From assembly GCA_016783065.1 (NCBI GenBank), contig JADHXI010000016.1:1-34796 (forward strand): a stretch of 34,796 nt of DNA. Reading direction: 5' to 3'. Of the stretch, positions 1 through 34,796 are shown piece after piece (positions within the stretch are counted from its first letter, which is position 1; every line of letters begins with the position of its first letter). Source of the stretch: Desulfobacteraceae bacterium. Its GTDB lineage: Bacteria; Desulfobacterota; DSM-4660; Desulfatiglandales; Desulfatiglandaceae. Position numbers and translations under genes: made by a program. The notes beneath the pieces were generated by a model. The model made no database searches, had not been told where the DNA came from, and saw nothing but the letters and a program-made list of their open reading frames with translations.

Positions 1-623
1 CATCCGGCCTTCTTCATCCTGTAGGCCCAATCTGTTTCCTCAAGAAAAAAGAAATATCGATCGTCAAGGAATCCTGCTTTGTCAATGGCCTTTTTCCGGA
101 TTAGCATGCAGGCCCCAATGCAGGAGTCTACTTCAATCGGCGTTCTGTATTCTCTTCTCTTACTCGCAAATCTGCGCGGTAACAGGAGCCTTAAAAAGGT
201 TTCATTTGATATCAGGGAGAGCAGGGAAGGAAAATTGGCTATCGAATTCTGCTTGGAACCATCAGGATTCAATAACTGCCCGCAGGCAATGGCTGCCTCT
301 GGATTGCCTTGCATAAAATTGTGAAGTTCGCCGACAGCGCCTTCAGTCAGGACCGTGTCGGTATTGAGCAGTAGTGCATAGTGACCACCCATGTGTTCAA
401 GGGCAAGGTTGTTTGCAGCGGCAAAGCCCAGGTTTGTTCGGTTCTCAATTACTTTAATGCGTGGGTATTTCTCCTTGATTGCCCCGACACTTCCATCGGA
501 AGATCCATTATCTACTACCCAGATCTCGAAAGCGATTTCGTTGACAGTCTGGTAAATGGAGGCGAGACATTCAATCAAGAGGTCTTTAGTATTCCAGTTA
601 ACAATGATAAATGAGATATCCAA
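1..623 (-). CDS. Family-2 glycosyltransferase, partial (C-terminus outside window)
   Basis: Minus-strand reading frame open from a TTG at 623 to the left edge, so only about 207 N-terminal residues are present. The start is a TTG preceded by AGAGGA five bases upstream, with an in-frame TAA just before it; no ATG lies near. The product shows the GT-A fold hallmarks of family 2: the opening SFIIVNWNTKDLL, the nucleotide-binding VVDNGSSDGS, NLGFAAANN, the metal-binding LLLNTDT, and later CIGACMLIRKKA and FLEETDWAYRMKKAG. This pattern is typical of rhamnosyltransferase-like enzymes that add sugars to LPS or O-antigen from nucleotide sugars at the cytoplasmic face. It lies downstream of msbA on the same strand, 213 nt away, which fits an LPS role. 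Donor and acceptor cannot be told from sequence. Confidence 0.88.
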   Translation of the reverse strand, partial: MDISFIIVNWNTKDLLIECLASIYQTVNEIAFEIWVVDNGSSDGSVGAIKEKYPRIKVIENRTNLGFAAANNLALEHMGGHYALLLNTDTVLTEGAVGELHNFMQGNPEAAIACGQLLNPDGSKQNSIANFPSLLSLISNETFLRLLLPRRFASKRREYRTPIEVDSCIGACMLIRKKAIDKAGFLDDRYFFFLEETDWAYRMKKAG

Positions 624-690
624 GCTAATCCTCTCGATTTACACGCCTGAGGGGAACCACTTCAAAAATCAGGGTGAATAGACCTCTGGC

Positions 691-708
691 CTCCGGCTCG
701 CCTCGGAG
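691..708. repeat. Short copy of a REP-like palindromic motif
   Basis: In the 213-nt gap between the glycosyltransferase and msbA (624-836) lies CTCCGGCTCGCCTCGGAG, with CTCCG/CGGAG arms. The 14-mer TGGCCTCCGGCTCG that begins here recurs exactly at about 25957-25970, and a related, longer palindrome sits at 20068-20145. The remainder of the gap holds no gene I can support. Confidence 0.5.
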
Positions 709-836
709 AGATACTGCCGGTCCACATAAAGGTAATTATCGGACAAAGGGAGCTGAGAATCCGAATAATCAATTCGTATCTCCATGACCTTGGGTGGTGC
801 GTTAGCCCTGGAGGGCTGGCCGGCTGCCAAGCCTGG

Positions 837-2657
837 TTAGGGCCTGAACTGCATATCATATAACTGCCGAAACCGTCCATTCAAGGCCAGCAGTTCCTCG
901 CGGGTGCCCGATTCCACAATGCCGCCCCCCTCCAGGACAAAGATGCGATCTGCTCGCACAATTGTGCTCAACCGGTGGGCAACAATCAGGATGGTCAGGC
1001 TGCCTTGCAGTTCTTCAATGGCCTTCTGTACAAATCTCTCACTCTCCGCGTCCAGGGCCGAGGCCGCTTCGTCCAGAATCAAGATCGCCGGATCGACCAG
1101 AATGGCCCGGGCGATGGCGATTCGCTGTCTCTGCCCCCCGGATAATAGGGACCCCTGATCTCCCACAATGGTGTGGTACCCGTTGGGTTGGTCAAGAATA
1201 AAGGGATGGGCATGGGCAGCCCTCGCAGCCGCCACGATGGCCTCAGCACCTATCTCCGGATTTCCATAACAGATATTGTTCGCGATGGTATCATGAAACA
1301 TAAGGGTGTCTTGATTTACAATCCCTATCTGTTTGCGAAGTGATTCGAGGGTAACATCCCTGATATCTATGCCATCAATGGTGATGCTCCCTTCGGTGAC
1401 ATCATAAAAACGGGGGACCAGGTCCAAAAGAGTACTCTTCCCGGCCCCTGTTGATCCCACAAAAGCCACCATTTCACCCGCCTCCGCCCTGAAAGAGATG
1501 TCCTTGAGTACCATATCCTTGGGTGAATACCCAAAATTTACATCATTGAATTCGATGAATTTCTTGTGTACGGGAAGCTCATGTGCCTCAGGATGATCCT
1601 GTATTTCAGGCACTCTTCTCATGATCCCAAAAATCCGCTTGGTGGCCCCCTGTAAGGTCTTGATATTATTATTCACCAAGGCCAATCTCTTTATTGGGCT
1701 GTAGGCACGTGAAAAGGCATACATCATTGACATGAGTTCGCCCAGGGTGTGGTGGAAATAGATCTTTCCTATTATCAGGACCGCGGGTAAGACCAGAAAA
1801 ACCGTTGCGTCCATCATGGGACCAAGCCCCAGGTGCCACCGGTTCCAGTGCATTATCTTTTTATAGAGGCGATCCGCCACCTCTCTGAATTTCTCAACCT
1901 CGGTCTTACCCATAAAAAATCCATGCACCAATTTGAGACACAGAATGGTCTCGTGATACATAGAGGTGACTTCGGCGGTGGAATCCTGGACCCTTGTTGC
2001 GTGTTTTTTGACCTTTCTCCCGAACAGACGGATCAACCCAAGAATCGGCGGGATCACGATAACGACCAACAGGGCCAGTTTGTAATTTGTCAGCAGGATG
2101 TAGATTATAAAGACCAGGGCTGTCAGGGGATACTCGATAATCCCGATTAGAATATTGGCGATGAGGCCTTGCATCACCGTGAGGTCGGCCGTAGCCCTGG
2201 CAAGCAGTTCCCCTGATTTGACCTTATGGTAAAACCCCAGGGGGAGTGATACGAATTTGGCAAAAAGGTCCACCCTTAATGATCTCACTGCTCGGTTGGA
2301 AAAGGCAGCAGCACAAAGCCCCCCCAAATAAGTCGTAATCGACCTAATCACAACCGACAAAAAGGCCAAAAAGGTAAGAAGCATCAGGAGTTTATTCGGT
2401 GACACACCCTCCACCACCACCAGCTCGGTCCGATGCCAAGACAGCCATGATCCGGAATCAAACGCAATCCAAGGTATTTTCCATGTTACCGGATCGGATC
2501 CCGTCTTCATTCCTTCATCAATAAACGGCTGGAGGAGATAGGCCGGAACAACCACAAACAGCGATGATATGGCCGTGAGCACCAGTGAACAGATGACTAA
2601 TCGCCTGTGTCGTTTGACGTATGCGGCAATATCCTTGCCTAAAATAAAATCCAACAT
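837..2657 (-). CDS. msbA: MsbA-like lipid A/LPS ABC transporter, fused permease-ATPase
   Basis: Half-transporter of 606 residues, the usual MsbA length. The N-terminal ABC type-1 membrane domain (roughly residues 20-330) is followed by an ATPase domain. Walker A is GSTGAGKST, the signature is LSGGQRQR, Walker B is ILILDEAAS, and the H-loop is VAHRLST, so the ATPase looks intact. As a homodimer in the inner membrane this family flips lipid A-core or related glycolipids from the inner to the outer leaflet. The gene follows a family-9 glycosyltransferase by 32 nt on the same strand, which supports an LPS substrate over a drug substrate. The start is ATG at 2657 with AAGGA about 11 nt upstream. 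Other exporters of this superfamily cannot be excluded by sequence alone. Confidence 0.88.
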   Translation of the reverse strand: MLDFILGKDIAAYVKRHRRLVICSLVLTAISSLFVVVPAYLLQPFIDEGMKTGSDPVTWKIPWIAFDSGSWLSWHRTELVVVEGVSPNKLLMLLTFLAFLSVVIRSITTYLGGLCAAAFSNRAVRSLRVDLFAKFVSLPLGFYHKVKSGELLARATADLTVMQGLIANILIGIIEYPLTALVFIIYILLTNYKLALLVVIVIPPILGLIRLFGRKVKKHATRVQDSTAEVTSMYHETILCLKLVHGFFMGKTEVEKFREVADRLYKKIMHWNRWHLGLGPMMDATVFLVLPAVLIIGKIYFHHTLGELMSMMYAFSRAYSPIKRLALVNNNIKTLQGATKRIFGIMRRVPEIQDHPEAHELPVHKKFIEFNDVNFGYSPKDMVLKDISFRAEAGEMVAFVGSTGAGKSTLLDLVPRFYDVTEGSITIDGIDIRDVTLESLRKQIGIVNQDTLMFHDTIANNICYGNPEIGAEAIVAAARAAHAHPFILDQPNGYHTIVGDQGSLLSGGQRQRIAIARAILVDPAILILDEAASALDAESERFVQKAIEELQGSLTILIVAHRLSTIVRADRIFVLEGGGIVESGTREELLALNGRFRQLYDMQFRP

Positions 2658-2689
2658 CTAACACATCTTCCTTGTCATGAAATAGGCTC

Positions 2690-3817
2690 TTAAAGGCCTT
2701 GTGGAGACCATCTTCCGGTGGCGGAATGCCCTATTTGGAGGAGCTGTCTTTCCACTTTCAAGGCCACTTCTTCTACAGTCAATTTCTCCAGGCAGTCACT
2801 GAATTCGCTGCCTTGACATCCCTTTTGCCGGCACGGCACACAAGAGAAATCCTTCTGAACCACAAGGTGCTGCTCCCCCCTGGGAGCCCAGGAGACCGGG
2901 GAAGAGGGCCCAAAGATGGTCACCGTAGGTGTCCCAACCGCACCTGAAATATGCATTCCTGCGCTGTCCACGCCCACAAATAATTGGCAGGCCTCCAGGA
3001 TTGCCGAAAACATGCCAATTGAGGTCTTACCTATGAGATTATACACTTTCCCCCCGCACCTGTTCTGTATCTCAACTGCCCGTTCTCTCTCATCAGGGGA
3101 ACCGGTCAGAACGACTGGAAACTTGTATTCCGATGCAATCCAGCTGATTAACTGGACATATTTCTCTATCCCCCATTCCTTATATTGCCACAGAGAAAAG
3201 GGTTGCACCGCGATAAGGGGTTGGTCCAACGAAACCCCATGTTCTCTTAAGAAAACCGCCGCCTGTTGTTGTTTTTCTTTTGGAACATAAAGCTCCGGGG
3301 TGACGTTTTTTGTCCCTAAGCGATAAGTGGTAAGGAGATTGAGGTAGTACTCGCCCACGTATTGACTGGGTTTGTATTCATTCGGGGCCAGGTGGGTAAA
3401 GATCCGGTTTCGCCACCTGTTACCATCACCGCGGTATCCTATCTTGTAACGGGCCCCTGTAAGAAAGGCAAGGATTGCCCCGCGGGTGCCGGTTCTCAAA
3501 TCGATAACCAGATCAAAATGAAATCTCCTCAAACGCAGGAAGAAATTCTTATGATACGCGATTGCCTCCCCCAGACTTCTCTTGTTTTTGTTTACGGAAA
3601 TAACCCCCGTGGACCACGGACAGTCTTCCATCAACTCCCTGACCTTTTCTCTGACGGCTACAATGATATTGGCGCTGGGGAAATTTTCGCGCAGGGCTCT
3701 TATACAGGGAAAGATAAGGACAACGTCCCCGATGTCACCGAGCTGTATTAGGAGGATATTGTCCATATCCTCCCGTGGTAGATCTATCCCGTTATTCGCA
3801 GCGCCCATTGAATCCAT
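2690..3817 (-). CDS. Family-9 glycosyltransferase, ADP-heptose:LPS heptosyltransferase-like
   Basis: Protein of up to 375 residues with family-9 hallmarks: ILLIQLGDIGDVVL near the N-terminus, FDLVIDLRTG, GARYKIGYRG, and the donor-site segment VGVDSAGMHISGAVGTPTV with IFGPSSP. The C-terminal Cys-rich CVPCRQKGCQ and DCLEKL are typical of WaaQ/WaaF-type enzymes. These transfer heptose from ADP-heptose to the LPS inner core in the cytoplasm. The conserved domain begins at MDNILLIQLG (ATG at 3766), so the true start may be 3766. The upstream ATG at 3817 has no clear ribosome site, and the one before 3766 (GGGAGG) is very close. The gene sits between the LolB-like lipoprotein (47 nt) and msbA (32 nt), consistent with one envelope operon. 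Which core position it glycosylates is unknown. Confidence 0.87.
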   Translation of the reverse strand: MDSMGAANNGIDLPREDMDNILLIQLGDIGDVVLIFPCIRALRENFPSANIIVAVREKVRELMEDCPWSTGVISVNKNKRSLGEAIAYHKNFFLRLRRFHFDLVIDLRTGTRGAILAFLTGARYKIGYRGDGNRWRNRIFTHLAPNEYKPSQYVGEYYLNLLTTYRLGTKNVTPELYVPKEKQQQAAVFLREHGVSLDQPLIAVQPFSLWQYKEWGIEKYVQLISWIASEYKFPVVLTGSPDERERAVEIQNRCGGKVYNLIGKTSIGMFSAILEACQLFVGVDSAGMHISGAVGTPTVTIFGPSSPVSWAPRGEQHLVVQKDFSCVPCRQKGCQGSEFSDCLEKLTVEEVALKVERQLLQIGHSATGRWSPQGL

Positions 3818-3864
3818 CTGATGCTGATATGATTTCGCCTTCTGAAGAGAGCCGGGAGAAACCC

Positions 3865-4674
3865 TTAGGGCCGTTTTTCTTCGATTCCCTTGAGCCGCAC
3901 CATTTCAAAATCCGGGGGAAGCTTCTGCTCAAAAACCGCCTCTTTGATAGGTTCATTGAAGATCATCTGCTTGAGGTTGAGTTCAACCATAATATCATTT
4001 TCCGAATCGTCCAATTTGGTCGTCTTCGCATAGAAGATGCCATCTTGGTCTTCATAGTCGGAATACGTCGCCTCTATCCCTTGTCCGGGAAACGAGAGTG
4101 AACGGGGGAGATTATCTTCTCTGTAGAGCTCGATGGCCTGTACCACCTCCTCTACCCGGCTCAAAAAGGTGATGTTATCTACCCTCAATGAGATTGCATG
4201 GTCGTACGCCTTTAGGTTTGGGTAGCCTCTCAAGAGGGACCACATTTGAGCAGACGTCAGACGACCCGGAAAGAATCTTGACAAAGAAGAGCCCCTTAGT
4301 GAGTCATTATATATTCGTTTCTCCATGTAGGAAATGATATTTATCCTGGATTCTTGGATTAGGATATCAAACAGGGGGCGACCCCAGGGATGTGTAATTT
4401 CAATCTTGATTCGCAAGGGATCTCGGATGCCTGCAATCAGGATATTTGATTCGGTTTCTGACTCCCCATCCTCCACCATCAAACTGCCGGTACCAAAAAG
4501 GCTGAAAACCCGGCCTTCCTGGGCCTTAAGGACAGCTACAATCTCTGAGATACTTTTTTGATCGAGAACCGTGGGGAGGGGCTTAACCGTTAAAGGGACA
4601 CAGCGTGGAAAAAGGATAAGCGCCAGACCCAATATGAGCCCCGCCATGCCGTGTTTTCGGTTCAGGAGATTCAA
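3865..4674 (-). CDS. LolB-like / DUF4292-like outer-membrane lipoprotein candidate
   Basis: Protein of 269 residues with a short hydrophobic signal (about residues 10-24, GLILGLALILFPRC) ending at Cys25. The lipobox is imperfect (FPRC rather than LAGC). The rest is predicted beta-rich, with segments such as FSLFGTGSLMVEDGE, LRIKIEITHPWGRPLFDILIQ and INIISYMEKRIY. This is the style of the LolB/DUF4292 fold, which carries lipoproteins or lipids to the outer membrane. The start is TTG at 4672-4674, overlapping the TGA of the upstream TPR gene by 4 nt, so translation is probably coupled; an ATG at codon 10 is an alternative. A TPR gene followed by a LolB-like gene is a common arrangement in this group as I recall it. 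Family assignment is by pattern only. Confidence 0.6.
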   Translation of the reverse strand: MNLLNRKHGMAGLILGLALILFPRCVPLTVKPLPTVLDQKSISEIVAVLKAQEGRVFSLFGTGSLMVEDGESETESNILIAGIRDPLRIKIEITHPWGRPLFDILIQESRINIISYMEKRIYNDSLRGSSLSRFFPGRLTSAQMWSLLRGYPNLKAYDHAISLRVDNITFLSRVEEVVQAIELYREDNLPRSLSFPGQGIEATYSDYEDQDGIFYAKTTKLDDSENDIMVELNLKQMIFNEPIKEAVFEQKLPPDFEMVRLKGIEEKRP

Positions 4675-6440
4675 TTTCCGTGTTTCAAAAGCTGGCGTAC
4701 CTCGGTGATCTTTGCTTTTAGCTTCTTCTCATCAGCAGGCTTAAGGGAGAGGGCCTTTTCATAGTGTTTCAGGGCGTCCTTATACCTCTTTGTCTTGAAA
4801 TAGACGTCCCCCAGGTGCTCATTTATTGTGGGGTCATCTTCGTTAAGCTTTGCCGCCTTTTCCAGATGGGTGGCTGCTTCACTATAGAGACCTTTCTGGT
4901 AATAGACCCACCCCAAGCTATCCATTATGTAGCCGCTATCAGGCTTGAGTTTGATGGCCCTTTTGATCAATTCCAAGGCTTCATCCAGTCTTATTCCCTC
5001 TTCAGCATAAGAATATCCAATATAATTCAGTGAATCCGCGTGATCAGGATCTATTTCCAGGACTCTTCGCATCTGCTCAATACAGGAGGCCCTGTCACCG
5101 CCCTTATCAAAGAGCACGCCCATTCGGAAAATCAGTTCAATGTTCTTTTCATCCTGCTTAAGCCCTTCTTTGATTACCTCTCTGGCCTTTCCATAGTCTT
5201 CTTTGGTCTCATAGATGGATGACAGGATCAGGTAAAGTTCATTTCTTCCTTTTTCTTCCGAGATGGCCTTTTCGAGGACTTCTATGGCCTCTCCATATTT
5301 TTTTTGAATTCCCAAAAGATGAGCGATGTGCATCTGGGCATTGATATAATACTTTGACTCGGGTTTTATCAGCCCGAAGTGCTCCAGTGCCTTTTCTGTA
5401 TCACCCTTCTCTTCATAGGCTGTGGCAAGATAATATCTGGACTTATGGTCCGCTGGCCAGGCGGAAACGATCAGATTCAATTCATTAATGGATTCATCAA
5501 TCCTTCCTTGCCTGAGGTATATCAGCCCCAAGGCCTGTCTGCCCGGCTCTCCGGGTTTCGAATGCCCTTTGATCGCTTCCATTTGTTTTTCGGCCTTTTC
5601 CTTTAGGCCAAGCTTCAGGTAAAGATTTGCAAGCCTTTCCTTGGTGGCCATATTGTCTGGGAAGATTTTCACCAGCCTTTCATAGATCTTAACTGCCTTT
5701 TCAGGCCTGTCAGTCACTTGATAAAGCGTCCCCAGATCGAATAGGGCGGGCTCCAGCGTTTTGTTGAGCTCCAGGGCCTTGAGAAGGGCCTCCTCGGCTT
5801 TCTTGTAACGACCCATCTCCAGGTTAATCCTACCCTGATAGTAGTGAGCAATGATGAGCTCGGGATTCTGCTTGGTCAGTATCTCCAGTTGCTCCAGGGC
5901 CTTCGGAAGCAATTCCTTCCTGATGAGAATAGTGGTGAGAAGGAGCCTTATACGTCTGTTTTTCGGATCAAGGCCAAGGACCTTTCGGTATTGCTCAATG
6001 GCCAGATCATCATTTCCGGTAAGGGAGTAAAGATCCGCCAGAAGTATCCTGGCTTTGACGTTCTCAGGTGCCAATCCCACGCACTTGGTAACATATACAA
6101 GCGCCTCCTTGTACTTCTTGATCTGCCTTAAAACGGTCGCCATTTTCAGGTAGAGGTAAGGAGACTCAGGGTCTTTTTTTATGGCTCCCAACAGGTTTGT
6201 CCGGGCCTCTTCGTAATTCCCTTGAGCAGCTGCAAGGGACGCTATCAGAAAGTCGCTGTATGCCGCCTGCACATCATCTTTACCCTCATAAGAAATTCCT
6301 TTTTCCGTTGGAACCGCCACACGCCCTTTCTGCGGCTTGGTTAGCCCAAGCTGAGAACATCCCGCCATGAGCCCCAAAAAAAGGATGAAAACAAGGAGGT
6401 GATTGAGTTTCAGTTGTTTTGATAATATGGTTTCTTTCAT
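4671..6440 (-). CDS. TPR-repeat outer-membrane lipoprotein
   Basis: Protein of 589 residues. A classic lipoprotein signal (LLVFILFLGLMAGC, lipidated Cys28) is followed by tandem tetratricopeptide repeats through to the C-terminus. The repeat signature can be read many times, for example ALVYVTKCVGLAPENVKARI, EEALLKALELNKTLEPALFD, ALELIKRAIKLKPDSGYIMD and ALKHYEKALSLKPADEKK. I count roughly 14-15 repeats. Such proteins form scaffolds for protein-protein contacts, here at the periplasmic face of an outer or inner membrane; no catalytic site is seen. It overlaps the LolB-like gene by 4 nt and heads the run towards msbA, suggesting a part in envelope assembly. Partner proteins are unknown. Confidence 0.85.
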   Translation of the reverse strand: MKETILSKQLKLNHLLVFILFLGLMAGCSQLGLTKPQKGRVAVPTEKGISYEGKDDVQAAYSDFLIASLAAAQGNYEEARTNLLGAIKKDPESPYLYLKMATVLRQIKKYKEALVYVTKCVGLAPENVKARILLADLYSLTGNDDLAIEQYRKVLGLDPKNRRIRLLLTTILIRKELLPKALEQLEILTKQNPELIIAHYYQGRINLEMGRYKKAEEALLKALELNKTLEPALFDLGTLYQVTDRPEKAVKIYERLVKIFPDNMATKERLANLYLKLGLKEKAEKQMEAIKGHSKPGEPGRQALGLIYLRQGRIDESINELNLIVSAWPADHKSRYYLATAYEEKGDTEKALEHFGLIKPESKYYINAQMHIAHLLGIQKKYGEAIEVLEKAISEEKGRNELYLILSSIYETKEDYGKAREVIKEGLKQDEKNIELIFRMGVLFDKGGDRASCIEQMRRVLEIDPDHADSLNYIGYSYAEEGIRLDEALELIKRAIKLKPDSGYIMDSLGWVYYQKGLYSEAATHLEKAAKLNEDDPTINEHLGDVYFKTKRYKDALKHYEKALSLKPADEKKLKAKITEVRQLLKHGN

Positions 6441-6547
6441 TTCATTTTCCCGGGTAAAGGAACAAAAACCATGGTTCCGTTACCTTCAACAGTTGCCTGT
6501 GACCCCCGCCCCCCAAATGGGCCCTCTTATAGGAATGAGCAAAAGGG

Positions 6548-7501
6548 TCATTTTATAAAATCAGCATACTCTTCTTCAAAATTCGGAATCTCTTCCTTGA
6601 GCCACTTCTTTATGTTCTTGACAGTCTTCTCCTGAATCTGACGGACCCTTTCACGCGAAATACTATACTTGTCCCCCAGTTCTTGAAGCGTCAAGGGCTT
6701 CTCAGCGATTATTCGGCTGTCAAAGATATCGGCCTCTTTTCCTGAAAGTGTCTTGCGAAATTGTTTAAGTTGATGCGTCAGGAGATTCCGGCTTTCTTTT
6801 TCTGATATCTCCTCATCAACCGCCTTTCCCGGATCGGGCAACAATGCACCATAGGCCTCTCTTGAATCATCACTCACGGGAGAACTCAGAGAAACCTCCC
6901 ATCCTCCAAGTCGCTGGCTCATCTCCACAACTTCCTCTTCCTTAACATCAAGCCGTTCAGCCAGAAGCTTGGGTTCAGGACTAAATCCTTGGGCTATCAG
7001 TTTATCCCGCTCCTTCGCCAGATTGAAAAAGAGCTTACGCTGGCTCTGGGTGGTTCCGATCTTCACCAGCTTCCAGTTATCCATGATAAATTTCAACATG
7101 TAGGCCTTAATCCAAAAAGAGGCGTAATACGAGAATTTTATGCCCCGATACGGGTCAAATTTGCCCACGGCCTGCAAAAGGCCCAAATTTCCCTCCTGAA
7201 TCAGGTCTAAGAGGTTTTTGGTCCAGTAGCGGTGAAAATCCATGGCAATCTTTACAACCAGCCTGAGATTCGAAGTAATCAGGCGGTAGGCCGCCTTCTG
7301 ATCCTTTTTCTCCCTGACCCTGATGCCCAATTCCTTCTCTTCTTCTCTCGTGAGTAACTCGTACCTCTTTATTTCAAGGAGGTACATTTGAAGAGGATCA
7401 TAAGGAACGAGAGCCTTTTCTTCAGCCTGGACCAGAGGGGCAAGGTTTAACTCGCTTTTTACCTGCTGTTTTTTTGACGATTTCTTTTCGGTATCCTTCA
7501 T
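6548..7501 (-). CDS. rpoH: RNA polymerase sigma factor of the sigma-32 (RpoH) type
   Basis: Protein of 317 residues with the sigma-70 family layout. Region 1.2 is DPLQMYLLEIKRYELLT. Region 2 is LRLVVKIAMDFHRY, LLDLIQEGNLGLLQAVGKFDPYRGIKFSYYASFWIKAYM. Region 4.2 has the helix-turn-helix LTLQELGDKYSISRERVRQIQEK. QSQRKLFFNLAKERDKL matches the RpoH box that separates heat-shock sigma factors from other group members. An about 40-residue charged N-terminus precedes region 1.2. It probably directs transcription of chaperone and protease genes. No convincing Shine-Dalgarno sequence is seen before the ATG at 7501. The gene starts 36 nt after tyrS and may be cotranscribed with it. A specialised RpoH paralogue cannot be excluded. 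Confidence 0.88.
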   Translation of the reverse strand: MKDTEKKSSKKQQVKSELNLAPLVQAEEKALVPYDPLQMYLLEIKRYELLTREEEKELGIRVREKKDQKAAYRLITSNLRLVVKIAMDFHRYWTKNLLDLIQEGNLGLLQAVGKFDPYRGIKFSYYASFWIKAYMLKFIMDNWKLVKIGTTQSQRKLFFNLAKERDKLIAQGFSPEPKLLAERLDVKEEEVVEMSQRLGGWEVSLSSPVSDDSREAYGALLPDPGKAVDEEISEKESRNLLTHQLKQFRKTLSGKEADIFDSRIIAEKPLTLQELGDKYSISRERVRQIQEKTVKNIKKWLKEEIPNFEEEYADFIK

Positions 7502-7537
7502 AAGTAATTTCAGAAATTGACGGTTTTTCTCAATTTC

Positions 7538-8767
7538 TCAGCTAAACGTAAGTCTCATGTATTTTTTCTTACCCGCCCTAAGCATCAAAGAATCGTTCTC
7601 CAGATCGCCTGAGTTGATAATCTGATTAAAGGCTTCGATCCTCTGCCCATTTATGTACCCTCCCCCCTGAGAGATCAGTCTACGGGCCGCTCCTCGGCTG
7701 GCGGTGAGAGCCACCTTTTCAAAGAGGATGTAAGCAGGAATTCCTTCCTCAAGCGCTTTCAGGCTTACGGAAAAGGTAGGCACCGACTCGGATAATACTG
7801 ACTCCCCGGTACCGAACAGCTGCCTTGAGGCTTCACGGGCCTGATCGGCCTCTTTTTGGCCGTGGCATAATTTGGTGGCCTCATAGGCGAGGACTTCTTT
7901 TGCCGCCCGGATATCCGAGCCCTGGTTTCCACCCAGTTCTTTGACTCTACTCATGGGGAGAAGGGTGAAAAAACCCAAGAAACGTTCCACGTCTCGGTCA
8001 TCCTGGTTGATCCAGTACTGGTAGTACTCATAGGGGGAAGTCAATTCTGCATCAAGCCAAACCGCCCCCTTGTGCGTCTTGCCCATCTTGATCCCTGAAG
8101 AGGCGGTCAGAAGGGGGAAGGTCAGTGCATGAATCACTTCACCCGCCAGACGTCTCGTAAGGTCCGCGCCCGCCAGAATGTTGCCCCATTGGTCATTACC
8201 GCCCATCTGCAGACGGCAATCGTAGTGTTTAAACAGGTACCAAAAATCATAGGCCTGCAGGAGCATATAGTTGAATTCGATAAAATTCAGACCGGTCTCC
8301 AGCCTTGCCTTGTAGCTCTCTGCCGCTAACATCCTGTTCACACTGAAATGTCGACCGATATCCCGCAAAAAGCTCACATACCCCAGTTTCGTCAACCAGT
8401 CGGCATTGTTTACCATAATCGCCTTGCCATCACTGAAATCTATAAAACGGGACAGCTGCTTCTTTAGGGCCTCACCATTCTCATCGATCTCTTCCCGCGT
8501 CATGATGGGCCGCATCTCGGTCTTGCCGCTGGGATCTCCTACCAGGGCGGTGCCGCCACCTACCACGACGATGGGTCTATGCCCCGACCGCTGCATGTGT
8601 ACCAGAGACATCACCGGTAGAAGGCTCCCCGCGTGCAAACTCTTGGCGGTCGGATCGAACCCGATATAACAGGTCGTCGGATGTTGTAGTAGCTCTCTCA
8701 CGAGGTCCCTGTCAGTGACCTGTTCAACAAAGCCCCTGGCCTCAAAAACCTCTAATACATTCTCCAA
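7538..8767 (-). CDS. tyrS: Tyrosine-tRNA ligase
   Basis: Charges tRNA(Tyr) with tyrosine in the cytoplasm. The class I motifs are visible: a HIGH-like LHAG within CYIGFDPTAKSLHAGSLLP, a KMSKS-like motif in the form KMGKT, the tyrosine-binding NFIEFNYMLLQAYDFWYL with QMGGNDQWGNI, and a C-terminal S4 RNA-binding domain (SRGAARRLISQGGGYINGQRI). I place the start at the TTG at 8767 (LENVLEVFE), which has AGGGA just upstream and matches where family proteins begin. The frame stays open to an ATG at 8875, giving 36 poorly conserved extra residues, so the start is uncertain. It lies between the SurA-like gene and rpoH on the same strand. Confidence 0.92.
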   Translation of the reverse strand: MENVLEVFEARGFVEQVTDRDLVRELLQHPTTCYIGFDPTAKSLHAGSLLPVMSLVHMQRSGHRPIVVVGGGTALVGDPSGKTEMRPIMTREEIDENGEALKKQLSRFIDFSDGKAIMVNNADWLTKLGYVSFLRDIGRHFSVNRMLAAESYKARLETGLNFIEFNYMLLQAYDFWYLFKHYDCRLQMGGNDQWGNILAGADLTRRLAGEVIHALTFPLLTASSGIKMGKTHKGAVWLDAELTSPYEYYQYWINQDDRDVERFLGFFTLLPMSRVKELGGNQGSDIRAAKEVLAYEATKLCHGQKEADQAREASRQLFGTGESVLSESVPTFSVSLKALEEGIPAYILFEKVALTASRGAARRLISQGGGYINGQRIEAFNQIINSGDLENDSLMLRAGKKKYMRLTFS

Positions 8768-8931
8768 TTTTCCCTGTGAGTCCTTTCTGGAAAGGTGTTC
8801 TTTTCCCCGGCACCCCATCTTCACAAACCCAAGGATGTTAACTTCACGACGGCCATCAACCGGACCGCACAGCAACCCCGCCCCGGGGCTGACAGCAGGG
8901 TCTCTTACGAAGCCTTCATCTTTCGCAAATC

Positions 8932-9906
8932 TCAGAAGATAATCTTTGTGTATGCCGTTTCCCTTAGTTCTTTGATCCAGGCGGAATACCTCTTATTCAG
9001 TTCCTCTCGGAAAAGAATGCCCTGAATTGCATCCTTGACATCCTCAAAGGGTCTGATCCCCCCTCCATGTTTTTCCAGCACCCTTATTATCTGCATGCCA
9101 TTGGGGATGATAATCGGCTCGCTTACTTCCCCGGAAGACATCTCCCTGACGACCTCTCTGAGTTTCGGATTCAATTCTGAATCCTTGAAAAAACCCATAT
9201 CACCCCCCTCGCTGGCTCCTGGCCCTTGGGAGAATTGTCTGGCCAATTCTCCAAAATCTTCACCATTTTTGACCCTTGTCAGAATCTCCTCTGCCTTCCG
9301 ATTAAGGGAGCGGGCTTCATCTTGGTTTGATGGGTCCTTCTGTATCAACACAATGACAGCAAGGTGCACCTTCTCCGTAGTCCTGAATTGTTCCTTATGC
9401 TCGTAGTAGTACGCTTTGATTGTCTCTTCCCGAAGGATAATCTTTGACTTCACTTCAAAGTTGATGAGTTCCGCCCTTTCCAAATCGCTTTTGATGTTGG
9501 CCTTATATTTCTCATAAGTGAGCCCATCTTCTTTGAGCTGGGCGATCAGATCTTCGTGAGTGAGATGGTTATCTTTTTTTATTCTCTCAATCGCCGCATC
9601 CACTTTTTTGTCTGTGACGTTGATACCCAGTTCTCGGATCTTCTCAAGTTCGATCTTTTCATCGATCATTAAATCCACAATCTCGCGCCGGGTCTCAATA
9701 TAGCGTTGTTCGCTCATCGCCTTCAGGTCACTTGGTTCGTAACCTGTCATTTCTTTCATCCTGTTGTTCAGCTCGTAGAGCGTTATTAACTCAGTGTTAA
9801 CGATAGCTACGACCCTGTTCCGGATTTCAGCCGAGAAACTTATATCACCGGTAAATCCATTTACCATCAATGGGAAAAGATACAGAAAAACCTTAAAGTT
9901 TCTCAT
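8932..9906 (-). CDS. SurA-like periplasmic peptidyl-prolyl isomerase/chaperone
   Basis: Protein of 324 residues. An N-terminal signal sequence (about residues 1-25) is followed by a SurA N-terminal chaperone segment, VVAIVNTELITLYELNNRMK, and DLMIDEKIELEKIRELGINV. A single parvulin (PpiC) domain follows, with FGELARQFSQGPGASEGGDMGFF and ELNPKLREVVREMSSGEVSEPI. SurA of enterobacteria has two parvulin domains; this one has one, as is common in this phylum. The family helps outer-membrane proteins fold in the periplasm. The ATG at 9904-9906 directly follows the stop of a 34-codon ORF in the same frame, and the likely ribosome site GGAG lies inside that ORF. Confidence 0.87.
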   Translation of the reverse strand: MRNFKVFLYLFPLMVNGFTGDISFSAEIRNRVVAIVNTELITLYELNNRMKEMTGYEPSDLKAMSEQRYIETRREIVDLMIDEKIELEKIRELGINVTDKKVDAAIERIKKDNHLTHEDLIAQLKEDGLTYEKYKANIKSDLERAELINFEVKSKIILREETIKAYYYEHKEQFRTTEKVHLAVIVLIQKDPSNQDEARSLNRKAEEILTRVKNGEDFGELARQFSQGPGASEGGDMGFFKDSELNPKLREVVREMSSGEVSEPIIIPNGMQIIRVLEKHGGGIRPFEDVKDAIQGILFREELNKRYSAWIKELRETAYTKIIF

Positions 9907-10011
9907 TTATGAGAGCTCCAGTCTGTTCAGAAGATCCTGATCAACATGGACCTTAAATTCAGCCCTCAAGTCATGTAACCATTTTTCAAATCCACCCATC
10001 CCCTGCCTCAT
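9907..10011 (-). pseudogene. 34-residue ORF resembling the C-terminal tail of a SurA/parvulin protein
   Basis: A short ORF, too small for most gene callers, ends with TAA exactly one codon before the SurA-like start, in the same frame. It reads MRQGMGGFEKWLHDLRAE, then FKVHVDQDLLNRLELS. The FEKWLHDLR...VHVDQDLL pattern is how many SurA-like proteins end (compare YSAWIKELRETAYTKIIF at the end of the neighbouring gene). An in-frame TGA lies a few codons upstream of the ATG. I therefore read it as the remnant of a tandem SurA-like paralogue, though a real short leader peptide coupled to the downstream gene is possible. The similarity is by eye only. Confidence 0.35.
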
Positions 10012-10161
10012 TAAATCTGATAATGGTCTTCCTCACAAATAGATCAGACTATCAGAAATATGGGAAAATGCAAGCATATTTGACAGGATAGGACTTGACG
10101 ACCCATTTTTTTTGTGATAGGCAGATCCCTAATTTTTCAAAAATCTAAGGAATTTAGCTTC

Positions 10162-10220
10162 TTGCTTACAGACGCGGAAGGGATTATATCCCTTGACCGA
10201 CAAAAACCAATAGAAGGAGG
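10162..10220 (+). promoter_or_regulatory. Candidate promoter, operator-like palindrome and ribosome site of fhs
   Basis: In the 218-nt AT-rich gap before fhs, TTGCTT (10162-10167) and TATATC (10185-10190) are 17 nt apart and could serve as a weak -35/-10 pair. A perfect palindrome, AAGGGAT-TAT-ATCCCTT (10178-10194), covers the -10 position and could be an operator or an early leader hairpin. A strong Shine-Dalgarno AAGGAGG at 10214-10220 lies nine bases before the ATG. The rest of the gap (10012-10161) shows nothing else I can support. Confidence 0.4.
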
Positions 10221-10229
10221 ATTAAATAG

Positions 10230-11993
10230 ATGGCTTACAATGCAGTAGAAATGGCCGACTGGCAGATCTCCGAAGCAGCGGAAGAAAATATGCCTTTGCC
10301 GGAAGAGTGGAGGGAAAAACTGGGTCTTGAAAAAGACGAGATGCTGCCAATGGGCAGGCTGGGTAAATTGGACTTTCTGAAAATCATTGACCGCCTGGGG
10401 GACAAACCGGATGGGAAGTACATCGAGGTGACCGCTATTACCCCCACCCCATTAGGGGAAGGAAAAAGCACCACCTCCTGCGGTCTGATGGAAGGTATGG
10501 GCAAATTGGGCCTGAACGTGGGAGGCGCCCTCAGACAACCCTCGGGTGGACCCACCATGAACATCAAAGGAACCGCAGCCGGTGGGGGGAACTCCCTGCT
10601 CATCCCAATGACCGAATTTTCCCTGGGCCTCACAGGGGATATCAACGACATCATGAATGCCCACAACCTGGCCATGGTGGCCCTGACCGCCCGTATGCAG
10701 CACGAGCGGAACTACAATGACGAGCAACTGCAGAGGCTGACCGGTATGCGCAGACTCGAAATAGACCCCACACGCGTTGAACTGGGCTGGATCATCGACT
10801 TTTGCGCCCAGTCCCTGAGAAACATTATCATCGGCATCGGCGGCCGTATGGACGGTTTCACCATGCAATCCAAGTTTGGGATCGCCGTGGGTTCCGAGTG
10901 TATGGCCATCCTCTCCATCATCAGGGATCTGGCCGATTTGAGAGAGCGTCTTGGTAATATCGCCGTGGCCTTTGATAAGGCGGGAAACCCCGTCACCACT
11001 GGGGACCTTGAATGCGGTGGCGCCATGACCGCCTGGATGCGGAATACCATCAATCCCACACTCATGTGCACGGCCGAATACCAGCCCTGCATGGTGCACG
11101 CCGGTCCTTTCGCCAATATCGCCGTGGGACAGTCCTCCATCATTGCCGACCGTGTTGGTCTCAAGCTGTTTGATTATCACATCACTGAGAGCGGTTTTGG
11201 AGCCGACATCGGTTTTGAGAAATTCTGGAATGTCAAATCCCGTTACAGCGGCCTGAAACCCCATGTTTCGGTCCTTACCTCCACCATCCGCGCCCTCAAG
11301 ATGCATGGCGGCGGTCCCAAGGTGGTTGCGGGCCTTGCCCTGCCCGACGAATACACAAAGGAAAATGTTGAGTTGGTGGAAAAGGGATGTGAAAACATGG
11401 TGCACCACATCAAAACGATCCGCAAGGCCGGGATCAACCCGGTTGTCTGCATCAACTGCTTCCATACGGATACCGATGCCGAGATCGCGGCCGTCCGGAA
11501 GGCCGCCGAGGCAGCCGGTGCGCGCTGTGCCAAGTCAACCCACTGGGCCGACGGCGGAGACGGCGCCGTTGAATTTGCAGAGGCCGTGAAAGAGGCGTGC
11601 GAAGAAGAAACCAACTTTGAATTCCTCTATCCCATCGAGATGAAACTGCGCGACCGGGTGGAAAAGATCGCGAAAGAGGTCTATGGCGCAGACGGCGTTT
11701 CCTGGACCCCCGATGCCGAAGCCAAGGCCAAGATGCTCGAGGGGGATTCCAAATATGATGACTACGCCACCATGATGGTGAAAACCCACCTCAGCCTCAC
11801 TCATGACGTGGGGCTGAAAGGTGTGCCAAAAGGATGGACACTCCCCATCCGGGACGTGTTGATCTATTCAGGGGCAAAGTTCCTCTGCCCCTGCGCCGGA
11901 ACCATCAGCTTGATGCCGGGCACCAGCTCCAACCCCGCCTTCAGGAGGGTGGATGTGGACACCGCCACCGGAAAGGTGACCGGGCTTTTCTAA
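10230..11993 (+). CDS. fhs: Formate-tetrahydrofolate ligase (10-formyl-THF synthetase)
   Basis: Protein of 587 residues, slightly longer than the roughly 555 of clostridial enzymes. It joins formate to tetrahydrofolate with ATP, giving 10-formyl-THF for purine synthesis and the methyl branch of the Wood-Ljungdahl pathway. The family P-loop [11 protein letters not shown] is at residues 71-81, followed by [20 protein letters not shown] and [10 protein letters not shown]. Further family blocks are [42 protein letters not shown] and the C-terminal [13 protein letters not shown]. The start ATG has an AAGGAGG site nine bases upstream. It stands alone with its own leader and terminator, so it is monocistronic. 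An AICAR transformylase and FolE2 lie nearby on the other strand. Confidence 0.97.
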
Positions 11994-12025
11994 GCAGAAG
12001 AGACCCAAGATAGACCATAAAGCAG

Positions 12026-12054
12026 AAAGGAGGGCCGATGGCCCTCCTTTTTTT
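12026..12054 (+). terminator. Rho-independent terminator of fhs
   Basis: An 11-bp perfect stem, AAAGGAGGGCC / GGCCCTCCTTT with a GAT loop (12026-12050), runs into a T-rich tract TTTTCTTTTC. It lies 33 nt after the fhs stop codon on the same strand. Confidence 0.95.
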
Positions 12055-12332
12055 CTTTTCACCCACTGACCTACCTGAATTTGCCTTGATTGTTTCGTTT
12101 CATTGGTCTGATCAAAAATAGAAACATGCTATGAATTTAACTTTTTTCAAAATTGGCACTTGGAAAGGAGAATGGGGGTTCGGAATCCCCATTGCCCTGG
12201 TTTCAAACGGCTAAAATGTTACCAAACATGTAACTTCGTAACTCTCATTAAGCTCAGGCAGATAACAGGGGAGTCTTGGAGTGGGGTTCTCAGAGGTTGA
12301 CATGAATCCCCCCATGTAGTTTCTTAGGAGTT
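12055..12332. other. Intergenic region between fhs terminator and the EndoQ-helicase gene
   Basis: No ORF or RNA gene recognised. It contains a hairpin AATGGGG-(9 nt)-CCCCATT (12171-12193) and, at about 12219-12241, GTTAC-caaacat-GTAAC. Either could be a regulatory site for the downstream gene, but neither has a T-tract, and no clear promoter is seen. AGGAG lies only two bases before the ATG at 12333. Confidence 0.4.
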
Positions 12333-15300
12333 ATGCGATTCATAGCTGATCTCCATATCCACTCCCGGTTTTCGCGGGCCACTTCCAAGGACCTGGATCC
12401 AGAGCACCTCACCCTTTGGGCTCAGAAAAAGGGAATTACCGTCATGGGGACAGGGGATTTTACCCATCCGGCCTGGATCTCAGAACTAAAAGATAAACTG
12501 ATCGAGGCAGAGGGCGGTCTTTACCAGCTCAGACCTGATCTTCAAAAGCAGGTGGATGAAGCCGTGCCCCTTTCCTGCCTTGCGCCCACCCGGTTTTTAC
12601 TCTCTGGAGAAATAAGCTGTATCTACAAGAAAAATGGAAGGACCAGAAAGATCCATCACCTGATCCTGATGCCCGACATGGCATCTGTTCTCAGATTCAA
12701 CGAAAGACTGGACCGCATCGGCAATATTACCTCCGACGGCAGGCCTATTCTGGGGCTCGATTCAAGGGATCTGTTGGAAATCGCCCTCGAGGTCAGCGAG
12801 AAGGCCTTTCTCATCCCCGCCCATATCTGGACCCCCTGGTTTTCTCTCTTTGGATCCAAGTCCGGTTTTGATGACCTGGAGGAATGCTTCCAAGACCTTA
12901 CCGGCCACATCCATGCCCTGGAGACGGGTCTATCCTCCGACCCCCCCATGAACCGGCTCCTTTCAGCGCTGGATAGCTATGTCCTGGTTTCAAACTCCGA
13001 TGCCCACTCGCCCGGGAAAACGGGACGGGAGGCCAATATCTTTGACACAGGGCTTGATTATACCCAAATGATCCAGGCCATGACCACCGGCCGGGGGTTT
13101 ATGGGAACCATTGAATTCTTCCCGCAAGAGGGCAAATACCACCTGGACGGTCACCGCAAATGCCAGATCCGGTTCCAACCCACGGAGACCGCTGACCACA
13201 ATGGCGTCTGTCCCCGATGCGGAAAACCCCTTACAGTCGGCGTCCTCCACAGGGTGCATCAACTCTCCAACCGTGAGCACCCCAGGCTCTCAAAAAATTT
13301 TTCCAGCCTCATTCCTCTGACCGAAATCCTATCAGAACTATTGAACGTGGGGCCTGCAACCAAGAAGGTCACATCATTTTACGAGAAAATCCTTGCGGAA
13401 CTCGGGCCGGAGCTAAAGATCCTCCTTGATTGCCCCTTGGACGAGATCAAGGCCTCGGGGGGCCCTATCCTTTCAGAAGCCGTCCACCGAATGCGCCGGC
13501 AACAGGTGATCCGGGAGGAGGGCTACGATGGCCAATTTGGAATAATCCGACTCTTCCATGATTCAGAGAAACATGCCATAGCAGGACAAACCGCCTTGTT
13601 CGGGAACGTCCCGGAAAAACCCTCCCGGCAAACGAAGAAAAGTCATCCCAAAAGGAAGGCCCTGAAAAAACAAGCGGGGGGCACACCCCAAAATCACCAC
13701 TCCCCCGGAGAACCGATCTTTGACCCCCTCAACCAACGGCAAAGATCAGCCGTCCTCCACCAGGGGGGCAATCTCCTGATAGTGGCCGGTCCCGGCACAG
13801 GCAAGACCATGACATTGACCCACCGGATCGCACATCTGATCCGAACCGGCATCGCCTTACCGGAACAGATCCTGGCCCTTACCTTTACCAGGAAAGCCGC
13901 AAGAGAAATGGCGCAAAGGATCACCGCACTCCTCCAAGACAGGGAACCTGCCCGACCGTGTAAGAACCCGGGAGGAACCAACAAGATCAGCCGGCCCACC
14001 GTGGCAACCTTTCACGGGTTCTGTCTGGAAACCCTTAGAAGACATGGCCGGGCGACAGACCTTCCGTCTGATTTCACCCTTTGCTCGGAATGGGATTCAG
14101 CCAATCTTGCCCGTGAAATCCTCGCCGAACAGGGGATCGGCAAAAGGTCCTTGGGGAAGTTCTTGAGGCAGCTCACCACCCTGAGGATTGCGTCCGTATG
14201 GGGGCCGGCAGATGGAGCTCTTGACAATCCGCTCTTCCCTATTTGCAAGAAATATCTCCATAGACTCAGAGAACTAGGTATGTTGGACTTTGAGGACCTG
14301 GAAGTGGAAACATTGCGGCTCCTTCGGAATCACCCCGATGCCCTTACCGGTTACTGCGGGGAACTCAAATGGATCTTTGTGGACGAATACCAGGACACCA
14401 ACAGGATTCAAGTGGAACTTCTAAAGGCCCTATATTCGATCGCAAGAGGGAGTATCTGCGCCATCGGGGATCCGGATCAGGCCATCTATGGTTTCCGTGG
14501 GGCGGATGTCAAGAATTTTCACCGGTTTTTTGAAGACTTCCCGGTGGCAGAGCAAATATCCCTCAACAGGAATTATCGCTCAACAAGATCCATTCTCAAC
14601 GGTTCGGCTGCCCTCTTGGGAAAGGCAACCCCCCTTGAATACGAAATTGAAGAAGGTGGCCCCATATCGCTTGCGCCATGCCGGACCGCACCGGAAGAAG
14701 CGGAGATGATCGTGGAGCAGGTTGAGAGGGCCATCGGGGGCACATCCTATTTCTCCTTGGACAGTGGGAGGGTTGCCACCCACGAAGGAGACCCCTCCCT
14801 GGGGTTCGGCGACATCGGTGTCCTTTACCGGCTGAACAGTCAGGGAGATGTCCTGGAGGCGGCCCTCAATCGGGCAGGGATTCCCTTTGTACGATCAGGC
14901 GAAACCCCGCTCATTGCACGGCACCCCGTAAATATCCTGTGGCGGTTTTTTCAGAGGCTCCAATATCCCGACAACCCTTACTACCAAAGGCAATATCGTG
15001 ACCTGCTTTCAGATTCCGAAACCGAAAAAAGACAATCAATTGATTCCTTTGACGGTAATGGGACACTTCCGGACCTTATAGATCGGGCTGTGGGATTCCA
15101 TGGTTTTGCGGTTGAATCAGAGGAGTCTATAGAGGCCTTGAGGCGGTTGAACCGGTTGGCCAGGGATTTTGAAGGAGATATGGCGACCTTCCTGGACTCA
15201 CTTTCCCTCGAAAGGGGGATCGATCATGGGGCCCTCTTGGGTGATCGCATCGCCCTCATGACCCTTCATGCGGCCAAGGGGCTTGAATGGCCGGTGGTCT

Positions 15301-15578
15301 TTATCGTTGGATGCGAGGATCGGCTCATGCCGTGTTCCCTTTTTGGAAGCTGTGACGAAGAGGAAGAAAGGCGCCTCTTCTATGTTGGAATGACCCGGGC
15401 CCGCTCGCGGCTTATTCTCTCCCACGTAAAACAACGGGTCCTCAATGGACGCAAACTAAAGATGGGTCCATCTTCTTTCCTTGAGGCCATACCTCAAGAC
15501 CTTTTGAGGCCCCTTGATCGAGGGGCCTGGAAACCCAGAGAAAGGGCCCTAAAGCAACTGAACCTGTTTAATGCTTGA
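12333..15578 (+). CDS. Fusion of EndoQ-type PHP nuclease with UvrD/PcrA-family DNA helicase
   Basis: A 1081-residue protein with two enzyme modules. Residues 1-420 look like endonuclease Q. A PHP metal site is visible as ADLHIHSRFS (H8, H10), TGDFTHP (D42, H45), LSGEISCIYKK, IPAHIWTPWFSLFG and SNSDAHSPGKTGREAN. A zinc-binding CPRCGK (C293, C296) and a helical-hairpin stretch ILSELLNVGPATKKV follow. EndoQ enzymes nick DNA 5' of deaminated bases. After a basic linker, residues from about 465 carry a complete superfamily-1 helicase: motif I GPGTGKT (about 487), TFHGFC, motif II VDEYQDT (about 683), GDPDQAIYGFRGAD, LNRNYRST, LHAAKGLEWPVVF and YVGMTRAR. Both sites look intact, so the protein could cut at damage and unwind from the nick. 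Its end overlaps the convergent AICAR transformylase gene by 11 nt. Confidence 0.9.
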   Translation: MRFIADLHIHSRFSRATSKDLDPEHLTLWAQKKGITVMGTGDFTHPAWISELKDKLIEAEGGLYQLRPDLQKQVDEAVPLSCLAPTRFLLSGEISCIYKKNGRTRKIHHLILMPDMASVLRFNERLDRIGNITSDGRPILGLDSRDLLEIALEVSEKAFLIPAHIWTPWFSLFGSKSGFDDLEECFQDLTGHIHALETGLSSDPPMNRLLSALDSYVLVSNSDAHSPGKTGREANIFDTGLDYTQMIQAMTTGRGFMGTIEFFPQEGKYHLDGHRKCQIRFQPTETADHNGVCPRCGKPLTVGVLHRVHQLSNREHPRLSKNFSSLIPLTEILSELLNVGPATKKVTSFYEKILAELGPELKILLDCPLDEIKASGGPILSEAVHRMRRQQVIREEGYDGQFGIIRLFHDSEKHAIAGQTALFGNVPEKPSRQTKKSHPKRKALKKQAGGTPQNHHSPGEPIFDPLNQRQRSAVLHQGGNLLIVAGPGTGKTMTLTHRIAHLIRTGIALPEQILALTFTRKAAREMAQRITALLQDREPARPCKNPGGTNKISRPTVATFHGFCLETLRRHGRATDLPSDFTLCSEWDSANLAREILAEQGIGKRSLGKFLRQLTTLRIASVWGPADGALDNPLFPICKKYLHRLRELGMLDFEDLEVETLRLLRNHPDALTGYCGELKWIFVDEYQDTNRIQVELLKALYSIARGSICAIGDPDQAIYGFRGADVKNFHRFFEDFPVAEQISLNRNYRSTRSILNGSAALLGKATPLEYEIEEGGPISLAPCRTAPEEAEMIVEQVERAIGGTSYFSLDSGRVATHEGDPSLGFGDIGVLYRLNSQGDVLEAALNRAGIPFVRSGETPLIARHPVNILWRFFQRLQYPDNPYYQRQYRDLLSDSETEKRQSIDSFDGNGTLPDLIDRAVGFHGFAVESEESIEALRRLNRLARDFEGDMATFLDSLSLERGIDHGALLGDRIALMTLHAAKGLEWPVVFIVGCEDRLMPCSLFGSCDEEEERRLFYVGMTRARSRLILSHVKQRVLNGRKLKMGPSSFLEAIPQDLLRPLDRGAWKPRERALKQLNLFNA

Positions 15579-16863
15579 AGGCCCGTTGACCCGTAAAAAC
15601 CATGGTCACTTGGGGGTCTGCCTCGTTACAGGCCTCAATCACCTCAAAGTCCCGCAGCGACCCCCCGGGCTGGACAATGGCCCTGATCCCCTCCCTGATG
15701 GCCACATCCACGCCATCCCTGAAAGGAAAGAAGGCATCAGACACCATACTGGCGCCCAAGAGTCCGCCCTTTGCCTCACTTGTTTCCTCATCAATTTCCT
15801 TTAATAGGGTCCTGTCTCTTTGCCCCCTCTCAACCGCCAATTCCAGCTCCTTGAATGGAATACCGTGTCTCCTGAAACAGACCCTATCTGCACATTTGGT
15901 ATAGGCCTTAAAAATGCCAATCTCCGCCACACCGACCCTGTCCTGTTCACCTGTTCCTATCCCCACGGTTACGCCGTCCTTCACATAGATGACCGAATTG
16001 GAGGTGATGCCCTGCTCCACCTGCCATCCGAAAAGCATATCCGAATACTCTCCCTCTGTGGGTCTCCGGGAGATGGTGTATTGCTCTCCCTGGTACTCTG
16101 TGCCGGCAAGGGAAAAATCTTGAGCAGACCGTATCCGATTCAGGGGAGACTGTTGGACAATGATCCCGCCGTCAATCAGGCTCTTAAAGTCCACAAATCT
16201 TTTCTCGGCATATTCTGAAAGGTTCTCCATCCGGCTGATCTCTATTATGCGAAGATTAGACCTTTTGGAAAGGATATCAACGGTCCCCTCTTCAAACCCG
16301 GGGGCGGCCACCACCTCCAGATAGTTTTCGGAGATCATTTCCGCGGTCGCCAAATCCATTGAACGGTTAAAGAGGGCACACCCACCAAATGCAGCGATCC
16401 GGTCAGCCATGTCAGCCTTTCCGTAAGCCTCTGTCAACGTGGCACCGTAGGCAACACCACATGGATTGTTGTGTTTTACGATCACTACTGCAGGCCCGGC
16501 AGTGAGATATTTCATGATATTGAGGGCATTATCCACGTCGGTCAGATTGATCTTGCCGGGATGCTTTCCGCTCTGGAGCATTGCTTCTCCTCTTATGGCC
16601 GAAACGAGTCCCTTCCCCGGCTCCACAAACTGGCATTGTCCAAGAACCAAGTTACCGTTAACAAGTTCATAGAGGGCCGCTTCCTGACCTGGGTTTTCAC
16701 CGTATCGAAGCCCTTTCTCAACGAGTTCACCCGTCTGATCATCAGGGATCTTCCAGGATCTCTTCCTGTAGACCAGCGCCTGATCGCCAAAAGATATGGT
16801 TATCTCCGGAGGAAAGTGGTCATCCATCACGGTCCGATACATCTTCTTCAGGTCATCACCCAT
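15568..16863 (-). CDS. purH: Stand-alone AICAR formyltransferase (PurH C-terminal activity only)
   Basis: Protein of 431 residues covering only the transformylase half of PurH; no IMP cyclohydrolase domain is present. It would transfer the formyl group of 10-formyl-THF to AICAR in the penultimate step of IMP synthesis. The catalytic Lys-His pair is visible in VKHNNPCGVAYG (K130, H131), with AAFGGCALFN, FVDFKSLIDGG and the C-terminal SDAFFPFRDGVD...IVQPGGS. The usual RYGENPHQ motif reads RYGENPGQ, which seems to be a feature of this stand-alone subfamily as I remember it, not a local defect. Start ATG has AGAGGA just upstream. A separate IMP cyclohydrolase must lie elsewhere. It is last in the minus-strand run beginning at 19770. 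Confidence 0.88.
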   Translation of the reverse strand: MGDDLKKMYRTVMDDHFPPEITISFGDQALVYRKRSWKIPDDQTGELVEKGLRYGENPGQEAALYELVNGNLVLGQCQFVEPGKGLVSAIRGEAMLQSGKHPGKINLTDVDNALNIMKYLTAGPAVVIVKHNNPCGVAYGATLTEAYGKADMADRIAAFGGCALFNRSMDLATAEMISENYLEVVAAPGFEEGTVDILSKRSNLRIIEISRMENLSEYAEKRFVDFKSLIDGGIIVQQSPLNRIRSAQDFSLAGTEYQGEQYTISRRPTEGEYSDMLFGWQVEQGITSNSVIYVKDGVTVGIGTGEQDRVGVAEIGIFKAYTKCADRVCFRRHGIPFKELELAVERGQRDRTLLKEIDEETSEAKGGLLGASMVSDAFFPFRDGVDVAIREGIRAIVQPGGSLRDFEVIEACNEADPQVTMVFTGQRAFKH

Positions 16864-16953
16864 GTCTTCCTCTCCATGCCTCTGGAAATTCAGCGAGGCT
16901 GTTTGCTCACCCCGCCAATCTTCAATTTTCCGGCTCCCCCAGTCATAATGGCT

Positions 16954-17736
16954 TCAACCCTTCTTGCCCTTTTTATACTTCTCTACATAGGCGTAGGCAT
17001 TATGATTATGGATCGATTCAAAATTTTCAGCCCCTACCGCAAACCATGTAATATTAGGATCATTATTTACCTTGAGCGCAACCTCCCTCACAATATCCTC
17101 CACGAACATGGGGTTCTGGTAAGCCCTTTCGGTCACGTGTTTTTCATCTTCACGCTTCAGTACAGAATAGACATCGCTCGAAGCAGAGTTCTCAATGAGT
17201 CTGATCAGGTCTTCAATCCATACAAATTTTTTGAAACGGACCTCCAGCCGGACCTCCCCCCGCTGATTGTGTGCTCCGAAATCGCTTATCTCCTTTGAGC
17301 AGGGGCAGAGAGTGGAGATTGGGACCCGGATAATGATCATCAGGTCACTTGCCTCGCTTAAGGCCCCCTTATAGGTACATTCATATTCCATGAGTCCTTC
17401 AGCGCCGGTCACCGGGGCCGCCTTGTTGATAAAGTAGGGGAAGGTGACCTCCATGTGGGCACTTTCAGCATTCAGCCTCTCCTTCATCTCTTCGAGAATT
17501 TCAGAAAAGCTTTGAAGAGATATCCGCCGGCTGTGCTCATTGAGAAGCTCTACAAAACGACTCATATGGGTCCCCTTGTAATAGCGGGGCAGGTTTACAT
17601 ACATATTGATCCTGGCGACCGTCTGTTGCTCCCCCATATCCTTATCAAGTACTGTGATGGGATACCGGATCCCTTTTACACCCACCTGATTAATATCGAT
17701 ATTTCGGTGGTCCTTGTGATTCTGTATATCTTTCAT
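16954..17736 (-). CDS. folE2: GTP cyclohydrolase I, type IB (FolE2)
   Basis: About 260 residues. Converts GTP to 7,8-dihydroneopterin triphosphate, the first step of folate (and often queuosine) synthesis. The FolE2 family is marked by the catalytic region RVPISTLCPCSKEISDFGAHNQRG, with the metal-binding Cys at about 144 from the ATG I choose, and by the N-terminal VGVKGIRYPI and C-terminal NPMFVEDIVREVALKVN. FolE2 is the zinc-independent alternative to FolE. I start at ATG 17736 (MKDIQNHKDHRN) because GAAGAGGCAGGA lies just before it; the frame also allows a TTG seven codons earlier. It is 90 nt upstream of the AICAR transformylase gene and on the same strand as the GTPase. Confidence 0.95.
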   Translation of the reverse strand: MKDIQNHKDHRNIDINQVGVKGIRYPITVLDKDMGEQQTVARINMYVNLPRYYKGTHMSRFVELLNEHSRRISLQSFSEILEEMKERLNAESAHMEVTFPYFINKAAPVTGAEGLMEYECTYKGALSEASDLMIIIRVPISTLCPCSKEISDFGAHNQRGEVRLEVRFKKFVWIEDLIRLIENSASSDVYSVLKREDEKHVTERAYQNPMFVEDIVREVALKVNNDPNITWFAVGAENFESIHNHNAYAYVEKYKKGKKG

Positions 17737-17858
17737 TCCTGCCTCTTCCAAAACCAAAGATCACACCCGACTATATTATCTGATTTCCAATGTCAATAGA
17801 GAGGTCAGAAGGGCCCACGCCCGAGCCTTTGTACCCTCCTTAACCGGGGTCATACGGC

Positions 17859-18845
17859 TCAGATGTGTATTTCCACCACATCCCCATCTTGCAGGATATG
17901 ATCCCGCTGTATCATCTGGCCGTCAAACACAGACCCCCCCCATTTCCTGGCAAATTTCAGGTTTTTGACAAAGTCTTTATGGATCTTGGTAGCAAGATTC
18001 TCCAAAGTGCTCTCCTTTGGAAGGACGAAGGGGCTGTTGAAATCGGGCTTTTTTCCAGGCGCCTTGGTGAAGACCCGCATAATCCCTGAAATCTCATAGA
18101 TCATCTCCACAAAACGCGCCAGATTGCGTTCCATTTTCGTTGAAATATCTATACAGGGAAGCTCTGACTCCCAGAGTGCCAGGAATATTTCGTAATCCTC
18201 TTCCTCTTCTCCACCATCCACTTTGTTGACTACGACCATCATCTTCTTGACAAAGGGGGCCTTTTCGAGGCCCTCGGGGACAGAAAATCCCGGCGGGAAG
18301 ATACGCAGGCCCTGGAGGATAGAAACTGTCTCTTCGAATTGTTTTAGCGGACCGTTTTGGATATCAATGACCACGGCAATAATGTCGCAACGCCGGATCA
18401 GGTCCCCCATCCAGGGATCCATATACTCATTGGTTATGGGTGGAGTGTCCAGCAGTTGAAATTGAATATTTTCATACGAGGTCATTCCCGGAGTGGGTTT
18501 CCAGGTGGAATGGGGAAACTGGGCCACCTCCGGCGTAGCGTTGCTCAATTTAACCAACAGCGAAGACTTCCCCGAATTGGGTGGGCCCACCATTGCAACC
18601 TGTGCAGCCCCCTCCTTGTCAATGGAATACCCCGTCTCCTTCCTTGAGGCCCCCTTTTTTTGCTGGGATTGGACCTTAAATTTGGAAATTTTTCGACGGA
18701 CATCCGCTCGCAATTTGTCCGTACCCTTGTGTTTGGGCATAATTGTCAGCATTTCCTCCAGGGCCTCAACCTTTTCTGCGGGGGTCTTGGCCTCCCTGAA
18801 ACGCCTTTCTGCCTCAAAGTAAGGGGGGGGCAAATTGGCTGGCAT
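17859..18845 (-). CDS. DRG-like TGS-domain GTPase
   Basis: Protein of 328 residues resembling archaeal/eukaryotic DRG and bacterial Obg-type GTPases. After a helical N-terminus (about 1-75), G1 is GPPNSGKSS at 87-95, the G3 site reads LLDTPP at 131-136 (Pro where Gly is usual), and G4 is NKVD at 207-210. The last 75 residues form a TGS domain, VLPKESTLENLATKIHKDF...ILQDGDVVEIHI. Such GTPases associate with ribosomes or translation factors; the role of this bacterial subgroup is not known to me. The 64-residue gene ends 6 nt upstream, and the two are almost certainly cotranscribed. The ATG at 18843-18845 is the only sensible start. Confidence 0.85.
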   Translation of the reverse strand: MPANLPPPYFEAERRFREAKTPAEKVEALEEMLTIMPKHKGTDKLRADVRRKISKFKVQSQQKKGASRKETGYSIDKEGAAQVAMVGPPNSGKSSLLVKLSNATPEVAQFPHSTWKPTPGMTSYENIQFQLLDTPPITNEYMDPWMGDLIRRCDIIAVVIDIQNGPLKQFEETVSILQGLRIFPPGFSVPEGLEKAPFVKKMMVVVNKVDGGEEEEDYEIFLALWESELPCIDISTKMERNLARFVEMIYEISGIMRVFTKAPGKKPDFNSPFVLPKESTLENLATKIHKDFVKNLKFARKWGGSVFDGQMIQRDHILQDGDVVEIHI

Positions 18846-18851
18846 TATTTT

Positions 18852-19046
18852 CTACTCCTCTCGACCCTCATCCACCAGATAACCCATCAACTTATCCTGA
18901 AGCGAGTCAGGCCACACCTCCTCAAACAGGAAGGCGTTCACTTCTTCTTTTGTCAGCCGGGCCATAACTTCCGCAGGCAGACTTTTCAGTGCCAGCAACC
19001 TGTCAGGATCCGGCTCCCTATCTGGAGTCTTTTTTTCTTCCATCAT
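18852..19046 (-). CDS. Small acidic protein of 64 residues, function unknown
   Basis: A short gene with a strong ribosome site (GAGGAG, five bases before ATG) lying 19 nt after the membrane-protein gene and 6 nt before the GTPase gene, so it is very probably real. The product is charged and helical, with LLALKSLPAEVMARLTKEEV, NAFLFEEVWPDSLQDKL and a Glu-rich end. There is no signal sequence, Cys motif or membrane segment. I do not recognise a family. Its position suggests it works with the DRG-like GTPase or the membrane protein, possibly as an adaptor; that is inference from spacing only. Confidence 0.75.
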   Translation of the reverse strand: MMEEKKTPDREPDPDRLLALKSLPAEVMARLTKEEVNAFLFEEVWPDSLQDKLMGYLVDEGREE

Positions 19047-19065
19047 CTCTTCTCCTCAGTTGATT

Positions 19066-19770
19066 TTACTCTCCTTTTCCTTCCTTGGCCATAAAGCCTG
19101 AGGTAGTAACAAAGATCTCAAAATTCCTTGTTGACGAAGGAAAATTGAACACCGTGTTCCCGTAGACGGCATCCACAAACGGCAACAGCTCCCCATACTC
19201 ATAGAGCCAACGCCATTTGGGATCTTCTTGGTCGGAGATCAGGCTGAATGCGGAAGCGGGCCTGACTGCTTCATCCTCGGCACGAGCATACCGCCCCCGC
19301 ACCCGCGTAAGCTTATACATCGTGTGGAGGCCGATGAAATTCAGCCAGTCTTCCCATTTCAGGATGTGGCCTTCAATGGCCCACTGTTGGCCAAACAGCC
19401 TGAATTGACGGAGGTGTCCCCCGGTGGGTGAATCATCGGTCACCAGTTTAAGCGCCATTTCCTCCTTTGCGCCGGGTACCAGAGTGCAATACACCCCGGC
19501 AACCCGGTCTCGACGCGTAAACGCCGTATACGATTGGACAAAGGCCAGCAGCATCAACGCGCCTGTGGTGGAAGAGATCAAGAGGAGGATCAACAGCAGC
19601 CGAAAGGTACTGTCAACAATCCCCACACGGGCTGCTGGTTTGCCCCGCACACGACAGATAAGACGGTATCCCCGTCTACATATGAACACAACGAGCAATG
19701 CCAGGCTCCCCATCAAGAGGCCCAGCAAGATATAGATGGGAATGGAACCTGAAAAAGGAATGGTAAACAT
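19066..19770 (-). CDS. Membrane protein with two N-terminal helices, function unknown
   Basis: About 234 residues from the ATG at 19770 (MFTIPFSGSIPIY), chosen because GAGGGA lies seven bases upstream; an ATG eight codons earlier (19794) is possible. Two strongly hydrophobic segments (IPIYILLGLLMGSLALLVVFI and FRLLLILLLISSTTGALMLLAF) flank a short basic loop. A soluble domain of about 150 residues with no motif I recognise follows (FRLFGQQWAIEGHILKWEDW, YKLTRVRGRYARAEDE). By the positive-inside rule the loop is cytoplasmic and the C-terminal domain periplasmic. It heads the run membrane protein - 64-residue protein - GTPase - folE2 - AICAR transformylase. Confidence 0.78.
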   Translation of the reverse strand: MFTIPFSGSIPIYILLGLLMGSLALLVVFICRRGYRLICRVRGKPAARVGIVDSTFRLLLILLLISSTTGALMLLAFVQSYTAFTRRDRVAGVYCTLVPGAKEEMALKLVTDDSPTGGHLRQFRLFGQQWAIEGHILKWEDWLNFIGLHTMYKLTRVRGRYARAEDEAVRPASAFSLISDQEDPKWRWLYEYGELLPFVDAVYGNTVFNFPSSTRNFEIFVTTSGFMAKEGKGE

Positions 19771-19859
19771 GGGGACTTCCCTCGGAAATGCCATCTCTAC
19801 AAATTTCCCGGTTACCTATCCGGACAAACCGATGATTACCATCATACCAAAGTCTCGCC

Positions 19860-19880
19860 CCCTTTGAAAAGCTCAAAGGG
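19860..19880. repeat. Perfect 8-bp inverted repeat upstream of the membrane-protein run
   Basis: CCCTTTGA-aaagc-TCAAAGGG in the leader of the minus-strand run. No T-tract follows on either strand, so a terminator is unlikely; an operator or leader hairpin is possible. The 436-nt gap 19795-20230 otherwise holds a second small hairpin (ATGGG-cttggta-CCCAT, about 19909-19925), the repeats listed separately, and no supported gene. Confidence 0.4.
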
Positions 19881-20030
19881 TAAATATGGGATCTTCTCAG
19901 GCCAACATGGGCTTGGTACCCATTTATTGAAATCACATCATGTTTGCATATGATTTATGCCATAGCCAGATCGAATATTTAAGGAATTATATCGATTTTA
20001 ATAGAAAAGACAGAGCGAAGCGATACCACA

Positions 20031-20058
20031 AATCGTCAATATTCAATCGTCAATATTC
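20031..20058. repeat. Perfect tandem duplication of a 14-bp unit
   Basis: AATCGTCAATATTC occurs twice back to back (20031-20044 and 20045-20058), just before the REP-like palindrome. It has no coding role. Confidence 0.7.
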
Positions 20059-20067
20059 AATTTGGTT

Positions 20068-20145
20068 CTCTCCGAGCCGTAGGCTTTACCCTCCGGCCTG
20101 GAAGCCCTACGGGCTGGAAGCGGAGCCGGAGGCCGGCTTTGCCGG
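20068..20145. repeat. Long REP-like palindromic element
   Basis: Contains CTCTCCGAGCCGTAG ... CTACGGGCTGGAAGCGGAG, with an inner CCTCCGGCC matched by GGCCGGAGG-like sequence on the other side, so it can fold into a branched hairpin. The minus strand shares GGCCTCCGGCTC and ACGGCTCGGAGAG with the copies at 691-708 and 25961-25989. It sits between two minus-strand transcription units, downstream of nrdJ. Confidence 0.55.
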
Positions 20146-20170
20146 GTTAGGTATAAAATAGGTTAAATGT

Positions 20171-20190
20171 GGCCCAGTAATGTGTGGGCC
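20171..20190 (-). terminator. Possible weak terminator hairpin after nrdJ
   Basis: On the minus strand GGCCCA-cacattac-TGGGCC follows the nrdJ stop by about 40 nt. It is followed by ACATTTAACC rather than a clean T run, so termination by this hairpin alone is doubtful. Confidence 0.3.
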
Positions 20191-20230
20191 GTCTGGCTGG
20201 AAGAAAGAGTCTGGCTGGTTTAGAAGGGTT

Positions 20231-22720
20231 TTATCCGCATTTGGTAAAACCGCAAAAGTGGCAGGTCATGCAGCCTTCTTCAAAACTGATGGTTTGTTGG
20301 CACTCGGGACAGGTTTCTCCAAGGAGGCTATGTTCATGCCGGTTCCCCTTTCGATGGGGCTTATCTTTGAGATATCTATTCTCCAAAACCCTTGCTATGG
20401 CATCCGGAATCGAAAGCACCAGCCCATCTTTTTGAAACACGGGGTGCTCTCCGCCGATGCCCTCTAGCTGCTCCACGATCTTTTCCACCCTCACCCCCGA
20501 TCTGAGGAGAAGAGATACGAGCCGGCCGATGGCCTCGGTCTTGGCGGTTGTGGACCTTCCCGATTTGCCGATGGTCGCAAACACTTCGAAGGGACGCCCC
20601 TCATACTCGGTCACCGTGACATAGAGATTTCCGTATCCGGTAGCCATTTTGGTCGTGATACCTTCCAGGGTCTCGGGCCGTTTTTGAGCGGCTCTCATGA
20701 AGACATCCTCGCTCTTTTCTTTATCGGCAAATGAGAGAACCTGGTTTTCCTTGCTCCCGTCTCTGTATATAGTCACACCCTTACATCCCAGTTCATATGC
20801 CAGGTTGTAACCCTTGAGGACATCCTCCACGGGGCAATCACGGGGCAGGTTTACCGTCTTTGAAACTGCATTGTCCGTAAATTTCTGAAAAGCGGCCTGC
20901 ATCCGGATATGCCATTCCGGCGTTATGTCGTGGGCCGTTACAAACACTTCCCTCACATCTTCGGGGATTTCCTCCAGATCCCTGACACTCCCTTTTCCGG
21001 CAATGGTATCCATCAATTCTGGACTATAAAAACCTCTTTCCTTGGCCACCTTCTCAAAATATGGGTTTACCTCAAGGAGCCTATCATTATCCATGACGTT
21101 CCGCACAAAGCTGAGTGCGAACAATGGCTCGATACCGCTCGAACACCCGGCGATGATACTCAGGGTGCCTGTGGGGGCAATGGTTGTGGTGGTGGCATTT
21201 CTGTATGCGCACCCCTCCCTGTCCTTAAAGATGCTTTTTTCAAAACTTCCAAAAACGCCTCTCTCCTCTGCCAGGTCCTGGGACGCCTCATGGGATTCCG
21301 TCTGCACAAAACTCATGATCTCCTCGGCTATCTCGAGGGCCCTCTCTCCATTATAGGGAACCCCCAACTGATAGAGCATGTCGGAAAACCCCATAACCCC
21401 AAGCCCAATCTTCCGATTGGCTTTGACCATTTTGTCGATTTCTGGCAGGGGGTACTTGGACACATCAATCGTATCATCCAAGAACCGCACCGCGCTCCAC
21501 ACCGTTTCCTTTAGACCTTCATAATCCATCGTGGGGCCATCTCCGTTTTCTGACACAAATTTGGCCAGATTGATGGACCCAAGGTTACAGGCCTCCAGGG
21601 GAAGCAAGGGCTGCTCACCGCAGGGATTGGTACTCTCAATATCTCCCAGTGCCGGGGTCGGGTTATCCCTGTTTATTCTATCCAAAAAGATAATTCCTGG
21701 ATCACCGTTTTCCCAAGCCTGATCCACCAGGGCATGATAGACCGTCCTTGCATCCAGTTCTCCGGTCTTTCGATTGTCTCTTGGATCCCACAGAGAATAA
21801 GATGTGTTATCCTTTACGCTATCCATAAAGACATCTGTTACGGCGACCGAGATATTGAAATTATTCAATTCCCGGTTATTTTTCTTACAGGTTATAAATT
21901 CCATGATGTCCGGATGATCAACCCTCAGGATGGACATATTGGCCCCCCGTCGGGTGCCCCCCTGTTTGACCTGCTCGGTGGCCGTATTAAAGATCTTCAT
22001 AAAGGAAACAGGGCCTGACGCGATTCCCCCCGTTGTGCCCACCCTGCTTCTTGCGGGCCTCAGACGGGAAAAGGAAAAACCGGTCCCTCCCCCTGACTTA
22101 TGTATAAGTGCGGCATTCTTTAAGGCCTCGAAAATCCCTTCCATGCTATCTTCAACGGGCAGAACAAAACAGGCAGCCAATTGCCCCAGCCTGCGCCCCG
22201 CGTTCATCAGGGTAGGGGAATTGGGCAGGAACTTGAACTCGGTCATCATCTCATGGAAGACTTCCTCAATCTTCTCCACCTGGGAGGCCTCCCCGTACTT
22301 ACTCTCCGCACCGGCGATGTGTTTGGCCACCCTTCTAAACATGGCTTCAGGGGTTTCAAGGACTCTCCCCTGGCTGTCTTTCTTGACATACCTCCGCTCC
22401 AACACCCTTTTGGCATTGTCTGAAAGAACCAGTTGCCGTTTTACAAAGATAGACTTGTCAAGCCGAACCGGTGAGGCCTTTGAAAGACCGTATTCCATCA
22501 GCTTTGCCTCGATAATCTTCTCGATTACCGGCATGGTGATGGTATTGAGTTCCATCGCAGAAATCTGTTCGCGGAGAAACCTGCTGATGTCCATGGCCTG
22601 GCTTGTCTCAATGGGATTCTCCTTGATCAAAAGATCAGAAAATCGATTATCATCCCATCTGTAAGCAGCGAGATCAAAACTCCCCTCATCTGTTATCAAG
22701 ATTTTCCCTTCCTGCCCCAT
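20231..22720 (-). CDS. nrdJ: Adenosylcobalamin-dependent (class II) ribonucleoside-diphosphate reductase
   Basis: About 829 residues from the ATG at 22720. Reduces ribonucleotides to deoxyribonucleotides using a radical made from coenzyme B12, so it works with or without oxygen. Family features are FLPNSPTLMNAG, LAACFVLPVEDSM, IHKSGGGTGFSFSRLRP, GGTRRGANM, the active-site STNPCGEQPLLPLEACNLGS, APTGTLSIIAGCSSGIEP and a C-terminal zinc-ribbon-like CPECQQ...CHFCGFTKCG with redox Cys. The start is set by the strong TAGGAGGAGG before MGQEGKILITDEGSFDL; the frame is open 31 codons further upstream but that stretch is leader-like and Arg/Lys-rich. A class II enzyme fits an anaerobe. A palindromic site about 370 nt upstream may control it. 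Confidence 0.96.
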   Translation of the reverse strand: MGQEGKILITDEGSFDLAAYRWDDNRFSDLLIKENPIETSQAMDISRFLREQISAMELNTITMPVIEKIIEAKLMEYGLSKASPVRLDKSIFVKRQLVLSDNAKRVLERRYVKKDSQGRVLETPEAMFRRVAKHIAGAESKYGEASQVEKIEEVFHEMMTEFKFLPNSPTLMNAGRRLGQLAACFVLPVEDSMEGIFEALKNAALIHKSGGGTGFSFSRLRPARSRVGTTGGIASGPVSFMKIFNTATEQVKQGGTRRGANMSILRVDHPDIMEFITCKKNNRELNNFNISVAVTDVFMDSVKDNTSYSLWDPRDNRKTGELDARTVYHALVDQAWENGDPGIIFLDRINRDNPTPALGDIESTNPCGEQPLLPLEACNLGSINLAKFVSENGDGPTMDYEGLKETVWSAVRFLDDTIDVSKYPLPEIDKMVKANRKIGLGVMGFSDMLYQLGVPYNGERALEIAEEIMSFVQTESHEASQDLAEERGVFGSFEKSIFKDREGCAYRNATTTTIAPTGTLSIIAGCSSGIEPLFALSFVRNVMDNDRLLEVNPYFEKVAKERGFYSPELMDTIAGKGSVRDLEEIPEDVREVFVTAHDITPEWHIRMQAAFQKFTDNAVSKTVNLPRDCPVEDVLKGYNLAYELGCKGVTIYRDGSKENQVLSFADKEKSEDVFMRAAQKRPETLEGITTKMATGYGNLYVTVTEYEGRPFEVFATIGKSGRSTTAKTEAIGRLVSLLLRSGVRVEKIVEQLEGIGGEHPVFQKDGLVLSIPDAIARVLENRYLKDKPHRKGNRHEHSLLGETCPECQQTISFEEGCMTCHFCGFTKCG

Positions 22721-23163
22721 GGACCTCCTCCTATAAGAACCGGTGTTTGAAAAAGCTTTTCTTGGGTACGCAGATTGACGCGCGTGAGCGCGGGCCTTGG
22801 GAGGCTTGGTCAATCAGCGTCTTTAACGGCACAATGTGTCTCTCTTACCCCTCCAGTCAAACTGAGTTATGGACATTCTCATTTTCGTTATTACCCTTAT
22901 ACCAGAATACACCCCGGCCCTCAACAATTGAAAATGGAATTGTCTTATGCTGGTTGAAGGTCTTGTGGTTTTCGTACGGTTTCGTGTGGCTTTTCATTAA
23001 ATTAGCAGAAGTGGAAAGATTCGCCACCAAAAATCGGTCAAACGAATCTTTCAAAGCAAACAATATTGGAGCACAAGGCGGTTGTATACTATACAATATA
23101 TAGTATGTCAAGACAAAATCACCCCCATATCTACCGCTTTTTATGGGAAGGAGGTATAATTCT
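22721..23163. other. Long divergent intergenic region between nrdJ and the M16 protease
   Basis: A 443-nt region serving as leader for both divergent genes. It contains the operator-like palindrome at 23086-23106 and a short GC-rich hairpin near nrdJ (CGCG-CTCA-CGCG on the minus strand, about 22780-22792). No cobalamin riboswitch core was recognised by eye. There is no supported ORF; frames crossing it have no ribosome site. Confidence 0.4.
23086..23106. promoter_or_regulatory. Perfect palindromic operator candidate, NrdR-box-like
   Basis: ATACTATA-caata-TATAGTAT is a perfect inverted repeat with 8-bp arms. Within it the 16-mer ATACAATATATAGTAT (23091-23106) matches the NrdR-box consensus ACACWATATATWGTGT at 14 of 16 positions. 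NrdR represses ribonucleotide reductase genes, and nrdJ is one of the two genes served by this region. NrdR boxes normally come in pairs about 31 bp apart, and I see no clean second one. An overlapping TTGTATA-c-TATACAA palindrome (about 23082-23096) instead recalls GntR-type operators. Confidence 0.45.
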
Positions 23164-25866
23164 TTGAAACACAACAAAACTCGTCACAAGAAACAACTTC
23201 GCCATCTGGTTGCCACTGCCCTTATGGTTGCCGTCGCCCTTCTCGCCACGGTTCTCGCCTCTGAGGTCAACGCAGCCTCGGTGACTACCGGGGCCCAGAG
23301 GTTTATTCTGGATAACGGATTCACCGTAATCCTCAAAAAGGACACCAGTGCACCGGTTGCAGCGCTTCAAGTGTGGGTCAAGACAGGGAGCGCCGATGAA
23401 ACAGAAGAAGAGGCAGGGATTACCCACCTGATTGAACATATGATCTTTAAGGGTACCCCCACAAAGAAGACCGGAGAAATTGCAGGGGCCATTGAGGGCT
23501 CAGGGGGAAATATTAACGCCTACACCTCCCTTGACCGAACAGTCTACCTTGTTGAAATTGCCTCTTCACAATTTGAGACCGGGCTTGATGTCCTCCTGGA
23601 TGCGGTCCAGCATTCCCTCTTCGACACGGTGGAACTGGAAAGGGAAAAAGAGGTGGTATTGGAGGAATATCGCCGATCGTTGGATATGCCCCGCAGGCGT
23701 TTGAGTTGGGCTCTCATGGACCTTGCCTATAAGAAACACCCTTACAAAAGACCCATTATCGGGTATGAATCTACCATCCGCTCCTTTGACCGGAAGGCGA
23801 TCCTCAATTACATGGACAAATGGTATGCTCCCGACAACATGGTCTTGGTAGCGGTGGGAGACTTCGACACCAACCGAGCACTAAAGACCATAAAAGAGCT
23901 GGTCAAGGATTTTCCCCAGAGGGCCGGCCAAAAACCTTCCAGGACTCAAGAGCCGGAGCAGACCGCCCTGAGGAGAATCGTCAAGAAAGATAGGGTACAG
24001 CAGGTCTACCTCGATATGTCCTGGCACATACCTGCTTTGACCCATCAGGACATCTACCCCCTGGATCTCCTTGAAACCATCCTCTCACACGGAAAAAGCT
24101 CCAGGCTTTACGGACGACTCAAAATGGAGGCCAACCTGGTCTACGGTGTCAGTGCTGGGGTATATGGTCTTGCAGATCCCGGCCTCTTCTCAATTGATGC
24201 CAGCCTCGGGCCTGAGAATCTGGATAAGGCCCTCAAGGCCATCGCTGAGGTACTCATTCAAGTCAGCCGGGAGCCTGTTACCGCTTCAGAATTGGAAAAG
24301 GCCAAGACTATTGCCGAAGCGGATTTTATCTTTGATATGGAGACCATGGCAGGCCAGGCCAGCACACTGGCCTTTTTTCAAACCATGACCGGTGACATGT
24401 ATAATGCTGATGACTATCTGGAAGGTCTCAAGCAGGTTACACCCAAGGATATCTCGCGCGTGGCAAGGACATATCTCACGCCGGAAAACCTCTCCATAGG
24501 CATAATGGCCCCCGCTGCCTCAGATATAGAAATCTCATCCAAAGAGATAGCGGCGCTTTTTACCACACCCGCTTCCACGCCCCTCCCTGAAGACGACCAG
24601 TCTCGTAGAGGCGTCAAAGAGGCCTCTATGACCACCCTTTCTAACGGGATGAGACTCATAATAAAAGAAAACACCCGGGTACCCGAGGTATCCTTTACCG
24701 GCGCCTTTCTTGGGGGTACCCGGTTTGAAAGACCCACGGAATGGGGAATATCCAATTTTGTGGCCAAGATGCTGACCCGGGGAACCACCGAAAGAACCAT
24801 TTCCCAGATCGCGTCAACGGTTGAGTCTCGGGCAGGGACCCTTGGGGGGTTTTCGGGCAGAAATACGCTTGGAGTCTCAGGGAAGTTCTTGAGCAAAGAC
24901 ATCTATCCCGGCCTCGAGTTACTTGCCGATGTGATACTCCACCCGAGCTTCCCGGAGCCCGAAATTGAAAAGGCGAGGGTGGACATCCTGGCCGCTATCA
25001 AGGCAAAAAAGGATCGTCCCGTGGCACAGCTCTTTGATCTATTTTACGAAACCCTCTTCCAAGACTCCCCTTACGGACATCCTCCCACGGGAACCGAGCA
25101 GAGTATCCGGTCCATGAAGCGAGCAGAATTGGTAAAGTGGTATAAAATGATCGCCATACCCTCCAATTTTGTCCTGGTCATTGTGGGCGATGTGAGTGAG
25201 GAAGACTTGATCCCTTATGTCAAGACCCTTTTTGGTGGCTTTGCAGCCTCTTCCCACAAACTGCCTTACGTCCCGCCCGAGCCCCCCTTGAAGGGGCCCC
25301 GGGTGGCCCACAAGGAAAGACCCACGGCCCAGACCCATCTGACAGTCGGGTACCTGGGGGCGGATCTCGAGAGCAGAGAGAACGCCTCAATGGCCCTGGT
25401 CAAGACGGCCCTCGCCGGTCAAGGGGGAAGATTGTTTTCCCGGCTCAGGGACAAAGAAAGCCTGGCATATGCAATAACGGCCTTCAGACGTCCGGGCCTG
25501 GATACGGGGGCATTTGGTGTCTACCTGGCCTGCGACCCCACAAAACTACCCATCGCAAAAAAGGCTGTTTTCAGAGAATTAGACGAGGTAAGAAGAGACG
25601 GGTTGACCAAAGACGAACTCGAGACAGCAAAAAGATATCTCCTGGGGAACCTCCGGATCGGCCTCCAGACCAATGGGAACCAGGCATCGCAGATGACCCT
25701 CGACGAACTTTACGGCCTGGGCTATGACGATCTCCACCGGTTCATAGAGAGGATAGAGGCTGTAACCTTAGAAGACATAAGAGAGGCCACCCGGAAAATC
25801 ATTGTCCCCGACGGATTTGTCCTCGTTACCGTGGGGCCAAAACAAAACCCCTCCAGTACCCGGTGA
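23164..25866 (+). CDS. Secreted M16-family zinc metalloprotease, double unit
   Basis: About 900 residues. I start at the TTG at 23164 because AAGGAGG lies nine bases before it; the ATG at 23143 overlaps that ribosome site and has none of its own. A signal peptide (HLVATALMVAVALLATVLASEVNA) sends it to the periplasm. The N-terminal M16 unit has the inverted zinc motif HLIEH (about residues 88-92) with the third ligand downstream in LEREKEVVLEEYRR, so it is catalytic. The C-terminal unit, from about residue 490, lacks HxxEH (SNFVAKMLTRGTTERTI) but keeps the fold, including an R/Y-type segment near the end (DKESLAYAITAF). This matches the active/inactive pairing of pitrilysin-like peptidases that degrade peptides in a closed chamber. 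Substrate unknown. Confidence 0.92.
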   Translation: MKHNKTRHKKQLRHLVATALMVAVALLATVLASEVNAASVTTGAQRFILDNGFTVILKKDTSAPVAALQVWVKTGSADETEEEAGITHLIEHMIFKGTPTKKTGEIAGAIEGSGGNINAYTSLDRTVYLVEIASSQFETGLDVLLDAVQHSLFDTVELEREKEVVLEEYRRSLDMPRRRLSWALMDLAYKKHPYKRPIIGYESTIRSFDRKAILNYMDKWYAPDNMVLVAVGDFDTNRALKTIKELVKDFPQRAGQKPSRTQEPEQTALRRIVKKDRVQQVYLDMSWHIPALTHQDIYPLDLLETILSHGKSSRLYGRLKMEANLVYGVSAGVYGLADPGLFSIDASLGPENLDKALKAIAEVLIQVSREPVTASELEKAKTIAEADFIFDMETMAGQASTLAFFQTMTGDMYNADDYLEGLKQVTPKDISRVARTYLTPENLSIGIMAPAASDIEISSKEIAALFTTPASTPLPEDDQSRRGVKEASMTTLSNGMRLIIKENTRVPEVSFTGAFLGGTRFERPTEWGISNFVAKMLTRGTTERTISQIASTVESRAGTLGGFSGRNTLGVSGKFLSKDIYPGLELLADVILHPSFPEPEIEKARVDILAAIKAKKDRPVAQLFDLFYETLFQDSPYGHPPTGTEQSIRSMKRAELVKWYKMIAIPSNFVLVIVGDVSEEDLIPYVKTLFGGFAASSHKLPYVPPEPPLKGPRVAHKERPTAQTHLTVGYLGADLESRENASMALVKTALAGQGGRLFSRLRDKESLAYAITAFRRPGLDTGAFGVYLACDPTKLPIAKKAVFRELDEVRRDGLTKDELETAKRYLLGNLRIGLQTNGNQASQMTLDELYGLGYDDLHRFIERIEAVTLEDIREATRKIIVPDGFVLVTVGPKQNPSSTR

Positions 25867-25960
25867 GGCTGACGTGCCCAAAGCAAAAGACAAGCCAAAG
25901 ATATTTGAAATTTGAGTCCCATTACAGATGTAAGGTGGGGTGTAAATCAGGAGTGTTGGC

Positions 25961-25989
25961 CTCCGGCTCGTAGACCCTACGGCTCGGAG
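25961..25989. repeat. REP-like palindrome in the gap between two convergent genes
   Basis: CTCCGGCTCGTAGACC followed by CTACGGCTCGGAG folds as a hairpin: CTCCG/CGGAG outside, GTAG/CTAC inside, ACC loop. It lies between the converging M16 protease and MATE genes, in a gap (25867-26114) with no other supported feature. It is related to the copies at 691-708 and 20068-20145. Confidence 0.55.
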
Positions 25990-26114
25990 AGAGTACTCCA
26001 TTATTCCGTTACTCCAAATACGATAAACTCCTCGTTTGATACGGTGTGGATGGCTATCCTTTACCAACGGCCGTGAGTTACACCCTGTAAGGTGCAGATT
26101 GGGGGAGTCAGTTT

Positions 26115-27530
26115 TCAGGAGGCAAGGGTGGTACCCGGCTGCTCGATCACCCGCATCTCCTTCCATTTTCCCCCGAGAAAACGAAAATAGAACACAAACC
26201 CGAGTATGATCACATAGGCCGAAGCAATAACCCAGGCCAACATCAGGCCCCAGTCGAGGATAATGACCGTAAGGTAGGTTGGAATAATGAGCACAAGCAG
26301 GGATATGATTGCAACCACGACCATCACATAGCGGGTATCCCCGGCACCTTTCACGGCAGCGGCAAAGACCATGTTCATGGTGTCAAAGACGGAGTAGACC
26401 GCCACAAACCTCAACAGAATCACTGTAAGTCTGTAGATCTCGGCAAACCGTGCGGGGTCTGCCTGCGCCGCAAAGGGGGCCACAAAGATATCCGGGACTG
26501 ACACGTATGCGATGGCGATGCCAGCCATATAGACAAAGGTCAGATGGAACGCTGAATAAACACTCCTTTGTGCCACCACAGGCCTGTCCTTCCCCAGATA
26601 CTGACCCACAAGCACCGATACCGCGATGCCCGAACCTATCATTGGCATAAAAACGAGCGTGCTGATACTAAATGCAATATTTGTGGCCGCAAGACTGGTG
26701 GTCCCCAGACGTCCAACCAGAAGAATAAATATGGTAAACCCCGCCATGTCCAGGAAAAACTGAACTCCCACGGGAAAACCGAAACGCACCAATCGAAAGA
26801 AGAGCCCCTTCCCCAACCGCCACCCCGAAAGGGTCCTGTATGTCTTGTTATGGGCCCTTGCAGATATCAGCGCCATATACATGAGGAATGAAAAGAGACC
26901 TGATAGCACCGTGGCAATGCCTGCCCCTTTGATCCCCATCTCGGGGAAACCCCAATTGCCGAATATCAGTGCGTAGTCCATAACCAGGTTGAGGGCCGTT
27001 GAGGACATACTTACCCACATAACCGGCCAGGTCTTCCCCCTGCCGGAGAAGAACCCGGCCATGGCAGAAGCGGCAATTACCGGTGCCCCGCCAAGACAAA
27101 GGATCTGGAAGTAATCCACTTCATGGGCCTGCACCACCGGCTCGTGACCCACCAGGCTGAAGATGGGGCGTGCAAAGGGGATGAGGCAGACCAGGACCAG
27201 ACCGCCAAGAACCGACACATAAATGCCCTGCCACAGGGCAGGCCCGATTCTGTGGTATCTTCCGGCCCCATAGTACTGGGCGACAAAGGTGCTCGTGTAA
27301 GCCGCGGTGCCGATAAAGATGCTCATGACCGCGAAGTTGAGAATGCCCGCCGGCATGGCAGCCGCTGTGGTGTCGGGCGAATACCAGGAAAGAAACATCC
27401 TGTCCACAAAGTGCTGGATAGACCAGGCGCCCGTGCTCAGGATAAGGGGAACAGCGATGACAAGGAATTCCTTATAGCCCCCCTCTTCCTCCCATCGATT
27501 CTTGAAATATTCCATGGTTGATGCACCCAT
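26115..27530 (-). CDS. MATE-family multidrug/organic cation antiporter
   Basis: About 470 residues with roughly twelve hydrophobic helices in two homologous halves. MATE features include IPLILSTGAWSIQHFVDRMFLSWYS near the start, the half-joining ALIFGNWGFPEMGIKGAGIATVLS, and second-half GFPVGVQFFLDMAGFTIFILL and FGAVKGAGDT-type AAAVKGAGDTRYVMV. It would export toxic or metabolic compounds across the inner membrane in exchange for H+ or Na+. The frame is open to 27629, but that stretch contains the upstream terminator, so the true start is ATG 27530 (MGASTMEYF) or 27515 (MEYFKNRW). The substrate cannot be inferred. Confidence 0.9.
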   Translation of the reverse strand: MGASTMEYFKNRWEEEGGYKEFLVIAVPLILSTGAWSIQHFVDRMFLSWYSPDTTAAAMPAGILNFAVMSIFIGTAAYTSTFVAQYYGAGRYHRIGPALWQGIYVSVLGGLVLVCLIPFARPIFSLVGHEPVVQAHEVDYFQILCLGGAPVIAASAMAGFFSGRGKTWPVMWVSMSSTALNLVMDYALIFGNWGFPEMGIKGAGIATVLSGLFSFLMYMALISARAHNKTYRTLSGWRLGKGLFFRLVRFGFPVGVQFFLDMAGFTIFILLVGRLGTTSLAATNIAFSISTLVFMPMIGSGIAVSVLVGQYLGKDRPVVAQRSVYSAFHLTFVYMAGIAIAYVSVPDIFVAPFAAQADPARFAEIYRLTVILLRFVAVYSVFDTMNMVFAAAVKGAGDTRYVMVVVAIISLLVLIIPTYLTVIILDWGLMLAWVIASAYVIILGFVFYFRFLGGKWKEMRVIEQPGTTLAS

Positions 27531-27587
27531 TCCTTGCCATGCCCTCCGGCCCCAATTGCCGGCAAGACCGTTGCAGATCAGGAACAC

Positions 27588-27625
27588 AAAAAAATGAGCA
27601 GGAGGCGCATTTTCCGGCCCCCTGC
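27588..27625 (-). terminator. Rho-independent terminator of the YfdX-like gene
   Basis: On the minus strand a 9-bp stem with one G-T pair, GCAGGGGGC / GCCTCCTGC (27617-27625 and 27598-27606), is followed after TCA by seven T (27588-27594). It lies about 35 nt after the stop of the YfdX-like gene. Confidence 0.8.
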
Positions 27626-27659
27626 CCATTGAACAACCGCTTTTGTGCCGATGCTATTG

Positions 27660-28634
27660 TTACTTGAATTTGTCGACTGCCTTGTGGAAAAGTCCCTTTG
27701 TCTTTTCCCAGGCATTCTTCATATCTTCCTTAAGGCCCTTTGCCTCTTTTCCTGCCTTCTTTTCGAGATCATCTAATTTTTTCTCAAGATCATCGATCTT
27801 TCCTCTCAGTTCATCGATCTCTTCTTTTGTCTTTTTATCCGCCTTTTTGGCGGCCATCTTGAGATACTCCTTGGCCCTGTTCAGGGCGACCACGGCCCCC
27901 TTGTATTTGCCCATGGCATATTGCTCTGCCGCCTGCCAAAGGCTTTTCTCTGCAAGCACCACTGGGTTATAAATAGCCACAGAGATAACCTGAACACCCT
28001 CTTCCGCAGCCTTGAGGGCCTCATCAGCCTTTTTCGCCTCATTCTTGGCAAGAAAATGTGCGGCCTCGGTCACCTTCCGTTCCGTATAACCCAGGGGCAA
28101 ATCTATTTCCACAAACACCAGACCCGCAGCGGCAAGCGCCAGTTCCTTCTTGGCCTTTTCCTTGTCTTTATCTTCCAGTGCCTCTTGGGCCTTATCCACG
28201 TGTTCCTTTACTTCCTCAATGGGGATAAAACCTTCCACCGCTTCCAATGACGTATAGATAGGAACCAAGTCCGGCATAACCTCGTCGGTGTTCTCATAGG
28301 AAAGGTGTTTCTTTGCCACCCAGATATAATCCTTTATCTTTGTGGTGGGAAGCCCGGCCCTGATGATCTCGATCAGTTTCAGCGCCTGGTTGATTTCCGT
28401 CTTGGCAGTCTTCGGATTCTTGTCATATATATCGCCTCTGGCCTTTACGATATGCTTCAGCACCTTAACCGCCAAAGAGGAAATCAGCTTCTGCTCCGAA
28501 TACGTAAGAGGCTTTGCAGGGATCATGGTCACCTTCTGTTCTATCTTGGCGCCGAATGCGCTCTGAGCGGTAATCAACCCCGTGAAAACAAACATACATA
28601 AAAAACAAGACAACAGAGCTTTCTTTATCTTCAT
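27660..28634 (-). CDS. YfdX-like periplasmic helical protein
   Basis: About 324 residues from the ATG at 28634, which has AGGAGG nine bases upstream (an ATG two codons earlier is too close). A signal peptide (ALLSCFLCMFVFTGLITAQSAFG) is followed by a helical domain with repeated Ala/Lys/Glu helices. It includes KTAKTEINQALKLIEIIRAG, HVDKAQEALEDKDKEKAKKE and LALAAAGLVFVEIDLPLGYT, which resemble the YfdX family of acid/stress-linked periplasmic proteins. The last 80 residues are a coiled coil (KKTKEEIDELRGKIDDLEKK...) that YfdX of E. coli lacks as far as I recall. It has its own leader and a terminator, so it is probably monocistronic. The family call is by pattern and could be wrong; a general periplasmic stress protein is the safe reading. 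Confidence 0.68.
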   Translation of the reverse strand: MKIKKALLSCFLCMFVFTGLITAQSAFGAKIEQKVTMIPAKPLTYSEQKLISSLAVKVLKHIVKARGDIYDKNPKTAKTEINQALKLIEIIRAGLPTTKIKDYIWVAKKHLSYENTDEVMPDLVPIYTSLEAVEGFIPIEEVKEHVDKAQEALEDKDKEKAKKELALAAAGLVFVEIDLPLGYTERKVTEAAHFLAKNEAKKADEALKAAEEGVQVISVAIYNPVVLAEKSLWQAAEQYAMGKYKGAVVALNRAKEYLKMAAKKADKKTKEEIDELRGKIDDLEKKLDDLEKKAGKEAKGLKEDMKNAWEKTKGLFHKAVDKFK

Positions 28635-28814
28635 TGCCATTCACCTCCTATGATAATGGCTTTCCTTTCAGTTCTCGCACCGCCACGCGGGGCGGGTGCA
28701 GGGGGTGATAAAAACGTATTTTATCTGACATGAGAATATGGGAAACCCCTCTCATGTGTCAAGGGCAAACAGGCAACGGGACAGGCAATACAAAAGGCCC
28801 CACTCCGGCTATTA

Positions 28815-28993
28815 GGGCTTGCGCAAAAATAACTTCGCAGAATTGGCACCCAGATTTGGGTCAGATTTGGCTGCGCCGATTGAGCAAAACCACAGAAATA
28901 GTAGTACTATTTAGAGGATTTTGCGATTGAGGCGCGACTGAAGATGACTTGAAGATGGGATGCGAAAATGTAAAGTTATTTTTGCGTAAGTCC
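28815..28993. mobile_element. MITE-like element 1: 179-bp full-length imperfect palindrome with TTA flanks
   Basis: The left end GGGCTTGCGCAAAAATAACT is matched inversely by the right end (GGACTTACGCAAAAATAACT read from the other strand), 18 of 20 identical. The two 89-nt halves align without gaps along their whole length around a centre AAATAGTA-G-TACTATTT at 28904. TTA stands on both sides (28812-28814 and 28994-28996), as expected for a 3-bp target duplication of the TNA kind made by some IS5-group transposases. No ORF is inside, so it would be moved in trans. Confidence 0.75.
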
Positions 28994-28996
28994 TTA

Positions 28997-29140
28997 GGAG
29001 GCTGTCCTAGAATGAGATAGTTTTTTCAAGATCAAGGAAGGCGGAAATTATAACCACAGGAATACATTAAAGTATTTCGAGGATTATAATTTGAGTTTGA
29101 CGCAGAGATTGGGAAAAATAGCCATTCTCGGACAGCCTCC
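28997..29140. mobile_element. MITE-like element 2: 144-bp full-length imperfect palindrome with TA flanks
   Basis: Ends GGAGGCTGTCC (28997-29007) and GGACAGCCTCC (29130-29140) are perfect inverted repeats followed by AGAATG/CATTCT. The two 72-nt halves pair without gaps, including AAATTATAA / TTATAATTT and a central ...TTAA region. TA lies on each side (28995-28996, 29141-29142), as in IS630/mariner-type targets. It abuts element 1. Its right end completes the TAG stop of the neighbouring gene. Confidence 0.75.
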
Positions 29141-29871
29141 TAGTATGAATCCATAATCTTCTGATAGGTTCCATCCTGTTTGATTTTGGCCAGCCCTTCA
29201 TCTAGCTTATGGGCATAATATTGGCTCTTGGGATCCTTTCTTGAAAAGGCCAAAAAAATAGGTGTGGTCTCATTTTGAAATGCCATCTCTATCTTATCTT
29301 CAAGGCCCAATTCCTTAAGCAGGACAGCGGCAGTCTTATCATAAATGATCGTCGCATCAATTCGCCCCACAGACAGCTTCTTGAGGTTGGTCTTTTCGGA
29401 TTTGGAAACCTCTTTAATAATGTTTCCCTTCTCAACCGCCCCCAAAAAATGATCCCCGTAGCCGTAGCCAAGCACAACGCCGACTTTTTCTTTATTCACC
29501 AATTCATCCCTGTTTTTCCCTTTCAACGGTTTTGATTTATCTTGGTAATAGGCCGATACCGCATCATAAAGAGGCGTGTTGCCCAAAACGTATTTCTTTT
29601 TGCTTTCTTCATCCAAGGGAACATTGAATCCGCCCAGCAGGTCCCCCCATTCAACCAGTTTTAAGATCCGATTATAGGGCAGCACCTTAAACGTCACATC
29701 GATTCCCACACGCTTAAAGGCTGCTGCTATGATTTCGTTTGCCAGACCGGTTCCATCCGCTCTTGCGTAAGGGACCCAGTCATCTTCGGCCCCAAGTGTA
29801 ATGGTCTCTCCGTAGGACGACGATACAGACACACACAGCACCATAAACATTCCGATTATTGTCTTCTTCAT
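29140..29871 (-). CDS. Periplasmic substrate-binding protein, SBP_bac_3-like
   Basis: About 243 residues from the ATG at 29871, preceded by GGGGGA; the frame is open further but without a ribosome site. A signal peptide (TIIGMFMVLCVSVSSSYG) leads into a family-3 binding domain: ITLGAEDDWVPYARADGTGLANEIIAAAFKRVGIDVTF, then YNRILKLVEWGDLLGGF and the closing KIKQDGTYQKIMDSY. This resembles polar amino-acid binding proteins, but no ABC permease or ATPase gene adjoins it. It may serve a distant transporter or a sensor. The stop TAG is formed from the TA target and first G of MITE-like element 2, so the C-terminus may have been shortened by a few residues. The ligand is unknown. Confidence 0.85.
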   Translation of the reverse strand: MKKTIIGMFMVLCVSVSSSYGETITLGAEDDWVPYARADGTGLANEIIAAAFKRVGIDVTFKVLPYNRILKLVEWGDLLGGFNVPLDEESKKKYVLGNTPLYDAVSAYYQDKSKPLKGKNRDELVNKEKVGVVLGYGYGDHFLGAVEKGNIIKEVSKSEKTNLKKLSVGRIDATIIYDKTAAVLLKELGLEDKIEMAFQNETTPIFLAFSRKDPKSQYYAHKLDEGLAKIKQDGTYQKIMDSY

Positions 29872-30002
29872 CTTTTTCCCCCGCCGGAAACCTTTGAATT
29901 CATATGTTTCTCCCAAAACCGTCATGATACCCCTGTTCATAAGGTTGCCAAAATAATTTTACCCTAATTCGTATCCATTTGTCCATTTCAGCACAAAAAC
30001 CC

Positions 30003-30053
30003 TTGACTTTCTGGTCTGGTCTGGTCAGACTAAGTATAACGGAGGTGATGGTT
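30003..30053 (+). promoter_or_regulatory. Leader with operator-like repeats of the Phd/PIN toxin-antitoxin pair
   Basis: TTGACT (30003-30008) is followed by three tandem CTGGT units (30011-30025) that run into the palindrome GTCTG-gt-CAGAC (30019-30030), then TATAAC (30035-30040) and GGAGG eight bases before the antitoxin ATG. Phd-type antitoxins repress their own promoter through such palindromes. The TTGACT/TATAAC spacing (26 nt) is too long for a standard sigma-70 promoter, so the exact promoter elements are unclear. Confidence 0.45.
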
Positions 30054-30293
30054 ATGCTCATAACCAATATTTCAGAGGCAAAGGCCCAGCTATCGGCCCT
30101 TATTGAGAAGGTCATGTCCGGGCAAGAGGTGATCATTGGTAAAGCAGGGAAGCCCGTCGCAAAATTAGTGCGCTATGAGCTAAACGAGAAACCGCGCCGG
30201 CCCGGCGCTCTAAGAGGGAAAATCAAAATCGCCGATGATTTTGACGAACTGCCGAAGGATATTGCCAAAGCGTTCGGGATGGTGGACGAATGA
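30054..30293 (+). CDS. Phd/YefM-family antitoxin
   Basis: A 79-residue antitoxin starting at ATG 30054 with GGAGG eight bases upstream. The N-terminal MLITNISEAKAQLSALIEKV and EVIIGKAGKPVAKLVRYE are the Phd/YefM DNA-binding fold; the tail (LRGKIKIADDFDELPKDIAKAF) is the usual toxin-neutralising helix. Its stop overlaps the toxin start by 4 nt (ATGA), giving translational coupling. It should bind the PIN toxin and, with it, repress the shared promoter. Confidence 0.92.
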   Translation: MLITNISEAKAQLSALIEKVMSGQEVIIGKAGKPVAKLVRYELNEKPRRPGALRGKIKIADDFDELPKDIAKAFGMVDE

Positions 30294-30667
30294 ACCTCTT
30301 GCTTGATACACATGTCCTCTTATGGTGGCTTGATGATCACCCAACCCTTTCCAAGAAAACAAAAGCGACAATCGCAGACGGGAAAAATCCGGTTTTTGTC
30401 AGTGCTGTTGTTATTTGGGAAATAATGATCAAGCAAGCATTGGGAAAGCTGGAAATTCCCCGAAATTTTCGGGGGGTGTTAGACAACCAGCCCTTTGAGA
30501 TGTTGGATATCACAGTCGAACACGCGCACGCGGTCGGGGACCTTCCTGCATATCACCGAGACCCGTTTGACAGGATGATTGTAGCCCAGGCGAAAGTGGA
30601 ACGTCTTACGCTTGTGACACGTGATATTCGTTTAAAGAAATACAAAATCCCACTTATCACGGCCTGA
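30290..30667 (+). CDS. PIN-domain (VapC-like) RNase toxin
   Basis: A 125-residue PIN-domain toxin overlapping the antitoxin gene by 4 nt. Acidic metal ligands of the PIN active site are all visible: D6 (LLLDTHVLLWWL), E44 (VSAVVIWEIMIKQ), D91/D94 (HRDPFDRMIVAQA) and D112 (LVTRDIRLKKY). VapC-type toxins cleave RNA, often tRNA or rRNA, when freed from the antitoxin. The THVLLWWL type pairs typically with Phd antitoxins, as here. Nothing suggests inactivation. Confidence 0.92.
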   Translation: MNLLLDTHVLLWWLDDHPTLSKKTKATIADGKNPVFVSAVVIWEIMIKQALGKLEIPRNFRGVLDNQPFEMLDITVEHAHAVGDLPAYHRDPFDRMIVAQAKVERLTLVTRDIRLKKYKIPLITA

Positions 30668-30823
30668 CGCCTCCGGAATCAGGCAGAGGGTTCTTTCACC
30701 TAGATCTTTGATTCTGATGACCATAATGTCCCGCAGCAACCAGTTTCAAGTTTCAAGTTTAATAGTCTCGTAAAAACACTCTTACCTCGCGCAAAGGCGC
30801 AAAGAACGCCAAGACAAAATGAA
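30668..30823. other. Repeat-rich intergenic stretch between the two toxin-antitoxin loci
   Basis: No gene is supported. It holds a direct repeat TTTCAAGTTTCAAGTTT (about 30745-30761) and a G/C-biased motif CGCGCAAAGGCGCAAAGAACG (about 30788-30808). Motifs of this wording turn up in intergenic DNA of many unrelated bacteria as far as I recall. A related phrase continues into the next ORF's 3' end (30841-30870). Confidence 0.4.
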
Positions 30824-31507
30824 TCATGTCAATATATTACCTCTGCGCTCTCTGGGAGCTCTGTGAGAAATCCGACTTCCGGAAAAGCACATGGAAAAAG
30901 AAATTGTATCAAAGTGGTAATAAGTCAACAAAGTCAACAACGTCCCGGAAATCGCATTTGCATCCCTGTCACCCCGACCAGGATTGTCATTCCACGAAAT
31001 TATTTTCAGGCTAGCCAACCCAGCCAAAGACACGGACTGTATTTCAAGGAGGGGTTTTGCCCTCATTTTTATGGTAATCGAAGCCTGATGAGTTTCCTCG
31101 AATCCCTCAGTACTCATTTCGAAGCCGTCGTCAGGTGGCCAAAAAATACGCTCGTCCGGCCCTGCGATTGGCCCAAATGGGATTATATCAACCGGGAAGT
31201 TGCCTTTGCCTTTGTACAGAAGCCTTTGAGCTTTCTTTTCGTCAGGGCTAAATTTCTTAGTTGCAATTAGGCCTTCTCGGAGCCGAGCATAAGAATTCCA
31301 GTCTGACACCTGTACACCTAAATCAAAGTCTTCGGTGCGCCGCATAGTGGATACGCCATAGCACAGCTCCAAAATCCAATCTCTTGCCCGTGCGCCGACA
31401 GCGAAGAAGGGTACATTCAATGAGTCAGCAACATCAGCAATGACGTAAAAGAGCTCTACAGTAAGGTCATCAATCTTATCGGATAAATCGAGTAATTTCT
31501 TGTTCAT
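30824..31507 (-). CDS. AbiEii-like nucleotidyltransferase toxin, C-terminus probably lost and replaced
   Basis: A 227-residue ORF overlapping the AbiEi-like gene by 32 nt, as toxin and antitoxin genes of this type usually do. Residues 1-175 form a nucleotidyltransferase domain: FFAVGARARDWILELCYG with the acidic pair in TEDFDLGVQV, then NFPVDIIPFG and SLAGLASLKIISWNDNPGRGDRD. Related toxins as I recall continue with a helical domain of about 100 residues after this point. Here the frame instead enters GGGACGTTGTTGACTTTG (30929-30946) and an intergenic-type repeat, giving about 50 residues that look random (TYYHFDTISFSMCFSGSR). The toxin is therefore probably truncated and may be inactive. If intact enzymes are the guide, it would transfer nucleotides to tRNA or proteins. 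Confidence 0.72.
   Translation of the reverse strand: MNKKLLDLSDKIDDLTVELFYVIADVADSLNVPFFAVGARARDWILELCYGVSTMRRTEDFDLGVQVSDWNSYARLREGLIATKKFSPDEKKAQRLLYKGKGNFPVDIIPFGPIAGPDERIFWPPDDGFEMSTEGFEETHQASITIKMRAKPLLEIQSVSLAGLASLKIISWNDNPGRGDRDANAISGTLLTLLTYYHFDTISFSMCFSGSRISHRAPRERRGNILT
30929..30946 (-). repeat. REP/RAYT-type boundary motif, inverted copy within the toxin 3' end
   Basis: On the minus strand GGGACGTTGTTGACTTTG, identical over 18 nt to 32865-32882 in the opposite orientation. On the plus strand it is preceded by a partial tandem copy (AAGTCAACA twice, about 30923-30939). The core GGACGTT also forms both ends of the decayed RAYT element at 33755-34275. Confidence 0.7.
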
Positions 31508-32522
31508 AGATAATCTCTGCAGTTTCTATATTTCTTGCGTCACCTGTAGCTAATAGGTCCGCATAAATCAAAATAGGGTGCACCAAATCATGATGTGTAT
31601 TGTCAAGATGTGGCCAGTCGCTAGTGAAATTCCAGAATGGTTTTAGTATCTCAATATTACCATTAGGGTCTTTCCTGAGCTTGAGCGTCAGCATTAATTT
31701 TCCAGGTTTTTCTCTCGTATAAATGGTCACGGTTTGTGGTTTCAGATATTTTGTCAATTTGGCTGCTGCGATTTCCCCTCCCCAATAGGCTCCGAAATTC
31801 GCTAGCTCAGTGTTCTTCAACAGGTTAGTGTCAGTAGTCATGTAGGTTCCCAACAATCTTTTTGGCCTCAACCGTTCCGGATACGCGTTCACCCATCGCG
31901 CCAGCAAATTCTCCTTATTAACCAGGCGACGCCCGCGTTTTCCCAAGTCAATTAAATAACCCCTCTGTCTTAAGTCAACCACGACCCAATTGATAGTACC
32001 CAATGCAACCTCAGCCACTTTGGCGATTTCCCGATATGGGGCGTCTTCTAGACCCGGTTTGCATAGAAGAGCAAAGACTACCTGTAGGCCTGTGGGTTGG
32101 AACGCACGGGTAGGATGAGCTTTGCGGTAATCGTCAATGGGTTTATCGCCCTTGATAAATACGAATAGAGGAGGCTCGTAGATATAGGCGTTACCCGCTG
32201 TATCAATGAATGGAATATTCATTTCCTTCAATTGCTCAGCTATTTGCGGTGTGATATATCTTGTAACAAGGAGTCTCCTTTCAGGGAATTTCCGCAGTTG
32301 GTGGACAACTCCCCCCAGGGTGGCTCGCGTAAACGTTTTTTTGATTTCGACTGCAAAATTCCATTTCAGGTCTTGCATGATTAGTCGGATTCGTGCGTCT
32401 GGCCTGGGGGTATCTTTGTGGATATTAGGTTCAAACTCCACGATAGCAGTTAGGCCGGTTTTATTTTGAAGCATCCCCAATGCTTTTTGCAGGATATCTC
32501 TTTCTGTGAGCTCATTTTCCAT
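31476..32522 (-). CDS. AbiEi-family antitoxin/transcriptional regulator (type IV toxin-antitoxin)
   Basis: About 348 residues from the ATG at 32522, chosen because AGGTGA lies eight bases upstream; a GTG four codons earlier is possible. The N-terminal part (about 35-115) resembles a PD-(D/E)xK-like fold, with RPDARIRL (D42) and FAVEIKK (E59, K61), followed by IPFIDTAGNAYIYEPPLFVFIKG. A winged helix comes next (FQPTGLQVVFALLCKPGLED, YREIAKVAEVALGTINWVV), then a C-terminal domain ending HPILIYADLLATGDARNIETAEIIYE. This is the layout of proteins paired with AbiEii-like nucleotidyltransferases. AbiEi proteins repress their own promoter by binding inverted repeats. A perfect long palindrome lies 17 nt upstream of this start. 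Confidence 0.85.
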   Translation of the reverse strand: MENELTERDILQKALGMLQNKTGLTAIVEFEPNIHKDTPRPDARIRLIMQDLKWNFAVEIKKTFTRATLGGVVHQLRKFPERRLLVTRYITPQIAEQLKEMNIPFIDTAGNAYIYEPPLFVFIKGDKPIDDYRKAHPTRAFQPTGLQVVFALLCKPGLEDAPYREIAKVAEVALGTINWVVVDLRQRGYLIDLGKRGRRLVNKENLLARWVNAYPERLRPKRLLGTYMTTDTNLLKNTELANFGAYWGGEIAAAKLTKYLKPQTVTIYTREKPGKLMLTLKLRKDPNGNIEILKPFWNFTSDWPHLDNTHHDLVHPILIYADLLATGDARNIETAEIIYEQEITRFIR

Positions 32523-32538
32523 TCTACTTTTCACCTGG

Positions 32539-32595
32539 TTCGTACATTATATTGCTATGTTCATTTTTCATGAACATAGCAATATAATGTACGAA
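32539..32595. promoter_or_regulatory. Perfect 57-bp palindrome (26-bp arms) upstream of the AbiEi-like gene
   Basis: Arms 32539-32564 and 32570-32595 are exact inverted copies of one another around a TTTTC loop. The inner core is GTTCAT-ttttc-ATGAAC and the outer ends TTCGTACA/TGTACGAA. It covers the region just before the ribosome site, so it could act as an operator for AbiEi autorepression, as an RNA hairpin in the leader, or both. AT-rich surroundings (32596-32820) hold further half-sites. Confidence 0.85.
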
Positions 32596-32647
32596 TGTCA
32601 AGAACTATTTGTTATGGCATTATAAATTTAATAGACAGAAAAGCAAA

Positions 32648-32699
32648 CGTTCACCGTATCGAATTGTTCATAATTCGTGAACGCAACAAAAAAATGAAC
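32648..32699. promoter_or_regulatory. Second operator-like array with the same half-sites
   Basis: GTTCAT-aattc-GTGAAC (32666-32682) matches the core of the long palindrome at 14 of 17 positions with the same 5-nt spacing. CGTTCAC (32648-32654) pairs with GTGAACG (32677-32683), and a further ATGAAC lies at 32694-32699. The shared half-site GTTCAY points to one dimeric regulator binding several times, most simply the AbiEi-like protein. The remaining 32700-32860 is AT-rich without a supported gene. Confidence 0.55.
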
Positions 32700-32864
32700 A
32701 TTCTTAATTTTAATTTACATAAAAAATATCTCATATTTTATATTTTTAACAAAAAACACTTATTTTTTAGAATGTATATACCCCAGGACTCTTCAGTATG
32801 TGATCGTTCGAGGCATTAGCCGCCAAAGATCTTTTCGTGGACTTGGGGACATCCAGGAGCTTAG

Positions 32865-32882
32865 GGGACGTTGTTGACTTTG
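32865..32882 (+). repeat. REP/RAYT-type boundary motif, direct copy
   Basis: GGGACGTTGTTGACTTTG, an exact inverted partner of 30929-30946. The two copies bracket the AbiE-like locus and its operators (30947-32864). The left end of the truncated IS30-family element follows shortly after. Confidence 0.7.
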
Positions 32883-33014
32883 ATGAATTATTATACTGCC
32901 TTTCTCAGGGTGGATTCTAATTCAAAGTGCACCATTTAAGATAACTAGAGGACATGACAGGGTTTCTGGTAGTGTAGGAAGAACGACCAACCTTACACCC
33001 AGAAGGAACCTATC

Positions 33015-33755
33015 ATGCCCTATACCCATCTTACAGAAAATGAGAGATATGTCATCAGTCATTTAAAGGTTGCCGGCTTTACCCTGCGAGAGATCGCTCG
33101 AAGGATCAAACGACACCATACGACCGTCAGCAGGGAACTCAAGCGAAATGACGACCCAGTGTACAAGGATACCGTTTATTGGTATGACTGGACTCATCCC
33201 GAAGCACTTAAGCGCCAACACAAAGCGCGGCATCAATGTCGTCGATCCAATAAGCGTTTATTCGACTACGTAGAACGTAAACTCAGAGACGATTGGTCTC
33301 CGGAATTAATTGCAGAAAAACTAAAGATTGACTATCCAGATGATGATGAAATGCGTGTCAGCCATGAAACCATTTACCGATGGATCTATTTAGACGCAAA
33401 TGGAGGTGGCACACTTTATCACCATTTACGGCGGAAACGAAAAAAACGCCGCAGACAAAAGCGATACGGATCGGGAAGACGATTCATACCGGGCCGGGTC
33501 AGTATCTCCGAACGCCCTGCCATCGTAGAGACCCGTGAACGATTTGGCGACTGGGAAGGAGATACAATTGAAGGCAAAAAGAGCACTGGATATATGGTCA
33601 CCCATGTCGAACGCAAAAGCCGCTACTTGATAGCCGCCAAACTTCTTGACAAAAAGGCAGAATCGGTCACGTTAAAAAGTATCAAAGCCTTCTGGCGCAT
33701 TTCAAAAAAGATGCGGAAAACATTGACCGTTGACAATGGCAAAGAATTTGGATAG
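33015..33755 (+). pseudogene. IS30-family transposase, 3'-truncated
   Basis: A 246-codon frame with AGAAGG before its ATG. The N-terminal helix-turn-helix (YVISHLKVAGFTLREIARRI, HHTTVSRELKRN) and the first catalytic Asp in RERFGDWEGDTIEGK are present, as is the second in LTVDNGKEF. Family members normally continue for some 80-100 more residues (after VDNGKEF) to the third catalytic acid. Here the frame ends at once in a TAG, and the sequence switches to the GGGGGACGTT end of the RAYT element. The third acidic residue and the right end of the IS are therefore missing and the enzyme is dead. Transposition of the RAYT element into the IS is the simplest cause. Confidence 0.88.
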
Positions 33756-34275
33756 GGGGACGTTCGTGCTGAAAGTGCATATATCCTATGCACTTATCTC
33801 CATTTTATCCCTTGAATATCGGGCTGTTCTCGTTTGGATAAAAATCGGGTGATACATGAGGTGGTAACCCCAAGAAATCGGGCAATATCAGCACCTGAGT
33901 ATCCTAACTTACGAACGCCTATCTACGATACGACCTGTCTTGCTTCCAATATCTCTTTGCGACGACTTCCGGAACAAAGCTCGTTTATTGAAACTTTTTT
34001 CTTTTGGGATACCCTTTCTGCCAATTCAGATATATCGATCCGTTGTGCGGACATCTCAGGTTTTTCATAACAAGATTGTCCAGATTTGTTTTTATTTCCT
34101 CAACAAAATCGCCTTCTCCCAGTATCCTTTGATCATAGGTCTGTTTCTCCCCCTTTTTCTTAAGACCAGAACCTCAGAGCTGCAATCCAGCGTAATACCA
34201 CATATGTTGTGGTTCCTTTTTCCTTGACGCACAAGGGGAATTTCTCTATAGTCCTTCCCGCAAAAAGCAACGTCC
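33755..34275 (-). mobile_element. Decayed REP-associated tyrosine transposase (RAYT) element
   Basis: About 520 bp bounded by inverted GGACGTT ends: GGGGACGTT at 33756-33764 and CAACGTCC at 34268-34275. Next to the left end is a perfect hairpin, GTGCATA-5 nt-TATGCAC (about 33777-33795), the sort of structure RAYT proteins recognise. The interior encodes the broken C-terminal part of a RAYT protein on the minus strand (separate entry). Its left end cuts the IS30-family transposase. Confidence 0.68.
33794..34173 (-). pseudogene. C-terminal remnant of a RAYT (Y1-type) transposase
   Basis: Minus-strand reading gives KKKGEKQTYDQRILGEGDFVEE, then after a frameshift at about 34060-34075 EKPEMSAQRIDISELAERV, INELCSGSRRKEILEARQVVS, an in-frame TAG (33923-33925), and IGVRKLGYSGADIARFLGVT. 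ILGxGDFVE, SGSRRxE and LGYSGADIARFLGVTTS are the familiar C-terminal landmarks of RAYT proteins. The catalytic HUH/Tyr domain, which lies further N-terminal, is not recognisable. One frameshift and one stop make it a pseudogene. It went undetected as a gene because no single frame is open. Confidence 0.72.
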
Positions 34276-34424
34276 TATAACATTTATTTGTTAATAATAT
34301 TAGGAAAAGTCTGTAGATTGATTATAGATTTGATTTGTATTCCATACGGAATCAAAAACACTGTTTCGGAGAGATTCGATCGGCGATTTTTTTCGGCAAG
34401 AACCATCAAAAAGGAGATTGGAAA
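34276..34424. other. AT-rich leader of the last gene
   Basis: Contains TTGTTAATAATATTAGG (34289-34305), which could host a promoter, and the ribosome site AAGGAGA seven bases before the ATG at 34425. Nothing else is recognised. Confidence 0.35.
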
Positions 34425-34796
34425 ATGACGACAAGCGACGCGACGGAAAAAAAGCCCCTCTGGTTGTTAATCGAGGAGAATATTCTTGAGCTTTCTTCGG
34501 AGGACCTCTCAGAGGAAAACCGGGAACAAACGATTCAACGGATTGCAGGTGAACTTGACAATACGGGTTACAATGTTTCGCGTCATGGGGGCAATATACT
34601 GCAATTGAGATGGGCAATAGATGAAAGGTGCAAAGTCGGAAGGCCCCTTATGAAGGATTTCAACGATGCCATCGCGGCACTTACACTGGAGGACGTGGCT
34701 GACCCTATTTCGGCAAATGCTAAGCTCGTCCGTGACCTTGGAGAGGCTTGGCCAAAACTTAAAGGATCCGAACGCAAAGCGGATGTGCTGCGGATT
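34425..34796 (+). CDS. N-terminal 124 residues of an unidentified protein, runs off the window
   Basis: Open frame to the right edge, starting at ATG 34425 behind a good ribosome site (AAGGAGA). The visible product begins MTTSDATEKKPLWLLIEENI and is acidic and helical (LSSEDLSEENREQTIQRIAG, FNDAIAALTLEDVADPISAN). It has no signal sequence or membrane segment, and no motif I recognise. Opposite-strand frames here are shadows. It lies beside mobile elements, so it may belong to an accessory system, but function cannot be assigned from this fragment. Confidence 0.7.
   Translation, partial: MTTSDATEKKPLWLLIEENILELSSEDLSEENREQTIQRIAGELDNTGYNVSRHGGNILQLRWAIDERCKVGRPLMKDFNDAIAALTLEDVADPISANAKLVRDLGEAWPKLKGSERKADVLRI

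Follow-up and report, generated by a model that had tools for sequence, protein, structure and literature searches.

Two abutting palindromic elements in a Desulfobacteraceae genome as probable products of one hairpin core with exchangeable ends

Non-autonomous transposons are grouped by their ends, and their fate is regarded as bound to that of a single transposase. Chunjie of Geobacter uraniireducens (PMC10969869) and BrickBuilt of Porphyromonas gingivalis (PMC4596501) are short, non-coding, multicopy repeats without a transposase gene, bounded by inverted ends and target duplications, and the same properties are found in two palindromes that lie end to end in the stretch of Desulfobacteraceae DNA analysed here (the window, 34,796 nucleotides). 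For BrickBuilt, the involvement of multiple transposases has merely been suggested, on the basis of variable flanks (PMC4596501), and this suggestion is the closest prior remark in the literature consulted to the observations presented below.

The two palindromes, referred to as A and B, are placed between the 3' end of an SBP_bac_3 gene and the start region of a YfdX gene, both on the minus strand, and are laid out as follows:

28812 to 28814, unstranded: left TTA flank of A, a 3-bp target duplication of type TWA
28815 to 28993, unstranded: element A, a 179-bp imperfect palindrome with ends GGGCTTGCGCAAAAATAACTT / AAGTTATTTTTGCGTAAGTCC
28888 to 28920, minus strand: conserved core hairpin of A, minus-strand sequence AATCCTCTAAATAGTACTACTATTTCTGTGGTT
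28994 to 28996, unstranded: right TTA flank of A, whose final two bases (28995-28996) are the left TA flank of B
28997 to 29140, unstranded: element B, a 144-bp imperfect palindrome with ends GGAGGCTGTCCTAGAATG / CATTCTCGGACAGCCTCC
28997 to 29014, plus strand: left tip of B, with similarity to the termini of an IS1182-family element (relative G021)
29052 to 29085, minus strand: conserved core hairpin of B, minus-strand sequence AATCCTCGAAATACTTTAATGTATTCCTGTGGTT
29123 to 29140, minus strand: right tip of B, an inverted copy of the left tip
29140 to 29142, minus strand: TAG stop codon of the neighbouring SBP_bac_3 gene, formed by the last base of B together with its TA flank
29141 to 29142, unstranded: right TA flank of B

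This arrangement of abutting 179-bp and 144-bp palindromes with TTA and TA flanks is exact to the base as described in an earlier note on this DNA. That each is a gap-free palindrome holds only in an imperfect sense: 56 of 89 gap-free positions pair in A (mean 22 and maximum 36 in 2000 shuffles) and 42 of 72 in B (shuffles: mean 18, maximum 31), but the inner arms of both include long unpaired blocks, the positions of which are conserved among copies. Among the palindromes of the window with 70-bp arms, A and B are in the best three, the third being a hairpin at 32566, and as single DNA strands both fold much more stably than shuffled sequences, with z-scores of -7.6 for A and -7.1 for B. Terminal inverted repeats are present in both and a transposase gene in neither, with the listed open reading frames of at least 80 aa overlapping at most the last base of B; the MITE-like nature ascribed to them earlier is borne out.

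Both elements are indeed multicopy rather than single-copy in the host genome as searched (3.69 Mb in 208 contigs, 72% complete). Element A has about 25 further full or near-full copies with identities of 84-96%, and B has at least 10 on other contigs with identities of 98-100%, a degree of similarity that would indicate recent movement; several of the B copies terminate at contig ends, as expected for near-identical repeats. The search with B also returned many partial matches confined to its positions 32-124, which belong to elements with quite different ends, and the centres of A and B are found to be one motif, AATCCTC(N)AAATA(N...N)TATT(Y)CTGYGGTT. The corresponding core pattern matches 71 times in the host genome, with none for the reversed control, and is carried by 24 of the 247 phylum genomes scanned, in up to 248 copies, the control being absent from all of them. 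Among the matches listed, it is further found in upwards of 113 stretches of GTDB contigs, almost all of them from Desulfobacterota, where its invariance is partly by construction, since the set outside the host genome was collected by the core pattern itself. A and B are two members of one modular superfamily: the earlier view of two different elements stands as far as their ends are concerned but not in the sense of unrelated MITEs, the core being common to both. Phage and plasmid origins were considered and rejected, as neither a match among 2.9 million viral contigs nor a plasmid match was found.

The core carries at least seven end types, A to G plus rarer ones, and the tips of the seven families read:

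Tip family A: GGGCTTGCGCAAAAATAA
Tip family B: GGAGGCTGTCCGAGAATG
Tip family C: GAGACCTTTGCAAAACG
Tip family D: GTGTCTGAACGAAAACTG
Tip family E: GTGTCCATCCATAAATGG
Tip family F: GAGCCAGTTTCAAAACG
Tip family G: GAAGCCATCTCAAAATTG

Elements of types B to G are 141-144 bp long without insertions, with the core located 57-58 and 56-57 bp from the two ends, and those of type A are 179 bp long, with the core 76 and 75 bp from the ends; optional hairpins are seen at fixed places in B copies and in C copies. C-type ends with 5-bp duplications also flank unrelated palindromes: at three loci of relative G082 (L241, L238 and L242) they enclose an unrelated GTCATTCCGG...CCGGAATGAC palindromic repeat, so that hairpins of several kinds are moved by a single end type. 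At the other extreme of size, five minimal A-type elements of 42 bp (L279, L282, L285, L288 and L290), flanked by TTA/TAA, consist of little beyond the two ends and probably arose by deletion across the hairpin, between direct repeats of ATTTTYGC. A relation to integron attC sites was also considered and rejected: GCATAAC-like ends occur in a few distant copies (L149, L179), where they are ordinary long inverted ends, and such motifs are absent from the window elements A and B.

The length of a target duplication is set by how the transposase cuts. We counted exact flanking direct repeats for each tip family and derived the expectation from swapped flanks. A 5-bp duplication flanks 37 of 60 C copies (0.03 expected), a 4-bp one 10 of 18 F copies (0.12 expected) and a 6-bp one 9 of 24 D and E copies taken together (0.6 expected). 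For family A, 23 of 30 copies have an identical TWA on both sides, against an expectation of 11.9 that is high since the site is restricted; families B and G show a constant TA and nothing longer, which is compatible either with a duplication or with a fixed end base pair. Because the lengths differ among tip families (about 2, 3, 4, 5 and 6 bp), several transposases must be involved. In the window itself, A and B have two different end types, with a 3-bp TNA-type site for A and a TA site for B, and so call for two transposases, as the earlier note had suggested.

Its assignment of these two transposases to known families fared less evenly. We looked for autonomous partners with C-type and A-type ends, MITE interiors excluded, and among PF01609 transposases in 99 genomes, and the complete elements that emerged have only B-like (IS1182) and C/F-like ends. 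The former is a complete 1614-bp element in relative G021 (L266:106-1719) with ends TAGGAGCCTGTCG and a 456-aa IS1182 transposase (390 bits at a cut-off of 270); its ends TAGGAGCCTGTCGGA agree with the B ends TAGGAGGCTGTCCGAG (CTAG-like sites) at 13 of 15 bases, and a B-type end adjoins it at the same TA. The TA site of B is consistent with the proposed IS630/mariner-like origin, but its ends resemble IS1182, and no IS630/mariner link was seen among the PF01609-type transposases searched. For A, the 3-bp TNA-type duplication fits the proposed IS5-like mobilization; neither A nor C ends were found with a transposase gene in 118 genomes, in a setting where insertion sequences assemble poorly in metagenome-assembled genomes. 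The C/F-like element is a complete 1531-bp one in G089 (L268) with ends GAGCCTCTTGCAAAACT, and its transposase is IS5/IS1182-like, below naming cut-offs. Also adjoining the IS1182 element of G021 is a third palindrome (L266:1717-1875) with ends TAGGAGCCTGTCGGA and the different core CGAGGAATGAGACGTACAATAGAAGTACGCCGCAGTGACGAGG, which is another core on the same end type.

Building on the directly observed copies, core, spacing, duplication lengths and incongruence between tips and interiors, we propose that A and B are non-autonomous MITE-like transposons in which one conserved hairpin chassis is combined with exchangeable tips and moved by several transposases, a reading to which we assign a probability of roughly 0.6. 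The same material could also stem from a single ancient MITE lineage in which the ends were altered one base at a time as the transposases of one superfamily (IS5/IS4/IS1182-like) diverged, in which case no tips were ever exchanged and the duplication lengths reflect the divergence of the enzymes. Such gradual co-divergence is in keeping with the constant element length and the tips being in register, with the likeness of the C and F tips (69% over 13 bp) and with the occurrence, in relatives, of elements that have B-like and C/F-like ends and carry IS1182- and IS5-like transposases. It sits poorly with the closest cross-tip pairs, in which the interiors are 95% (C/F), 89% (C/E) and 88% (B/E) identical and the outer 13 bp are unlike; in the B/E pairs only some 13-14 bp at either end differ, in register, yet the site is TA for B and 6 bp for E. 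A tree of the interiors, from which the outer 24 bp were removed and whose detail is weak, with 94 columns and some of them covarying, requires 17 changes of tip type where the minimum is 5. For type E the test rejects a single origin (p-AU 0.002), for B the outcome is borderline (0.07) and for C and F one origin is not rejected, so that slow divergence may account for some of the diversity of tips. One copy in the host genome (L053, contig C119 near 53128-53263) further joins a C-type left end to a B-type right end through the common core, a case that speaks against co-divergence with the proviso that it is the sole hybrid among 199 copies, comes from a fragmented assembly and may be an assembly error. 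With the joining of one tip type to unrelated interiors added to these, we consider co-divergence without exchange unlikely.

The core itself bears on two further readings. Across 70 diverged copies, a 22-pair structure retains 86.7% standard pairs, compared with 71.9% in shuffles, with double-change cells numbering 231 (73 in shuffles; 0/500) and a covariation score of 0.367, which falls to 0.150 or less once the partners are slid; it is important to note that the central motif is fixed by the search pattern and does not count as invariant, whereas the flanking stems and the loop-closing pair are free. Unpaired positions are conserved as well, namely a bulge on either side, mismatches of the T-Y and A-C kinds, and a 2x2 loop located 11-12 bases beyond the motif. 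Covarying stems and conserved unpaired positions could be expected of a structured RNA, be it a regulatory element or a small RNA, that is dispersed by transposition and retained because of what it does as RNA, and a role for the transcribed hairpins had been raised before; that suggestion is not supported. The elements match no Rfam family at the gathering score (the best hit, to a miRNA hairpin model, scores 29.8 bits where 90 are required), are oriented without bias relative to genes (43 versus 41) and contain no intrinsic-terminator-like site. An excess of one mismatch class, strong at first sight (89 versus 154 for G-U versus A-C), is lost once copies are collapsed (77 versus 97, p 0.15), and the argument from RNA asymmetry is accordingly dropped. 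We therefore hold conservation for an RNA function to be very improbable. Scarcely better placed is the view that A and B are two ordinary, unrelated MITEs side by side, their central likeness being convergence or chance and their stems kept by fold-back copying alone. Adjacent insertion, seen at 5 of 329 element sides, indeed does not clearly exceed what chance would give in intergenic DNA, and fold-back copying could produce compensatory changes without any function, but the core recurs 71 times in the genome against none for the control and is present in all tip families, with fixed mismatches that such copying should have erased. The conserved unpaired positions likewise argue against fold-back copying as the sole force.

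Under the proposed scheme of a retained chassis with exchangeable tips, the chassis would be the imperfect hairpin with its conserved central motif and the tips would comprise some 13-18 bp at each end, which would determine the transposase that moves the element while the chassis is kept. Tips may be swapped by recombination between related elements via the common core or subterminal parts, and a new tip on one arm could then be copied to the other upon fold-back of the palindrome, restoring matched ends. Least certain is what keeps the core: as folded DNA, a hairpin or cruciform with its conserved unpaired positions, it might help transposition, for instance by holding the two ends together, or it might instead make a long palindrome tolerable to the cell. 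More tentatively, and at somewhat less than even odds, we suggest that the element class as such is defined by its core and not by its ends, with the chassis surviving through repeated tip swapping that exploits whichever of several unrelated transposases is active, and with fold-back keeping the ends matched.

At the locus under study, one element is inserted within the target duplication of the other. Either order of insertion fits, the simplest being that A would have entered a TTA and B subsequently the TA of A's right duplication. In G003 the homologous SBP_bac_3 gene has no element after its stop codon, so that an empty site is seen for one side only. Several other features of the window were noted. 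An inverted repeat of 26 bp, perfect and with a 5-nt loop (32539-32595), lies immediately upstream of an AbiEi_2 antitoxin-type gene on the minus strand (31476-32534) and may serve as operator of an AbiE-type module; next after this gene comes a possible gene for a nucleotidyltransferase, without Pfam match (30824-31507). A Phd/YefM antitoxin and PIN toxin pair (29979-30667) adjoins the AbiEi-type gene, placing two toxin-antitoxin modules next to each other near A and B, and an open reading frame with an HTH_38 and a partial rve domain (33015-33755) looks like a shortened IS30-type transposase.

If the scheme of exchangeable tips is correct, an interior that is conserved while ends and duplication length change would amount to a generalist parasite, and the interior of a MITE could be its selected part. 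It would also provide a natural experiment on what transposases need beyond end sequences and would explain a large dispersed-repeat family of Desulfobacterota, with up to 248 copies per genome in our sample. No name for the family was found in Rfam or in the literature searched, IS databases being outside that scope, and a sequence search of the literature for tips and core returned only one incidental match.

Modularity in small bacterial repeats is known from the pneumococcal BOX repeats, which are built of the modules boxA, boxB and boxC; to our knowledge, their description does not extend to end types of differing duplication length around a common core. Rickettsia palindromic elements, Yersinia YAPL and ERIC (PMC2229807) are similar in being palindromic, about 105-170 bp long and able to form a long stem-loop when single-stranded; their sequences differ, and exchangeable ends or multiple duplication lengths are undescribed in the parts of that source consulted. 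The IS1182 element of G021 and element B are alike in their TAGGAG(G/C)CTGTC ends and TA site, but the former encodes a transposase, whereas B has neither coding sequence nor other similarity to it. Finally, whereas a MITE family, as described, has a single end type corresponding to one IS group, the elements presented here combine one interior with at least seven end types and differing duplication lengths.
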